Below, piece by piece: positions 1-64,000 of a stretch of DNA of 64,000 nucleotides (position 1 is its first letter; every line of letters begins with the position of its first letter). This stretch comes from Pirellulaceae bacterium (GTDB taxonomy: Bacteria; Planctomycetota; Planctomycetia; Pirellulales; Pirellulaceae), in assembly GCA_026004775.1 (NCBI GenBank), contig BPJU01000010.1:1-64000 (forward strand), read 5' to 3'. The position numbers and the translations under genes are program-made. A model generated the notes under the pieces. The model did no database searches and was not told the origin of the DNA. It worked only from the letters and a program-made list of their open reading frames with translations.

Positions 1-591
1 CTGGTGGGTTACCTCCGAGGGCAGCGGCACACCGGGCCGGAGAAGGTGAATGCGCTCCTGGGGTATGCCACGAGCCACGAGCGCGTCTCGATGGCCCGTT
101 GTCTGCACGACCATCTCCCAACACGCTCGGTTGGGCGAGTGACCGGGGTGGTCGAAGTTCTCGTTTCCCATAGAACGACCGCGGCGCCGTTGCAACCAAC
201 GAGCATCGATGATGGGACGAGTCTCGCCGTACTCCGCGTGAATAAGGATGCGCCCGGCCGTTGCATAGCGCACAGCGCTCAACCAACCCGGTGCCGTAAC
301 CGCTACAAAAATCGCGTCCCACTCCCTGGACGTCTCGACAAGCCATCGTTTCAAATCCCGAGCCGCCCGCCAGGAGGACCAACGCCCTGCTCCTGCCTCC
401 GGCAAGCGCACGACCGGAACCTCCCGAAACAGAAAGCGATCGGGCCAGTGAGCAACCTGCTTGAGCGTGACGATCGTCACATCGTCGCCCACCGCATGCA
501 GGCCTTGGGCCAAGAGTTGTACTAATGTCGCGTGCCCGCCAACAATCGGCCAAAATCGCTCAGCCAAGACCAGCACACGTAAGCGGTTCAT
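1..591 (-). CDS. Glycosyltransferase family 4-like protein (C-terminus beyond window)
   Basis: This open frame of 197 codons runs off the left edge, so only the N-terminal part is present. It starts LRVLVLAERFWPIVGGHATL, the classic opening of GT-B fold, family 4-type glycosyltransferases, where a beta strand is followed by a glycine-rich loop. It continues to a GIPQERIHLLRPGVPLP segment that matches the inter-domain region where such enzymes have an NGVD-like motif. The ATG overlaps the hpt stop codon (ATGA at 588-591), so the two genes are translationally coupled. Donor sugar and acceptor cannot be told from the sequence. The plus-strand open frame over the same bases is a shadow. Confidence 0.7.
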   Translation of the reverse strand, partial: MNRLRVLVLAERFWPIVGGHATLVQLLAQGLHAVGDDVTIVTLKQVAHWPDRFLFREVPVVRLPEAGAGRWSSWRAARDLKRWLVETSREWDAIFVAVTAPGWLSAVRYATAGRILIHAEYGETRPIIDARWLQRRRGRSMGNENFDHPGHSPNRACWEMVVQTTGHRDALVARGIPQERIHLLRPGVPLPSEVTHQ

Positions 592-1118
592 GCGTCTTTT
601 TCCGCCAATTCACCAGGCTCCAGCGCGGCTACGTAGGGCAGGTTGCGATACAGGTCACGGTAATCCAAACCATAGCCCACCACAAATACGTCCGGGATTT
701 CAAACCCGGTAAAATCCGGCCGGTAGTCGACCTGCTGTTTGCCCTTTTTCAGCAACAACACGGCTGAGCGGATAGAAGCAGGCTGAAACTTTTCCAGGTG
801 CCGCATCGTCTCGACCAGAGTGCGCCCGGTATCAAAAATGTCATCCACCAGCAGCACCTCTCGCCCCTGGATATCCAACAGCCCATCTGCGTAGATGTGC
901 AGCTCTCCCGGGTCAACATTCCCGCGGTAACTGGTCGCCTGAAGCACACCCACCCGCAACGGCATCGACAGATGCCTCACGAGATCGGCCAAAAAAAGCA
1001 GGCTCCCGGTCATGATTCCCACGATGGTGATCGGAGTTTGGCCATAAGTGTCCGCGATCTCCTGAGCCAAGGCGGCCACCCGGGCGCGGATCGTGTCTTC
1101 GTCAATAAGCTGTTTCAC
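588..1118 (-). CDS. hpt: Hypoxanthine phosphoribosyltransferase
   Basis: Purine salvage enzyme that converts hypoxanthine or guanine plus PRPP to IMP or GMP in the cytoplasm. The PRPP-binding signature VLLVDDIFDTGRT is complete, preceded by the flexible-loop segment ATSYRGN and followed by the conserved LLLKKGKQQVDYRPDFTGFE and VVGYGLDY stretches that hold the purine-binding residues. I chose the GTG at 1118 (protein begins KQLIDEDTIRARV after the initiator, 176 residues) because it follows a GAGGTGAGG ribosome-binding site by 6 nt and matches the usual N-terminus. A GTG at 1151 would add 11 residues. The gene is coupled to the downstream glycosyltransferase. Confidence 0.95.
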   Translation of the reverse strand: MKQLIDEDTIRARVAALAQEIADTYGQTPITIVGIMTGSLLFLADLVRHLSMPLRVGVLQATSYRGNVDPGELHIYADGLLDIQGREVLLVDDIFDTGRTLVETMRHLEKFQPASIRSAVLLLKKGKQQVDYRPDFTGFEIPDVFVVGYGLDYRDLYRNLPYVAALEPGELAEKDA

Positions 1119-1751
1119 GAATCGCCTCACCTCGCGTAATCGGTCCTCCACACCGGAAGTGGTGTGATCCTCTTTTCCGGAATTCCCAACGTCTGTTGCA
1201 GTTTACCTACTCCTGGCCCGCAGTGTAGCTACGGCCCGGCACCACACCACCCAACGCGCACGCCGCCCGGGAACCGAACAGGGCCCCAGCAGCGCTGCCA
1301 ATCAATCAAACTTTGCTAAGAAAGCCACACCCTTTTTCGCGTTCTGGCCCGATTGGCGTTCCAGACAGTTCCTCAACGGTTGCGTCGCTCCACGCCTTCC
1401 ATCACAGCTTAGGCTATTAAAACGACGTATCACCCACAAGACAGGTAAAAGGTAGAGTCTCGAGCACACAGCAGAGTCTGCCGGCAATGGGCGTATCAAC
1501 CAAGGGAGGCTTGGTGGTATTTCCGTTCTGAATTTTGGGTATCGAGACGGGCTGGCTGGCAGAACCGCATTTACAAATCGAAGGTGCGTCACTATATGGC
1601 AAACACTTATTGCTGATTTTCACCCGTTGCATACGGTAGACAAAAGCGTCACAACGGTGCTTAATGGAGGACCTTGCGTGGGGCCAAGGGCATGGAACTG
1701 TAACGGGTTTGCCGGGACCTGAAGCGTGATGAGAAGAGTGGATGTATCACG
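1119..1751. other. Intergenic region, divergent hpt / symporter promoters presumed
   Basis: About 630 bases between two divergently transcribed genes. I see no convincing protein gene, tRNA or strong hairpin. Short open frames here lack ribosome-binding sites and recognisable composition. Confidence 0.5.
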
Positions 1752-3380
1752 ATGGCTGTAGAGCAGAGCAGCCTTGGAGGAGCAGTGGACTACGGAATTG
1801 TAGCTGCTTATGTTCTGGGTATGTTGGTGGTTGGCGGCTGGGTGGCTCGCCGCCAGCGCTCTACGGAGGACTTTTTCGTCGGAAGCCGCCGATTGCCGTC
1901 CTGGGCAGTGGGGATCAGTCTGCTGGCCTCGATGTTTTCGACCATCACCTACCTGGGCTTACCCGGGGAGATGTTCCGTTCCGGAGTGGGATATTTGATC
2001 CGGGAAGTCGGTATTGTGGTCACCTTTGTAGTAGTGTGGTTCGTTTTGGTACCGTTTTATTCACGACTGCGTCTGACGAGTGCTTACGAATATCTGGAAC
2101 ACCGATTCAATTATGCTACACGAGCTCTGGCATCGCTATTGTGTTGTTTGTTACTGATGGGATGGATGGCGGTCGCTGTGGTTACGGCGTCACGCGCTTT
2201 GGTGGAAATCATGCAGTGGCGGCTGGGGTGGGATCCGGCGGGGGAAGCCGCACAAGATTCCAGTATCCAATCGATGATTCTGCTGATCGGCGGCATCTCG
2301 TTAGTTTATACGACGTTGGGCGGACTGCGGGCCGTGGTATGGACGGATGTGGTGCAGTTTGCCGTGATGCTTTTCGGGGCGATCTACTGCTTGTTTTTTG
2401 TGGCTTGGTCCACCGACTCGACGCCGCTGGATTGGTGGCATTCCTGGAAGTCGTATCCGTATCGCGATGCGACTCCCTGGTGGAGCTGGGATGTCGGCCA
2501 GCGGTCGAGTTTATCTTTTATAGCCCTGGGTATGACGTTCTGGATGCTCTGCACGCATGGGGCGAATCAAGTGGCGCTGCAGCGGTATTTCGCCGTGTCC
2601 GATCTGCGTGCGGCTCGCCGAACCTACCTGGTCAACGCCGTGGCCAATCTGGCACTGGTGGGATTACTGGCTGCCGTGGGATATGCGCTCTTTTATTTGG
2701 TGTGGGAGGTCAGGGCACCGTTGGGCAAGGGGATAGCTTCGGATCATTTGGCGGAGCGGGTCGCCGCCCAGGATTCGGTTTTTCCCCAGTTCATCCGGAT
2801 CTATGTTCCGCCCGGGATGCGCGGTTTGGTAATGGCAGCTTTGCTGGCAGCCGCCATGTCCACCATCGACTCCGGGGCAAACTCCATCGCCACACTGGTT
2901 CTGACCGACCTTATCGTACGGCGCAGCACGCGGTATCCTGCGCGACAACTCCTGCGATGGGCTCGCATCACCACGGCGGTGGCCAGTTTTGCCATCATTC
3001 TTTTCTCATTGGGCCTCTACCACGTGTCAAAAACGACGGACATAATCACGTTGTGTCAGAAAGGCTTCAATTGTTATCTGGGGCCGCTCGGCGGCCTGCT
3101 ATGCCTGGCGTTGTTTTGCCGGAAGGCCACTTCAGCCACGGCGATCCCAGCCGTGCTGGTGGGCGTAGCGGCCGGTGTGGCCTCAGCCTATAGCGCCGAA
3201 CTATTTGGAATCGATTATTCTACTCACCTCGTTATTCCTACGGCTTTCTTTGTAACGATAGCAGTCGGCTGGTGTACCAGTTGGCTGGGAGGCCGTCCGA
3301 CTCGCCAACAGACTCAGTGGACGTGGTGGCAGGTGGTGCGCCATGGCCCACCTGTCGAAGCCACAAGCGAAGGTCTATGA
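1752..3380 (+). CDS. Sodium:solute symporter (SSS family)
   Basis: A 542-residue integral membrane transporter that should use the sodium gradient to import an organic solute. It opens with VDYGIVAAYVLGMLVVGGWVA and RRQRSTEDFFVGSRRLP, the TM1 and loop pattern of SSS proteins, then AVGISLLASMFSTITYLGLPGE. About 13 hydrophobic segments follow. The family signature region LVMAALLAAAMSTIDSGANS, with the sodium-coordinating Ser residues of TM8, is intact. The substrate cannot be deduced. No catabolic gene lies directly beside it. The ribosome-binding site before the ATG is weak. Confidence 0.9.
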   Translation: MAVEQSSLGGAVDYGIVAAYVLGMLVVGGWVARRQRSTEDFFVGSRRLPSWAVGISLLASMFSTITYLGLPGEMFRSGVGYLIREVGIVVTFVVVWFVLVPFYSRLRLTSAYEYLEHRFNYATRALASLLCCLLLMGWMAVAVVTASRALVEIMQWRLGWDPAGEAAQDSSIQSMILLIGGISLVYTTLGGLRAVVWTDVVQFAVMLFGAIYCLFFVAWSTDSTPLDWWHSWKSYPYRDATPWWSWDVGQRSSLSFIALGMTFWMLCTHGANQVALQRYFAVSDLRAARRTYLVNAVANLALVGLLAAVGYALFYLVWEVRAPLGKGIASDHLAERVAAQDSVFPQFIRIYVPPGMRGLVMAALLAAAMSTIDSGANSIATLVLTDLIVRRSTRYPARQLLRWARITTAVASFAIILFSLGLYHVSKTTDIITLCQKGFNCYLGPLGGLLCLALFCRKATSATAIPAVLVGVAAGVASAYSAELFGIDYSTHLVIPTAFFVTIAVGWCTSWLGGRPTRQQTQWTWWQVVRHGPPVEATSEGL

Positions 3381-3625
3381 TAGACAGCGCCGGACTTGGA
3401 ACCGGTGGACAACCAATGAAGCCGCTTGCGCTTCGCCGATCTGACCCAAGGGTGGTTTTAAGGATGTCTCCTGAGTGTTTATCGGAAAGAGCGCCTTTGG
3501 GACAACTTTCGGCAGTATAGGTACCGGCTGCCGAACCTACGGCGAAAAGCAACGATCGGCACCTGGGCGTGCGGCAACCGGTACCGGCCGGTAATCCCGT
3601 TGGGCGAATGGGGAGTTTTACGGTG

Positions 3626-4768
3626 ATGCAGGTTCTGGAAATTCTCGACCAGCTCGTGGCTTTTCCCTCCGTCAGTTGCACGAGCAATCTGGATATTTCG
3701 GCCTGGGTACGGGATTTTTTGAGCCAGCGTGGATTTGAGTGCGAATGGTTGGAGTATCGTGATGCCCAGGGAGTAGCCAAGGCCAGTATTGCTGCCCGCC
3801 GGGGTAGCGGCCATGGCGGGTTCGCCTACTTCGCACATACCGACGTCGTGCCCGCCACCACCTGGGAAGGCTCCGAATTAGGGCCATGGAAACTCCAGCG
3901 GCGGGAAGGCAGGGCTTACGGTCGAGGCGCCTGTGATATGAAAGGCTCATTGGCCTGCTTCCTGGCGGCTTTGGACCTGGTGGATCTCGACCGCCTGCGC
4001 CGACCGTTGTTCGTGGTGGTGACGGCAGACGAGGAAATCGGTTATGGCGGGGCCATCCACGTACAGAGGCATTCGCGAATCTACCGGCAATTGGTGCAAC
4101 AACGGGCTTGTGGCCTGATCGGCGAACCGACATGTCTCCAGGTAGTCCACGCCCATAAAGGCAGCTACGGGTTTGTTGCCATTTCGCGAGGTCGTGCTGC
4201 CCATTCCAGCACTCGAGAGGGTATCAATGCGAACTGGGCGATGATTCCCTTCTTGCAAGAGATGAAAGCCATTTATGACGAAACGGAAGCCGATCCGGGT
4301 TGGCAGGACACCCGCTTCGATCCGCCCACTGTCAGTTGGAACCTGGGCATTAACGACCATACGGCGGCCACCAATATCACCGCCCCGCAAAGCATCGCCA
4401 CGGTCTATTTTCGGCCGATGCCCGGACAGGACGCCGAAAAGTTACTGGAACGAGCCAGGCAGGCCGCCCAGCGATTGGGGCTGGAATTCCGCGTGACGGC
4501 TCGTTTCGCTCCCTTTTATCGAGATCCGGATTCACCGTTCATGCGTACATTGCTCGAACAAACCGGCCAAGCGGAACCGCGCACGGTCTGCTACGGCACC
4601 GATGCCTGCATCTTTACCGATATTGAGTCACTGGCCGTATTAGGCCCGGGTGACATTGCCCAAGCTCATACTGCCGATGAGTGGATATCTCTGGAACAAC
4701 TATCCTGCCGGCACCGAATTGTACGGAAAATTGATCGAAAAGTTTTGTGGGTAAGTCTCTTGTCGTAA
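3626..4768 (+). CDS. M20 metallopeptidase / ArgE-like N-acyl amino acid deacylase, C-terminal frameshift
   Basis: Zinc-dependent M20 family hydrolase, probably an acetylornithine deacetylase or succinyl-diaminopimelate desuccinylase-like enzyme. Visible metal and catalytic residues: AYFAHTDVVPA, GRGACDMKGSLA, VTADEEIGYGG, GEPT, and the late HTADEW histidine. The start at 3626 is preceded by GGGAG at 10 nt; an ATG at 3608 is possible. The last about 23 codons read as a non-family tail ending at 4768. Shifting frame at about 4700 gives YPAGTELYGKLIEKFCG followed by a stop at 4752-4754, which is the expected family C-terminus. One base is therefore missing (or two extra) relative to the ancestral gene. 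An ArgA-like acetyltransferase lies 27-42 bp downstream, which suggests arginine metabolism. Confidence 0.85.
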   Translation: MQVLEILDQLVAFPSVSCTSNLDISAWVRDFLSQRGFECEWLEYRDAQGVAKASIAARRGSGHGGFAYFAHTDVVPATTWEGSELGPWKLQRREGRAYGRGACDMKGSLACFLAALDLVDLDRLRRPLFVVVTADEEIGYGGAIHVQRHSRIYRQLVQQRACGLIGEPTCLQVVHAHKGSYGFVAISRGRAAHSSTREGINANWAMIPFLQEMKAIYDETEADPGWQDTRFDPPTVSWNLGINDHTAATNITAPQSIATVYFRPMPGQDAEKLLERARQAAQRLGLEFRVTARFAPFYRDPDSPFMRTLLEQTGQAEPRTVCYGTDACIFTDIESLAVLGPGDIAQAHTADEWISLEQLSCRHRIVRKIDRKVLWVSLLS

Positions 4769-4795
4769 GAGATAATTTGTGAATTTGTCACAGCT

Positions 4796-5245
4796 ATGAC
4801 CTCCGCAGCGACGCAACACCCTGAAATACTTATTCGAGCCGCCAATCCGATCGATGTACCCCAAATCCGCACTCTTATTGCTCCATTTGTAGAACAGAAA
4901 AAACTTCTACCACGTTCCGACGAGGAGCTGACCGAACTTACTCGCAATGGGTTCGTGGCGGAGGTCGACAAGCAAGTCGTCGGTTTTGCGGCCGTGGAGG
5001 TTTATTCGCGTAAGCTTGCGGAACTGGTCTGTCTGGCGGTGGCCGAACCGTATCAAGGAATGGGCATCGGCCGGCGCTTGGTTCGGCAGTGCATCCGGCG
5101 GGCACGCGAACTGAACATTCTGGAATTGATGGCTATCTCTGCTTCCGACGGATTCCTCAAGTCGTGCGGTTTCGATTATTCCCTGCCCGAACAGAAACGG
5201 GCCCTGTTTTACCAGCCCCTGGCCGACAAGGATGAAGTCGATTAG
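4796..5245 (+). CDS. GNAT acetyltransferase, N-acetylglutamate synthase-like
   Basis: A 149-residue single-domain GNAT protein. The acetyl-CoA binding motif A is seen as LAVAEPYQGMGIGRRLVRQC, with Q/RxxGxG/A intact. The C-terminal part, FLKSCGFDYSLPEQKRALFYQ, resembles the end of ArgA-type N-acetylglutamate synthases, where FxxxGF is followed by a short lysine or arginine-rich segment. It has no amino acid kinase domain, so it would be the short stand-alone type. Placement right after the ArgE-like M20 gene supports a role in the acetylated steps of arginine synthesis. The specificity is inferred. No obvious ribosome-binding site precedes the ATG. Confidence 0.75.
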   Translation: MTSAATQHPEILIRAANPIDVPQIRTLIAPFVEQKKLLPRSDEELTELTRNGFVAEVDKQVVGFAAVEVYSRKLAELVCLAVAEPYQGMGIGRRLVRQCIRRARELNILELMAISASDGFLKSCGFDYSLPEQKRALFYQPLADKDEVD

Positions 5246-5296
5246 TGAACGGAAAGGGAAGTTGCGTGACTGACGAAGCGAAGGGAGATTGGAACG

Positions 5297-6127
5297 ATGG
5301 CAGCGTTTCGCTATTGCCTGAATGGCAGCACGATTCGTCCCACACCCCTTCTGGAAAAGATCCGTGTATCGGCCCAAGCCGGCTACGACGCGGTGGAACT
5401 GTGGTTCGATGACATCGAAGACTATGTGCGAAACGGTGGTTCGTTGCGCGACATTCGCCACGCCCTGGATGATGCCGGCATTGAGCTGGCCACGTTGATT
5501 TATCTGCGCGACTGGTTCGATGCGACCGGTGAACAGTTTGAGCGGGCGTGGGCTGAGGCGCGGCGCCGGATCGAATGGGCCGCGCAGCTCCAAGCCCCGT
5601 TCGTCATCGCCAGCCCTCCGGCCGGGCCCGCCGATTATGCCGAAGGTGCCCGGCGATACGCCGCTCTGATTGAGCTGGGGCGGCCACTGGGAGTCCGGCC
5701 GATCATGGAATTCCTCGGGTTCGTCCAAGATCTGAACTCGATCGACAAGGTGTTGCTCGTTCTGGAACAGTGCGGCTCTCCGGACGCGGTGACGGTCGTC
5801 GATCCTTTCCATATTGCTCGAGGTGGAGACTGTGTGGAGTCCCTACGCAACTTGCGGGCTTCGCAAATCGCCATCAGCCATTTCAATGATATCCCGGCAA
5901 GCCCACCTGCGGATAAACTTGACGATGCCGACCGGGTCTATCCCGGCGACGGCGTTTTCGACCTTCGCCAATATGTGCGGCTGCTCTATGAGATCGGGTA
6001 TCGTGGTTTTCTGTCACTGGAGCTATTTCGCCGCGAACTGTGGGAGCAACCTCCCGGAGATGTCGCCCGCACGGGATTGGCGAAGATGCAAACTGTTGTA
6101 GAATCGGCAGGGTTGGCCGATGCCTGA
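5297..6127 (+). CDS. Sugar phosphate isomerase/epimerase-like TIM-barrel protein
   Basis: A 276-residue protein of the xylose isomerase-like TIM barrel superfamily (AP endonuclease 2 fold). The putative divalent metal ligands can be followed around the barrel: E in IMEFLGF, D and H in VVDPFHIARGG, H in ISHFNDIP, and E in FLSLELFRREL. These enzymes isomerise or epimerise keto-sugars or inosose-type cyclitols; the substrate here is unknown. The ATG follows a GGGAGATTGGAACG segment with a usable ribosome-binding site. It sits in a plus-strand run with the acetyltransferase upstream and a 2-hydroxyacid dehydrogenase downstream. Confidence 0.85.
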   Translation: MAAFRYCLNGSTIRPTPLLEKIRVSAQAGYDAVELWFDDIEDYVRNGGSLRDIRHALDDAGIELATLIYLRDWFDATGEQFERAWAEARRRIEWAAQLQAPFVIASPPAGPADYAEGARRYAALIELGRPLGVRPIMEFLGFVQDLNSIDKVLLVLEQCGSPDAVTVVDPFHIARGGDCVESLRNLRASQIAISHFNDIPASPPADKLDDADRVYPGDGVFDLRQYVRLLYEIGYRGFLSLELFRRELWEQPPGDVARTGLAKMQTVVESAGLADA

Positions 6128-6241
6128 TGTCGGCTTGGAGCGGCCGTGATCGATTATTCTGAAGAATAGGGCGGTGCAATAGAGTGGCTCATAAGTGATC
6201 CAAGGCTATGGAGGTAGCCGCGCCGACGGAAGATGGAATTT

Positions 6242-7303
6242 ATGGACAGAGAATCGTCAGAAAGTTCCACCAAGGTAGTGATGATCGTTCCGGAAGCGAT
6301 GCGCGACAAGCCGGACGCGCCCTATACCCGCTTGCTGGTGGAGGCGGGCTTCCACGTGGTTTACCCGCGCAATCCGCAGTTGGCTCGAGGGTTGGGAGGG
6401 GAGGCGGAGACGATAGCCGAGCTGGCCGGTGTCCGGGCGGTATTGGCCGGCGGGGGTGAGCCCTACACGGAGCGCGTTTTTGCGGCACTGCCGGAGCTTC
6501 GCGTGGTGGCCCGAGCCGGAGTGGGCTACGATCGAGTCGATGTTCAGGCGGCCACACGACACGGCGTGGTGGTCACTATCACACCGACGGCAAATCACGA
6601 AGCTGTCGCCGAACACACCCTGGCATTGCTGCTGGCGTTAGCCAAGAACATCGTGGCCAATGACCGTCGCACCCGAGAGGGCGGCTGGCGATCGGAGTTG
6701 GCTCGACCGCTGCGAGGCCAAACTTTGGGCCTGGTCGGCTTGGGACGCATCGGCCGCAGTGTGGCTTTACGAGCCTTGGCGATGGGGATGCGGGTGATCG
6801 CCTTCGACGTCAATCCGCCGCAACCGTTCGTCTCCCAGCACCAGATACCGATCGTCCCTTTCCATGAGCTGCTGGCACAGTCCGATGTTGTCTCACTGCA
6901 CTGTCCGTTGACACCGCAGACTCGTGGCCTGTTCCACCGCGAAGTCTTTCGGCAAATGAAACCCGGGGCGCTTTTCATCAATACGGCTCGAGGCGGACTG
7001 GTGGTGGAACGCGACCTGGTGGAAGCTCTTACGGATGGCACACTTGGAGGGGCTGGGTTGGATGTGTTTGAAACGGAACCCCCTGCCCCGCAAAACCCGT
7101 TATTTGCACTACCCAATGTCGTGGTTTCCCCGCACGTGGCCAGCGCCGACACCCGTGCCATGGTCGATATGGGAGTGGAAGCGGCTCGATGTATCGTTCA
7201 ACTATCCCGGAATGAGTGGCCTGGCGAGGCGGTAGTCAACAATGAGCTGAAGGGGCACTGGCGATGGGAGCTGAGGATACCCGTTGCGCAGCGTCTGTCG
7301 TAG
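6242..7303 (+). CDS. D-2-hydroxyacid dehydrogenase (phosphoglycerate dehydrogenase-like)
   Basis: NAD-dependent dehydrogenase of the D-isomer specific 2-hydroxyacid family, about 353 residues and without a C-terminal ACT domain. The Rossmann motif is LGLVGLGRIGRSVALRAL. The catalytic set is visible: Arg in NTARGGLVVERDLVEAL, Glu in LDVFETEPP, and His in VVVSPHVASADT. It could act on 3-phosphoglycerate, hydroxypyruvate or a similar acid; no serB or serC neighbour decides this. The ATG at 6242 has GGAAG 9 nt upstream, whereas the ATG at 6233 has no well-placed site, so I use 6242. Confidence 0.9.
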   Translation: MDRESSESSTKVVMIVPEAMRDKPDAPYTRLLVEAGFHVVYPRNPQLARGLGGEAETIAELAGVRAVLAGGGEPYTERVFAALPELRVVARAGVGYDRVDVQAATRHGVVVTITPTANHEAVAEHTLALLLALAKNIVANDRRTREGGWRSELARPLRGQTLGLVGLGRIGRSVALRALAMGMRVIAFDVNPPQPFVSQHQIPIVPFHELLAQSDVVSLHCPLTPQTRGLFHREVFRQMKPGALFINTARGGLVVERDLVEALTDGTLGGAGLDVFETEPPAPQNPLFALPNVVVSPHVASADTRAMVDMGVEAARCIVQLSRNEWPGEAVVNNELKGHWRWELRIPVAQRLS

Positions 7304-7390
7304 GATCGTCAAGTCTGACGCCGACCGCGGGGTGGTTTTTCGCGCGGGAGAGTGGCTACACTAATACAGGATTCGCGTGATAGATAACCA

Positions 7391-8863
7391 ATGAGCTTTG
7401 AGCTTAGGGAGCGCACTCGTAAGGTCATGTCGATAGCCCGTTGCCCGCGCTGCCGTGATGAAGTTACCGTGCCGTCGCACGTGAGTGCCGAGGCGCTGGT
7501 GGAGTGTCCCTGGTGCCGCGAGACGTATCCGCTGGCCGAGGCGATCGATAGTATGCCGCCGATGCTGAGGGTGGTCGGCCCGTCAGAGCTTCGCACATTG
7601 CCGGTCGATTCGTCGGAACCGGAGCTTCAGTTGCTGCCCGACGAACCGGCTCGGCCCATCGTGGTGACGGACCGGCCGCGAGGCGGCCGCCCGGTCTCAC
7701 GCGCGCAGCGCCCGGTTCGCAGCAAAAGCCTGGTGGCGGAACTGGCTAAAATCGTGGCCGGCGGCATCGTGGGCCTTTCCATAGGCCAGTTGATTCTCTG
7801 GTGGATGCCGGGCAGGTGGGCCGTCAGTCAGCGAGATCCTTTGGGTCTGGCGGCCAAAGTGAGTCGTTGGGCACCGTTCGTTGTGCCCGCCCACTTGCGA
7901 TCCGGATCGGCTCGAGTCCCGGCCGCGGCCTTCCCGGACGGCTCGCAAGCGGCACCCGCGAAAGAACCCCCTGTTCGTTCCCGGCCGCCCACGACGTCTA
8001 AAGGAAGCAACTTGCCGATCGATCGCCGCGGCCCATTATCCAACGAAGATCCATTCTTGCCGCCCGCGTCCCGCCAGGATCCCGGGCAAAGTCGTACTAC
8101 CGATCGGGGTGGCAAAGCGCCGGATCGAGGGCCTTCTGCGGCAACTAAGGCCCAGCGTGACGGCCAAACGCCCGTGCAGGCTGGAGAGCCCGCAGCTCGA
8201 CCGGCCCCAACCATCTCCTCGGATGCCCAGGCTTTTTCAGATCTCCTTCTGGCCGCCCAGTTCGCCGCCCAACAGGCGGAACCGTCCGAACGGCTGCCGG
8301 TCGTTGCTCCTTTTTTACCGCAAATCGCCCAGGAGCTTCCCTGGCTGGTTGTGCGTGGCCAACTGGATGCGGAGTTATTTCGCGAGTTGGATGATTGGCT
8401 GACCGGACTGGCTTCGGATCGCGACGAGTGGGGACAATTGTCCGGCGATCGGGAATCGACACCTCAGACGCAGGGAGAGCGGCCGGGACAGATACTTGTG
8501 GGAAGTGTGCGCGAAATACGACAGTCGGGCGAATGGCAGGAGCTCTATTTGGAAACAAGCCAGTCGTCTGGCGCGGTCATCGTATTGATTCCGCCGCAAT
8601 TGCCGGTCGCTGTCTTGGCAGGCGATGTCGTGGTGGTTCTCGGCGCTGGCTTGTCCGACACTACCGCGCAGCTACCCGAATACCCCGGTCATGTGACCAA
8701 AGCCACGTTGGCCGGCTGGCTCTATACTCTTGGCCGGTCGGAACGCGATGAGCTTGGTGCTCCGCGAACTTCGCACTTTTGGCCCGCACAGCCTCATCTG
8801 GGCGGGAGCAGGCATAGCGCCGCGATCCGTACGCGCCCGATCAGCGCTGGCTGGCGGGGGTAG
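7391..8863 (+). CDS. Membrane-anchored zinc-ribbon protein, unknown function
   Basis: Not assignable to a function. The N-terminus carries a zinc ribbon (RCPRCRDEVTVPSH, then ECPWCRETYPL, residues about 15-51). One transmembrane segment, VAGGIVGLSIGQLILWWMPG, lies near residue 120-140. A long low-complexity Pro/Ser/Arg linker of about 130 residues follows. The C-terminal folded part (about 375-430) has beta-strand spacing like an OB-type domain (GQILVGSVREIRQSGEWQEL, VVVVLGAGL). The protein therefore has an N-terminal ribbon on one side of the membrane and the linker plus domain on the other. The last 30 residues are Arg-rich and overlap the end of the opposing gene by 23 bp. ATG 7430 is an alternative start. 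Confidence 0.65.
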   Translation: MSFELRERTRKVMSIARCPRCRDEVTVPSHVSAEALVECPWCRETYPLAEAIDSMPPMLRVVGPSELRTLPVDSSEPELQLLPDEPARPIVVTDRPRGGRPVSRAQRPVRSKSLVAELAKIVAGGIVGLSIGQLILWWMPGRWAVSQRDPLGLAAKVSRWAPFVVPAHLRSGSARVPAAAFPDGSQAAPAKEPPVRSRPPTTSKGSNLPIDRRGPLSNEDPFLPPASRQDPGQSRTTDRGGKAPDRGPSAATKAQRDGQTPVQAGEPAARPAPTISSDAQAFSDLLLAAQFAAQQAEPSERLPVVAPFLPQIAQELPWLVVRGQLDAELFRELDDWLTGLASDRDEWGQLSGDRESTPQTQGERPGQILVGSVREIRQSGEWQELYLETSQSSGAVIVLIPPQLPVAVLAGDVVVVLGAGLSDTTAQLPEYPGHVTKATLAGWLYTLGRSERDELGAPRTSHFWPAQPHLGGSRHSAAIRTRPISAGWRG

Positions 8864-9845
8864 TTGCCGGTTCCACGGTTGCCGGTACATCCAGTGCCAC
8901 CGGGTGGCTGTCGGCCTGGATATGGATGACCGATTCGACGCGTTGCGTATCGCCGCCGGTCCAGCGTACCGTAATAAAATGTGTGGTCTTGGCCGTCTGA
9001 TCGTCGAATTCGAAGTCGAACCCTTGGTCATCGGCGGTCACTTGACGAATGCGGCAGGGAGTGCGGCTGCGCACGAGGAGCTTCTTGGTGGGGTGGGGAT
9101 CCGCCGCTGAAGCCACCAGCACCAGTGGTGTGGGGCTGGCGGTAAGTGCAGCGCGGATGTAGCCTTCGACGGCCAACGGGATGATCCGGCGGTAGGTGTC
9201 GTTCGTGACCAGTTGGAGCTCTTCGGAAAAATGCCCGGCAGGAGCTTCGGGTTTTAATCGCACGTGCATTCGGTAGCGTACCTGGCCGGCCTGCCGCTGA
9301 TATTCTTCCAGTTCCACTTCCAAGAACCGGCAAGCACTTCGCACGTCCACGATCTGCCAGTCCATCCGCCCTGCATAGGCCACGTCCACCGTCACCTGAG
9401 GCCGCGTCCCGGCATCCACGTCGCCAAATTGCACAATACCCGGCTGGAAAACGACGTCGCTGCGGATGTAGGCGCGAACATGCAATTGGACTTCGGCATA
9501 GAACGGCTTGTCAAAGACGACCGTGATGGTGGCAGATCGTTCGCCCAGAAATGCGTGGGTGTTGAGCACGGCGACAATTTCGCTCTTGTCCCACGTCTTC
9601 AAAGTGCGCTCCGTAACCTGGGGAGTCGTACAGCCACAACTGCTGCGGACCGCAGCGATGTGCACGTCTTCTTTGTAAATATTTTGAAGTTCGAAGCGAT
9701 GAGCGATGTGGGCTCCTCGAGCCACCACACCAAAGTCGTGTTCGGTTTCGCGGAACATCTTCGCCGCCCACGACTGGCCCACCAACGTCTGAGCAACACC
9801 GGCTGATAGCCATCCGCACAGAAGCAGTAATAGTACGTTGCGCAC
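8841..9845 (-). CDS. DUF1573 family exported protein
   Basis: A 334-residue secreted protein with one clear DUF1573 module. The module opens HDFGVVARGAHIAHRFELQN and holds the hallmark SSCGCTTPQ cysteine motif. Two or more further immunoglobulin-like beta repeats follow. DUF1573 proteins are common in Planctomycetota and Bacteroidota and are thought to be extracytoplasmic, but no activity is established. I place the start at the GTG 9845 (or the TTG at 9848), because GGAGG lies 7-10 nt upstream and the hydrophobic signal segment NVLLLLLCGWLSAGVAQ follows at once. An upstream ATG at 9965 would add a basic, unlikely extension. Confidence 0.8.
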   Translation of the reverse strand: MRNVLLLLLCGWLSAGVAQTLVGQSWAAKMFRETEHDFGVVARGAHIAHRFELQNIYKEDVHIAAVRSSCGCTTPQVTERTLKTWDKSEIVAVLNTHAFLGERSATITVVFDKPFYAEVQLHVRAYIRSDVVFQPGIVQFGDVDAGTRPQVTVDVAYAGRMDWQIVDVRSACRFLEVELEEYQRQAGQVRYRMHVRLKPEAPAGHFSEELQLVTNDTYRRIIPLAVEGYIRAALTASPTPLVLVASAADPHPTKKLLVRSRTPCRIRQVTADDQGFDFEFDDQTAKTTHFITVRWTGGDTQRVESVIHIQADSHPVALDVPATVEPATTPASQR

Positions 9846-9848
9846 CAA

Positions 9849-10194
9849 TGACCAACCTCCCAAACTGCCGGCTTTCCGCCGTAGGAAAGCACCGCTGCAA
9901 CGGGCGGAGACGTACGAAATCCTAGAGGATGTTACTATTCCCGTCCGTCTTTTTCTTTTCGTCATTGCTTCCCAGCCGGTGGCACATTTTTTGGGTTGAG
10001 CTACGTACGAAACGTTCCAGGGTGGCGAGAAATTCTACCGGTCCTCCCAGGTTTATCCCCGTTACCGGGACAGCGGAAACTGCTGGCTCAATAACGGTTT
10101 CCTGATTTGCGGCGGTGGTTTAAGATGGCGGTGGGGAGACAGGATGCCGCAAAGGAGGTGCTCAACTATCCGAGCCACGATGGGAGGCGATAGG
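9849..10194. other. Divergent intergenic region between DUF1573 and thioredoxin/NHL genes
   Basis: About 350 bases with promoters presumed for both directions. A TGGCAC followed by TTGG (near 9979-9994) looks partly like a sigma54 site but lacks the GC of the -12 element. No small gene is supported. Confidence 0.4.
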
Positions 10195-12501
10195 ATGAAG
10201 CCAGATAGCAGCGTCCATGGGGCGTCGGTGTTCGGAATCATGGCCTTGGTGGCATGGCTGTTAGTAGCGGGTTGCGCTGGCGATCGCCCGGTACCGGCGC
10301 CCGGGCCGTCCGAGGATGGTGCCGCCGTTACCGGCCCCACCTCGGAAAGCTCGGCCCAGCCGCCGGCCCGTACTGTGGACGGTTCGGCGAACCCATCAGC
10401 ATCGCAACCGTCCCCTGCCCAACCCGCGACGCCCTCCATCCAGAACGGTGATCCCCCTATGACGGGAAGTGAAAAAGCTACGCCATCCGAAGATTCCGGA
10501 AACGAGACCGTGAAGATCGACCATCCGTTTCCGCGCCGCCTGGCGATGCCCGAGTTTCCCCGGTCGGCCGAGTGGCTCAACAGCAAACCGATGAAACTTT
10601 CCGACTTGCGGGGCAAGTTTGTGCTGTTGGATTTTTGGACTTACTGCTGCATTAACTGCATGCATATTTTGCCGGAGCTGAAGAAGCTGGAGCGGCGTTA
10701 TGCGAGCGAACTGGTGGTCATCGGCGTGCATTCGGCCAAGTTCGATAGTGAACAGGAGACCGAGAATATTGCCGCAGCGATTTTGCGGTATGAGATCGAG
10801 CATCCGGTTTTCAACGATCGCGATCATCAATACTGGGATACGCTGGGGGTGCGTAGCTGGCCGACGGTGGTGTTGATCGATCCGGAAGGGCAGGCGATCT
10901 GGGCTCGCGCCGGTGAGATTCAGGCTGAAGAGGTGGAGCAGGTATTGGAGCTGGCCATTCCCTTTTATGAGGCTCAGGGTAAGCTCGACCGGACACCTCT
11001 GCGATTCCCGCTGCTGGCCTACAAGAGTCCGCGAACGCCGTTGCGGTTTCCCGGCAAAGTTCTGGCTGACGAAAAAAGTGATCGGCTTTTCATCGCCGAC
11101 ACCAACCATAATCGCATTGTGGTGGCGACACTCGATGGCCGACTGGTGGACGTCATCGGCAGCGGGCGGCAGGGCGCCGGCGATGGCTCCTTCGAGCAGT
11201 GCTCATTCAATAAACCGCAAGGTATGGCGCTTCATGAAAATATTTTGTATGTGGCGGACACGGAGAATCACTTGATTCGGAAAGTTGATTTGGCGGCTCG
11301 CCAAGTCCAGACCATAGCGGGAACGGGGGTACAGGGGCGGAATCCCTGGCCGGGTTTGGAGTCGTTGTCTCCTTTGAGTCCATTACCGCAGCAATGGATT
11401 GGACCTCCCCGTCAAACAGCGCTCAACAGCCCATGGGATCTGTTGGTGCACGACGGAGCGTTGTATATCGCCATGGCGGGCCCGCATCAGATTTGGAAAA
11501 TGCCGCTCGACGAATCGCAAATCGGCCCTTACGCGGGGAACGGTCGTGAAGACATCGTCGATGGGCCGTTATTGCCGCCGCGGCCCTACGAGTTGGGTTC
11601 AGCATCCTTTGCGCAGCCAAGCGGTTTGAGCACCGACGGAACGTGGCTGTATGTGGCGGACAGCGAAGGTAGCTCGATCCGCGCTGTACCATTCGATCCT
11701 GCTCAACCGGTGCGCACCGTGGTCGGCACGGCGCATCTGCCTTATGCGCGACTTTTCACCTTTGGCGACCGGGATGGGGACCGAGAAGAAGTGCTTCTCC
11801 AACACTGTCTGGCGGTGCTCTATCATGACGGCAAGATATATGTGGCTGACACTTATAACAACAAGATCAAGGAGGTGGATGCCCAGACGGGCCGGACGCG
11901 GACGATCGCCGGGACGGGCAACCCAGGTTCCAGCGACGATCCGGCTGAGTTTTATGAGCCGGGGGGCTTGGCCCTGGCGGCCGGCAAACTTTACGTAGCG
12001 GACACGAATAACCACTTGATTCGCACTATCGACCTGGCAACCGGCAAAGTTTCTACACTGACCATTCAGGGTCTGGAGCCGCCGGCTCAGGCGCCGCCTG
12101 CGCCTCCGGCCGATTCCCCGCCGGTTCGACTAACGGAAACGGTTTGGAAAGTTCAGAACGACCATGCTTTGATGAGGATCGACCTGGCACTGGCTCCGGG
12201 CTGGAAACTGAGCAGCGAAGCGCCGGTGGAGTTGTGGATCGAAGCGGAAGGTTCGAATCCGGGATTCGACGCGTCGGCTCTCGGCTACCGCTCGGTGACT
12301 CCCGCCGCCGAATCTCAAATCGCTCTGGATTTGCCCGTGCGCAGTACAGGCACAGGACAATTGACCGTGACGCTGGTCGTTTACTATTGCCAATCGGAAG
12401 AAGGGTTGTGCCGCGCCGCCAGCGCGGCTTGGCAGATTCCCTACCGGTTGGCCTCCACTGAAGGAGAATCGCCGCTGGTGCTGCGGCACCGCATCGAATA
12501 G
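10195..12501 (+). CDS. Thioredoxin-like / NHL-repeat lipoprotein (NHLRC2-like)
   Basis: A 768-residue protein. The start at 10195 follows GGGAGG and gives a lipoprotein signal peptide with lipobox LVAGC (Cys near residue 24). After a Pro/Ser-rich spacer comes a thioredoxin-fold domain, GKFVLLDFWTYCCINCMHIL, with a CCINC redox motif, then VRSWPTVVLIDPEGQA carrying the cis-Pro. The rest is a beta-propeller of NHL repeats (for example LFIADTNHNRIVVA, LYVADTENHLIRKVD, IYVADTYNNKIKEVD), followed by a C-terminal beta domain. The order matches animal NHLRC2-type proteins. It probably acts as a membrane-tethered extracytoplasmic thiol oxidoreductase. The next two genes are also thioredoxin-related. 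Confidence 0.85.
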   Translation: MKPDSSVHGASVFGIMALVAWLLVAGCAGDRPVPAPGPSEDGAAVTGPTSESSAQPPARTVDGSANPSASQPSPAQPATPSIQNGDPPMTGSEKATPSEDSGNETVKIDHPFPRRLAMPEFPRSAEWLNSKPMKLSDLRGKFVLLDFWTYCCINCMHILPELKKLERRYASELVVIGVHSAKFDSEQETENIAAAILRYEIEHPVFNDRDHQYWDTLGVRSWPTVVLIDPEGQAIWARAGEIQAEEVEQVLELAIPFYEAQGKLDRTPLRFPLLAYKSPRTPLRFPGKVLADEKSDRLFIADTNHNRIVVATLDGRLVDVIGSGRQGAGDGSFEQCSFNKPQGMALHENILYVADTENHLIRKVDLAARQVQTIAGTGVQGRNPWPGLESLSPLSPLPQQWIGPPRQTALNSPWDLLVHDGALYIAMAGPHQIWKMPLDESQIGPYAGNGREDIVDGPLLPPRPYELGSASFAQPSGLSTDGTWLYVADSEGSSIRAVPFDPAQPVRTVVGTAHLPYARLFTFGDRDGDREEVLLQHCLAVLYHDGKIYVADTYNNKIKEVDAQTGRTRTIAGTGNPGSSDDPAEFYEPGGLALAAGKLYVADTNNHLIRTIDLATGKVSTLTIQGLEPPAQAPPAPPADSPPVRLTETVWKVQNDHALMRIDLALAPGWKLSSEAPVELWIEAEGSNPGFDASALGYRSVTPAAESQIALDLPVRSTGTGQLTVTLVVYYCQSEEGLCRAASAAWQIPYRLASTEGESPLVLRHRIE

Positions 12502-12514
12502 TTTGCCGGCACGT

Positions 12515-12979
12515 TTAGGAGCGATCTGTGTTCGTTTTTTGAGGGGCGAAGTGAATCGAGCAGCGATCATTGTCGCATTGGGCATGGCGGCGCCACAGTA
12601 AATAGCGGCGGCGAGCCACGTATCGATAAAGGGCCTGCCAAAGCGGCAGCGTGCCGGGCAGGTGCAGCAGGGGCGCACACCACCATAATCGAGGCAATCG
12701 ACGCGACAGGTATCGCAGTGCAGCAGCACCGCCGTGTCGGCGTCCGTGTCGATCGATGACGTACATCTGTTCCATAAGCTGGTCGTGACTAAGATCCGGA
12801 TATCGCTCGGCTACGCGAGGATCGTGCAGGGAGATGAACGCCAAACGTCCGGCACCGTCCCACCGCGCCAATCGCTGGACTTGGGCGCAGCAAAAACGAC
12901 ACTGGCCGTCATAAATGACCACGTCGGCTTCAGGCAGTTCCTCTACCGATGGCAGCCGTTGTTGGGCGTCGCTGTCCAC
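12515..12979 (-). CDS. DCC family (DUF393) thiol-disulfide oxidoreductase-like protein
   Basis: A 154-residue DUF393 protein. The family name comes from the D-x-x-C-x-x-C motif, seen here as VIYDGQCRFCCAQV. The later conserved DRHGRRHGGAAALRYL and the Trp-rich helical part are also present. It is a predicted cytoplasmic thioredoxin-like protein of unknown substrate. The start is a GTG at 12979, with GGGAGGAA about 9 nt upstream. It ends 13 bp from the convergent thioredoxin/NHL gene and is divergent from the Sec-containing thioredoxin-like gene, so three thiol-redox genes sit together. Confidence 0.85.
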   Translation of the reverse strand: MDSDAQQRLPSVEELPEADVVIYDGQCRFCCAQVQRLARWDGAGRLAFISLHDPRVAERYPDLSHDQLMEQMYVIDRHGRRHGGAAALRYLSRRLPRLWWCAPLLHLPGTLPLWQALYRYVARRRYLLWRRHAQCDNDRCSIHFAPQKTNTDRS

Positions 12980-13241
12980 TGCGTGTTGTTCCTCCCACGG
13001 GCAGACTGGTGGCTTGATCCGGCAACCCTTTCATCCAAAGGCTAGCAGCCGGCCAAGCGCGGCCCGATCGTCTATCCCGTCCGATGCGTCCGGCGGGCAT
13101 GGCTGTCTTGTTAACCGCGACCACCCAAATAATATTAACGGGACCGGCTGGTGCTGGGGCAGGTCGATTTGTCACCGAATTTGCCTGCACGAGCCGAGCA
13201 GCAGGTGTCAGGGTGTAACAAAGTCAGGAGAAGGTTTGCCG

Positions 13242-14480
13242 ATGAAAACGCAGTCCTGGTTCGCCTTCGGCTGGATGGCCTTAGGGATGACGCTGTTCGG
13301 TTGGGTGGCTGGCGTGGTGAAAGCCCAGGAGGATTGGCGGCGCGAGGCTCGCCAATACGGCTGGCTGCTGAACTTGCCGGAGGCGTTCCGCGTGGCGCAA
13401 CAGACCAACCGCCCGCTGATGGTCGTCATTCGCTGCATCCCGTGAACGGCTTGCAGTGAATTCGACGGGCAGGTTGTCCGTCTTCGCCACATCCGTGACA
13501 TTGCCGACCGATTTGTCCGCGTGCGTTTGGGCCAGATCGATGACCTGGACTTGAATTTGTTCCAGTTCGACCTGGACCTTACGTTCTGTGTGTTTTTCCT
13601 GAACGCGGAGGGGCACGTTTACGCGCGCTACGGCTCGCGTGACGAAACCAGTCCCGACGCTCGACAGTCTCTGGAAGGGCTGCGTTACACGATGTTGAGC
13701 GTGTTGGCAACTTGGGAAAACAGCGCGCAACGTGTGGCCCCAAGGCGGTTTCCGGAGCCGCTGGTTATCCGTGCCATGCGAGGTTCGCAAGGTTTTGGAC
13801 GCTGTGTCCACTGCCATGAGGCGCGTGAACTGATCGATGCACAGAGGCGGCAAAATGGCCAGTGGGACGAGCGGACGGTGTATCGTTATCCGCTGCCGGA
13901 TAATTTAGGGGTGAGGATGGAGGTGGATCGGGGCAACGTGGTGGAGAGTGTCGAACCAGGTACTCCGGCGGCTCGGCTCGGATTGCTTCCGGGTGACCGT
14001 ATCGAGGAAGTGGACGGGGTGCCGATCCATTCGCTGGCTGATTTTCAATTCGCCCTGGATGCTGCGCCGGATACGGGCACGATTCCGGTTGAGTGGTGCC
14101 GCGGGCAGGAAAGGCGTCACGGTCAGCTCGAACTGGCTCGGGGTTGGCGGCGAGCTGACATCACTTGGCGCGCGTCGCTGTATAAATTCGTCGCATCACC
14201 TCGGCTTTTCGGGCCGGACCTTGACCCGGAGGAAAAGGCGGCCTTGGGCTTGACCCCGACACGGCTAGCCTTTCGAGCCATGCCGACTCTTTCCGAACAG
14301 GCGCGCTCGGCCGGTATTCAAGAAAATGATATTATTCTGGGATTTGACGATCGAGACTTACATATGAACGTGCGTGAGTTTTGGAGATATGTTCGCAAGA
14401 ACTATTACATCGGTGAGACGGTGATCGTCAATCTCATACGTGATGGACAAACCATGCGGATTCCGATGACGCTGCGATAA
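13242..14480 (+). CDS. Probable selenoprotein: exported thioredoxin-like protein with CxxCH and two PDZ domains
   Basis: Read through an in-frame TGA (13443-13445) this is 412 residues with Sec at position 68. Residues 1-28 form a signal peptide (ALGMTLFGWVAGVVKAQ). A thioredoxin-like segment follows, with the redox stretch VIRC-I-P-U-T-A-C: Cys65, Sec68 and Cys71. After the TGA the same frame is open for 344 codons and continues the family-like DGQVVRLRHIRDIADRFVRV. Further on are a CVHCH motif (188-192), a PDZ domain (about 222-298, ESVEPGTPAARLGLLPGDRI) and a second PDZ-like domain to the end. AGGAG lies 11 nt before the ATG. A SECIS-like hairpin starts 18 nt after the TGA. If Sec is not inserted, the product is only 67 residues. 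Alternatives are a nonsense mutation or a base error at a Cys codon. Confidence 0.75.
13464..13482 (+). promoter_or_regulatory. Candidate bacterial SECIS hairpin
   Basis: Stem GACGGGC (13464-13470) pairs with GTCCGTC (13476-13482) as seven base pairs including one G-U, closing a five-base AGGTT loop. A GAA at 13458-13460 can extend the stem with the TTC at 13483-13485 across a 3-nt bulge. The stem begins 18 nt after the TGA and the loop 25 nt after it. An apical loop containing GGU at such a distance is how SelB-binding elements look in bacterial Sec genes such as E. coli fdhF. Confidence 0.65.
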
Positions 14481-14618
14481 GGGGCTTATTTATCCCAGAT
14501 CGAACACGGTTTCTACTATGCTATCCAGTTTCACATTTGCTGGATGAGAGAGAATTACGATTGGGGTACGAACCTTCATCCGGAGTTTTGCGGCGATTCG
14601 GGCGGCACTCAACGGCGT

Positions 14619-16652
14619 TTAACCGCGTGGATTCCGCGGGAACTTGAAGAACGGCAATCGGACACCTCGTACCGAAAACCGATCGGCTCGGAGCGAGGGG
14701 GGCGGCAGGAAACCGGCAGCACCGGACTTGGTCACTACGTCGTCCTGATCCACCCCGTCGCCGCTCACACCAAAGCCGCCTACCAGAATGGTGCTCTTGT
14801 AAATGGGGGTAGCTCCGGGAAAGAACACCACGCCGTTCTGGTTCTGGAGATTCGTCGGCTGGCGGAAGTTCCGCATAACGTTGAACGAATTGAACATCAG
14901 GGCGCTGGTGGTAGTCGAAGAATATGTGGAGGCGGGCAGTGGTGCCCCGAGGTTCTCAGCTGTCGAGGGATTGATCCCAGGATCGCGCAGCGACGAAAAG
15001 GCTCCGGGTAGCGAACCTTCCACGCCGGACGGATAGCGAGGAGCTGCCAGGAAGCGGAAGGTACGGCTGGTAAGCGCTGCGGCAATGGGAACCGAGACGT
15101 CGGGCACAGAGTCCTTATTGTCATCGACACGGTCGAAGCTGACGATCTGTGCCGGATCGCTGTAGTAGGCCATGTTCCGCGCCTTGGCGACTGCCACATC
15201 GATCGAAAACACTGTGGCATCGGGCATCCGATACAGGCCCAGGACATTGCCGTCCAGGTCGGTCACCGCAAACACCATCCGCGTGCGCGCCCCGGGGCGG
15301 CCGTTGGGCTGGAGTCGAATCTGGGCTCGTACGCGATCGGCTTCGGCAATGGCCTGATTGATAATCCGTTCGACGTCCGCGGCCGTCAGTGAACCAGAGC
15401 CATGGGGCATGACGAGCCACCCGTCAGGAACGGGCAGGCCGCTGAGATAAAAAATGTTGTCCGCCAGCGTGGCCGGATCGCCATCCGGTCCGGGGTCGAC
15501 GAACTGATCGGCACCACTAGCGGGATCCCCAACGCCGACGCTCTGGCCGACTTTCAACAAAGTTTGGACGCCCGACAGCCGGTTCGAACGTGTAGGATGG
15601 GGGCCGAAGATTTCCAAGGTTACGCCCACCAGGTCGATCCGGCCAAACGGCAGGTCGAAGCCGGCTAGCGCGGGCACACCGTTGATCGCGTCCACTTTGG
15701 CTTGGGCAGCACTGCTGCCGCCGGCTGCCGCGAACGCGATCCATTCGGATTCCAGCACGCGCGCCGCGTTGGTTCTTGCATAGGCCGTTTGCCCTACGTT
15801 GGCCACAAACCCCTGTTCAAACGTGGCAAAACCATCAGGTCCGGGAAAGAACACTCCGATCCCTCCGACCAGTCGCCCGTTCTTGTAAAGTGGAATACCT
15901 CCGGGCAGCGTGGCGATACCGCGGGATTGGGCTGTGACGAGGATCTTGGATTGGAAACCGTACGATTCGGGGGCAAAGAGTTCCTTGCCGGCTGGCACGA
16001 ACGCCGGATCGATATTGAACCGCGTGCTGAGAACGATGTCATCAGCCGTTCCTTTGATGCCGTCGGCACCCGGATGGAGAAGACTATCGCGGTTCGTCTG
16101 TTCGATCCCGAATAGATCTACAACCGGTGTGTGCAGTACGTCCGGCGGAAAGTGTCCGCCCAAGCCCACCGGAGCTACAAGCCCCGGTCCGCGAAGAGGG
16201 GAACTCGGATCGGGAATGTTGGGGTTTGATTCGACTTCGCGCTGAGTAATCGTCGACTGGCTGATAAAGCGTATGGTGCGTGAGGTGATGGGCGCGGTGT
16301 CGTTGGCGAAGAAAGCAGCTGTGCGGGCTTTGGCCACCGCTCCGTCGATGGCGAACACAAAGTCGGCTGTGCGTTCATCGACGGCTCCCACCTTGTAGGT
16401 GGCCAGTACGTCGTCTTCGGCCCGTACACCCAAGATCCTTCCGTTGCGATCCACCACGGCGATAATCGCATCTTCACTGGCTGATGCCGCGGCAGCCCGC
16501 TCCAACAACCGGCATACTTCATGCGCGGTAAGCTCGGGGCTAACCACCTGAGCGGGACACGACATCACCAGCCGGGATTCCAGGCTTTCAACGGTCAGCC
16601 TGCGCCGGGTGTTACGTGCCTCCTTGCGTCGCTTGCGAAATAATCCCCACAT
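14619..16652 (-). CDS. Secreted protein with two GlcG/HbpS (DUF336) domains
   Basis: A 677-residue protein with two copies of the heme-binding GlcG/HbpS-like fold. The first runs from LTAHEVCRLLERAAAAS through GRLVGGIGVFF (about 42-290). The second runs from LTAADVERIINQAIAEADRV through ILVGGFGVSGDGVDQDDV to the end. Long inserts containing surface loops split each domain. The N-terminus KRRKEARNTRRRLTVESLESRLVMS is a planctomycete export-type leader (LExRxxLS motif) rather than a classical signal peptide. GGGGAG precedes the ATG by 7 nt. HbpS binds heme or cobalamin-like ligands in actinobacteria; the ligand here is unknown. The gene is divergent from pfk. Confidence 0.75.
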   Translation of the reverse strand: MWGLFRKRRKEARNTRRRLTVESLESRLVMSCPAQVVSPELTAHEVCRLLERAAAASASEDAIIAVVDRNGRILGVRAEDDVLATYKVGAVDERTADFVFAIDGAVAKARTAAFFANDTAPITSRTIRFISQSTITQREVESNPNIPDPSSPLRGPGLVAPVGLGGHFPPDVLHTPVVDLFGIEQTNRDSLLHPGADGIKGTADDIVLSTRFNIDPAFVPAGKELFAPESYGFQSKILVTAQSRGIATLPGGIPLYKNGRLVGGIGVFFPGPDGFATFEQGFVANVGQTAYARTNAARVLESEWIAFAAAGGSSAAQAKVDAINGVPALAGFDLPFGRIDLVGVTLEIFGPHPTRSNRLSGVQTLLKVGQSVGVGDPASGADQFVDPGPDGDPATLADNIFYLSGLPVPDGWLVMPHGSGSLTAADVERIINQAIAEADRVRAQIRLQPNGRPGARTRMVFAVTDLDGNVLGLYRMPDATVFSIDVAVAKARNMAYYSDPAQIVSFDRVDDNKDSVPDVSVPIAAALTSRTFRFLAAPRYPSGVEGSLPGAFSSLRDPGINPSTAENLGAPLPASTYSSTTTSALMFNSFNVMRNFRQPTNLQNQNGVVFFPGATPIYKSTILVGGFGVSGDGVDQDDVVTKSGAAGFLPPPSLRADRFSVRGVRLPFFKFPRNPRG

Positions 16653-16955
16653 AGCGGCTCTCCCCGTTTGGTACCCGAGCCTGGTTGTGCCGCAACGGGT
16701 ATGTGCGTGGCGGCTGCTTCGAGTGTTGGTTCCTACTAGGTCTCGGCACGGAAAAGTCCTTCTATCCAGAAAAATCAGCGCAATAGGCAGATTTTGGCTG
16801 CATATAAAAGTCGCCGGATTTGGCGGGCGTTTTGCAGTAGCCTATGTTTGTTCGACGAGCTTCCAGGTTCGGCAAAATAGGCAAAATACAGCAAAGGCCC
16901 TCCTTTAAGCAATATTGACCGCTCAGGTATTGAACCGTCCATTGTGGGGACACTT
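16653..16955. other. Divergent intergenic region between GlcG-domain gene and pfk
   Basis: About 300 bases, visibly more AT-rich than its surroundings in the middle. It should hold both promoters. I see no gene or strong hairpin. Confidence 0.4.
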
Positions 16956-18164
16956 ATGAAACGCAAACGACTGGGGATTCTGACGGCCGGTGGCGACTGC
17001 CCGGGGTTGAACGCAGTGATTCGGGGAGCCGTGAAGGCCGCGCATCGTCACGGTTACGAAATCTTCGGCTTTTTGAGGGGGTTCGAGGGGCTGGTCGAAC
17101 CGGTGACGTACATTCCGCTTACGGCTCGCAACACGACCGGTATCCTGAGTCAGGGCGGCACGATTCTGGGCACGACGAACAAGGGACGCTTTGCCGCACG
17201 AGCGGGCGTCGACCAACGGGTGGATTTGGATCCGGTGCTGATGGCCGAGGTGCAGGCGACGTGCGAACAGCTCGAGCTGGCGGGGCTGATTTGCGTGGGA
17301 GGGGACGGGTCGTTGACCGTCGCCCAGCAATTTTTCGAATGGGGGATTCCGGTAGTTGGGGTACCCAAGACGATCGATAACGACTTGTCGGCTACTGCGT
17401 TTACCTTCGGGTTTGATAGCGCCGTGGCATGTGCGACGGACGCTCTGGACCGGTTACATACGACGGCGGCCAGCCATGAGCGGGTGATGGTGCTGGAGGT
17501 GATGGGCCGACATGCCGGGTGGATTGCGCTGTACGCCGGCATTGCCGGCGGCAGCGACGTTATCCTCCTGCCGGAGATTGATTGGACGTACGAGGCTTTG
17601 TGCCGCAAGATTCTGGAGCGCGAACAGGAGGGCAAGCGATTCACGGTGATTGTGGTGGCTGAAGGAGCCACGTTACCCGACGGTCGTATGGTTGCGTCGG
17701 GCAACGCGGCAGGCTGCCGGCAGGTGCGCTTGGGAGGTATCGGCACGATCGTGGCTGGGGAGATCGAGCGGCGATTGCACCGTGAAACACGCGTGGTCGT
17801 ATTAGGACATTTGCAACGAGGCGGCGCGCCGACGGCCTTCGACCGAGTGTTGGCCACTCAGTTCGGGGCGCACGCGGTGAGATTAGTAATCCAGAGGCGA
17901 TTCGGCCAGATGGTCTGTTACCGCCCGCCGGAGATCACCAGTGTTCCGATTGCCGAGGCGGTGCGGAGTTTATCGCGAGTGGACGTCCATGGCTCGGCTG
18001 TTCAAGCGGCCCGGGCATTAGGCATCAGCTTCGGAGACGAACTGGATCCGACCCCGCCGTTCCAGGAGGATGTACAAACCGGCGATATGTCTCTTATGGC
18101 GTTGTGCGGAGAGCCAGAAACCGAGCGAGAGTCGATGGCACTTAGTGCGCGTGAACCGAAGTAA
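16956..18164 (+). CDS. pfkA: 6-phosphofructokinase
   Basis: Glycolytic enzyme that phosphorylates fructose 6-phosphate at C1. The protein has 402 residues, longer than the usual 320 of E. coli PfkA and typical of the long bacterial group. Motifs: LTAGGDCPGLNAVIRG at the nucleotide loop, CVGGDGSLTVA, the catalytic VPKTIDNDLSATAFTFG, VMGRHAGWIALY, and LGHLQRGGAPTAFDR. The Gly of GGDGS favours ATP over pyrophosphate, whereas the Lys of PKTIDND is the residue usual in PPi-dependent or group III enzymes, so the phosphate donor needs testing. The ATG at 16956 has GGGGA 5 nt upstream; a GTG at 16944 is in frame. Confidence 0.93.
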   Translation: MKRKRLGILTAGGDCPGLNAVIRGAVKAAHRHGYEIFGFLRGFEGLVEPVTYIPLTARNTTGILSQGGTILGTTNKGRFAARAGVDQRVDLDPVLMAEVQATCEQLELAGLICVGGDGSLTVAQQFFEWGIPVVGVPKTIDNDLSATAFTFGFDSAVACATDALDRLHTTAASHERVMVLEVMGRHAGWIALYAGIAGGSDVILLPEIDWTYEALCRKILEREQEGKRFTVIVVAEGATLPDGRMVASGNAAGCRQVRLGGIGTIVAGEIERRLHRETRVVVLGHLQRGGAPTAFDRVLATQFGAHAVRLVIQRRFGQMVCYRPPEITSVPIAEAVRSLSRVDVHGSAVQAARALGISFGDELDPTPPFQEDVQTGDMSLMALCGEPETERESMALSAREPK

Positions 18165-18266
18165 TATACCGGTTCTCGTACGACCTGCCACCGTACGGCG
18201 TGCCGCGGCCGATACGGGAGTGATTGGGTCTTGGATTCTGATGCCTACCGCCGTTGATGACGCACG

Positions 18267-21200
18267 CTATTGTTTCGGGGGCGATTTTCCCTCGACAGGC
18301 CGCACAAAGTGAACAAGGAAACGGCGGTCGCCGTCCACTTCCAGATACCGTTGAGCGGCGTGAAATCGCAGCACGAATCCGTAAGTTGCGTGACGAACGT
18401 GCCACTCGTACACGTCCCCCTTGGACCTGGATCGTTCAATCCGCAATTCCGGGTCGCCGATCGGCTGCGCAACTCCCCCGCTGGACGGCGTGGCTTGTAC
18501 CCGCACTCGATAACCTTCCTCACGAAATTCGACGATCGCTTCTGCACGCGACGAGAGACTCCTCACTTGCAGCAACGCGCTTTCCTTCGTCTCGCCGGGC
18601 GCAACCAATATGTCTTCTGCGCCAGGTCGCTCATGAGGCCCAGCGCCCGGGGATGTTGCACGGGATTTCCAGAATTCGTGACGCAATTCCGCTGCCTCAA
18701 GGCGGTCTAAGATTTCGTGAGTCGGCCAAATCAAGTCTTTCGCAATACGCAAAAGGTGTCGGTAATAATCCACTGCGCGAAGTCGGAATCGGGCTTGTTC
18801 CATGAGCGCGCCAAGCGCCAGCAGTCGATCTAATCCGATTTGTTGCAGCTCCCGCACGTCGATCGCGCGGAGGTCATCTGTCAATTGCTCACTCAAAGCA
18901 TCAACATTCTGGGAAAGCGACCTGACCTTCTCGGAATTCAGCATGTCGCCGAACGAAAGCCAGTCTGTTCCTCCGGCACTGATCGCGTCCAAGAAGCATT
19001 GTATGTATTCCCAAGCATAATTTAAGTCGGTCAACACAAAAGAAGTTCGGGAGTCAATCTTATCAGCAATGTACGGTCTGAGCACAAATCGTCGCTTACG
19101 CGATCTTGTACCGTCTCCACCAGAATCAGACGGTCGCGCCGTGCTAGACCCGACGGGCATGCCGAGATTCTCACCATCACCTGAAGATTCTCCACTCCAA
19201 ACCAGATCGAAGACCGTCTGGGCCATATTAACTGCAGAATCCCAGTCACCAGCTTGGGCAGCCCGATGAATGTGATGTGGTGCGTGATATAAGACAGCGC
19301 GAAGAACCCGTTGGAAGTGTGGCCAACTGGCGTTTTCGAATTGCCGGTGCTCCCAGCTCCCCTCAAGGCGTCGCGCGATCGAGTTTCCCTCAGCAACAAA
19401 GACAAATCCATGAACGAGCTGTTGGCATTCGCTGCCTTCTGGTTGTATATTTTTCTCGTTCAACAAGGTGGTGTAAATTAGATCTAGCATCATATCGCTC
19501 CATCGTATGTCCGGTTTGTCTGTTTTATCATCTATATATTCACGCCGGAAACGGTCGTACATAGATGCCACAAGCTGTAACAAGTTTTCATTCGTTGTTC
19601 GTAAATGGGGTAGTGCCTTTGGCCAGATTTGTACTACCTGGTCCAAGTCAACGCTGCACCAAACCGTCAGACAGGGTACCCATTGCTCGTGTTTGTGGTA
19701 GGCGCGTGCAACACGCCGCCGGTCGTCGCGCGAAATAGAAATGTTAGGATTATTTTCGTGCAGCGTTATGATATCAGCAGTGCGTTCCGCGCTTTCTAGC
19801 CACTGCAAACACGCGGGGTAAGGCGTGGTTCGGGCCATAGCCAAGTAATATTTAAGATGTGCAGTGGTGCCAGCTCGTTGCCACAATGAAACGGCTTTGT
19901 GGTATTCGGCGAGCGAAAATGCGATGTCCGCCAGTTGTCCTGTCCACCGATCGCGACGCGGTTTTTCAGGAATGCAGTCAATAAGTCTTTCAGCCAGGTG
20001 TCGGCAAAAAGAAGCAACTGATTCGGGGAAGCTTGCAAATACCGACTGTGCGACGCTCTCAGTGAAGATTATCTGTTCAACAGTTGCAATCCAGCTCTGA
20101 ATGGCTCTGTCTCGCGGGTCAAGTAGAATTTCCTTGTATAGAGTCTGGAGCAGTTCGGCTAGCTGGCAAATAAGGCTTCGTTTGTCGAATGCGGTGACCT
20201 GACGAGTGGTTAGCGTATTCATGATTTCGGCTATGGTCCTTCGCCATTGTGGTGTGATCGCTGGATCGACTAGCTTGTCCCACGCCTGGGCCTCCCACCA
20301 CCAGTCACTGGCGGTATTGTGGTCGATAGGGGCAATATGGTCTGCGGCTTCACGAACGCGGCCAGTCCAGTAATAGGCAAACGCCAGCATGCGGCGTTCG
20401 TCAAACGGCATTCCCGCTAAACGATAGTAGAAGGCAGCCCGCTCGGCCAGGTCAGGATCTCGGTCACGCTCTGCCAGGGCCTGTAGACTGCTTGCCAATC
20501 GCGGCCAATTCGCCTTGCTGATCTCGATCAATTCAGCGATACTACCGGCGGCCCAAAAGCAGCCGTATTCGGCAGTTTCATCAGGTACCGCGGTTTCTAC
20601 ATAGCGGCGAAGCGGTTCCCAAAAAGCTCGCCATCCCTCTTCCGTTTCGACAATCCACAAATGATCTCTTGCTCGGCTGACCGCAACATAAAGATTGTTC
20701 AAAAAGTACTCTGCGCGGAACCATAAATCCTCCGATAGCTGCTCAAGTGTGGCAGGAGACCAATTCCAAAAATCGTGCAAGTTCAACAGCGCGAAATACG
20801 TTCCAAAACCAAATACGGCGACGAAGTCTTGTTCCAAGCCTTTTATTTCGCTGGGAATTACGTAGTTTTCCCTCGGCACAATTTCTGTCAAGCCCAACCG
20901 ACACCAGAATGGGTAAGCTGATTGAAGCGATGGATCATCGTCGTCAGGCCCGATGAATAAGACTCCCGTATCCAGCAGCTCGTTGATGCCAGCCGAATCG
21001 GAAGCGTTGTCCAGTAGCACGAAACGAACTCGCTGATTCGGAACCGGGTCCGGTAGCCGCCAGATTGTTTGTAGTTCACCGACAGCACCCAGTTTTTCCT
21101 GTCGCAGTTTTTGAATGGCATTTGCAAGCTTGGCGATACCAGGCGAGTTTCGATAATTACATCGAAGAGGACTCGTGGTTACGACCGGCTTTGCCCGCGG

Positions 21201-23039
21201 GACATGAAACGAAATTGCTGAGGTCAAGTCGGCGCCCACGCGCTGCCACCGGAACGACGCGGGGTTTACCGTCTGGTGGCTGTCGCCCGCAAAAATAACG
21301 GGGAGCTTCAGTTGCCCGCCAAATTCCCACTCGTCCAGGTTGTAGCGGAACCATTCAAGAGCCTCCAACAAGGTGGCCAGCTCGATGCGGCTTAGGTCTT
21401 GCACTTCATCGCAGACAACAGCCGCGTACGTCGGAGCTTCTTCCGCCCTATAGTGACGCACCTCCCAGGCCAAATCCAAATCGTCCCAGTACCGTGGCAG
21501 TCCCGTGCGATCTTCCGGCTCCAGCGTCAACCGGCGATACCAAGGCCAGATCTCCTTCCACACTTCCTCATAAAGATCAAGTGAAACTTGGCGGTCGCCA
21601 CGCGGTACAGTGTCCACATACTCTTCAGGAGTCAACCATCGGTCATCGCCTGTCTCATATATTTTGTAGCCTTTTATGTAGCTGCGCAGTACAAACCAGG
21701 CCGCCTCCGGCTGGATGCGCTTTGAGGCGGGCGAACGCAGCCCATCCGCCACATCACTGCGCATCAGGTCCCGAAAGCGGCTGAAATCGATCCACCCACC
21801 GGACGTTTGCCGCCGCCGGCTCGCGAATCGCGACCGCCGCTCCGGCGGCAGTTGATTGAGCGCAAACTCATGGTAAGTCAGATAAGCAATCTGCCGACCG
21901 GTCTGGTCTGTGCGTTCCCCTTGACTTTTCTCTTTTACAATACGATGAATAAGTTGGTCAATCAGCCGGCGTGCGTCGGTCAATAACTTCTCACTCTGCG
22001 TGACAAACAGTATCCGGCGCTGCGTGTCGCCATGCTCCCACGCCAATTGCGCCGTGCGTTCAGCTACATGGTAAGTAAGGACCGTCGATTTGCCGCTTCC
22101 CGCCCTGCCCTCGATCAGCAATGGCAGCACCGCGGTTACCAGCGTCTGCTCCAACAAGTGGGATTCCTCGGTGGACAGTGCCAGGAAGGCCTCTCTTTCC
22201 TCAAATACCTGGTCACGCAGTCGCGAGTCTGCCATGATGTACCACGGAAATGCCCGATTGGCATAACGGCTCAATACGTCACACCTTGCGCTCGAATCAA
22301 CTGCTTTGTGGTAATCCAACAGAAAGCGATTGCGAAGCGTTTGTATGCGTTGTCTCAGTTTGTCTTTTTTGGCATCCGGCCACGTCTGCGAATACGCCCC
22401 CCAGATGATTTCGTGTTGATACTTTGTGTCCGGGTCTAAAAAACGCTCATGGATAATACCGCAATTCCGGGAGAACCTTTCTTGGAGTTCTTGAAGTGAC
22501 ACCTCGCCAGAATTGATAATATCGCCGATACCGGTTATTAAGTCGCCTCTTTCGACGGTACCGAATTCTTGATAGGCTCTCATTACTTCGTCAGAAAGAT
22601 ATACCATGTGCGAGCGATCGGAAAGAGTCACCGGTTGCAGATACGCGCGAAGTTGATCGGGCAACGACTGCAACGGTCTCGCAACCACTGCGTCATCGGG
22701 ACGCGCGTTTCGAATATTCACGCAATATTGCTGGATACGGGTACCGTATCGGGTCTTGAGTATGTCTGGATTTGGATCGTAATCTGGATCATTGCGATGA
22801 ATAAGATCCACGAACAGCACCGTTGGCCAGGGAACTTCGTTGAGACCATAACCGTAGGCTAGAAGCCGATAGGTCTGAACACGTTTCTTGAAAAATCCAG
22901 CACCGAGTGCCTCAAAATACGGGAGCCGGCCGTGCGGATTTACCGTCGCGCTTCGAAGCGCCTCAGCGATCGACTCAATACGCCGCCGGATCTGCTGGTC
23001 ATTGGGAAAGGCGAATGCGATATGAACGTCGTAACCCAT
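18267..23039 (-). CDS. Giant UvrD/Rep-type superfamily 1 helicase-like protein
   Basis: A 1590-residue protein of unknown role. Residues 1-290 are a novel-looking N-terminal region (MGYDVHIAFAFPND) without a motif I know. The SF1 helicase core spans about 295-800: Walker A GRAGSGKST (311-319), Walker B CDEVQDLS (543-550), motif III FAGDSHQT (583-590), QxxR-type LRCNYRNSPGIAKLAN (625-640) and motif VI LYVAVSRARDHLWI (783-796). From 800 on it is mainly alpha-helical and TPR-like (ERAAFYYRLAGMP, LAFAYYWTGRVREAADHI), ending in a small beta-rich domain. This layout resembles TRANK1-type and other large UvrD-like ATPases. AAGGAG lies 8 nt before the ATG. Parts of the gene are richer in A+T than its neighbours, suggesting acquisition. 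It is convergent with pfk. Confidence 0.8.
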   Translation of the reverse strand: MGYDVHIAFAFPNDQQIRRRIESIAEALRSATVNPHGRLPYFEALGAGFFKKRVQTYRLLAYGYGLNEVPWPTVLFVDLIHRNDPDYDPNPDILKTRYGTRIQQYCVNIRNARPDDAVVARPLQSLPDQLRAYLQPVTLSDRSHMVYLSDEVMRAYQEFGTVERGDLITGIGDIINSGEVSLQELQERFSRNCGIIHERFLDPDTKYQHEIIWGAYSQTWPDAKKDKLRQRIQTLRNRFLLDYHKAVDSSARCDVLSRYANRAFPWYIMADSRLRDQVFEEREAFLALSTEESHLLEQTLVTAVLPLLIEGRAGSGKSTVLTYHVAERTAQLAWEHGDTQRRILFVTQSEKLLTDARRLIDQLIHRIVKEKSQGERTDQTGRQIAYLTYHEFALNQLPPERRSRFASRRRQTSGGWIDFSRFRDLMRSDVADGLRSPASKRIQPEAAWFVLRSYIKGYKIYETGDDRWLTPEEYVDTVPRGDRQVSLDLYEEVWKEIWPWYRRLTLEPEDRTGLPRYWDDLDLAWEVRHYRAEEAPTYAAVVCDEVQDLSRIELATLLEALEWFRYNLDEWEFGGQLKLPVIFAGDSHQTVNPASFRWQRVGADLTSAISFHVPRAKPVVTTSPLRCNYRNSPGIAKLANAIQKLRQEKLGAVGELQTIWRLPDPVPNQRVRFVLLDNASDSAGINELLDTGVLFIGPDDDDPSLQSAYPFWCRLGLTEIVPRENYVIPSEIKGLEQDFVAVFGFGTYFALLNLHDFWNWSPATLEQLSEDLWFRAEYFLNNLYVAVSRARDHLWIVETEEGWRAFWEPLRRYVETAVPDETAEYGCFWAAGSIAELIEISKANWPRLASSLQALAERDRDPDLAERAAFYYRLAGMPFDERRMLAFAYYWTGRVREAADHIAPIDHNTASDWWWEAQAWDKLVDPAITPQWRRTIAEIMNTLTTRQVTAFDKRSLICQLAELLQTLYKEILLDPRDRAIQSWIATVEQIIFTESVAQSVFASFPESVASFCRHLAERLIDCIPEKPRRDRWTGQLADIAFSLAEYHKAVSLWQRAGTTAHLKYYLAMARTTPYPACLQWLESAERTADIITLHENNPNISISRDDRRRVARAYHKHEQWVPCLTVWCSVDLDQVVQIWPKALPHLRTTNENLLQLVASMYDRFRREYIDDKTDKPDIRWSDMMLDLIYTTLLNEKNIQPEGSECQQLVHGFVFVAEGNSIARRLEGSWEHRQFENASWPHFQRVLRAVLYHAPHHIHRAAQAGDWDSAVNMAQTVFDLVWSGESSGDGENLGMPVGSSTARPSDSGGDGTRSRKRRFVLRPYIADKIDSRTSFVLTDLNYAWEYIQCFLDAISAGGTDWLSFGDMLNSEKVRSLSQNVDALSEQLTDDLRAIDVRELQQIGLDRLLALGALMEQARFRLRAVDYYRHLLRIAKDLIWPTHEILDRLEAAELRHEFWKSRATSPGAGPHERPGAEDILVAPGETKESALLQVRSLSSRAEAIVEFREEGYRVRVQATPSSGGVAQPIGDPELRIERSRSKGDVYEWHVRHATYGFVLRFHAAQRYLEVDGDRRFLVHFVRPVEGKSPPKQ

Positions 23040-23614
23040 GGAAAAGTCTCCTTGACTTGACTAACCGGTGCGGCGCCACCCTGCGAACGACGATTCCCTG
23101 CCATGACTCCTCCATTATTGTGCTCGAAATTCAACCAATTCAACTACTCATGCCCTGGAGCTCTGTGTCCACACGTCAGGTAGAGTGGCTCTTGTCTCTC
23201 AACGGCAACTCCGTCACCTCCGGGCAAACAGGATCGCCCCGGTGGGTCGAGCCGCGGTCAGCCGTGACTCGCACCGAATATTCGTGAGAGATGTTGCTGG
23301 CCCCCTGCGTGGCTTCACGGGCCATTTCGCGGTAAATATCGGGCGTGATTTTTCACCGTGTGGCAGCTACGAGCACACCGAAGGTTTTCGCTTCCAGCAA
23401 CCAAAACCTACAGCGTACCGCCGTCACCCCCGACTTTTAAAAAAATTGGGTATGGTGTGCCACCCGTATGGCATACCAAATTAGGCCACATAGCTCCTAT
23501 TTTTCCGAGAATCTGCTAAGCTTCTTGGAATGGCGGCGCTCGATTGCGGGCACGCATGGAGTAGCCGCAGACAAAGGCACAGGGAATCTCGCGCCATTCA
23601 AGGAGGAACCACGG
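23040..23614. other. Intergenic region upstream of helicase and transposase-derived gene
   Basis: About 575 bases between divergent genes. It holds a 10-bp hairpin at 23453-23478 and a possible 49-codon minus-strand frame (23176-23325), which is not well enough supported to be called a gene. Confidence 0.4.
23453..23478. repeat. Imperfect palindrome beside an A/T tract
   Basis: TGGTGTGCCA (23453-23462) and TGGCATACCA (23469-23478) form a 10-bp stem with one G-T wobble and a 6-nt loop. On its left is a run of seven A (TTTAAAAAAATTGG), which on the minus strand is a T run following the stem. It could be a leftward terminator or, given the transposase-derived gene 140 bp away, a REP-like hairpin of that family. 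Confidence 0.45.
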
Positions 23615-25381
23615 ATGGCTCGGCCACGACGCTGCGACGTCTTTTCCAACGGCGAACTGATCCGCCTGGTGTGCGGCTCGACCTGCGTGCGCCAAGAGGG
23701 GCTTATCCGGCGAGACCCATCACGAGTGGACGAGCGCATCGACCGGCCACTCTTCTTGTTCGAAAAGGTGGTGCACTACGCCAGCGTCTTCGGCCTGGTA
23801 GTCTATTCCTGCACGATACTGCCCGAGGCGATTCTGATCAGCTTGCAGCTACGACCCGATTGGGTAGAAAGCTGGTCGAACGAGGAAGTGCTCCAGCGAG
23901 CCTGGAAGGGACTTCGCAACCTGGTCAAAGAGTATTGCAAAGAGCACGGTATTGAATGCCGGTGGAAGAGAAATCCGCCAGCGGTGCTGCTGGAAGACCA
24001 AAAGTTCCAGAAAGAAATGCGGGAGAGGCTCTCGTCCGTATCGCTGTTCATGAAGCTTATCAAACAGACTTCGGCTTTTCACTTTAACCGTGAAGATGGT
24101 GTGCGCGGGTGCTTTTGGTCCGAACGGTTTTCTGGCACTCCGGAGAAGAGCCCGGCGGATTCGGTGACGATGAACATGCTGATCGACGCACACCCGGTGG
24201 CGGTGCGGATGGTGCCGGTCTTGGAGCAGCCGCACCATGGTTCTGGGTGGTGCCGGCTGGTCTATGCGATCCAGGTGTGCGGTGTGGAGGTCACCGAGGA
24301 AACGCTGGCCGATACGCCTCAGTTAAGCGACGAGGTGCGTGCCTCGTTGGGCAGAGCTTTTCGATTGCTCAGAGAGGGCATGCAGCGGGTAGTGGATGGG
24401 GATATCGATGATGGCGAGCTAACCGAAGAGGCCGACTTGTCCGACGAGACAACCGCTGAACCTTCGGCTGTTGAACAAACGGAGGCTCCGGCGGCAGGTG
24501 GCCAGGCGTCGGGTAACTCGGAAACATCGTTTGACGAAGCGACGGCGTTGGGTGCACCTAATGAAGAAACGCTGGCTGCTTCGCCAAGTGGGCAAGTGCC
24601 ATCTCGTTCGGGAGGTGGGCAAGCGCGAGCGGAGTTGCGAGGCTCTCGTAATAAAAGGAAGACTTCCCGTGGCGCGGCTGGCAGGCAGGAAGCCCAGCGT
24701 GATGAACGACGAAAATTTCCGGTGCCGCCGATCAAGCTGGGTCCGGTGGACTGCCGCAGGTACAGCGGTGAGATGGGCGCGGGCGTCTCTTGGCAGCATG
24801 CTCTTGGGATTGGGCCGATCGACGAAGTGGAGTGGGCTGAGCTTGTGCGGTTGGTGGGGACGACCTGGTGTGCATGGCGGCAGATCAAGCCAGAGGACCA
24901 GGACGTGGTGTTTGACAAGAAGCGGTATGACGAGTGGAGGCAGGGCCAGCGGCAGTTCCGGATGGGAGCTTTGGACGAGCAACAGCTTCAAAGGGCTCGG
25001 CAGAAGCTGATCGAGTGGCTTACCGAGTGTGCGCGTGTGGGTCGGGTGCCGGGCTTATTGGCGGAGGAAGATCGAGCGAGGTGGGCCGATCGGTTGTTGG
25101 CGGCTCGCCAGACGCCGGAGGAGTTGGCCGACGAGGTGGCTGAGTTGTTGGGGGTGAGTGAGGAGCGGATGGCGGAGCTACGAGGGGCGTTGGCTCGAGT
25201 GAAGTTGACGATCAGCCGGATTGTGGAGGCTGGCGAGTTGTGGCGGGTGGACCTGGTGCGTGGGGCTCAGGAGTTATTGGGCTTGCGCGAGTGGGTGGCT
25301 CGGCGGCGGGCGATGCTGAGGGCGCAAGCTGAAGGAAGCTCGGCGGAGGCCGATGCGAGGCCGCCGCCGGACACAAGTTAG
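23615..25381 (+). CDS. Y1 (REP-associated / IS200-like) transposase-derived protein lacking the HUH motif
   Basis: A 588-residue protein. The first about 200 residues follow the planctomycete RAYT-type transposase pattern: a Cys-Val-Arg stretch (GSTCVRQEGLIRRD), then VVYSCTILPEAILISLQLRP and DWVESWSNEEVLQRAWKGL, then RERLSSVSLFMKLIKQT, NREDGVRGCFWSERF and MNMLIDAHPVAVR. In active relatives the stretch before the WS-x-EEV part reads MSNHxHxVL; here the two HUH histidines are replaced (EAILI, residues 71-75), so the nuclease should be dead. Residues 320-420 are a low-complexity acidic then basic linker. The C-terminal about 165 residues form helices of unknown role. AAGGAGG lies 8 nt before the ATG, so expression is plausible. 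Domestication is inferred. Confidence 0.65.
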   Translation: MARPRRCDVFSNGELIRLVCGSTCVRQEGLIRRDPSRVDERIDRPLFLFEKVVHYASVFGLVVYSCTILPEAILISLQLRPDWVESWSNEEVLQRAWKGLRNLVKEYCKEHGIECRWKRNPPAVLLEDQKFQKEMRERLSSVSLFMKLIKQTSAFHFNREDGVRGCFWSERFSGTPEKSPADSVTMNMLIDAHPVAVRMVPVLEQPHHGSGWCRLVYAIQVCGVEVTEETLADTPQLSDEVRASLGRAFRLLREGMQRVVDGDIDDGELTEEADLSDETTAEPSAVEQTEAPAAGGQASGNSETSFDEATALGAPNEETLAASPSGQVPSRSGGGQARAELRGSRNKRKTSRGAAGRQEAQRDERRKFPVPPIKLGPVDCRRYSGEMGAGVSWQHALGIGPIDEVEWAELVRLVGTTWCAWRQIKPEDQDVVFDKKRYDEWRQGQRQFRMGALDEQQLQRARQKLIEWLTECARVGRVPGLLAEEDRARWADRLLAARQTPEELADEVAELLGVSEERMAELRGALARVKLTISRIVEAGELWRVDLVRGAQELLGLREWVARRRAMLRAQAEGSSAEADARPPPDTS

Positions 25382-25600
25382 GCAAGTCGCTGGGCTCTCG
25401 AAGCAGCCCGAGCTTCGTGGCGCGGCATCTTTGCATGCGTTGCTTGATAGGAGCTTGAGGCTGTTAAGACGGTCCGAATCTTTTGTCGGGGCATCTTATT
25501 TTTGAAAGCCGGGCACCCGGTGAGGGGCAGGGTCTTGTCTTTGGTGTGTTGAGAAGCTCTTTCCTGGGATTTTGTGGGCCGAATTCTGGCCGCATCCGAT

Positions 25601-25765
25601 GAAGAAGCGAGGCTAAGGAAGCCGAGCCGCGCGGCTTAGCTGCACCAAAAGTGCAACGGCGATTCTCCAATGGAGGGGGGCAGGCGGCGAACCGCGGGGA
25701 AAAACCTAGGGAACCTGACCCCGTCGGGAGCCGCGAAACTGCCGGGGTCTGTCCCCGCGCGATTG
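25601..25765 (+). repeat. Diverged intergenic repeat, copy A
   Basis: Shares an ordered series of blocks with 26012-26175: AAGxxGAGGxT then GAAGGCCGAGCCGCG-like, then GGAACCTGACCCC, then GAAACTGCCGGGG and CTGTCCC. The GGGGTCTGTCCCC part can fold into a short hairpin. Function unknown. Confidence 0.55.
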
Positions 25766-26011
25766 GAAATATGAGGGGTCTGTCCCCCAATTTTGCCCAC
25801 GGACCACCGGCGGCGGGGCCTGCTCGGTCAACGCCGTTTGGGCCGGAAGCCTGGCTCGTCGCCGCACGCCACCGGCCCGCCAGCCTGGGGTGTCACTCCG
25901 CACCACCGGGATCGCCAGTCTGGCTGCTCACGTCACGCCACCGGGAGCGTCCCGCTCGCGTCTGCCCCCATACCACGGGTTGCGGCGCTTGGTCCCTCAT
26001 CGCAAACCGGT

Positions 26012-26175
26012 CAACAAGAGAGGTTGGGAAGGCCGAGCCGCGTGCCCCAACTTGCCGGAACTGTGACGGCCATGCTGCAATGGTGTGGAACCAAGCGGCG
26101 GACCGCGGGTAGAAACCTGGGGAACCTGACCCCATTGGCAGCGGTGAAACTGCCGGGGGCTGTCCCTCGCTCTGC
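26012..26175 (+). repeat. Diverged intergenic repeat, copy B
   Basis: Second copy of the unit at 25601-25765, in the same orientation and with roughly the same spacing of blocks (GGCCGAGCCGCG, GGGAACCTGACCCC, GTGAAACTGCCGGGGG). It ends exactly where the putative IS4-type element begins. Confidence 0.55.
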
Positions 26176-27717
26176 CCGATAAGTCAAAATTGCTATTGCC
26201 TGAAAACAGGCGGTTCTGGTAATGATAGGGAGCTGCGGAAGGTATGGAAGATTAGTCGACTGGTCAAAGAGGCTCCCAATGGTCGTTGCATGGGTAGCGG
26301 AGAAATTTAGTGAGTTGAAGTTGGGAGATAAACGGTATTTATGAGTCGTCTCAGGTTTGGCGGCAGTTCTCCATTGGAGCATTCCGGAAATGTGTCGTGG
26401 AAGAAGAGAAGTTGATGCTGCGTATGAGTTATTTAACATCCCTGAGGCCACACCAGAAAAGGTTCTGGAAGGGCACCTGCAAGCCACGAAGCAGCGCGTT
26501 TCTCAAGAAAAGAGAGTGGTAGTGGTGCAGGACGCTACAGAGCTGGACCTGACAAGTCCCGAGCAACAGGAGGCGGAAGTTGGCTACTTGGATCAACCTG
26601 AATGGCAAGGCATATATGCGCACGTAGCACACGCCTTCACATGCCAGGGTGTTCCGCTGGGAACGACCTTTACGAAGATGTGGACCAGATCCGGCGAAGA
26701 GCGCTCGATCAGCAGCGAAGCGAGGCGCAAGAAGCGGAAGACGGCACCGATTGAAACGAAGGAGAGCTATCGGTGGAGTGAGGCGTTTCGAGCTGTGGCG
26801 GCTATTGCCGAAAAATGCCCGAACACGGAATTCGTGTGTGTGGGTGATAGCGAGGCAGATATTTACGAGCTGTTGTTAGAGCACGAAAAAACGCCCCGAG
26901 TGCAGCTACTTGTACGCGCTTGTCATAATCGAGTGGCCGAAGACGATTCGGGTTATATGGTGTCGCTAGTTGATTTGCTGACTAGGGCACCGGCTGGTTT
27001 GGAATACGAAGTTGTCGTCCCCGAGCGTGAGGCGAAAATCACGTGCGAAAAGCGGCCACGCAGGCAGTCTCGTCCACAACGGAAGGCGACCATGGAAGTG
27101 CGCGCAGCGCCGGTGACGCTTCCACCACCGAGACAACACAGCCGTGATCGGCCGGTGATTCGCATCAACGCCGTTTTGGTACGGGAGCGTGATGCACCAG
27201 CAGGCGAGGAACCTGTCGAATGGATCTTGTTGACCCATCTTCCGACAGGCGAGCCGAAGCAGGTCGCAGAAGTGGTCGAACTGTACCGTTTGCGTTGTCA
27301 GATTGAAGTTTACTTTAGGACATTGAAGGACGGCTGTCGCGTAGAGAAGCAGCTTTTCGACTATCTGGACCGACCAAGCAATTTTCTTGCGGCGGCGATG
27401 GTGGTCGCATGGCGGGTGCTCTATTTATCGCAGATGGGGGACATCTGTCCGGATATCAGCTGTGAGGCGATACTTGAGCCGTCGGAGTGGAAAGCCGTTT
27501 GGACGATACTGAAGGGAGCACCTCCCCCGGCCGAGCCACCGAAGCTTAACCAGATGGTGAGGATGGTGGCGCAGCTGGGCGGCTACATGGATTACAAGAA
27601 CCGTAAGGACCGACCAGGCCCGAAAACTCTTTGGCGAGGGCTTCAGCGCATGTGCAATCTGAGCCTGAGTTGGGACGTATTCGGGCCAGAGGCACGATCG
27701 AGCTGAAGACTTGTCGG
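26176..27717 (+). mobile_element. Putative IS4-type insertion sequence
   Basis: Bounded by CCGATAAGTC (26176-26185) and its near inverted copy GACTTGTCGG (27708-27717), a 9/10 match, with the transposase gene filling the interval and its stop 2 bp inside the right end. I find no target-site duplication in the flanks, so the ends are tentative. Length about 1.54 kb is normal for IS4-family elements. Confidence 0.45.
26279..27706 (+). pseudogene. IS4 family (Tn5-like) transposase, interrupted by an in-frame TGA
   Basis: DDE transposase related to the IS50/Tn5 branch of IS4. The N-terminal motif VAWVAEKFSELKLGDKR is present (start ATG 26279, or 26222), but the frame meets TGA at 26342-26344. 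Downstream the same frame resumes SIPEMCRGRREVDAAYELFN and is open to 27706. The DDE set is visible: D in VVVQDATELDL, D in CVGDSEADIYELL, and E in the YRLRCQIEVYFRTLKDG signature. Compared with relatives, a few residues also seem deleted between GDKR and SIPE. Starting at a TTG at 26357 would give a 449-residue protein lacking the N-terminal DNA-binding start, probably inactive. No SECIS-like element is evident after this TGA. Confidence 0.75.
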
Positions 27718-28230
27718 TTACAACGAGGCGTACTTGCCCGTGGGGAGGAGATCTTCCATCGGAAGGAAGTCGGGGCTGCGCAACAGGTGCTACGCCCCGC
27801 TTCTAACCAGCATCCTGGCTGACCCTCATGGCCGAGACGGCCGTGCCAACATAGGAGCGCATATTGTGTGGCACAACGCTGGCGGGTTCTCCCGGTGACT
27901 GCTGTACCGAGGCCGTGTCGGCGATGCTCTTCGGAATATCCACATGGGGTTACCCCGTCCCGAGCGATCAATTACGACCAAACATCCCTACACGAGTAGC
28001 CAGCAACAAGTACTGGCGTTGGCCGCTGGATCCTCGCTTCACGGCACTTTTCAGCAGCGATAGTATCGGCGGCGGTGAACCGAGCGAACGAGCGATCCTC
28101 TAAGAGAGGTGGGGAGTAAGATAGGCGGTAAGCCCCGTTGAAAAAGAACCTAACTTCTCTAAAATGCCCTTGACGGCTGGTGGGTGTGTTCGTACGGCCC
28201 ACCCCAAGAGGACTTGAGGAGATTACGGGC
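27718..28230. other. Intergenic region upstream of the nuo operon
   Basis: About 510 bases with no convincing gene. It ends with the nuo promoter at 28138-28165. Confidence 0.5.
28138..28165 (+). promoter_or_regulatory. Sigma70-type promoter of the nuo operon
   Basis: TTGAAA (28138-28143), a 16-nt spacer and TAAAAT (28160-28165). Both hexamers are one or two bases from consensus. The expected transcription start is near 28172, about 60 nt before the nuoA start codon. Confidence 0.55.
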
Positions 28231-28872
28231 GTGGCGGTAACGCTGGTTGGGTACTTGGCATTGTTTGCGTTCGCCGGCGTGGCGTTCCTGTTTGTTAACC
28301 TGTTGATAGGCCGGCTGTTGCGCCCGCAAAACCCGTACGATGAAAAGCTTGAGATCTACGAGTGCGGTGAACCGGCCATCGGCTCAAGCTTCGTGCAGTT
28401 CGACATACGCTTTTACGTCGTCGCTCTGTTGTTCATTATCTTCGATGTGGAAGTCGCCTTCTTTTTCCCGTGGGCGATCGTTTTCGGCAAGGCCGCCCAA
28501 CTGGCCAATGACCCTCGACCCATGATCCAGCGGGTCGATCAACATTGGCAGTGGTCTCCGCACGCTGAGGGAATTATGGCTGAACTGGGGGTGCCGTCCA
28601 GCGCTTTGAGTCTGGATCTAGCGCCAGGTGGAGGGGAGGCGAAGACTCGGGAATTGGAATCGAAAAGCCGCCAGGCACTTCGCGACTTGGCCTGGACGGC
28701 CTGCACGGATATCCTCATGTTTTTCGGCGTCCTGATGGTCGGGTTCCTATATGTCTGGCGGCGGGGTGACTTGGATTGGGTGCGGTCCGTGACGCGCCAG
28801 GCAGGCCCGGCGCCTCCGGCTGTTGCCGAAACGCCCCGTGCCGCCCATTGGGAACCGCAGTTGACCACTTGA
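28231..28872 (+). CDS. nuoA: NADH-quinone oxidoreductase subunit A
   Basis: Small membrane subunit of complex I next to the quinone site. It has three transmembrane helices: residues about 3-25, 58-86 (RFYVVALLFIIFDVEVAFFFPWA) and 158-176 (TDILMFFGVLMVGFLYVW). The conserved cytoplasmic loop YECGEPAIGSSFVQFDIRFY is intact. The protein is 213 residues, against about 120-150 for most relatives, because of a 65-70 residue insertion (87-155) between helices 2 and 3. The start is a GTG with GAGGAG 9 nt upstream. It is the first gene of the nuo run. Confidence 0.93.
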   Translation: MAVTLVGYLALFAFAGVAFLFVNLLIGRLLRPQNPYDEKLEIYECGEPAIGSSFVQFDIRFYVVALLFIIFDVEVAFFFPWAIVFGKAAQLANDPRPMIQRVDQHWQWSPHAEGIMAELGVPSSALSLDLAPGGGEAKTRELESKSRQALRDLAWTACTDILMFFGVLMVGFLYVWRRGDLDWVRSVTRQAGPAPPAVAETPRAAHWEPQLTT

Positions 28873-28970
28873 GTCGTTGTCAGGGCTGGCGTGATTCGAG
28901 GTTCCGCGGCCGTAATGACTCAGCCAGCCATCGCCACCAGACCCGGCTGCACCGATAGGAAAACAGCTTT

Positions 28971-29501
28971 ATGAGCGGCCCAATCTTGCTTGATCGGCTC
29001 AAGGCTCAGTTCGGTGACAAGATTACCGGCGCGAACCTGGAAGCCATCGACCCTTGGATCGAAGTGGCTCCGGAAGGGCTTGTCGAAGTTTGCCAGTACT
29101 TGAAGACACAAGACGATCTTCAGTTCAATTTTTTGAACTGTATTACGGCCGTCGACTACTTCGAGCCTGACCCCAAAAAGGCCGCCAAGGTCGAATGGAA
29201 ACCGCATATTGAACTGGTCTACCATCTGTCAAGCACCGTCAAGAAACATACGTTGGTGCTTAAAGTGATCCTCCCCCGCTGGAAAGACGATGTTCCGGGC
29301 CAGTTGCCCGAAGTGCCGTCCGTGACGTCCGTTTGGAAGACGGCCAACTGGCACGAGCGCGAGGTGTATGATCTGTCGGGAGTGCGGTTCATTGGACATC
29401 CGGATCTGCGGCGCATCTTGTGTCCGGAAGACTGGGTAGGCCATCCTTTGCGCAAAGATTACGAAATGCCCTTGGAGTATCATGGGATCCGCGGCCGGTA
29501 A
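28971..29501 (+). CDS. nuoC: NADH-quinone oxidoreductase subunit C
   Basis: The 30 kDa hydrophilic subunit of the complex I connecting arm. It is a 176-residue stand-alone NuoC. The conserved end ERExYDLxGVxFxGHPDLRRIL is seen as EREVYDLSGVRFIGHPDLRR, then EDWVGHPLRKDY. Upstream LQFNFLNCITAVDYFEPDP matches the NuoC core. It follows nuoA directly; the usual nuoB between A and C is missing, since only 98 bp separate them. Confidence 0.93.
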   Translation: MSGPILLDRLKAQFGDKITGANLEAIDPWIEVAPEGLVEVCQYLKTQDDLQFNFLNCITAVDYFEPDPKKAAKVEWKPHIELVYHLSSTVKKHTLVLKVILPRWKDDVPGQLPEVPSVTSVWKTANWHEREVYDLSGVRFIGHPDLRRILCPEDWVGHPLRKDYEMPLEYHGIRGR

Positions 29502-29567
29502 CGGCAGCCGGCAGGCTAGGAGGCAAGGGCATCAGAACGCGGGATTGCACAGGAAAGCAGGTAAGCC

Positions 29568-30773
29568 ATGGCGACGCGATTGGAAGACCCACGAGTGGTC
29601 GAGTTTGATGTCCGCACGGACGAGATGCTGGTGAACATGGGACCGCAGCATCCCAGTACACATGGCGTGTTGCGGTTGGTGCTGCGAACCGACGGCGAAG
29701 TAGTGTCGGAAGTGCAGCCCCATATCGGGTACCTGCACCGGTGTGCCGAGAAGATCGGCGAAAACCTCACGCCTCGCCAATGGATCCCCTACACCGACCG
29801 GATGGACTATCTGGCCGGTATGAATATGAACCTGGGCTGGTCTCTGACGGTGGAGAAACTGCTGCGGTACGAACTGCCTGAGAAAGCCCGTCACCTGCGT
29901 GTGATCATTTGCGAACTGGGCCGTATCGCCAGCCACTTGGTGGGAATGGGGGCCTACGGACTGGATCTGGGCACGTTTAGTCCGTTTCTTTACGCCTTCC
30001 GGGAACGGGAGAAGATCCTGGATCTGTTTGAAGAAGCTTGCGGGGCACGTCTGACATACAGCTATATTTGCCCGGGTGGGGCAACAGCGGACCTCCCGAA
30101 AGGCTGGCTCCAGAAATGTGAAAAGTTTCTTGACGAGTTCGCTCCGGTCATCGACGAATACCACGCGCTTCTTACCACCAACGCCATTTTCATCAAGCGC
30201 ACTGCCGGTATCGGCATTCTGCCGGCCGAGATGGCAATCGACTACGGTTGCTCTGGCCCGGTGCTCCGTGGAAGCGGCGTCGATTTTGATCTGCGCCGGG
30301 ATGGCGAGCCGCGCTATACGTCGATGTATGACGGCTATGCCTTCGAGGTAGTGGTCCAGAAAGACGGGCACTATCCGCGAGACCATAAATACCCGCCGGT
30401 GCCGAAGGAAGCAGTGCTGGGCGACTGCTGGCACCGGTTCTATGTCCGTATGCTGGAAGTCGTGCAGTCGATGGATCTGGTGCGGCAAGGGATCGAATTT
30501 TACAGCCGGTCCAAAGGCGACTGGGGTACGCCGATCAAGCTGAACCAAAAACTTCCCAAGGGTGAAGCCTACCTGGAAACCGAAGCCCCACGCGGACAGA
30601 TGGGCTTTTACATCGTCAGCGATGGGTCGTCCATCCCGTGGCGCGTCCGCGCCCGCAGTAGTTCGTTCTGCAATCTGTCGGTGGTTTCCGAACTGTGCCG
30701 GGGTTGCCTGATCGCCGATGTTCCGGCGATTGTCGGTTCCTTGGACATCGTAATGGGTGAAATCGACCGATAA
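29568..30773 (+). CDS. nuoD: NADH-quinone oxidoreductase subunit D
   Basis: The 49 kDa subunit that forms the quinone-binding cavity with NuoB. It has 401 residues, normal length. Signatures: VNMGPQHPSTHGVLRLVLRT, HIGYLHRCAEKIGE, NLGWSLTVEKLL, ASHLVGMGAYGLDLG, and the end RARSSSFCNLSVVSELCRGC with the last Asp-rich segment ADVPAIVGSLDIVMGEIDR. The quinone-site His of GPQHPSTH and the Tyr in the GYLHR loop are retained. NuoD needs NuoB, which must be encoded elsewhere in this genome. Confidence 0.95.
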   Translation: MATRLEDPRVVEFDVRTDEMLVNMGPQHPSTHGVLRLVLRTDGEVVSEVQPHIGYLHRCAEKIGENLTPRQWIPYTDRMDYLAGMNMNLGWSLTVEKLLRYELPEKARHLRVIICELGRIASHLVGMGAYGLDLGTFSPFLYAFREREKILDLFEEACGARLTYSYICPGGATADLPKGWLQKCEKFLDEFAPVIDEYHALLTTNAIFIKRTAGIGILPAEMAIDYGCSGPVLRGSGVDFDLRRDGEPRYTSMYDGYAFEVVVQKDGHYPRDHKYPPVPKEAVLGDCWHRFYVRMLEVVQSMDLVRQGIEFYSRSKGDWGTPIKLNQKLPKGEAYLETEAPRGQMGFYIVSDGSSIPWRVRARSSSFCNLSVVSELCRGCLIADVPAIVGSLDIVMGEIDR

Positions 30774-31003
30774 GTGCAAGCTGCCCGGTGGGTGGCTTTC
30801 CGACCGGAGCCAGACTTGCTATCGTATCAACCAGCCTGCTGCCGTCAGGGCACCCCTGCGTGCTGCCTGGGGTACAGGTGGGCCAGCCGGTAGCACACCG
30901 ACTGGCTTACTTGTGGCGGGCGCCGGCATGGGGCAGGCCACTTCTAGTGGAGCGATCGTCGTGGGACAGGTGCCGGCGGGGATTATCAATCGAGGGCAAC
31001 GAC

Positions 31004-32251
31004 GTGGTCGAGTTTTTCGAGGCAACCTTAAACTGGCCATCCTGGTTAGCGTGGACCGCCGTAGCGCTGATACAGTGTTTCCTGCTGATCAATCTGGTGG
31101 CCGGCGGCGCGCTTTTTTTCATCTGGCTGGAACGCAAAGTTGCCGGCCGCATCCAGGATCGGCTCGGCCCGACTCGCGTGGGTGGCAAGTTCGGATGGCT
31201 TCAAACGCTGGCCGACGGGATCAAGCTCCTGGCCAAAGAGGACATCGTGCCCAAGGAAGCGGATCCGTTCCTGTTCCGGATGGCACCGTACGTCAGTTTC
31301 ACGGCGAGCTTCTGCGGATGGCTGGCGCTGCCGTTTGCCGACAACTGGGTCGGCCAGCGACTGAATGTGGCGGTCTTTTTCATCGTGGCGATCGTGGGTC
31401 TGGAAGTATTTGGGGTGATCCTGGCCGGTTACGCTTCGGGGTCGAAATGGTCGTTGTTCGGGGCCATGCGCGAGGCGGCTCAAGTGGTCAGCTATGAAGT
31501 GCCGCTCGGGCTGTGTATCGTGGTTCCGGTCATGATCGCCGGCTCCATGGATCTGGTAACCATCGGCAACAAGCAAGCCGGCTATTTCACGAACTGGTTC
31601 ATCTTCCACGACCCGGCGGCGTTTGTCGTTTTTTGGGTGTACTTCACCTGTGCTGTTGCCAGCGTGAACCGAGCACCGTTTGACCTGGCTGAAGCGGAAA
31701 GTGAATTGGTGGCAGGCTTTCACACCGAATATTCGGGACTCCGATGGAGCTTTTTCTTCATGGCCGAATACGGTTCGATGCTTTTGGTGTCGGCTTTGGC
31801 GGCCATTCTGTTTTTCGGCGGCTGGCACGGGCCGTTCCCGATAATCAGCCAGGGGCTGGTGCCGGCGCTGGCGGCGATGACCGGCGCATCTGTCGATTCG
31901 CCGGTGCTTGTCTACCTGGCCAATCTGGCAGGATGTGCCAACTTGATTTTCAAGGCGGTGATTGGTGTCACAGTGATGATGTGGGTGCGCTGGACGCTGC
32001 CTCGATTGCGCATCGACCAGGTGTTAACTACCTGCTTGAAGTATTGCGTGCCGCTGGCTGCTCTCTGTTTCCTGGCCGAAGTTTGGTTCCAGCTTTATCC
32101 GCATACCAACCCGATGCCGCTCAATCGTCTCCAGTGGGGAGCGCCTCGGGCAAGCATCGAGGTGCGTGAAGGCTGGCTGCCACTTTCACCGGTATCGCCG
32201 GACGATGTTCAGGAGGCTCAACTGACGCATTCACAGGAGCATCGTGGATGA
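31004..32251 (+). CDS. nuoH: NADH-quinone oxidoreductase subunit H
   Basis: Membrane subunit at the junction with the peripheral arm; it contributes to the quinone tunnel. I start at the GTG at 31004 because GAGGG lies 7 nt upstream and the first helix begins soon after. This gives 415 residues; the upstream ATG extension does not look coding. Signatures: ERKVAGRIQDRLGPTRVG, GIKLLAKEDIVPKEAD, FGAMREAAQVVSYEVPLG, FDLAEAESELVAGFHTEYSG and the late WVRWTLPRLRIDQ. The 230 bp between nuoD and nuoH holds no gene I can support. The stop overlaps the nuoJ start. Confidence 0.93.
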   Translation: MVEFFEATLNWPSWLAWTAVALIQCFLLINLVAGGALFFIWLERKVAGRIQDRLGPTRVGGKFGWLQTLADGIKLLAKEDIVPKEADPFLFRMAPYVSFTASFCGWLALPFADNWVGQRLNVAVFFIVAIVGLEVFGVILAGYASGSKWSLFGAMREAAQVVSYEVPLGLCIVVPVMIAGSMDLVTIGNKQAGYFTNWFIFHDPAAFVVFWVYFTCAVASVNRAPFDLAEAESELVAGFHTEYSGLRWSFFFMAEYGSMLLVSALAAILFFGGWHGPFPIISQGLVPALAAMTGASVDSPVLVYLANLAGCANLIFKAVIGVTVMMWVRWTLPRLRIDQVLTTCLKYCVPLAALCFLAEVWFQLYPHTNPMPLNRLQWGAPRASIEVREGWLPLSPVSPDDVQEAQLTHSQEHRG

Positions 32252-32829
32252 TTGGGGCGGTAATCGACTGGTCGGCCTTCCTGTTTTATCTGTTCGCAGC
32301 CGTGGCCTGCGGTTTCGCGTTGGCCGTGGTTTTGTCGAACCACATCGTCCATATGGCGTTTTACTTGACGCTTGCCTTGGGCGCGACGGCCGGCCTGTTC
32401 TTGCTGACCGGCAGTCAGTTCGTGGGTGCCATGCAATTCATGATCTACGTGGGCGGGACGCTGGTGCTATTGGTCTTCGGTGTGATGCTTACGGCACAGC
32501 ACCGGTTTGTTTCCATCCGCACCCGTGCCGGTGAATGGATCACGGCCGCTGTGTTGGGCGGCGCACTTTTGATGTTACTTGGGTACGTCGCTTGGGCTGT
32601 GCCCGACTGGCACGCGGCACCACCGGCCCATGTTCCCCCCGAACAAGTCGAATCCACCAGCCGGCTCGGACTGGCCTTGACCGGAGTAAGAATGGACGGC
32701 GGATCAGGCTATGCGCTGCCGTTCGTCATTGTTTCCGTTCATCTGCTGGTGGTGTTGATCGGGGCCGGCTATCTGGCTCGAGCGCGCGTCCGAGTATCGG
32801 ATGCCGCGGCAAGAAAGGAAATGCCATGA
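32248..32829 (+). CDS. nuoJ: NADH-quinone oxidoreductase subunit J
   Basis: A 193-residue five-helix membrane subunit of the complex I proton arm. AVVLSNHIVHMAFYLTLALG and GAMQFMIYVGGTLVLLVFGVML are the typical second and third helices, the latter with the pi-bulge region. The ATG lies within the nuoH stop (ATGA), and the gene's own stop overlaps nuoK in the same way, so H-J-K are translationally coupled. nuoI, normally between H and J, is absent. Confidence 0.92.
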   Translation: MIGAVIDWSAFLFYLFAAVACGFALAVVLSNHIVHMAFYLTLALGATAGLFLLTGSQFVGAMQFMIYVGGTLVLLVFGVMLTAQHRFVSIRTRAGEWITAAVLGGALLMLLGYVAWAVPDWHAAPPAHVPPEQVESTSRLGLALTGVRMDGGSGYALPFVIVSVHLLVVLIGAGYLARARVRVSDAAARKEMP

Positions 32830-33161
32830 CCCCTTGGCTTGGTCCAATAACCGTTTCCCACTATCTGACGGTCGGCGCCGTGCTGTTTGTGGCCGGAGTG
32901 GTGTGCATGGCCGTCAAGCGCAACGCCCTGGGAGTCTTGATGGGCGTGGAATTGGTGCTCAACGGAGCGAACGTGAATTTTGTGGCGTTCGGTAGCCCCC
33001 TATTGCGATCCACATCGCTGGGAATCGATGGGCAATTGCTGGCATTGTTCGTAATTGTATTGGCGGCTGCCGAGGCGGCGGTGGCCTTGGCAATCGCACT
33101 GAACTTTTATAACAATTTCGCCACGATCGATGTCGATCGGGCAGATGAACTGAAAGGATAA
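32826..33161 (+). CDS. nuoK: NADH-quinone oxidoreductase subunit K
   Basis: A 111-residue three-helix subunit. GVVCMAVKRNALGVLMGVEL carries the conserved membrane Glu of helix 2, followed by VLNGANVNFVAF and DGQLLALFVIVLAAAEAAVALAI with the second key Glu. The start overlaps the nuoJ stop (ATGA at 32826-32829). Normal length and unambiguous. Confidence 0.94.
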   Translation: MTPWLGPITVSHYLTVGAVLFVAGVVCMAVKRNALGVLMGVELVLNGANVNFVAFGSPLLRSTSLGIDGQLLALFVIVLAAAEAAVALAIALNFYNNFATIDVDRADELKG

Positions 33162-33172
33162 TTCGAACAAAG

Positions 33173-35872
33173 ATGGAAGCCCTTCCTGCTTTGCTCGGTA
33201 TCGCCACGCTATTGCCGCTGGCGTCGTTCTTCGTGATATTTGCCACGGCTCGCTTCTATAAGAAGCAGGTGGCCGGCGGCTGGATTGCGCTGTCGGCCAT
33301 TCTGGGAGCGGCCCTGCTGTCATTTGTGTCGCTTGCCATATGGTGCGTCCACCATTTCCCGCAGCCCGTCGAGCATCATGCTCCCGGTGCCCACCACGCG
33401 GATCGCTACACAGACACGCACTCCTCGGTTGCTGAGGTCCAAGTCCCAAGCTCGTCTTTTCAGTTCGTTTCCGCCACGCGGCAGGCTGGCGAACATGCGG
33501 CGCCCGAGCCGCAGTCGCACCGTGCTGAGCACGAAGCACAAACACCCCACGCAGGCGATTCCTCCGGCGCAGGCAACCCGCCTCCGCCTTATTTGGCCGG
33601 TGAATACTGGACTTTGGGACGATTCGGCTCGCTGGAGATCACCATCGGCTACTACATCGACCTGCTGACGGTGCTCATGTTCTGCATGGTGACATTCATT
33701 GCCTCATGTATCCATATTTATTCGTTTGGGTACATGCATGAGGAAGAACATGAGGTAACGGACCATGAGGTGACACTGGCGGACGGCCATCACTTGCACC
33801 GGCCCGGCAGATTTGCCCGGTTTTTCCAGTATATGTCGCTGTTCTGTTTCAGCATGTTGGGGCTGGTGCTGGCGGGCAACATCGCCATGGTATTTGTATT
33901 CTGGGAATTGGTAGGTATCTGTTCGTATTTTCTCATCGGGTTTTATGTGGAGCGCAAGAGTGCTTCCAATGCAGCCAATAAGGCATTCATTGTAAACCGA
34001 GTGGGTGACTTCGGATTTATTATCGGTCTCATGGCCTTGTGGAGTTCGCTGGGGACGTTTGCTTTTGGCGATGTGAAGGATGAACAAGGGAACGTTCGTC
34101 CGGGGATTTTCTCGCTTTTGCGTTCGGCCGACCACGATTATCGGCTCCAGCCCGCCGAAGGCATGGTGCGCTGGTCTGCTCGACAGCAGGTGGCCGAGCT
34201 TGTGGAATCCATGCCGGGAGCCTCGCGCCAGGAGGTAGAGCAGGCGATCAGCGGGCAGGTCGAGTCCTGGCGTGGATTGCGCGGCCCGTGGAATCTGCCT
34301 TACGGCTACTGGCTATTGATCATCGCGGGGCTGGGGGTTTTCTGCGGCTGTGTCGGTAAAAGCGCGCAGTTCCCGCTCCACGTCTGGTTGCCGGACGCCA
34401 TGGAGGGACCGACACCGGTTTCCGCCTTGGTGCATTCGGCGACCATGGTGGCTGCCGGCGTTTACCTGGTGGGGAGATTTTATCCGGTGTTTACACCGGA
34501 GGTGCTGTGGGTAATCGCTCTGGTAGGATGCATTACCCTCTTCATGGCGGCAACGATCGCTCTGACGGCTACGGATATCAAGCGAGTCCTTGCCTATTCG
34601 ACGGTCAGCCAGCTCGGTTACATGATGCTGGCGTTGGGCGTAGGCGGCTGGTTGGCCGGCATGATGCACCTGGTAACACATGCTTTTTTCAAGAGTCTTC
34701 TGTTTTTGTGTTCCGGTTCGGTTATCCATGCCGTGCATACGAACGACATGCGGCTCATGGGAGGTTTGCGCAAGAAGATGCCGATTACGGCTTTGACGAT
34801 GCTGGTCGGCTGCCTGGCGATTGCCGGAGCGGGCGTACCGTTTGTTGTGGGTTTGAGCGGTTACTATTCCAAGGACAAGATTCTGGAGCAGGCTTTCTCC
34901 TACTTGCAGGCCAACGCTGGCGGGTGGGGCGCCGTGTTTTTCGGCTTTGCCGCGGGCGGTGCAGCTTTGACTTCCTTCTATATGTTCCGCCTCTGGTATA
35001 TGACGTTCGCCGGATCGCCTCGGGATGAACACCGTTACGAGCACGCCCATGAATCGCCGGCCAATATGTGGGTGCCGCTGGTGGTTCTGGCGGTGTTGGC
35101 CGTAGCGGTGGCCTGGCAACCAGCCGACGGGATCACCTTTGCCGGCCTGGCGGCAATCGTCTGGCTGGCGGCGCTGGCATATTGGCTGGTGGAGCGGCCC
35201 GATGGATGGGCTGGCTGGTTGCGCGGTTCGGGATTGGCGATCACAGCGACGTTTGTGGGCTGCTGGTTGTGGTCTTTCGTGCCGCTCACCCTGGAAAACA
35301 TGCTGGAACAAGCCAGGCCTGTCGGAACGCTGCCGTCCGTCGTGTCCTTGGTCGGACAGTTGACCTGGCCGTCTGAGCCCGAAAGTCATGCCTATGTGGT
35401 GCCCATTACCGTGGTGGCATTTGCTACGGCGGTCGGCGGTTTTTTGCTGGCGACGATCATGTACGGTCTGGGATATTTGAACCCGGAGGATGTCCGGCGC
35501 CAGTTCCCGCGGGTTTATCGTTTTCTGTGGAACAAGTGGTGGTTTGACGAATTGTATGATTATCTGTTCGTGCAGCCGGCGCATCTCCTGGCCCGTTGCG
35601 TGGCGGCGCTGGATAAGCGGTGGATCGATGGGCTGATCGACACGACGGCCCGGTTGACGGCAGCTTTTTCCAATTGGTGGGACCGGCTGGCCGACCGCAT
35701 GGTCGTCGATGGCTCGGTGAACCTGGCCGCCGCCTGGACTTATGACATCGGCCTGTCGCTGCGGCGCCTGCAAACGGGCCGACTGCGGCAGTATGTGATG
35801 TTTATCGTGATTGGGACATTGGCCATATTCGTGTTGATCAGTTTGTTGTGGAACCCGACGCTAGCCCGATAA
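33173..35872 (+). CDS. nuoL: NADH-quinone oxidoreductase subunit L with His-rich insertion
   Basis: Distal antiporter-like proton-pumping subunit. It has 899 residues against about 610-660 in most bacteria. The core is intact: FVFWELVGICSYFLIGFY, NAANKAFIVNRVGDFGFIIG, KSAQFPLHVWLPDAMEGPTP, SALVHSATMVAAGVYLVGR, and the long amphipathic helix plus last TM at the C-terminus. A roughly 85-residue insertion (about 61-145) after helix 2 is rich in His, Pro and Ser (EHHAPGAHHADRYTDTH). A second, smaller insertion precedes helix 7 (about 305-375). By the usual topology both loops face the outside of the cytoplasmic membrane. Confidence 0.93.
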   Translation: MEALPALLGIATLLPLASFFVIFATARFYKKQVAGGWIALSAILGAALLSFVSLAIWCVHHFPQPVEHHAPGAHHADRYTDTHSSVAEVQVPSSSFQFVSATRQAGEHAAPEPQSHRAEHEAQTPHAGDSSGAGNPPPPYLAGEYWTLGRFGSLEITIGYYIDLLTVLMFCMVTFIASCIHIYSFGYMHEEEHEVTDHEVTLADGHHLHRPGRFARFFQYMSLFCFSMLGLVLAGNIAMVFVFWELVGICSYFLIGFYVERKSASNAANKAFIVNRVGDFGFIIGLMALWSSLGTFAFGDVKDEQGNVRPGIFSLLRSADHDYRLQPAEGMVRWSARQQVAELVESMPGASRQEVEQAISGQVESWRGLRGPWNLPYGYWLLIIAGLGVFCGCVGKSAQFPLHVWLPDAMEGPTPVSALVHSATMVAAGVYLVGRFYPVFTPEVLWVIALVGCITLFMAATIALTATDIKRVLAYSTVSQLGYMMLALGVGGWLAGMMHLVTHAFFKSLLFLCSGSVIHAVHTNDMRLMGGLRKKMPITALTMLVGCLAIAGAGVPFVVGLSGYYSKDKILEQAFSYLQANAGGWGAVFFGFAAGGAALTSFYMFRLWYMTFAGSPRDEHRYEHAHESPANMWVPLVVLAVLAVAVAWQPADGITFAGLAAIVWLAALAYWLVERPDGWAGWLRGSGLAITATFVGCWLWSFVPLTLENMLEQARPVGTLPSVVSLVGQLTWPSEPESHAYVVPITVVAFATAVGGFLLATIMYGLGYLNPEDVRRQFPRVYRFLWNKWWFDELYDYLFVQPAHLLARCVAALDKRWIDGLIDTTARLTAAFSNWWDRLADRMVVDGSVNLAAAWTYDIGLSLRRLQTGRLRQYVMFIVIGTLAIFVLISLLWNPTLAR

Positions 35873-35882
35873 GTTTATCCGG

Positions 35883-38003
35883 ATGACTATGATGTCGACA
35901 AACAGCTACCTTTACCTGGCACTACTGAGCAGCATCGTATTCTTGCCGGCGCTCGGCGCGCTTGTTCTGGCATTCATCCCCCGCACCTGGATAGAAACCA
36001 TTCGCTGGATCACTGTCGGTGTTTCAGCAGCGGTTATGGCACTTATTGTCTTTACTTTTATGGGCCCCGGGGCTCGACTGGATACTACCGGTGAAGCCGC
36101 CCGGTATATGCAGGATGTTTTCAATATAAGCTGGATTCCTACGTTTAACATCGACTATTTCATGGGAGTCGATGGTATCAGCTTTCCGTTGGTCGCGTTG
36201 ACCGGTTTTATAAGTCTTCTGGCGGCCGGGGCAAGCTGGTCTGTAAATAAGTATGTGAAAGCTTACAGCATACTGTTCTTGCTATTGGAGACCGGTATGC
36301 TGGGAGTTTTCATGGCACTCGACTTTTTCCTCTTCTACGTATTCTGGGAAGTGATGCTGTTGCCGATGTATTTTCTCATCGGCGTATGGGGTGGGCCTCG
36401 CCGGGAATATGCAGCCATCAAGTTTTTCCTGTATACGCTCGTCGGCAGCGTGTTGATGCTGGTTGCCATCTTGCTTCTTTACTTTGCGTCCGATGTGCGG
36501 CAACTGGCAATGGTTTCGGACTTGTTTGCGGGCCGCACGGCGACAATCGACGATCAGGGGCGATTGACTTTGGGGGAAGCATTTGACGCTCCTGTGAAAT
36601 GGGCTCGATTGCATTTGAATCCCCGCGTCGAGGCCAAGTTGGGTGTAACGCGCGCGCCCGAGCAGGGGGTGCTGCTGGTGCGTACCGGCGGCGAATCGCT
36701 CCAGCAACCGTTGGTGTTCCGCGTGCGCAATGTTCGTTCCGGCCAGACACAGGTGAACGTCTCTGCCGGTGCCGGCCAGGTCGATGTGGAATTGGGTGCA
36801 GGGGCGACGTTAGGAACGCTGGCTCAAGCCGTTCAGGAGCATGAACAAGCGGGGAAGTTGCTGGCGATTCTGGTCGAGCAACCGGAGCAACCTCTGGCGA
36901 ACGACTGGCAAATACAACTTCCCGCCGTCGACCGGGCTCGAGCGCTGCATACGTTCAACTTGTTGGCTCTGGAGGCGCTCGCCCAACACACCCAGGTTTT
37001 CAGCCGTGACTTGCAATGGTGGGCCTTTTTGCTGCTGTTCATCGGCTTTGTCATCAAGGTTCCGTCGGTGCCGGTCCATACGTGGTTGCCGGATGCGCAC
37101 GTGGAAGCCCCTACGCCCATTTCCATGATCCTCGCCGGCATCCTGCTGAAGATGGGCGGCTACGGTATTATTCGCATCTGTTATCCGATCTGTCCCTACG
37201 GAGGGTACGATCTGACGTATGTGATTTGTCTTATCGGTGTGGTGAGCATGGTGTACGGTGCGTTTGCCGCCATGGCGCAAACCGATTTCAAGCGGCTAGT
37301 GGCCTACAGCTCGGTCAGCCACATGGGTTATGTGGTGTTGGGCTTGGGCGTTTGGTCGGCACGCAGCTTTACCAATTTCAATCCGGACTACTGGAACCAG
37401 GGCGTGCAGGGCGCGATGTTCCAGATGATCGCACACGGTATCAGCTCGGCCGGCATGTTCTTCATGGTAGGCGTGGTGTATGACCGAGTACACCACCGCA
37501 ATCTGAACGAATTCGGCGGGCTGTTTGGCAGAATGCCTGTCTATACAGCACTGTCGATTGGAATCTTCTTTGCTGCCTTGGGGCTTCCCGGTCTGTGCGG
37601 CTTTATCGGCGAAGTGTTCGTGGTGCTTTCGGTGTGGAACTATGACCCGACGCTGGCGATCATTTCGGCCTCCGTCGTGATCCTTACGGCCGCGTACATC
37701 TTGTGGACGATCCAGCGAGTTTATTTGGGTGCTGAATACAAAGGTCCTCATGAAGAGCACCTGACGCCCAGCAATCTGCGGGAGAACTTGATTGCAGGCA
37801 CGTTGTTCGTAGCCGCGATCGTATTTGGTGTGTTTCCCTATCGCATACCGGTAGTAAACCAGCCGTCGGTACTGGAGTATTTGGCACCGACGGTCGAGCG
37901 GCAAGTGAGTCAGTTGGCCGAATGGACTCGACGGCAATCCGCTTCCGGCAGTGTGGCCGGTCGACAGCAACCAAACGTGCGGCAGGTGGCCGCCGAACGC
38001 TGA
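35883..38003 (+). CDS. nuoM: NADH-quinone oxidoreductase subunit M with large periplasmic loop
   Basis: Antiporter-like proton-pumping subunit, 706 residues against about 500 in E. coli. Conserved parts include LFYVFWEVMLLPMYFLIGVWGG (pump Glu), IKVPSVPVHTWLPDAHVEAP (Lys and His), MAQTDFKRLVAYSSVSHMGY and AHGISSAGMFFMVG. An insertion of about 150 residues lies at 205-354, between helix 6 and the HTFNLLALEAL segment. It is soluble-looking with beta-rich stretches (GVLLVRTGGESLQQPLVFRV) and has no relative I recognise. The loop should be extracytoplasmic. Confidence 0.93.
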   Translation: MTMMSTNSYLYLALLSSIVFLPALGALVLAFIPRTWIETIRWITVGVSAAVMALIVFTFMGPGARLDTTGEAARYMQDVFNISWIPTFNIDYFMGVDGISFPLVALTGFISLLAAGASWSVNKYVKAYSILFLLLETGMLGVFMALDFFLFYVFWEVMLLPMYFLIGVWGGPRREYAAIKFFLYTLVGSVLMLVAILLLYFASDVRQLAMVSDLFAGRTATIDDQGRLTLGEAFDAPVKWARLHLNPRVEAKLGVTRAPEQGVLLVRTGGESLQQPLVFRVRNVRSGQTQVNVSAGAGQVDVELGAGATLGTLAQAVQEHEQAGKLLAILVEQPEQPLANDWQIQLPAVDRARALHTFNLLALEALAQHTQVFSRDLQWWAFLLLFIGFVIKVPSVPVHTWLPDAHVEAPTPISMILAGILLKMGGYGIIRICYPICPYGGYDLTYVICLIGVVSMVYGAFAAMAQTDFKRLVAYSSVSHMGYVVLGLGVWSARSFTNFNPDYWNQGVQGAMFQMIAHGISSAGMFFMVGVVYDRVHHRNLNEFGGLFGRMPVYTALSIGIFFAALGLPGLCGFIGEVFVVLSVWNYDPTLAIISASVVILTAAYILWTIQRVYLGAEYKGPHEEHLTPSNLRENLIAGTLFVAAIVFGVFPYRIPVVNQPSVLEYLAPTVERQVSQLAEWTRRQSASGSVAGRQQPNVRQVAAER

Positions 38004-38087
38004 CGGTGCCTGTTATAACCAGCAAACGCAAGAGCCAGCGGCCTTTCAGTGGGGTGCCGCGGCGACAACCAGCGCGGCAACAGTACC

Positions 38088-39947
38088 ATGCAAGAGAACG
38101 TTAATCCTTTGTTCCAGGCTATCCAATCGCTGCTCGTCGACGCGACGGGCAGCAGCGGTTGGGCAATCAAGCCTGATTCGTCGTTAATGGCGTTTCTGCC
38201 GGAGTTGACACTGTGTGCCACGATCGTCGCGTTGCTGGTGGTACGCCTGTTTCGTTGGGGAGATCGGCTGGATAACGCCCTGGCACGGCGGACCGGTACC
38301 AGTCTGGCCTTCGTGCTGGCCCTGGCCGGCAGCCTGCTGGCTTTGATCTGGACTGCACCCTGGCGCCACCTCAGCGGTGTCTTGCCGGTGGACGATCCGG
38401 CGTCGGCGGCCCGTATGGAGATTTTTACGGGCATGTTGGTATATGACACGTTCACCGTGTTCATGCGTAGTATTTTGCTGCTGTTTGCGGTCTTGTTCGT
38501 TTTATTCACTCGACTGACCCAAGTTCCCAACCGGGTGGATGCTACTGACATTTACACGTTGGTACTGGGGGCCACGCTGGGGATGTGTTTGATGGCTTCG
38601 GCCAATCATCTGCTGATGGTGTTCCTGGCGGTGGAGATGGCTAGTGTTCCTTCGTACGTGCTGGCAGGGATGCTTCGTGGCAACCGCTTCAGCAGTGAAG
38701 CGGCGTTGAAGTACTCGGTGTACGGAGCGGGTACGGCCGGCGTGATGCTCTACGGCATCAGCCTGATCGCCGGGGTTACCGGAACCGTGCATCTGCCGTC
38801 GATTGCTCAAAAGCTGGCCGAGCTGGATGTAGCTCAGTTGGCACAGACGGGGCGGGGTGAGTTGCTGGCGTTGGTGTTCGGCGGCCTGATGTTAGCAGTG
38901 GGGCTGGCATTCAAACTCTCGGCCGTGCCGTTCCATTTCTGGTGCCCGGATGTGTTTGAAGGTGCAGCGGCGGAAGTGGGCGCGTTCCTGAGCGTGGCCT
39001 CGAAGGCGGCAGCATTGGCGCTGTTGGTCCGCGTCGTCATCGGCGTGTCGGCCATCGTTCCCGTGGACCCCGGCGAAAAAGCGATGCGGCCCGGCGAACG
39101 CACCGCTCGCGCTACGCCCAACAGCGAGCAGGTAGCATGGTACCGTGTCGTTGACGAAGTGGCTCGGCAAACACCTCCCGCCCATGCCGTGTCGCACGTC
39201 CCCGGCCCGACCCCGCTGTCCCAGGAACAAGCCAATCAACGTCTGGAGCCGGTCCGCCGCTTTGTGGCCAAATTCGTCGCTTTGCTGGCGGTCATCACCT
39301 GCACTTTCGGGAATCTTGCTGCCTATGGCCAAACCAATATCAAGCGACTGCTGGCCTACTCGACCATCGCCCATGCCGGGTACATGATGATGGGAGTCCC
39401 GGCGGCCGTCGCTCTGGCCGGCGTCTCCAGCCAGGGAGCCGAATCGGCCGTGGCGGGTGTGGCACTCTATATGTTCGTCTATCTTTTCATGAATCTGGGG
39501 GCGTTCGCCGTGGTGGCCTTCCTGCGTAACGCCATGCATAGTGAAGAGATTGCCGACTACGCGGGACTGATTCGACGCCTGCCCGTCACAGTCGTCTGTC
39601 TGTCCATCATGCTGTTCAGCCTCATCGGACTTCCCCCATTGGCCGGTTTTATCGGAAAATTCGCTGTTTTTGCAGGTCTGGCCCAGGCATATACCTCCAC
39701 CGGAGCATTCTACTTGGTAGTAGTCCTGGTGATAGGGGCACTTAACACATTTCTCAGTCTGTTCTACTACGTGCGGGTAATCAAGTGTATGACGTTTGAT
39801 CCCGAGCCCGACACACGCGGGCCGGTTCGGCTGCCCATCCTGTGCAGTACTTTCATCGTCGTGCTTACGGTTCCCCTGGTGGCGTTGATCTTCGGCTGGG
39901 CCGATGTCTGGAACGCATCCTTGGAAGCGGCTCGCTTCCTGTTCTAG
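38088..39947 (+). CDS. nuoN: NADH-quinone oxidoreductase subunit N
   Basis: Third antiporter-like subunit of the complex I membrane arm, 619 residues from the ATG at 38088 (against about 485 in E. coli). Conserved: LMVFLAVEMASVPSYVLAGM (pump Glu), EAALKYSVYGAGTAGVMLYG (Lys), GLAFKLSAVPFHFWCPDVFEGA, YGQTNIKRLLAYSTIAHAGYMM. A 60-65 residue charged insertion (about 327-391) follows helix 8, again predicted outside the membrane. The start is in a weak ribosome-binding context; an upstream ATG at 38049 adds 13 residues. Last nuo gene. Confidence 0.93.
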   Translation: MQENVNPLFQAIQSLLVDATGSSGWAIKPDSSLMAFLPELTLCATIVALLVVRLFRWGDRLDNALARRTGTSLAFVLALAGSLLALIWTAPWRHLSGVLPVDDPASAARMEIFTGMLVYDTFTVFMRSILLLFAVLFVLFTRLTQVPNRVDATDIYTLVLGATLGMCLMASANHLLMVFLAVEMASVPSYVLAGMLRGNRFSSEAALKYSVYGAGTAGVMLYGISLIAGVTGTVHLPSIAQKLAELDVAQLAQTGRGELLALVFGGLMLAVGLAFKLSAVPFHFWCPDVFEGAAAEVGAFLSVASKAAALALLVRVVIGVSAIVPVDPGEKAMRPGERTARATPNSEQVAWYRVVDEVARQTPPAHAVSHVPGPTPLSQEQANQRLEPVRRFVAKFVALLAVITCTFGNLAAYGQTNIKRLLAYSTIAHAGYMMMGVPAAVALAGVSSQGAESAVAGVALYMFVYLFMNLGAFAVVAFLRNAMHSEEIADYAGLIRRLPVTVVCLSIMLFSLIGLPPLAGFIGKFAVFAGLAQAYTSTGAFYLVVVLVIGALNTFLSLFYYVRVIKCMTFDPEPDTRGPVRLPILCSTFIVVLTVPLVALIFGWADVWNASLEAARFLF

Positions 39948-39989
39948 TTGCCGGTTTCCCGCCGGCCAAGGCACTGGGACCTGCCCGAG

Positions 39990-40796
39990 ATGTTTTTGGT
40001 CGACACGCATGCCCATCTGGATGATCCGCAGTTTGCGGATCTGGCCGCCGTCCTGGAACGGGCTCACGACGCCGGTGTGATGCAGATCGTTTGTGTAGCC
40101 ACCGATCGGGCATCGAGCTGTCGTGTTGTGCAGATCGCCGAAGGTTTTCCGGGAGTCTTTGCCGCCGTGGGCATTCATCCCACGGTGTGCCACCAGGCAC
40201 AGGAAAAGGATTGGGAACGAATACAGGAATTGACTCGTTCCCCGCGTGTAGTGGCCTTGGGTGAGACGGGATTGGACCGCTATTGGGATGAGGGCACGAT
40301 CGGGGTCCAGGAGTTTTTTTTCCAGCGGCACCTGGAGCTATCACAACAGACGGGCCTGCCGGTGGTGATTCACATGCGCGACTGCGCAGCGGATATCGAG
40401 AGGGTGCTGGGACAAGCGGCGGCGACTGGTCCCCTCCGCGGTGTCATGCATTCGTATAGCGGCGATTGGCGGCTCGCCAAGCGATGTCTGGAGTGGGGGC
40501 TGCACATCAGCTTCAGTGGCATGGTGACCTATAAGAAGAACGAATGGCTGCGCGAGGTGGCCCGGCAGGTGCCGGACGACCGGCTGCTGGTCGAGACCGA
40601 TGCTCCGTATTTGCCGCCCGAGCCTCAGCGAGGTCGGCGCCCGAATGAGCCGGCTCTGCTTGTGCACACTGCCGAATGCCTGGCACGTGTGCGAAATGTT
40701 TCAGTGGCCGAATTGGCGGATCAAACGGCGCGCAACGCTCGCCAACTGTTTCGATTGCCGGATATCTGCCCCGTTTCCAATTCCAGCAGCCAATAG
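39990..40796 (+). CDS. TatD family metal-dependent hydrolase (DNase)
   Basis: A 268-residue TIM-barrel nuclease of the TatD/YcfH group. Metal ligands are seen in FLVDTHAHLDD, GETGLDRYW, LPVVIHMRDCAADI, MHSYSGDWRLA and LVETDAPYLPPE; the final PNEPALLVHTAECLARVR is diagnostic. TatD proteins have 3'-5' exonuclease activity linked to DNA repair and turnover. It follows nuoN by about 40 bp and may be co-transcribed with the nuo operon. The ATG at 39990 is chosen because the motif begins immediately. Confidence 0.9.
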   Translation: MFLVDTHAHLDDPQFADLAAVLERAHDAGVMQIVCVATDRASSCRVVQIAEGFPGVFAAVGIHPTVCHQAQEKDWERIQELTRSPRVVALGETGLDRYWDEGTIGVQEFFFQRHLELSQQTGLPVVIHMRDCAADIERVLGQAAATGPLRGVMHSYSGDWRLAKRCLEWGLHISFSGMVTYKKNEWLREVARQVPDDRLLVETDAPYLPPEPQRGRRPNEPALLVHTAECLARVRNVSVAELADQTARNARQLFRLPDICPVSNSSSQ

Positions 40797-40882
40797 TACG
40801 CGCTACAACTTACGGCTTTTGCCAAAAACGGAATGCCCCGGTTGCCCTGGTTGCGATCCTGGCGGTCCGGAAAGACGCATAG

Positions 40883-40909
40883 GCATCGTGCCCAGAACAG
40901 GCACGATGC
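40883..40909 (+). terminator. Hairpin after tatD
   Basis: GCATCGTGCC (40883-40892) and GGCACGATGC (40900-40909) form a perfect 10-bp stem with a 7-nt loop, 86 bp after the tatD stop. There is no clean T run, so it may be a factor-assisted terminator or an mRNA-end stabiliser for the long nuo transcript. Confidence 0.55.
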
Positions 40910-41070
40910 GGGTGCCACACCCATTTTGATTCGGGGCTGTTCAGCCGCGTAACTTGCCGCTACCATAACAATAGATGGTGTCGAGACAGAACTCTTTATA
41001 GCCTGTCGATCCCACGATCGAGGCTGGCTGTATCCCTGAATTGAGTCCAACTATCGAAGGAGGGCACACC

Positions 41071-41667
41071 ATGGTCAAGACAGCGAGCACGATGCTTCCC
41101 TTGGGTACGCCCGCTCCGGATTTTTCTCTTCCCAACGTGGTCGATGGCCGCACGGTAAGCCTGAAGGATTTTGCCGACAAGCCCGCTTTGTTGGTGATTT
41201 TCATGTGTAACCATTGCCCTTTCGTGAAACACCTGGCGGATGCTCTGGCGGCGTTTGCACGCGAATACATGCCCAAAGGTCTCGCCATCGTCGGTATCAA
41301 CTCGAACGATGCGGTGGCTTTCCCCGATGATTCTCCTGAAAAAATGGTCGAAGAAGCGCAGCGGCGGGGATATCCTTTTCCGTATCTGTATGACGAAACG
41401 CAGGAAGTAGCCAAAGCATATCGGGCCGCGTGCACTCCGGACTTTTTCCTGTTCGATCGCCAGCGAAAACTTGTTTACCGTGGGCAATTCGATTCGAGCC
41501 GCCCCGACTCAGGAATCCCCGTCACCGGAGAAGACCTGCGGCGGGCAGTCGATGCAGTACTGAGCGGCCAGCCGGTTCCTGCTGAGCAGCGACCGAGTAT
41601 CGGATGCAATATCAAGTGGAAGCCGGGTAACGAGCCGGAATATTTCAATCCTCAGGGAATCGCCTGA
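41071..41667 (+). CDS. Redoxin / peroxiredoxin-like thioredoxin-fold protein
   Basis: A 198-residue thioredoxin-fold protein of the AhpC-TSA/redoxin type. GTPAPDFSLPNVVDGRTVSL starts the domain, and IFMCNHCPFVKHLADALAAF holds the CxxC active site. RAACTPDFFLFD carries the cis-Pro and a third Cys. The C-terminal IKWKPGNEPEYF is typical of a widely occurring small redoxin family with a CNHCP signature. No signal peptide is seen, so it should be cytoplasmic. AAGGAGG lies 8 nt before the ATG at 41071. The gene is convergent with mqnD. Confidence 0.88.
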   Translation: MVKTASTMLPLGTPAPDFSLPNVVDGRTVSLKDFADKPALLVIFMCNHCPFVKHLADALAAFAREYMPKGLAIVGINSNDAVAFPDDSPEKMVEEAQRRGYPFPYLYDETQEVAKAYRAACTPDFFLFDRQRKLVYRGQFDSSRPDSGIPVTGEDLRRAVDAVLSGQPVPAEQRPSIGCNIKWKPGNEPEYFNPQGIA

Positions 41668-41736
41668 CCCGTCGGGCACGTACCGCTTTGTCATCGAGCA
41701 GGTGGAAGCGTGGAGACTGCGTCCCGACAGGAGTCG

Positions 41737-42600
41737 TTATTGTACGAATTCGGGTTCTACCGGTGATGGTAGGATCCTGGCTTCGTAGCCGCGGCGGAGC
41801 AACTCGGCAACGGCCTTTCGCCCTGTGGGGCCGAAGTCTTGCGTCCAATGGTTGACGTACATACCGACAAACTGGTCGGTCTTCTGCGTATCCAGACCGC
41901 GGCCGAATCCCATGGCATACGCCAGCGCTTCGGAGCGGTGCTCCAACCCATAGTCGATACTGGCTCGCAACAAACGATCTACCTCCTTTAGCGTCTGGGG
42001 CCCCAAATCGCGCCGCAAGGCATTGGCACCGAGCGGCAAAGGTAGACCGGTATGTTGTTTCCACCACTGGCCGAGATCCACCACCAGGTGGAGTCCCATC
42101 TGAGGATAGGTGAGTTGGCCTTCGTGAATGACCAGTCCGGCATCCAGACGTTTGCCGTTCCACTGGCCCTGGGCCACAGCCGGCAAAATCTGGTCGAACG
42201 GTACGACTTCATATTGAAGGGGACCGGCTGCGAATAGTTTTAGTGTCAAGAATGCTGTTGTCCAGGTCCCCGGGACGGCGATCGTGAGGCGTGCAAGCTG
42301 ATCGGGTGAGTAAGGCTCCGGAGCCACTACCATCGGCCCGTATCCATCGCCCATACTGGCTCCACACGTGCACAGCACGTACTTGTCGGCAAGATACGCG
42401 TACGCATGCACACTGATCGCCGTCAGTTCCAGTTCGGCCTGTTGGGCTCGCCGGTTCAGGGTTTCAATATCACACAACTCGTGTTCGAATCGGTACCGCC
42501 CGGTGTCGATTTTTTCCTGGGCTAGAGCAAAAAACATGAACGCGTCGTCCGGGTCCGGGCTGTGCCCGATACGGATAAGCTGGCGATCCTGGTACGGCAT
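41737..42600 (-). CDS. mqnD: 1,4-dihydroxy-6-naphthoate synthase
   Basis: Enzyme of the futalosine pathway to menaquinone; it converts cyclic dehypoxanthinyl futalosine to 1,4-dihydroxy-6-naphthoate. The 287-residue periplasmic-binding-protein-like fold opens with RIGHSPDPDDAFMFFALAQ, the family signature, then ITAISVHAYAYLADKY-like text and CGASMGDGYGPMVV. GTWTTAFLTLKLF and DAGLVIHEGQLTY line the active site. The ATG at 42600 has GAGG 9 nt upstream. Its presence implies that this organism uses menaquinone, the probable acceptor of the neighbouring complex I. Confidence 0.92.
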   Translation of the reverse strand: MPYQDRQLIRIGHSPDPDDAFMFFALAQEKIDTGRYRFEHELCDIETLNRRAQQAELELTAISVHAYAYLADKYVLCTCGASMGDGYGPMVVAPEPYSPDQLARLTIAVPGTWTTAFLTLKLFAAGPLQYEVVPFDQILPAVAQGQWNGKRLDAGLVIHEGQLTYPQMGLHLVVDLGQWWKQHTGLPLPLGANALRRDLGPQTLKEVDRLLRASIDYGLEHRSEALAYAMGFGRGLDTQKTDQFVGMYVNHWTQDFGPTGRKAVAELLRRGYEARILPSPVEPEFVQ

Positions 42601-42840
42601 TGGCAACTACCTCAACTTACTTGTGTTTCCGATTGATCGTCCATGTGGGGCCATCGGAATCTTCATGGTATCCACAGGGATAGGATTTTCCAACCGGGCC
42701 GGCACAGAGGTCACAATCGGTAAATCCGCTACATTTTCACGTTGAATACACAAAAGCACGGAACGGTACGATATTGGTGATGACATAGATTCCTGATGCG
42801 GAGGGGTTTGTTGGGGAATTCAAGAGTCGAATTGTCTACT

Positions 42841-43344
42841 ATGATGCCATACGACGAGGGCGGGCAGCCGTATTTGGAGAACGAGGTACTGAGTGCGTCG
42901 CCGCAGAAGCTTCGTCTGCTGTTGATCGAGGCGGCACTGCGGCGGGCGCGGCTGGCCGTCGAGCATTTGGTGGAGTCTCGACCAACAGACGCAATCCTGG
43001 CCGGCCAGCGTTGCCAGGAAATACTTTGTGAACTGCTGGCCGGTGTGAAGCCCGATGCAGGCGACGTCGCCCGCCGCACACGCGATCTCTATCTTTTCCT
43101 GCTCAAGGCGGCCAACGAGGCTCTTGCCAGGCACGACCCGGCAGCCTGGTCGCCCGTAGTGGAACTGTTGGAAATGGAGCGCGAGACCTGGCAGTTGGTG
43201 TGCCAGCAGTTGTCCGGCGCCGAAACACCCGGCACGCCCCCATCGCCGCCGGTCGGTCTCGGGCCAGCTTGGACTTCCGGCAACACGGGCTCTATGGCCT
43301 GGTCGATGAACTCGGTTACACCAGGGGGATGTTGGGAAGCATAG
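42841..43344 (+). CDS. fliS: Flagellar protein FliS (flagellin export chaperone)
   Basis: Cytoplasmic chaperone that holds flagellin before export. The conserved N-terminus reads PYLENEVLSASPQKLRLLL, followed by the helical core RAISxxx-like VEHLVESRPTDAILAGQRC and LYLFLLKAANEALARHD. The C-terminal 35 residues are Gly/Pro/Ser-rich and extra. The start could be the ATG at 42841 (used) or 42796; neither has a strong ribosome-binding site. It stands beside fliD and the flagellin gene on the opposite strand, convergent with fliD. Confidence 0.85.
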   Translation: MMPYDEGGQPYLENEVLSASPQKLRLLLIEAALRRARLAVEHLVESRPTDAILAGQRCQEILCELLAGVKPDAGDVARRTRDLYLFLLKAANEALARHDPAAWSPVVELLEMERETWQLVCQQLSGAETPGTPPSPPVGLGPAWTSGNTGSMAWSMNSVTPGGCWEA

Positions 43345-43464
43345 CCGCTTGAGCTTCCCACATCGCCTCATGGGGATCGCGCTGTTACGCTTTTTTTCCC
43401 ACAGCGTAGTCGATGCGCAACAAGCTGCTACGACTCTGCCCTGGCAACGCCATGTAGGGGGCGA

Positions 43465-46400
43465 TTATCCACGCTGTGTACTGGTGAGAGGCGGGACGGG
43501 CTGAAGCCGGCTGAGTGCGTCCAGGGTGGCCTGCATACGGGCGACCACGTTTTCCAGGCGGAAAAACTGAGCCAACAATATCTGCTGCTGTTTTTCCAGT
43601 CGCTTGTTCCAGAAATCGATTCGCTCGTTGTTCTGCTCGATACGTCGCTGAATGGCGTGATTGCGGTTGATCAGCACCGAGTTTCCGGCGCCTGCAAGGT
43701 TTTCAATGAGGGCGTCCAGCCTGGCGGCTACACCCAATTCAGGTGTGGTAAAAAATTTTTCGACGGCCGCTGGGTCTTCCGCCAGCAATTGCTTCAGTTT
43801 TGATTCGTCATATTCAAGAGTTCCATCATCCTTGACAGAGATTCCTACCTGGGCAAAAGTGCGTAACGTGCCGGCACCTCGGACTTCGCCGCTTATAAAT
43901 CGACCCAATGCGCTATTTACTCGGATCGCCTCGGTCGTACCGAATAGTATACCCGTTGTGTTTGTCTCGGCATCGAACTTCGTGTATTCCCGCAACTTAT
44001 TGATAGTTTCATTGTACTTGTCGACGAAAAGTTTTACGTTGGCAAGAAACGATTTATACGATGCTTCAACGGTGACTGTGACGGGTGTGGGCGAGGCTGA
44101 GGCAATCGAGACGTCCAATCCTTGGACGGGTTGACTGAAACTGTTTGTCGGCGACGATAAGAGCAACTGTCCGGTTCCACTGCCAACGCCCAGAAGAGCG
44201 TCCTGGCCCCGGACGTTCTCAACAAGTGCAAACGGGGAGTCACGGTCGTCCACCTGAAGTAGCCCGGCAGTACCCGGCCGGCGGCTGCTCAGCAGCAGTC
44301 GATACGGTGTGGCACCGGACTGCTGTACCAGCGATGCCTCTACGGGGCCGTTGGATGCGTTGATGCGTTCCACCAGATCGGCCGGCGTGTCGCCGGAGGC
44401 GATTTCGATCGAAAGAGTCGCCGTTCCGTCCAGTATCTGAACTGTCTGGCCGTTGATGTTTTGCGCCGTAGATTGTCCCGCGATTCTCAGGTCGGCTGCG
44501 GCGGTACTGGTTCCGACGTCTTGGACCGTGATAGTGCCGGAACCTCCGGAAGTATCTTCCAAGGCGATTCCATCGCCGCGGTCATTGATACGTGCGACGA
44601 GGCTCAAGCCGAGGCCGTTGATGATGTCTAATAATTCACCTACGGTTTTGGGTTGCAAGAGGGCCAGGTTGACCGCCGCGGTTTTGCCGGTTGCATCGGT
44701 GATGGTAAAAGAGCCGCTCCGCACCGGTTGGCCAAAACGATAGGTTTCCAAGAGTGTGTTGCGACTGACGATCTGGCGATCCAGTGCCAACCCGTTGACG
44801 GTGGGGGATGCCGTATTGGCTTCGATGCCGAGTTGCTCGGCGGTTTGGGTAGCATCAGCACTTTGTACAATAAGGGCGCCGCCTCCCCCGGACTCGTCAC
44901 GCAACTCCAGGCCGTTTCGCGCCCGGTTAACCGATGCGGTCACTCCTGCACCAGCCGCATTGATGGCGGCGATAACATCGTCGAGCGTCTCACTTGCAGA
45001 AAGGTCGACCAAGGTTTCTACGCCTTGACGATTGACGATGCGAAGCAGGCCTAGCTGGCCGACACCTTTACCTCCGTGAAGTGATGCCAGAAGGCTGGAC
45101 TGAAGCGAACCGAGAAGCCGCCGGCCGGTAATGGTACCCGCTGCGGACTGGCCAGCAACGCCAAGCGTCTCGGCTGCGGTTCCCCCGGAGACACTTTCCA
45201 CCTTGAACAAACCGGCTCCGCTCGTCTTGTCAATCAGCTCCAGCCGATCCCCATCGGCTGCGATGCGCGCTTCAAGGCGATCCGGGTCCGCTTCGTTCAA
45301 AACCCGGAGCAGATCGCCCACCGTGGGATTGGTAACAGCGGGGATGGCGGCCCCACCGGTCAAGGTGGCTGTGTCGTTCAGCGAAACGATTCCCGAACCA
45401 TCTCCGCCGGCGGTGATCGAAAAAAGGGAACTGACCGTAGCGTTATTGTTCAGCGCGGCTACCACACCTGCTGCGGTGGAGGCGCCGGCGTCGATATCGA
45501 AGGTGAGCAGTTTCTGGTTCGGATCGTAGCTGACTGTTTCGTTGCCGGCGGTCACCGTCCCGGAATCAATGAAACGGATGCGGACGCCGTCGTATGCCGC
45601 TCCTTTGGTCTTGGCGGTCACCGTCAGTTGCGCGTTGACACCATTGGCGGCGGATGTCGTGGCGCGGGCAAAACCCTCGGGCCGGGAAAAATCTCCGAAA
45701 TCGATCAACAAAGGATTACTTCCGTCTCGGAACGAGACCTTGAGTTCCGCCACGCCGTTACGGTAATCGATGCCGTTTGCGTCATTCAGTGAGGCCAAGA
45801 GTGTTTGGGGGCCGAGTCGCACAATATCGCTGCCGGTCGCCGATGAAGCCGCCACGTCGATGCCGCTTAGGCCTAGGTCATCGGCTGTCAGGCCGCCTGC
45901 TACGTTTTCTACACGCAGATTGCTGGTGGTTTGGCCGGTGAGGTCTTCCAGTACGAAGCGATCCCCCTGGACGTGCGCCCGCACGCGGATCTGGGTGGCG
46001 TTGTTGATTGCGTCCAGTACGTCCTGCACGTCGTATGCCAGTGATAGGTCGATCACTTCGCTCGTACCTGAACGATCCGTGATGCGGATTTTTCCTCGTT
46101 GCACTCCCAAACCGCCATTCAATTGATCGAGGGGCAGAGAGTTGTTGACGTGGGTTGCGATACCGACCACCAGGCGTCCCGCCGCCAACGGCTGATCACG
46201 GGAGACGAACCCGCCGCTTATCCAACTGCTGGTCTGGGCCGTACGGATGGGCGTAAACTGGTACGTTCCGGGGGACGGAGTACCGTTGACGGTTGCGGAG
46301 AGAATCGTCGGTGCTGAGGAAGTAACGGCCCGGTTAGTGAACAGGGAGGCCTTGGCCAGGTTTTTGGCAGCCAATTGGATCGCCACCACCAAGGCGGTAA

Positions 46401-46551
46401 GGCTGTTGAGTGCGACTTGTTGCTCCTGGAGCGACTTGTTGCGTGAGATGAGAAGATCGCGTGGCCGGGCGGCGATCTGCATCAAGCGGCTGACGGTTTC
46501 CTGGATAGGGATGCCGGTGATCAGCCCCACATTCGGTTGGATTGGTGCCAT
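43465..46551 (-). CDS. fliD: Flagellar hook-associated protein 2 (filament cap)
   Basis: The filament capping protein, which promotes flagellin folding at the tip. It has 1028 residues, about twice the enteric length. The N-terminal FliD_N domain is GLITGIPIQETVSRLMQIAA and so on; the C-terminal FliD_C domain includes SIASASPTPVTVTVEASYKS, KFDAETNTTGILFG, EYDESKLKQLLAEDPAAVEKF and a coiled-coil end. The middle holds many flagellin-IN type repeats (GTITVQDVGTSTAAADL, GLFKVESVSGGTAAETLG) and a module YDGVRIRFIDSG...YDPNQKLLTFDID that also occurs in the flagellin nearby. GAGGAGA precedes the ATG by 4-5 nt. Confidence 0.93.
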   Translation of the reverse strand: MAPIQPNVGLITGIPIQETVSRLMQIAARPRDLLISRNKSLQEQQVALNSLTALVVAIQLAAKNLAKASLFTNRAVTSSAPTILSATVNGTPSPGTYQFTPIRTAQTSSWISGGFVSRDQPLAAGRLVVGIATHVNNSLPLDQLNGGLGVQRGKIRITDRSGTSEVIDLSLAYDVQDVLDAINNATQIRVRAHVQGDRFVLEDLTGQTTSNLRVENVAGGLTADDLGLSGIDVAASSATGSDIVRLGPQTLLASLNDANGIDYRNGVAELKVSFRDGSNPLLIDFGDFSRPEGFARATTSAANGVNAQLTVTAKTKGAAYDGVRIRFIDSGTVTAGNETVSYDPNQKLLTFDIDAGASTAAGVVAALNNNATVSSLFSITAGGDGSGIVSLNDTATLTGGAAIPAVTNPTVGDLLRVLNEADPDRLEARIAADGDRLELIDKTSGAGLFKVESVSGGTAAETLGVAGQSAAGTITGRRLLGSLQSSLLASLHGGKGVGQLGLLRIVNRQGVETLVDLSASETLDDVIAAINAAGAGVTASVNRARNGLELRDESGGGGALIVQSADATQTAEQLGIEANTASPTVNGLALDRQIVSRNTLLETYRFGQPVRSGSFTITDATGKTAAVNLALLQPKTVGELLDIINGLGLSLVARINDRGDGIALEDTSGGSGTITVQDVGTSTAAADLRIAGQSTAQNINGQTVQILDGTATLSIEIASGDTPADLVERINASNGPVEASLVQQSGATPYRLLLSSRRPGTAGLLQVDDRDSPFALVENVRGQDALLGVGSGTGQLLLSSPTNSFSQPVQGLDVSIASASPTPVTVTVEASYKSFLANVKLFVDKYNETINKLREYTKFDAETNTTGILFGTTEAIRVNSALGRFISGEVRGAGTLRTFAQVGISVKDDGTLEYDESKLKQLLAEDPAAVEKFFTTPELGVAARLDALIENLAGAGNSVLINRNHAIQRRIEQNNERIDFWNKRLEKQQQILLAQFFRLENVVARMQATLDALSRLQPVPPLTSTQRG

Positions 46552-46781
46552 GCCGTCTCCTCAGCATTTTCCCAGGATTGCCATGAAGGCAACCCTGGGA
46601 GGATTTTCCTCCCTAATGGGACATCGCCATTTCGACAAACTGCGCAAGGTTTACCGGGCGTAAGCCCGAAATTGGATAGTGAGCCGTTTTACCAATTCGA
46701 AAATGGCGCTGTCCAACTAAAATCATCGGCGAACTTCCGGCGGCCGACGCAATGGAAGGCGGGCCGGTGTCCAGAAAGATA

Positions 46782-46814
46782 CTGCCGGGCGCCCCATCAG
46801 GCGGCACCCGGCAG
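46782..46814 (-). terminator. Hairpin after the flagellin gene
   Basis: CTGCCGGG (46782-46789) pairs perfectly with CCCGGCAG (46807-46814), and the inner GCC/GGC may extend the stem. It lies about 28 bp past the flagellin stop on the minus strand and is followed by TATCTTTCT, a weak T-rich tail. Confidence 0.5.
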
Positions 46815-46842
46815 CGGGAGGATGGAAGATCGGGAGGGACTA

Positions 46843-48913
46843 TTATCGCAGCAGGGCCAACACGTTTTGGGGATTCTGGTTGGCGATGGCCAATACCGAC
46901 GTACCGGCCTGGACCAGAATCTGAGCGCGGGTCAGCGCGGCGGTTTCTTTGGCGAAATCCGCATCGCGGATGCTGCTTTCGGCTTCGGTTAGGTTGGTGA
47001 GCGTGTCGTTGAGCGAAGCGATATTCGTATCGAGCATGGCTCGCTGGAAAGCACCCAGCCGGCCGCGGAGGCTGGCGACTTTGTTGATCACTTCGTCCAG
47101 GACCGCCGCTGCTCCGGTAGGATCGGTGGCCAATGCTTTGGTACCGCCGCTGGCCAGTTCATACAGCCGCCCGCTTACGCCGCCCAGCGACGCGGTGTTG
47201 ACGCTGGAGATTCCCAGCCGCACTTGCTGAGCGCTGACCACGTCCGGGCCCAACTGGAACAGCGCACCGCCGCCGCTGATCTCGAAAGTGAAGCCTTCCG
47301 ACGTGCCGGCGGCCACGGTCAGCGACATTTGCAGCGAAGCCGTGTTGATCGAGAACGTATTCCCGTCGGCGGTGGCCTTCACACCGTTGATGCGGGCATC
47401 GATATCCGTACCGGTTGCTCGCGTGGCGCTCAGTTTCTTCTTGAACTGCCCGCCCGAGCCCTTCGCTGATCACGTCCGCCTGCACGAAGGCTTTCGAGCC
47501 GTACTGCGGTGGAGCGGAGTGTCAGGATGCCGCCGCTCTGCGATGCGGAAACTCCGGTGGCATCGGATAACAGTTGGATGGCGGCCACCATGTCGTTGAT
47601 GGAGGCGCCTTGTTGGAAATTGAACACCTGCGCCCCGTTCTTGCCGGAAATCTGAAGCACCAGGTCCGCCAGCAGCGTACCGCCACCCGTGTTGTTGGTG
47701 TTGGCCGTCGCGTCCGCATCGGCCGTTCCACCATTGACATTGCCGTCCCCGTTGGCGTTGGCCGTTGCTGTGAACTCGGCCAAATTGTTGATCGCCGTGG
47801 CAATGTCGCTGAGAGCCGTGTTGTTCGTATCGTTGATGTAGATTTTTAATGTGTTCGCAGTCGGGTTATACACCGCGGTGGGGGAGGCCGCGGGTGTACT
47901 GCTGTTGGCCACCACGCTGATCGCCAGGTTGTTGAAATCGGGTCCGGCCGTCACCGCCGTGATCACGACCTCGTCGGCATCGGTCGTGCCGGTGACACTG
48001 GCATCGGCGCCCGACCCGTCAATCGCACCCGCCGCGTTGACGACTGCCTCGAACTGCGTCAATGCGTTGACCGCCGCCGCCACATTGGCCGCCGTTGTCG
48101 CGGCCGCGTTGTTGATGTGGATTTTCAGAGTCGCTTGTTATCTTCGCTCGTATTCCGCGATACTCCTCTCCCACAGCCGTCGTGTCGGCCACAAATTGAA
48201 CCGTAACGCCCTCATACTTGCTCACCGGGCTCCTTCGCGATGATCGTCAGGTCCGTATTGGCATCCGTGAATGTACCCGCAGCAAATCTCACTTCAGGAC
48301 GGAATTTCAGCGTGGCCGTGGCTTGCGTGTTGGCCGAAAATGCCCCGCTGGCCGTGGTGATTTCTGCGCGCGTTGCGGCACTGTTGATGTCGACGTCCAC
48401 AGATAGTTTGCCCGTGGCGCCCAGATTGGCCTGGTAGATAGTCGAATCAACTACCGAGCTTACGGATTGGATCGTCGTGATAAAGTCGAGGCTGCCATCC
48501 AACAATCGCCGGCCCTGGAATGTGGTCGTTTGGGAAATGCGGTTAATGGCATCCAAGGACGAGTCAATTTGCAACTGGTTAGCCGCGATCTCGTCCTCGG
48601 ATAAAGCGCCGTTGTTGGCCGCCTCGGTCACCAATGCTCGGATGTCGGTCAACAGGCTGCTTACCTGGCCCAGTGCACTGTCGGCCGTGGCAATGATCTG
48701 GTTGGCACGCTGGCTGTTGGAGATCGCCTTCTGGATCGAGCCGATGTCGGCACGCAGCACTTCGCTGGCGATCAAACCAGCCGGATCGTCCTTGCCGCTG
48801 TTGATCCGCAAGCCGGTGCTCAGTCGTGTCAGTGCCGTCTGAAGCTGGTTGTTCGTCCGAGCCAGATTGTTCTGTGCGATCAAGGAGCTGACGTTCGTAT
48901 TGATGCGGGTCAT
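46843..48913 (-). pseudogene. fliC: Flagellin, reading frame changed about four times
   Basis: The N-terminal D0/D1 is intact (TRINTNVSSLIAQNNLARTN, LSTGLRINSGKDDPAGLIAS), as is the C-terminal D1/D0 (SIRDADFAKETAALTRAQIL, IANQNPQNVLALLR). The central part needs frame changes near 48217 (Q-Y: extra G in CAAGTATGAG), within 48125-48160, near 47504 (extra G in GCAGTACGGC) and near 47459-47461 (extra G in GAAGGGCTCG). Every step is +1. After correction the middle reads as variable flagellin modules (YEGVTVQFVADTTAVGEEY, TLKIHINNAATTAANVAAAV, YGSKAFVQADVISEGSGGQF). About 690 codons in total. GGGG lies 8 nt before the ATG. It is either a damaged gene or a place of sequencing errors. Confidence 0.85.
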
Positions 48914-49402
48914 GCGAAAAACCCCTTACGCGTTCCTCGACGTTCGGGCGTTCCCGATAATGTGCCCTCACGCCGTCCTCTACTGGATGGTTCTTGCTCG
49001 TGTTCCTTTACCGACTGCGCACCTCTTTCCACAAAGCGACTACGAATCCTGCACCAGGGTTGGTGGCTCCCGTGGTAATTATCATCGGTTGTGATAACCT
49101 GGGAGCTTTAGGCAGGTATGTTGGCGGGAGCATTCGTAGTGCCTAGTGGCATATAGCACGCTTCGGACAGTCAAGGCTGCAATTTCGCAGATTTTCACGC
49201 CGGCAAGCAATCTGCTCTGCTTCACCCGCTGTTACAAACGGTAAACCCGATAAAAACCAGACGCGCCAACAGTGGTCTCCGGCGTTTTCCCGGCAAGTGT
49301 GCGTAGGCTGTAAGGGAGTTTATAATCATTGTTGACTTGGCGGTCCTCGTTTTTGCACCCGGCAATGGGTTGATCCGTAGTCCATGAGGGGAGGGAGCGG
49401 CA
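48914..49402. other. Intergenic region upstream of flagellin and PEBP gene
   Basis: About 490 bases between divergent genes, no gene seen. TTATCA (49079-49084) and TGATAA (49092-49097) form a short palindrome; on the minus strand a TAAAG...ACCGATGA pattern nearby is reminiscent of a flagellar sigma28 promoter, but the spacing is two bases too long. Confidence 0.4.
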
Positions 49403-50053
49403 ATGCCTGAGGTTCCGACGTGCCCCTCGAGTAACCACCGCCCAGCAGCACGCTATTGTGTTGGCATTCGTTATGTGTTGATAATTTCGGTGGTTGTCGG
49501 TTCTTGCCGTCCGTCGACGGGGGGCAGAGGCGATACGGCTGAGATTCGTCAAGGGGGCCATCCTATGAAGCTTGAGAGTTCTGGCTTTGCCCAAGGTGCA
49601 ACCATTCCCAGGCAGTATACGGCTGATGGAGCTGATCGGTCGCCACCGCTTGCATGGAGCGATGTTCCCGAGGGTACAAAATCGTTTGCCCTGATTTGCG
49701 AAGACCCGGATGCTCCCAGCCCTCGTCGGCCGGCGCCGACACCGTGGGTCCACTGGGTGATTTATAACATTCCCGCGGACCGCACGGACCTGCCCGAAGG
49801 GGTGGCCCGACATCCGGAACTACCTGAACTGGGTGGGGCCCGCCAAGGCAAGAATTCCTGGCCGAGCGACAACGTTGGCTATCGCGGACCGGCACCGCCG
49901 CCCGGCAGCGGCACCCACCGCTATTTCTTCCGCATCTACGCCCTGGACAGCCTACTGAATCTGCCCGCAGGTGCTACGAAAGATGAGCTGATGCGGGCTA
50001 TGAAAGGTCATATTTTGGGCCAGGGGGAATGCTATGGAACATATCAACGTTGA
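49403..50053 (+). CDS. PEBP / YbhB-YbcL family protein, probable lipoprotein
   Basis: Phosphatidylethanolamine-binding protein-like fold. Signatures: ADGADRSPPLAWSDVPEGTK, FALICEDPDAPSPRR, WVHWVIYNIPADR, then YRGPAPPPGSGTHRYFFRIY and LDSLLNLPAGATKDELMRAM. The ligand pocket residues (DPDAP, HW, GxHRY) are intact. Bacterial members have no agreed biochemical role. Starting at the ATG 49403, which has a strong GGGAGGGAG site, gives a leader with a short hydrophobic stretch and a VVVGSC lipobox, 216 residues. The in-frame ATG at 49565, also behind AAGGGGG, would give a cytoplasmic 162-residue protein. Both starts may be used. Confidence 0.85.
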   Translation: MPEVPTCPSSNHRPAARYCVGIRYVLIISVVVGSCRPSTGGRGDTAEIRQGGHPMKLESSGFAQGATIPRQYTADGADRSPPLAWSDVPEGTKSFALICEDPDAPSPRRPAPTPWVHWVIYNIPADRTDLPEGVARHPELPELGGARQGKNSWPSDNVGYRGPAPPPGSGTHRYFFRIYALDSLLNLPAGATKDELMRAMKGHILGQGECYGTYQR

Positions 50054-50081
50054 CTAGTTAGCTAATACGGGGACATTTTTT

Positions 50082-50118
50082 GTTTTGTCGTAACCGTTCA
50101 CGGTCCGAGAGTGAACGG
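50082..50118 (+). repeat. Palindromic element, copy 1 (half)
   Basis: GTTTTGTCGTAACCGTTCAC followed by GG, identical to the right half of the full element at 50868-50911. CCGTTCAC (50094-50101) can pair with GTGAACGG (50111-50118). Confidence 0.7.
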
Positions 50119-50309
50119 AAACGTATGAACTTGCCGCCGGGCCACACGCACCACAAGGGAATCGAACGTACGGTTTGTCCCACCCAGGCCGGTGGTCTGG
50201 GCTCAACGAAACGCGACTTATTAGGCTGCTGGTGGCGCGTCAATAACGATACGCTCGTCGCCCTGCTTGCTGATTGCGGAAAAAAAACGTTACCCACCCC
50301 CTCCCTCCC

Positions 50310-50480
50310 CGCCTACGAAGAAAACTTCCTACTGCCTCTTCCCCCGCCTGCGGAAAAACTTCTTACTCCCTCTTCGCCCGCTTCCGGAAAAAACTTCCTA
50401 CTCCATTTCCTCCTGCTTGCGGAAAAACTTCCCACGCCCTCTTTTCCCGCCTGGGGAATAACTTCCCACGCCCTCTCCCC
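50310..50480 (+). repeat. Tandem repeat, about five 34-35 bp units
   Basis: Each unit has the pattern CGCCTGCGGAAAAACTTCC then TACTCCCTCTTCCCC, with 3-6 differences between units. The last unit merges into the G/C-rich hairpin at 50472-50501. Confidence 0.75.
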
Positions 50481-50501
50481 CCGCCTGCGGGGGGAGAGGG
50501 T
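50472..50501. repeat. CCCTCTCCCC hairpin
   Basis: CCCTCTCCCCCC pairs with GGGGGGAGAGGG across a short loop. A second one (CCCTCTCCCCC-TAAA-GGGGGAGAGGG, about 50543-50568) follows, joined by CCCTCACCCC-like sequence. This kind of palindrome is dispersed in intergenic DNA of many bacteria. Confidence 0.6.
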
Positions 50502-50867
50502 AGGGTGAGGGGGGGCAGGGAATAGATAACCCCTCACCCCGGCCCTCTCCCCCTAAAGGGGGAGAGGGAGTGGCGTTTGTACGTCCTAAAGGGGGGAGAG
50601 AGAGTAGGGTTTTCCACTTGCCACCAGCAAGGGCATTCGACTATTTATCCCAGACGGTGAGGAACCGGTTGGGCGAACGCCCGGAGCCTTTTCGGCTGTG
50701 GATAGTCTTGGCACTCGCCAAAAGATTGATTGTTGAAGAAATGGTCTATTATTCTGACCCCTTTTATCTTTTCGCCATTCCCATCGGCATTGAACAACCA
50801 GAAAGAGTTCACGCACATGGAGTCGATAGCGATGTACACCGGTCGGCCTGCCGCGATTGCCGGCTAA

Positions 50868-50911
50868 CCAACCGTGAACGGTTACGTTTTGTCGTAACCG
50901 TTCACGGTTGG
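50868..50911. repeat. Palindromic element, full copy
   Basis: Perfect 18-bp inverted repeat: CCAACCGTGAACGGTTAC (50868-50885), loop GTTTTGTC, and GTAACCGTTCACGGTTGG (50894-50911). Each arm is itself nearly palindromic (AACCGT-GA-ACGGTT). Confidence 0.85.
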
Positions 50912-50944
50912 CAAATAAAGAAAACGATATTGGTTTAGGGGGTA

Positions 50945-50994
50945 GCGGAAGTCGCAAGGCGGAACGCGCCAGCGTTCCGCCGTAAGACTTCCGC
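50945..50994. repeat. Nested hairpin 1 (GCGGAAGTC outer, GGCGGAACGC inner)
   Basis: Outer arms GCGGAAGTC (50945-50953) and GACTTCCGC (50986-50994) enclose GCAA/GTAA internal-loop strands and a perfect inner stem GGCGGAACGC (50958-50967) with GCGTTCCGCC (50972-50981), loop GCCA. Confidence 0.8.
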
Positions 50995-51063
50995 ATTGAA
51001 AAAATCCTCGCGAAGCGTCTACTTTCCGTATGCGGAACACGCTAGTGTTCCGCACTTTCAATG
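50994..51063. repeat. Nested hairpin 2 (CATTGAAA outer, TGCGGAACAC inner)
   Basis: Inner stem TGCGGAACAC (51031-51040) and GTGTTCCGCA (51045-51054) with loop GCTA is perfect. CATTGAAA (50994-51001) and TTTCAATG (51056-51063) pair outside it. The inner hairpin is the same element as hairpin 1 with a compensated G-C to A-T pair. Confidence 0.75.
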
Positions 51064-51090
51064 GTGAGGCACCGAACGACCCTCGAATTC

Positions 51091-51114
51091 AACCGTGAAC
51101 GGTTACGTTTTGTC
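51091..51114 (+). repeat. Palindromic element, copy 3 (half)
   Basis: AACCGTGAACGGTTAC followed by GTTTTGTC, identical to the left half plus loop of the element at 50868-50911. Confidence 0.75.
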
Positions 51115-51185
51115 CCATGACCCGATCGCCGGCGCCACGCGCATCCACCAGCGCCGTTGCACCTTCCTGGCTGAAAGATTCTTCT

Positions 51186-52369
51186 TTACTGCGAGATACC
51201 GGGATGCAACGTTTTCACCACTTCTTCCGGATCGACATGCACGTCCACGGCAAAGAATGACTCGCCCGCGTCGCGCGTGAGCATGGCCTTCAGCAGGTGC
51301 TGGGGTGTGCTGGAGCGGATCCAGCCTACATTCCCTGACGCCCAAAGTACCAGGAAACCGTCATCACGCAGACAACCGAGCGCCGGTAGCGGATACGACG
51401 GCTCGAAGTCGGCCGGCTGCGTCCATGGCACGGCCAGTTTCTCCGGTACTTCTACGAGCATGGCGGTATTTTCTGCCCCGTCGGTAAACTCATCGGCCAG
51501 GCGCCCATGCTGCCATCGGAGGGCATAGCTCTCCCCAACCACAGCAAGGCAATGGGTGCGATCGGTCTGGCTCCCCGGCAGGCGGTATACATCCGGGATA
51601 AGCGGTAGGAGTTTGCGGTTATGTGCGCTGTTCCAAGGTTCATTCAGCCGGAACTGCCTGTACAGTTGTTCGTAGCCTAAATAGGGCAATAAAGTGACGC
51701 GCCAACTGAGCAACTTGCGCCCGGCAATCGTAATGGCTGCCGGCGGATAGGCTCCGTGCTCATTGTGGTAGCGGTCAAACGCCTGCGCGATTCGTTCCAG
51801 ATTGCCTGCGGCGATTTGAAAACGCTCGGCAGCGGTAAGTTCCCTCTCGACCTGCCGCGTACCCGGCCCCCGTTCCTCCAAGCTTGCCGGTTCCTGCAAC
51901 TTCTCGGATCGCCTTGCCGCACCCGATCCCTCGTCAGAAACACGGTTCGCTTGAACCGATGGGGATTCTTGGGACGGCTTGCGCTTTTCATTGACTGGGA
52001 ACCAAATTCTCCCGAAGTAGAAATGGAGGGCGCTTTCGAGAGGTCTTCGTCGGGCTTTTCTTCCGCGGCCGGCTCATTTCGACCGGAGCCCGCAGGAAGT
52101 TGCCGTTTTTGAAAGTTTGTGATCTCCGGACGAGCAGAAACATCTCTCGCCTGTGAATTTCCCTGGTTATCAGCAACAACAGCAGTCACCTCGCGTACCG
52201 TTTCTTCCTCCTCGTCGATACGGCGGATCGCGTATCGCTTCATGGAGGCTTGAGGATCGAGATTACAGGCGGGCAAAAGGCAAACTACCATCAAGACAAC
52301 CAGGAACAACGGCGAACCCATCGCCACCGGCCTAGTGCCTGACTTTCGACGCATATCATGTCGGTGCAT
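51186..52369 (-). pseudogene. Lipoprotein with DUF1559-like domain, split by a frameshift
   Basis: Two overlapping frames make one gene. The first (from ATG 52369, GAGGAG 7 nt upstream) encodes a lipoprotein signal with lipobox LLPAC, then a hydrophilic linker (EEEETVREVTAVVADNQGN). The second continues VQANRVSDEGSGAARRSEKL and a DUF1559-type domain: LERIAQAFDRYHNEHGAYPP, LLSWRVTLLPYLGYEQLYRQ, then a beta-rich end CLRDDGFLVLWASGNVGWIR. The switch must occur between about 51995 and 51960 (one base lost or two gained). Without the shift the product stops at 51677. It is the last gene of a tight minus-strand group, 28 bp after the PilM fusion. Confidence 0.7.
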
Positions 52370-52397
52370 TGTTCAACTCCTCAGAAATCCAATCCGC

Positions 52398-54887
52398 TCA
52401 CGTATCAGTGTCTGGGTCATCTTCCAGGCGCCACGTATCGGGCGTTGCCGCGGCACCATGTACCAGCACCCGGCGCAGACCGAGGCAAACGGATAGTCCT
52501 CCGCAAACGTATAAGTCTGCCGGCAAAGGTATGCCTTCCTCACGAAGAGACTGCCAAATAGCAGACAGTTCCCGGTACAACGTGGCATGAGCTTTTTCGA
52601 GTGTGAGACCGATCCGCAGGAGTTCCGGGTGCGTATACGGAGAAGCAAGAAGAGCGGATATTTGTGCTGCCGGCGACTGCAACTCCCGGCAAAGCATCTT
52701 CATAGCGACGTGGCCGCCATAAATGAGCTGGCGACATACAATCCGCTCGGGCAGGCAGAGAGTGAGCAGGGACTGGCCGTGTCCCAAATCGAGCAAGGCC
52801 GCCGGCTGTGCCGTTGCGCACGAGTTACCTCGCAGTATTACTTGCATAATCAGGCTGTGAGCAGCGCCCGCATATTGAATCATTATCATCCGGTCCGGAA
52901 AAAGGCTGCGAAGCTGCTCGCCCAGGCATTCAACCGTACGCTTGCGAGTAGCCAATATTGTCACGTGGGAAGAATTATTTCGCCGACTGTCGGTGGTGGA
53001 ATGGAAGGTCCAAAGGATTTCTTCGGCAGGAAATGGCAGCCATGACTTCAATTCGTATAAGATCATGGCTTCCAGGTCCTTGCCACGAGCCGGGAGGCGA
53101 GCGTAGCGAGTCAGGACGGAGTGACCGGGCAGCGAAAAGACAAGTGGTTCTGCGTTCGTACCGGCATCGTCAATGCACTTTTTTACGGGTTCAAGCAAGG
53201 AGTAAATATTTTCAGTACCGTTTATGTGCCAGAAATTATGGGTGTGGGGTGATGGACACGGCCTTTGATCGTAGAGAGTAACCCGGTAACCTTTCTCATC
53301 CGACGCGAGCCGTACCCATTTGACAGACCAGGTCCCCAGGTCGACGCCCCAAGCGGCACCATAACTCGGTGCCCGCCTCCAGGGGATAAACCGGCGACTG
53401 TGCACAGTGTACAGAGCGGGTATTGCTCTTTCCCTTTCCAGGGCCTGCAATGCCAGCCCGATAGATGTTACGAATTGGTGAGTTGCTCCGTTTTCTTGCC
53501 CGGCAGGAGCATCCCATGTGACGTATGGTAGTCGGCTGACGAAACACGCCTGGAAACCAAGAGGAGATTTGGCGACGTCGCGACTCGGTTGAGCTGTCTG
53601 CGATTGGGCGGTACGGAGGGCGGCAACCTTTGCCGCGCGTATTCCGTATTTCTCGGCAATTTTCCGTAACTGGGCCGTTGCGGGATCATTATCGGAGGCA
53701 TGGGAAAGTTCCTGCTCGAGCCACTCCAATTCGTCACACCGGCGACAGAGTTGGTTGAATTCTTCATTGTGTCCTATGTTGGGGATGGCCGACAAAACTC
53801 GATGCGCTTTGCGCCGCTCGCCGCGAGCCAGCAGATCGGATGCCGTACGCAGGAGAATTCGGCTTAACTTCGAGGCGCATGACCGGGCAGCCGAATGACA
53901 GGGGTCTAGCTGCAGAATCCTGTTTACCAACCGGCCGCACAACAGCCACTGCTTTTGCTGGATCGAGTTTCGCAGTTCGCCTTCCAGCTGTACCAATTCG
54001 CGATGACGGCATCGTAGAGCGTCGCGCTTCCGCCGCACATCCTCAGGAATCACGACCTCGGGAATCTGTTCATAGAGCGCCAACTGTTTTCGCCAATCCC
54101 CCGCTTTTTCGCACTGCAACGCCCTCTGTAGCATTTTTTCCGCATGCGCATTGCAAGTCTGCCATTTTTCAAAATGTTCCAGCCAGCAAAGCACGGTCAT
54201 GCGGCCGAATGGCTCTTTCTGCCATTCACGGCACGCTGCCCACTGAAACCATTTCTGAAGAGCGGCCGTGTGCTGCCCTTCCTGCCACAGACGCGCAGCG
54301 GCGTGCTGGTCGGCTTCCCACTGCCGCCGCATCTGTTCTTCGGCGTCGGCAATACGGCCACCACACTCACCACAGTATTCGTCAGTTACCGCCATAAGGG
54401 AGCTACATGACGGGCACAGTTGCCAGAGCAGATTTCCACAACGGCTACAGAATCGCCGTACGGTATTGATTTCCAGACCGCATCGGTTACACATTAAAGT
54501 TCCGTGGGATTCCGGTAGCGTCGTTTCCAATAATAACTGCCGTCGTGTTTCCAGGCGATCCAGGAGAGCGTCTAGAAGCTGGCGTAATTGCGGCGTTTTC
54601 AAGATAAAGGCAGCGGCGAGGCGGTCCAGTTCGTGCGGATCGAGATGGCAAAAATCCCCTGTGTCCAGGTTGCCTTCGGGCAGGCGTAGTTCTGCGAATA
54701 CTGCGGCCACTCGGGCAGCTATACCTGCGGTGTCGCATACCGCACGATCCAGACCGATGCCGGTATACGGTGTCTCTGTCACGGTTTCTTCCAGTCGCTC
54801 GAACCACCGGCGTATTGCCCTCCACAACCGTGCACGGCCCGTATCCTGAGTGACTTCCTCTGTTGTTTCGCTCGCAATATCAGCCAT
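52398..54887 (-). CDS. Double zinc-ribbon / PilM-like ATPase fusion protein
   Basis: An 829-residue protein. Residues 133-175 contain two C4 zinc ribbons (CNRCG, CSRCG, CPSCS, CGECG; Cys 133, 136, 147, 150, 158, 161, 172, 175). Residues 180-420 are helical with TPR-like character (EKAGDWRKQLALYEQIP, RRKAHRVLSAIPN). Residues 512-829 match PilM, the FtsA/actin-like pilus assembly ATPase: WGVDLGTWSVKWVRL (phosphate 1), LFSLPGHSVLTRYARLP-like, LEAMILYELKSWLPFPAEEI, LLDLGHGQSLLTL and VCGGLSVCLGLRR. The ATG at 54887 has GGAG 9 nt upstream. It starts 13 bp after the DUF1573 gene. PilM normally pairs with PilN; none is nearby. A fusion with zinc ribbons is unusual. Confidence 0.75.
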   Translation of the reverse strand: MADIASETTEEVTQDTGRARLWRAIRRWFERLEETVTETPYTGIGLDRAVCDTAGIAARVAAVFAELRLPEGNLDTGDFCHLDPHELDRLAAAFILKTPQLRQLLDALLDRLETRRQLLLETTLPESHGTLMCNRCGLEINTVRRFCSRCGNLLWQLCPSCSSLMAVTDEYCGECGGRIADAEEQMRRQWEADQHAAARLWQEGQHTAALQKWFQWAACREWQKEPFGRMTVLCWLEHFEKWQTCNAHAEKMLQRALQCEKAGDWRKQLALYEQIPEVVIPEDVRRKRDALRCRHRELVQLEGELRNSIQQKQWLLCGRLVNRILQLDPCHSAARSCASKLSRILLRTASDLLARGERRKAHRVLSAIPNIGHNEEFNQLCRRCDELEWLEQELSHASDNDPATAQLRKIAEKYGIRAAKVAALRTAQSQTAQPSRDVAKSPLGFQACFVSRLPYVTWDAPAGQENGATHQFVTSIGLALQALERERAIPALYTVHSRRFIPWRRAPSYGAAWGVDLGTWSVKWVRLASDEKGYRVTLYDQRPCPSPHTHNFWHINGTENIYSLLEPVKKCIDDAGTNAEPLVFSLPGHSVLTRYARLPARGKDLEAMILYELKSWLPFPAEEILWTFHSTTDSRRNNSSHVTILATRKRTVECLGEQLRSLFPDRMIMIQYAGAAHSLIMQVILRGNSCATAQPAALLDLGHGQSLLTLCLPERIVCRQLIYGGHVAMKMLCRELQSPAAQISALLASPYTHPELLRIGLTLEKAHATLYRELSAIWQSLREEGIPLPADLYVCGGLSVCLGLRRVLVHGAAATPDTWRLEDDPDTDT

Positions 54888-54900
54888 CCCCCTTTTCTCC

Positions 54901-56091
54901 TTAGTGCGCTGAAGCTGAGACAACGGCGTACGAAACCGGCAGGTGTAACACGGGTTCGGGGAAACCAGCGGCAGGGCGGATGATTATGTTTTCGGAGTTG
55001 ATGCCGAGATGATTACAGACGGGAGCATCCGGAGGAATTACAATAGAGAGCCGATACAAGCCCGGAGTAGACGTTTTTACCGGCTCAAGTGACACTTGCA
55101 AGACATTGCTATCCGTTTCTGCCAGTACGGCTCCGGCAGGTGCAAGTCGCTCGTCCCGTACACGTAAAGTCAATATACACCGGCGGGATTGGCCTTGGCG
55201 AACAACGCCCAGTGTACACGTACCGGATTCATCCAACGCGGGGCCGATCAGTGAGAGGCGTGCGTGACGCTGGCCGCTGACAGGGAGTTCCCACTGGAAA
55301 CGACTGCCGTCCGCATACTCGGCTTCCAGCCAGAGTGCGGTATTGAACATGCCAGCGGGCAACTCCTCGGTGACCGCTACCACGAACTGCTTCGGAGTGG
55401 TTGCATCGTCCGGGGCGGAGACTTGTTCCGCTTGCAGCCCGGGAACCGGAGCGGCCCAGCGTAATGAAACGATCTGGAAGGGCAGATCCCGTGTGGGGTG
55501 CACATTTATTTTCACCCATCGCCGCTCACCAGGCTGCAGATTGTTCAACACGACTTCTTCAGGATCACAATAGAAAAGCTGGCTCACACGGCCGGTAATC
55601 TCAAAACAGATGGTCTTGTATTGAGGATCGTTGGTAGTAAGCGTAACCGTTTCGTGATATGTGTTACCTGTGTTAGATTGGTTACCTGTATTCCACGCGA
55701 TGGTAAGCTGAGCCACACCTCCAGGTGGGACGACACTAGCGGAAAGCTCGGCTACAGTACAACGGCAGCTTGTCGACTGTTGCGAAAGAATTAGGTTTCC
55801 CGTGCCGTCATTACGAAGTGTAAAGAGGTGCCGGCCGGTAGTGTTTGGCGGCAAATGGCCGAAATCGTGAGAGGTTTCGGCAACAACGAGTTTGGGGGTG
55901 CCGGATGGGCTGAGCCGCGATAGCTGGAAGCGGGGATCCAGCAGCACCTGGTTATCACGGGTAACGATGAACTTCAATTGGGGATACCTGGGATGCTTGT
56001 ACTCGAAGCGCGCCGAGGCGACGAGAACGGCCGTCCCGGCAATAAAAAGACCCGCCACCAGAGCGAATAAGATCCACCAGCGAACCATCAT
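54901..56091 (-). CDS. DUF1573 family membrane-anchored protein
   Basis: About 396 residues with an N-terminal anchor MVRWWILFALVAGLFIAG and a DUF1573 module: TSHDFGHLPPNTTGRHLFTL, then QQSTSCRCTVAELSASVVPP, where the usual CGC is CRC. Further Ig-like beta domains continue to the end (VVLNNLQPGERRWVKINVHP). It should be anchored facing outwards. The start is the ATG at 56091 or 56088; the longer version would need a TTG at 56118. It stands between a DUF1559 gene and the PilM fusion, 13 bp before the latter, and is probably co-translated with it. Confidence 0.78.
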   Translation of the reverse strand: MMVRWWILFALVAGLFIAGTAVLVASARFEYKHPRYPQLKFIVTRDNQVLLDPRFQLSRLSPSGTPKLVVAETSHDFGHLPPNTTGRHLFTLRNDGTGNLILSQQSTSCRCTVAELSASVVPPGGVAQLTIAWNTGNQSNTGNTYHETVTLTTNDPQYKTICFEITGRVSQLFYCDPEEVVLNNLQPGERRWVKINVHPTRDLPFQIVSLRWAAPVPGLQAEQVSAPDDATTPKQFVVAVTEELPAGMFNTALWLEAEYADGSRFQWELPVSGQRHARLSLIGPALDESGTCTLGVVRQGQSRRCILTLRVRDERLAPAGAVLAETDSNVLQVSLEPVKTSTPGLYRLSIVIPPDAPVCNHLGINSENIIIRPAAGFPEPVLHLPVSYAVVSASAH

Positions 56092-56180
56092 GGTAACACC
56101 CACGATAGAAACAGGCAATGTTGTCTTGGTATCAGGTAGATGCGGATTGGAAACGGGGATCGTCTTACAATGGGGAAATG

Positions 56181-56215
56181 CCGGCGATGGTTCGGGAAAA
56201 TCGAACCATCGCCGG
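56181..56215 (-). terminator. Strong hairpin after the DUF1559 gene
   Basis: CCGGCGATGGTTCG (56181-56194) and CGAACCATCGCCGG (56202-56215) form a perfect 14-bp stem with a GGAAAAT loop, 16 bp after the DUF1559 stop. It is followed on the minus strand by CATTTCCCC, so it has only a weak T tail. It may partly separate the DUF1559 gene from the DUF1573-PilM operon. Confidence 0.65.
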
Positions 56216-56230
56216 GCGGGAAGTGATCAG

Positions 56231-57538
56231 CTATTCTTCGAACTTGGAATGTTTTTGCAGGTTTATCAAAAACATTCCCATGAAGATTTCGGTGGGTGGT
56301 AGTTCAACGGTGGAGTCACGGTAGCCTATGACCGCGTAGTCATTTTCCGTGAGTCCGGCAGGCACGGGAAAACCCGGGTTGAGGAATTTGTCACCGTTCC
56401 GATCGGTGAATTCTTTTACGGAGCCGTCGGCCATGAGCACGTTGCAACTGGCGTTCTTGCCACCTCCGTGAACGGCGTACCAATCGCGCGTATCTTGCAA
56501 GTAAGCGCCATTACCACCTGGGCCGGTAGGTGGCGGAACGTTTCTTGCCACTTCGTACGCTACTTGTTGCGAAAGGTCAGCGGTTTGGGGGATGAGCCGC
56601 AGGCGGTTGGCCGAGGCATCCCAATAGGCCGGACCGTCGTTCATCGCTTCGCACAACAGCGACCCTGCTTCAATGAATCTTTTCAGTTCATTGGAAGTGC
56701 TGGCCCACGGGTCAGCGCCACCAGCCGGATCGTTCAGAAGAGTGGGGCCATAGCCGAGCGTCATGGAGAGGATGGCCTCACTGATGTCGCCCGGGGCGGC
56801 GTCACCCAGCAAAGCCACATGGGAACTGACGACCGGGCTGGTTTCCAACACACGCCGTGACAGCGGTCCTTGGGTGGTATCGTGTCCCTTCAACCCCTTT
56901 TTGCCGGGTGTGCCGACCGCTGCGATGCGGACGGGTGTGCCGGCGATGAAGTTGAATCGCGGCACGCTGCGAGCCAGGTGCCAGCCGGCCGCATAGTTGG
57001 TGTTGTAGCCCTGTCCAAGGAGCGCTCGCGAGATCAACGCGGCACGCTCGGGAGTGCTCACATCCGTACCGGCGAATCCTGCGGCCCCTCCGCCGGAAAT
57101 GCCTTGCCACTGTGAGGCTCCACAGATGCCGGTAGTCATCCGTTCCGGAGGAACGCCGTCCTTACCTTCGTTCGTGCTTTTGCCCAGCATATCATTCAGT
57201 TTTTCCGGGCCGCGGAGCGGATTCGAGGGGCACAGCAGCTCGGCGTTGGCCGCCTGGATGTTCACAAGGTCGGCAACCCAGCCCCAGGTGTCCATGCAGC
57301 CGTCGCGCCCGAAATCCCAGGCTCCCGTACAAAAACGTCCCTGTGGATCTTTGTCGGCGAACATCTGCAAACCCAAACCGATCTGTCGCAAATTGTTCTT
57401 ACACGTGGCGTTTCTGGCCGCCTCCCGAGCTCGACTCAAGGCGGGCAGCAACAGCGCCACCAGCAGACCAATGATCGCGATCACCACCAGCAGCTCGACC
57501 AGCGTAAACGCCGCTTTCGAACGCCTGTACTTGTTCAT
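56231..57538 (-). CDS. DUF1559 pseudopilin-like protein
   Basis: A 435-residue member of the planctomycete DUF1559 family. It begins with a type IV prepilin leader: [20 protein letters not shown], with cleavage expected before Phe and the Glu+5 present. The family core follows: [20 protein letters not shown] and [19 protein letters not shown] long middle domain and the typical end [28 protein letters not shown] are present. It is predicted to be inserted by a T2SS/pilus-type machinery and displayed outside. AAGGAGG precedes the ATG. It is one of two intact DUF1559 genes in tandem. Confidence 0.9.
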
Positions 57539-57709
57539 CCTTCGCCTCCTTCTAACCAGACCTTCAGGTACACACCGCGGGAATGTTTGGAAACCCTGTC
57601 ACCGTACGAACCGCGCCAATCGGGACATTCACATCAGCGACACACCTCCTTTCGCACCAGGTTGACTTTGCACAACGTCCAAACCTTTGTACCGGGGATT
57701 GTTGGCCGG

Positions 57710-58864
57710 TTATGGTTTTGATGCCCGCAAGGAAAACAGACTGAACAAGTCGGCCGCCTCAACTTCGATGCGGTCATCAGCGAACCCTGTGGACGGGCTC
57801 GCCGGGAAGCCGTTGTTGATCAGTCCATCACGGTTGGCATCGAACAGCGGGCGGACGCTTCCGTCAGCGAACAGGATCATGCACACATCGTGGTGAACGG
57901 GTGCGAACGCGCGGTAGTCTTGAAGTGTTTGATGAAGCCACGCGGCATACCATCCGTTTGGGCCTGCTGGGGGCGTACCCGGAGGGAAGCTGGGAACAGC
58001 CAGGGTTGTCACCAGCACCGGACCGCTGGTCATGGACCGAGCCAGTTCGGAGCCAGCCGGATGAGGGCCGATGTTCTGCGGGAGCGTGACGCTGGCGGCT
58101 CGAGCATCACCCAACAGCGGCAGAGTCGACGAAGGCGCCTTTGCGCCGTCCAGTTCATCAAGACGAAGCGGTCCCGAGGTCGAATAGGGTGCCCGCAAGT
58201 CCGGTGCACAACCAGGACGGCTGCTACGCACATTTCCGTAGGCATCCAACAGAGCCCCACCGCGTACCAAGAACCAGCTAGCAGCATAATTGGTGTTGAA
58301 GAACTTCTTGAATATCGCCTCTTCTACAAGCTTCCGCCGCTCCTCGCTACCGGCCGCAAATCCCGATTCCACGATCCGACGGCATGGATTGACGATCAGT
58401 GAGCCGTCCAGGGAGGTCCTGGCGGGAGAGCCGGCCAAGTCGGCACACGAAGCGGGCGCCGACACGTCCGCCGTCAGCAGCGCGTAGTAGGTCTCCGAAA
58501 GCTCGGCCGTATTGGCAGGGCAGAGCATGCGGCCCACCGGTACTTCCGTCTGCACCAGGTCGGCCACCCACCCGATCTCTGTGACACAACCATCCCGCAG
58601 CCAATCAAAGTTGCCGGTACACAATACCCGTTTGCGATCGGCGTGCGCCATAAGCTCCAGGCCAAGCTGGCGCAGGTTATTCTGGCAAGCGGAGCGCCGT
58701 GCTGCGGCTCGGGCCGCGTTGATCGCCGGCATCAACAGGCTCACCAGCAGCCCGATGATCGCGATTACGGTCAATAGCTCGACCAGGGTCAACCCCGCAC
58801 GAGCCACACATCGTCGGCACGATAGTCTTGCTTTGTTCGAAGAACGGCATGCCAATGCAACCAT
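57710..58864 (-). CDS. DUF1559 pseudopilin-like protein
   Basis: A 384-residue DUF1559 protein, paralogous to the downstream one. The prepilin leader [20 protein letters not shown] has an unusually long basic N-terminus (residues 1-24, rich in Arg and Cys). The core is [20 protein letters not shown], followed by [20 protein letters not shown] and VGRMLCPAN, closely parallel to the [20 protein letters not shown] segment of the neighbour. The end [19 protein letters not shown] and the C-terminal [13 protein letters not shown] are preserved. AAGGAG lies 7 nt before the ATG. Confidence 0.9.
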
Positions 58865-59142
58865 GCAGATGCTCCTTCAACCAAGGCACCGCCTGTCGGA
58901 TCGCTCCTGGAAGGCAGATCCGGTTGCGATTACGCGGCTGAGTATGAGTCGAGAGTGTGAAGAGATTATGAAACGAGTGAAAAAAATCAGCGATTTTCGG
59001 CTGGGAAAAAAGGGGTGGCCGAAACCAGAGCCGTGACCGGACCGACGAGCCGGACAAGTGCCGGCCGTAGCCCGAATCACGGAAACGGGTCAGGCGGGCC
59101 ACTCACGCAGTGTGGCCATTTCCGAATCTCGGTCGCACTCGG

Positions 59143-61944
59143 CTACTTACGTATGTGGAGGATTGCCGGCCAGGAGGTCTGTTCACCTTCCACGCGAGCC
59201 TTCAAGTGGAACAACCGGGTTTGTTCGGGAACCCATTTGGCCGCCGTAATAAAGAAGCTCCGCTCGTTACTTCCTTCCACGATCAACAAACCGTTCAGAC
59301 CGATGTTATCCACGTAGACGCCGTGAGGCAGATTTCTGCCGGAGTCCTCATTGCCGAACGGTATACGGCCGTCAAAGCCGTGGCGTTCGACGACGACTTT
59401 GGCCGTTATGGTCTGGCCCGGTGCCAGCGTGAATTCATAGGGCCCGCCGTAGGATTCCAGCGATCCGGAGACCTTCTCATCTGCCGGCACGATCCTGACG
59501 AGGATCTTGGGACGGGGCCCGAGTTTGATCGTACCGAACGAGCCATTGACCGCTTTTTCTACTGTGCGGTCGCCGATCTTGGCGCGGGCCGTCAGGCGGA
59601 TCTCTTTGCAAGCCTCGGGGCTGGGTTCCGGGGCATCGGCATTTGCATAGATGACGCCGGCCGCCGTCCACTGTCCCGGCTCGATGATTACCGGCGAAGT
59701 CACGTGCAGCCCCGCCGGCATATTACGTATTTGTACCTCAATAGCGCCGTCGAATCCGTCGCGGCGGTCAGCCAGCAGCGTGAATTCCCAGCCGCTTCCC
59801 CGAGCCACCGTGGGTTGCGATCCCTGGAGCGTCACTTCAAAATCCGGTTGTGAGGGGCGGATCGTCAACTCGTAACGGAAATCTTCGCCTTGGAAACCCC
59901 GCACGTCCCTTATCACCACATGGTAATCCCCGTCGGCCGGAGCGGTAAAATACAGCCGCGAATCGGCTCCCAACTGGCGCAAACTGTCATCGTCGTTTTC
60001 AAAATAGACCGGAAAGACCGGCAGGCCGTTTGGAACGATCGGTTCATGGGGTGCAAGAGGACGCACGATGTAGCAAGGTTCGCCTAGAGCATGAGCGAGC
60101 GCCGGAGTATCGAAATAAGTATGCCGCTTGCCAAAGCCGGGATAAACTTTGAACCCCGAATCCGGCCCTCGTGGATATAACCACAATTTGACGACTTCTC
60201 CGTTGGCATATAGGTACTCATTCAATTCCATTTCTTCCCAATTATACAAGCGAAAGTCATCACTTGTATTGGAATCTTTCCCGCGAAATGTGAAATAGCT
60301 GTTTCGCACGGCTTGCAATAATGTACGTAACACTTTTTCGCCTTGAGAATCTAATACTTCCACGTGGGAGTCCAGGGGCGACTTGTCCCGAGCTGCTCGC
60401 ACTTCTATCACCCATTGCTGCCCGGCTCGAGCACGTATGCGGAAGCAATCCCTGTCCGGTTGCCCGCTCCCACCCGCTCGATAAATAACCCCTCGAATTC
60501 GGGCCGGAAGATCGACAGCCATAGCCTGGGTAATCGAATCGTTGGGTTCGGTTTCGTCGAGAACTGCCATATCGCCGGATGGGGCGGGTGCGGGCGATTG
60601 CAGCACCAGATGTTCAGGAGTGGTCGGCGGCGGATCGGACGAGACGGAGTAGTTTTGCAGCGTTCCGTCATAATACGCAACGAAAAGCTTCGAGCCATCC
60701 GGTGCCAGGGCCAAAGCGGTAATGGACCGGCCGGCTGAATCCCACGCGCTTCGCTCAACCAGTGTGCCTGCATCCCAGACTTTTATCGTTCCATCGTCAG
60801 CGGCGGTGGCCAGAAGGTTACCCGACAGATCCATATCCATGAAAAGGATTGTGCCTTCATGGCCGAAACGCGATTCGATCATCGGATTGATTTCGGCCCG
60901 TTCCCGCGATACAAATCGCCACTGGCGGATCCGGTGATCGCCGCCTGCTGCCCATAGGTAGCGTCCCTGCGGGTCGAAAACCACCGCATACTGTTCACCA
61001 TCCGGCTGGCTGAGCGTATCCAGTCGCGTGCCTGTGGCGACTTGCCATAGCTTCACCGTCTCGTCCGCACTGGCCGTCGCCAATACTTGGCCGTCCGGGC
61101 TGAAGGCGAGTGAATAAACAGGTCCGTTGTGGCCTGTGAACGTGCGCAGCGCTTCTTGAGAGCCCAAGTCCCAAAGTACCGCGGTGCGATCGTAACTGCA
61201 TGTGGCCAACCAGCGGTTGTCCGGGGAAAGAGCAGCGTCGTACAGGGTATCACGATGCCCCACGCAGTTGGCCACACGCTTGCCGGTAGTGACCTCCCAG
61301 ACCACCGCTTCACCGTACAAACCGGCTATTCCGGAGGCGGCTATCAGAAGTTGGCCATCGCGGGAGAATCGCAAACGGGTCACTTTTCCCGGCAGCGACT
61401 TATCGGACCAGAGTGGTTTGGTGGCATCCAGCGCACGCAGCTCGACACAACCGAACCGGCCGAGGGCGATGTGGGTGCCCAGCGGCGAAACAGCCAGGGC
61501 TGTCAGTACCTGCCGGCCTTCGGGTGCAGCCGGCAAGGAAGGTACCGGCAACTTCCGCCAGTCCGGCTGGGCTCCCTGCGGGCCTGCGGCACCTTGTTCA
61601 ATCCATAATCGAAGCAATTCCTGCTGGGTTTCCGAGGGACCCTCGGCTCCATCAGGAGGCATCACCGGTTCGCGTTTGCCGGACACCATCAGCCACAGCC
61701 GGCTGCTTTCCGGCTGTCCGGGCGACAGGGCCGGACCGTGTCTGCCGCCTTTCAGCAGCGACTGATACGACTCGAGTGATAATCCACTTTCCCGGTCCTG
61801 ATCGTTGTGGCAACTGACACAATAAAGTCGGAAGATAGGGGCAATGTCCCGATCGTAATCGACGCGCGGCTTTTCGAGGGCAAGAGCCGTAGCGGCAATG
61901 CCCGACACCGCTAACACCGCACTGAACAGCACTCGTCGATTCAT
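59143..61944 (-). CDS. Planctomycete cytochrome c / WD40 / PPC-domain protein
   Basis: A 933-residue exported protein. The ATG at 61944 (GGGAG 6 nt upstream) gives a signal peptide VLFSAVLAVSGIAATALA. Next comes a planctomycete-type cytochrome c domain, DIAPIFRLYCVSCHNDQDRE, with the CxxCH heme motif and a later distal Met in PVMPPDGAEG. Residues about 130-430 form WD40 repeats (VYSLAFSPDGQVLATASADE, AALSPDNRWLATCSYDRT). Then DETEPNDSITQAMAVDLPAR opens a pre-peptidase (PPC) beta domain, and two or three Ig-like domains follow. Its usual partner, the DUF1549/DUF1553 protein, is encoded directly upstream. The function of this pair is not established. Confidence 0.88.
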   Translation of the reverse strand: MNRRVLFSAVLAVSGIAATALALEKPRVDYDRDIAPIFRLYCVSCHNDQDRESGLSLESYQSLLKGGRHGPALSPGQPESSRLWLMVSGKREPVMPPDGAEGPSETQQELLRLWIEQGAAGPQGAQPDWRKLPVPSLPAAPEGRQVLTALAVSPLGTHIALGRFGCVELRALDATKPLWSDKSLPGKVTRLRFSRDGQLLIAASGIAGLYGEAVVWEVTTGKRVANCVGHRDTLYDAALSPDNRWLATCSYDRTAVLWDLGSQEALRTFTGHNGPVYSLAFSPDGQVLATASADETVKLWQVATGTRLDTLSQPDGEQYAVVFDPQGRYLWAAGGDHRIRQWRFVSRERAEINPMIESRFGHEGTILFMDMDLSGNLLATAADDGTIKVWDAGTLVERSAWDSAGRSITALALAPDGSKLFVAYYDGTLQNYSVSSDPPPTTPEHLVLQSPAPAPSGDMAVLDETEPNDSITQAMAVDLPARIRGVIYRAGGSGQPDRDCFRIRARAGQQWVIEVRAARDKSPLDSHVEVLDSQGEKVLRTLLQAVRNSYFTFRGKDSNTSDDFRLYNWEEMELNEYLYANGEVVKLWLYPRGPDSGFKVYPGFGKRHTYFDTPALAHALGEPCYIVRPLAPHEPIVPNGLPVFPVYFENDDDSLRQLGADSRLYFTAPADGDYHVVIRDVRGFQGEDFRYELTIRPSQPDFEVTLQGSQPTVARGSGWEFTLLADRRDGFDGAIEVQIRNMPAGLHVTSPVIIEPGQWTAAGVIYANADAPEPSPEACKEIRLTARAKIGDRTVEKAVNGSFGTIKLGPRPKILVRIVPADEKVSGSLESYGGPYEFTLAPGQTITAKVVVERHGFDGRIPFGNEDSGRNLPHGVYVDNIGLNGLLIVEGSNERSFFITAAKWVPEQTRLFHLKARVEGEQTSWPAILHIRK

Positions 61945-62152
61945 TTTCTGCTCCCAACTTTTCAAGCCTGCATTGCTTGTGGTTGTTACCCGCCGCCGTC
62001 GCTTGAGGCTGTGTCCAGCGATCGGCGAGTGGGCGGTTTTTGGACCAGTGCATGGTGATCCCTGAAGGCCTGCCAACACCTCAGCCAAAACTGGCCGCGG
62101 CGAGTGGGCAATTTTTCGGCCAACACCTGGTGGTCCTTTAAAATCTTCCGAC

Positions 62153-64000
62153 TTAATGCTGGAACAAAAACTCAGGACTGGTCATCAAGGACCAGAGCAG
62201 ATCTTCGACCGCCGCACGCCGCTCCTCCGGCGGTACCTGCTCCAGGATCGCCACCAGTTGCTGCGTCTCTTGTTCCGCCGGAGGCCGGCAGACCGTCACC
62301 AGATACGCTTGCCGCACCAGCTCTTCATTCGACAAGCCTGCGGCCAGCCAACGATCGATGCGGTTGCCCGGCGCTCGGAGTTTTTCGTTGAGTGTCTCGC
62401 CGTTGGAAAGGTGCAGTGCCTGAACCAACGTCGGCTCATTGGATCGCTCGCATTCACAGGTGATCATCCGCTGGTTACGTCCGAATTTGTCGAGGAAATA
62501 CGAATAGACGGCGGAATCATACAACTGGATCGCTTTGGTGCCTTTGGGGTAGAAGTCGGTTTTTTGCCGGTCGGCTCCCGGATAGGCCACCTCGGTGAAC
62601 TCCGTCGGCACCTCAGTGACCTGGACGATGGCATCGTGGAGCACTTCGGCCATCAACCGGCGCGGATAGTATCGCGAATAGTAACGCCGTTCCTGCTGGT
62701 TTTCGGGCAGGGCGAGACTGCTTCGTTGGTAGGTGGCCGATTGGAGGATGACACGCATCAGCGATTTCAGGTCGAAGTTGTGCTGGACAAGAAAATCAGC
62801 GCAGGCGGAGAGCAGTTCTTCGTTGGGTGCCGGATTCGTAATGCGCAGATCGTCCACCGGTTCTACCAGTCCTACGCCGAAGAAGTTCGCCCATACTCGA
62901 TTGGTAATCGCTCGGGCGAAGTACGGATTGGAAGGCGACGTCATCCAATCGGCCAGATAGAGACGCCGATCCTGGGGCGTGTCAAACGGCAAGGGCTCAC
63001 CATCCAGCGGCGTAGGCGGCTGCGGCTTGCCGGTCAGGGGCTGGATCAATTCCCCGTGATCCACGGTGTAGACGACGCGCAGCCCGTCGCCGCTGCGGGG
63101 ATCGCCCCCCCATCCTTTACAGCGGACGCGTGCAAACAAGTTGGCCATGGCGTAGTACTGGTTGTTGGTCCATTTTTCCAGAGGATGGTTGTGGCAACGG
63201 GCGCAAGCGATCGACAGGCTCAGGAACGCCTGGCATGCATTTTCAGTCATGCTTTCCGGATCTTGGTGCAAGGCGTAAAAGTTGGCTGCCCCGTTTTCAA
63301 ACGTACTTCCCTGCGCGGTCAAGATAGCGCGCACGAAAGCATCCCACGGGGTGTCGTGAGCTACTTGGCGGCGGATCCAGGAATAAAACGCCCGCACCGC
63401 CTCGGGCCGCAACAACTGTCCGTTGACCAGCAGCACATCCGACCATTTGTAGCTCCAATAATCAACGAATTCGGGCCGGTTCAGCAACTGCTCGATGACC
63501 CGATCGCGCTTAGTGGGTGACGGATCGGCCAGAAAAGCCTCCACTTCTTCCGGTGTGGGAAGAACCCCGATCGTATCCAGATAGGCACGCCGCAAGAAGC
63601 GGGCGTCATCTACCGGAGGCGAGGGCGGCAGACGGAGTCGCTCGAGCTGTTTGAGCACAAGCTCATCGATGAAATTATGTCGCGGTGCGGCGGCAAAAAC
63701 TTCGGGAGGAATCTCCTGCGGATAAGGCGCCGTTACGCGAGCCACCGCGATGTGGCTGGCGAACCAGGCGGTGATGGCACCTCGGCCACTACCGACTACC
63801 TGAGCGTGACCATCGTCCGATACCAAGGCGATCGATTCGTCGGCCGAACTGAACTTCGCCCAGCGGGTCACGTCACGCACTGTCCCGTCCGAGTAATACG
63901 CACGCACCAGGAAACGTACTTCCTGGTCCTTGTTCAGCTCCACATCATCCGGCAACAACTCGATGCGTTGAACCACCGGGTCTTCGTCGGTGGGCGGCGG
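62153..64000 (-). CDS. DUF1549/DUF1553 (PSCyt2/PSD1) protein, N-terminus beyond window
   Basis: At least 616 residues; the frame continues past the right edge. It has a Big2-like Ig domain (RFLVRAYYSDGTVRDVTRWA), then DUF1549 from NFIDELVLKQLERLRLPPSP through DDARFLRRAYLDTIGVLPTP. A CxxCH motif follows (CARCHNHPLEKW). DUF1553 includes NPYFARAITNRVWANFFGVG, FDLKSLMRVILQSATYQRSS and EPTLVQALHLSNGETLN, with the usual MTSPEFLFQH end. This family is almost confined to Planctomycetota and relatives and pairs with cytochrome/WD40 genes as here. The gap to the downstream gene is 208 bp. Confidence 0.9.
   Translation of the reverse strand, partial: PPPTDEDPVVQRIELLPDDVELNKDQEVRFLVRAYYSDGTVRDVTRWAKFSSADESIALVSDDGHAQVVGSGRGAITAWFASHIAVARVTAPYPQEIPPEVFAAAPRHNFIDELVLKQLERLRLPPSPPVDDARFLRRAYLDTIGVLPTPEEVEAFLADPSPTKRDRVIEQLLNRPEFVDYWSYKWSDVLLVNGQLLRPEAVRAFYSWIRRQVAHDTPWDAFVRAILTAQGSTFENGAANFYALHQDPESMTENACQAFLSLSIACARCHNHPLEKWTNNQYYAMANLFARVRCKGWGGDPRSGDGLRVVYTVDHGELIQPLTGKPQPPTPLDGEPLPFDTPQDRRLYLADWMTSPSNPYFARAITNRVWANFFGVGLVEPVDDLRITNPAPNEELLSACADFLVQHNFDLKSLMRVILQSATYQRSSLALPENQQERRYYSRYYPRRLMAEVLHDAIVQVTEVPTEFTEVAYPGADRQKTDFYPKGTKAIQLYDSAVYSYFLDKFGRNQRMITCECERSNEPTLVQALHLSNGETLNEKLRAPGNRIDRWLAAGLSNEELVRQAYLVTVCRPPAEQETQQLVAILEQVPPEERRAAVEDLLWSLMTSPEFLFQH

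Follow-up and report, generated by a model that had tools for sequence, protein, structure and literature searches.

The window analyzed here, a 64,000-nucleotide stretch of contig BPJU01000010.1 from a Pirellulaceae bacterium (GenBank assembly GCA_026004775.1), carries on its forward strand a predicted thioredoxin/PDZ selenoprotein gene of family NF041199 (positions 13242 to 14480). Translated with TGA as selenocysteine (Sec, U), the frame gives 412 residues; it opens at an ATG (13242) preceded by an AGGAG-type site, contains a single in-frame TGA (13443 to 13445, forward strand, codon 68), and closes with TAA (14478 to 14480). The peptide around the recoded position is RCIPUTACSEFDGQVVR, which places Sec68 in a C65-x-x-U68-x-x-C71 motif. 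Upstream lie genes for a DUF1573 protein in its Cys form (8841 to 9965, reverse strand), a thioredoxin-NHL protein (10144 to 12501, forward strand), and a DCC1-like thiol-disulfide oxidoreductase (12515 to 12979, reverse strand). The convergent neighbor (14619 to 16652, reverse strand) encodes a planctomycete extracellular protein with two HbpS-like (heme-degrading) stretches. Inspection by eye found no repeated or operon partner that could point to the substrate across the neighborhoods of six relatives, and since the redox-related neighbors are not repeated there, no pathway was assigned from context.

Residues 1 to about 28 (positions 13242 to 13325) probably form a signal peptide, judged by eye from a hydrophobic core and an end at V-K-A, ahead of Q. 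It is followed on the same strand by a Thioredoxin_7 domain (residues 41 to 122, positions 13362 to 13607; Pfam PF13899, E = 2.7e-11), a C-V-H-C-H motif conserved in relatives (residues 188 to 192, positions 13803 to 13817), and a PDZ tandem (residues about 222 to 411, positions 13905 to 14474) that matches PF17820/PF13180 in two stretches (the better at residues 233 to 278, E = 6.8e-18) and also matches DegP, DegQ, and RseP. Pfam returned Thioredoxin_7 and PDZ only, with no trypsin-like protease domain, and the DegP matches are confined to the PDZ part. A structure model built from ten sequences is good for the PDZ part and of low confidence at both the active site and CxHCH, and no inference on heme was drawn from it; CxHCH, a possible heme c or metal site, sits in a linker between the thioredoxin and PDZ parts with pLDDT under 50.

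The protein scores 401.3 bits on NCBIfam NF041199, above the cut-off of 300 (residues 40 to 411, profile positions 2 to 390 of 390), and C65-I-P-U68 has the form, CxxU or CxxC, expected of the family at the thioredoxin active site. The gene is thus an ordinary further member of a known family, catalogued since 2008. A 2022 review (PMC9312934) lists a "PDZ domain-containing protein" with pfam13899 and CxxU; a 2026 review (PMC13188914) lists NF041199 as CxxU with one Sec and cites the 2008 paper on Global Ocean Sampling (GOS) data (PMC2398784), in which a "putative secreted serine protease MucD" was reported with CxxU, a predicted SECIS, and 2 Sec plus 12 Cys forms. We equate the GOS family with NF041199 by that citation and the common CxxU motif. 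The present protein is like the family of the two reviews in its full-length match above the cut-off, its Thioredoxin_7 plus PDZ architecture, and its CxxU motif, without difference, and it shares CxxU and a predicted SECIS with the GOS family. The name MucD, derived from the PDZ region, fits because of the DegP-like PDZ tandem, although the protein here has no protease domain. That tandem resembles those of DegP/DegQ/MucD and RseP (E about 1e-18 by sequence and 1e-8 by fold), but the trypsin-like or S2P protease domain of those proteins is absent, and a thioredoxin domain stands in its place. The VPGUxxT selenoproteins (NF041382 and NF041383) are likewise thioredoxin-like and contain Sec; their match is weak and N-terminal (E = 0.015 and 0.025), far below their cut-offs, and leaves the PDZ part unmatched. 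The sequence-only reading had described an exported thioredoxin-like protein that carries CxxCH and a pair of PDZ domains, which agrees with the domains above; it had also called the protein probably new and the combination unrecognized among described selenoprotein families, which was wrong, as this exact architecture is that of NF041199.

The longest conventional open reading frame at the locus (mechanical scan) is 13521 to 14480, 319 codons, so that the thioredoxin active site would be missing from a standard gene prediction. Five other stop-split frames of similar form (60 or more open codons ahead of a stop and 300 or more behind it) were found in the window by mechanical scan; the open frame alone was therefore rejected as evidence, and the case rests on homology. 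Relatives align full-length across the TGA at codon 68. Elsewhere TGA acts as an ordinary stop, ending 7 of the 25 long open reading frames in the window, which indicates that the recoding at codon 68 is not genome-wide.

Relatives were found in 50 of 60 related genomes (E ≤ 1e-3), the full-length ones at 30 to 41% identity. Among 122 relatives, a nonrandom sample of best matches and, in part, of rows for which TGA counts were listed, codon 68 reads TGA in 88 and is a Cys codon in 34 (TGC in 22, TGT in 12), with no other codon and never Trp. Together with the translation, this confirms the in-frame TGA that the sequence-only reading had placed as Cys65-Ile-Pro-TGA-Thr-Ala-Cys71, and it bears out the expected alignment of TGA with Cys. 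Position 65 is TGA in 50 relatives and Cys in 72, giving 34 CxxC, 38 CxxU, and 50 UxxU members; C71 is Cys in 93% of relatives. UxxU proteins (codon 65 also TGA; L003, L010, L017, L018, L033, L038, L058, L061, L064, and others) thus make up 50 of the 88 Sec members in the sampled planctomycete relatives, a two-Sec form common in this sample, whereas the 2026 review gives the one-Sec CxxU form. We regard this majority as a modest extension of the known family. The literature searched, which was incomplete, contained no statement on UxxU prevalence.

Shortly downstream of the UGA, a SECIS hairpin (GACGGGC-AGGUU-GUCCGUC, positions 13464 to 13482, forward strand) is present in the minimum free energy fold, with a G in its apical loop, which begins about 26 nt after the UGA. 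It recurs with variants at a fixed distance after the UGA in Sec members, where 86.4% of cells across the seven stem pairs are paired, against a shuffle mean of 78.3% (maximum, 81.4%) and 29 to 47% for register slides. The same columns are 25% paired in Cys members, no better than shuffles, and compensatory pairs at codons 77 and 80 include GGG/GTC, GAA/GTT, GAG/GTT, GCG/GCG, and GTG/GCA. The most stable hairpin within the permitted range had a mean energy of −9.2 kcal/mol in Sec members versus −2.3 kcal/mol in Cys members (P = 9e-15). In this gene taken by itself, 574 of 20,000 synonymous recodings did as well as the native hairpin, which is modest evidence; it is the comparison across members that makes the case. 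The hairpin pattern was matched once in the 6.1 Mb of the genome, in this gene only; an Rfam scan of positions 12000 to 16000 gave chance-level matches only, with no family fitting the hairpin. In UxxU members, the first UGA lies nine bases farther from the same hairpin. The D-[GE]-Q-V-V-R peptide conserved just behind the active site is largely a shadow of the hairpin, because it disappears in Cys members.

In a quick maximum-likelihood tree of 120 members, built with the active-site columns included and so possibly slightly favoring grouping by state, the Cys state needs 3 changes and UxxU at least 12 on well-supported branches, so that Sec at position 68 is stable, while residue 65 often switches between Cys and Sec. 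The gene groups with L002 (CxxU) and L003 (UxxU) with a support of 93. The same genome encodes a second family member (L090; G000:C1:315999-317285) with CxxC and no TGA, in a separate Cys clade; the two copies are thus old paralogues or were acquired separately. The existence of this Cys paralogue, and the fact that in a short-read draft genome one base could turn TGC into TGA, would suit an account in which the TGA is a true stop, in a pseudogene or through a sequencing error in a Cys-type gene. We consider that very improbable: 87 further relatives, spread over many genera and families, also have TGA at this codon; conservation of the hairpin is restricted to members with the TGA; the 412 codons hold no other lesion; and on the tree the gene falls among Sec members, outside the Cys clade.

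The Sec machinery is complete in the assembly (6.14 Mb, 99.9% complete). A tRNA-Sec gene (C5:161603, 72.6 bits) has the anticodon tca (UCA) according to ARAGORN, SelB (C5:196130, 327 bits) adjoins SelA (C5:198114, 571 bits) within C5:196-199 kb, and SelD is at C2:496883 (280 bits). The proposal of a selenoprotein gene had named selA, selB, selD, and tRNA-Sec, TGA aligned with Cys, and a SECIS element as things to look for; each was tested and each was found, the hairpin being conserved in TGA members and absent from Cys members. Matches to formate dehydrogenase alpha and DUF1573 proteins in this genome were also inspected and have no in-frame TGA, so they are not second selenoproteins; a second TGA-bearing PDZ match (C8:17385) is an HtrA gene of the usual kind, with TGA as its stop.

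Across relatives, SelB exceeded the cut-off in 37 of 41 UxxU genomes versus 1 of 19 selected for having Cys forms only (P = 1.4e-10), and among the 60 nearest relatives (hand tally) in 11 of the 12 genomes whose TGA member is full-length versus 6 of the 15 with Cys members only. Five genomes with TGA members (G002, G204, G246, G338, and G189), all draft assemblies, have SelB below the cut-off or absent. One of them, G002 (99% complete), carries a CxxU member (L009, C13:3629-4798) and a tRNA-Sec gene, with no SelA or SelB above the cut-off; this is probably an assembly gap.

Read-through as such is no proof of Sec, and the UGA might be read by a Trp or Cys suppressor or be bypassed by a frameshift. 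We find this scarcely credible, as column 68 is Cys or TGA only and never Trp, the Sec machinery is present, the SECIS stem covaries, and TGA stops ordinary genes, both the HtrA gene on C8 and the long reading frames counted in the window.

It is very likely that the gene encodes a selenoprotein of the known NF041199 family, with the decoding, redox, PDZ, and CxHCH roles proposed as follows. SelB carrying Sec-tRNA(UCA) would bind the hairpin just downstream of the UGA, where machinery and hairpin are both shown, and Sec would thereby be inserted at position 68. The N-terminus suggests that the protein is exported. In the thioredoxin-like domain, the C65-x-x-U68 pair would carry out thiol/selenol-disulfide exchange, as the fold and the interchange of Cys and Sec suggest, and the nearly invariant C71 would supply a third thiol. 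The DegP/RseP-like PDZ tandem, which no protease domain accompanies, probably captures exported client proteins by their ends or loops and presents them to the redox site. Most likely, the protein is a thiol/selenol-disulfide oxidoreductase that works after export and holds its clients with the DegP-like PDZ tandem.

The role of CxHCH is the more speculative part. C188, C191, and H192 are present in 120 of 120 relatives and H190 in 99%; the invariant motif suggests covalent heme c, and CxHCH may be a binding site for heme c or a metal that connects the redox site with periplasmic electron transfer. The main role of the protein might instead be that of a heme c protein: CxHCH would be its working center, the PDZ part a scaffold, and the thioredoxin/Sec pair would maintain the heme cysteines. 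The invariance of the motif would agree with this, as would the cytochrome c assembly proteins encoded in the genome and the pairing of PDZ with CxxCH in MamE and MamP (weak NCBIfam matches that fall on the PDZ region). No cytochrome fold is predicted at CxHCH, however, neither Pfam nor NCBIfam returned a cytochrome match, no distal heme ligand was identified, and the invariant H190 would fit a metal site too; we think this account possible but unlikely. A selenium-heme redox device, in which a PDZ-held exported thioredoxin with a Cys-Sec or Sec-Sec pair exchanges electrons with a covalent heme at CxHCH, is a tentative idea that we consider rather improbable as a whole. Its UxxU component is well supported at the sequence level (the 50 members, with SelB in most UxxU genomes as counted above).

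Our preferred reading is the exported oxidoreductase with a client-holding PDZ tandem. The recoding call is correct at a locus where ordinary gene finders would miss the gene or shorten it to the 319-codon frame. For the family, UxxU forms are common in Planctomycetota, and two UGAs nine bases apart with a single conserved hairpin pose a directly testable question on Sec insertion.
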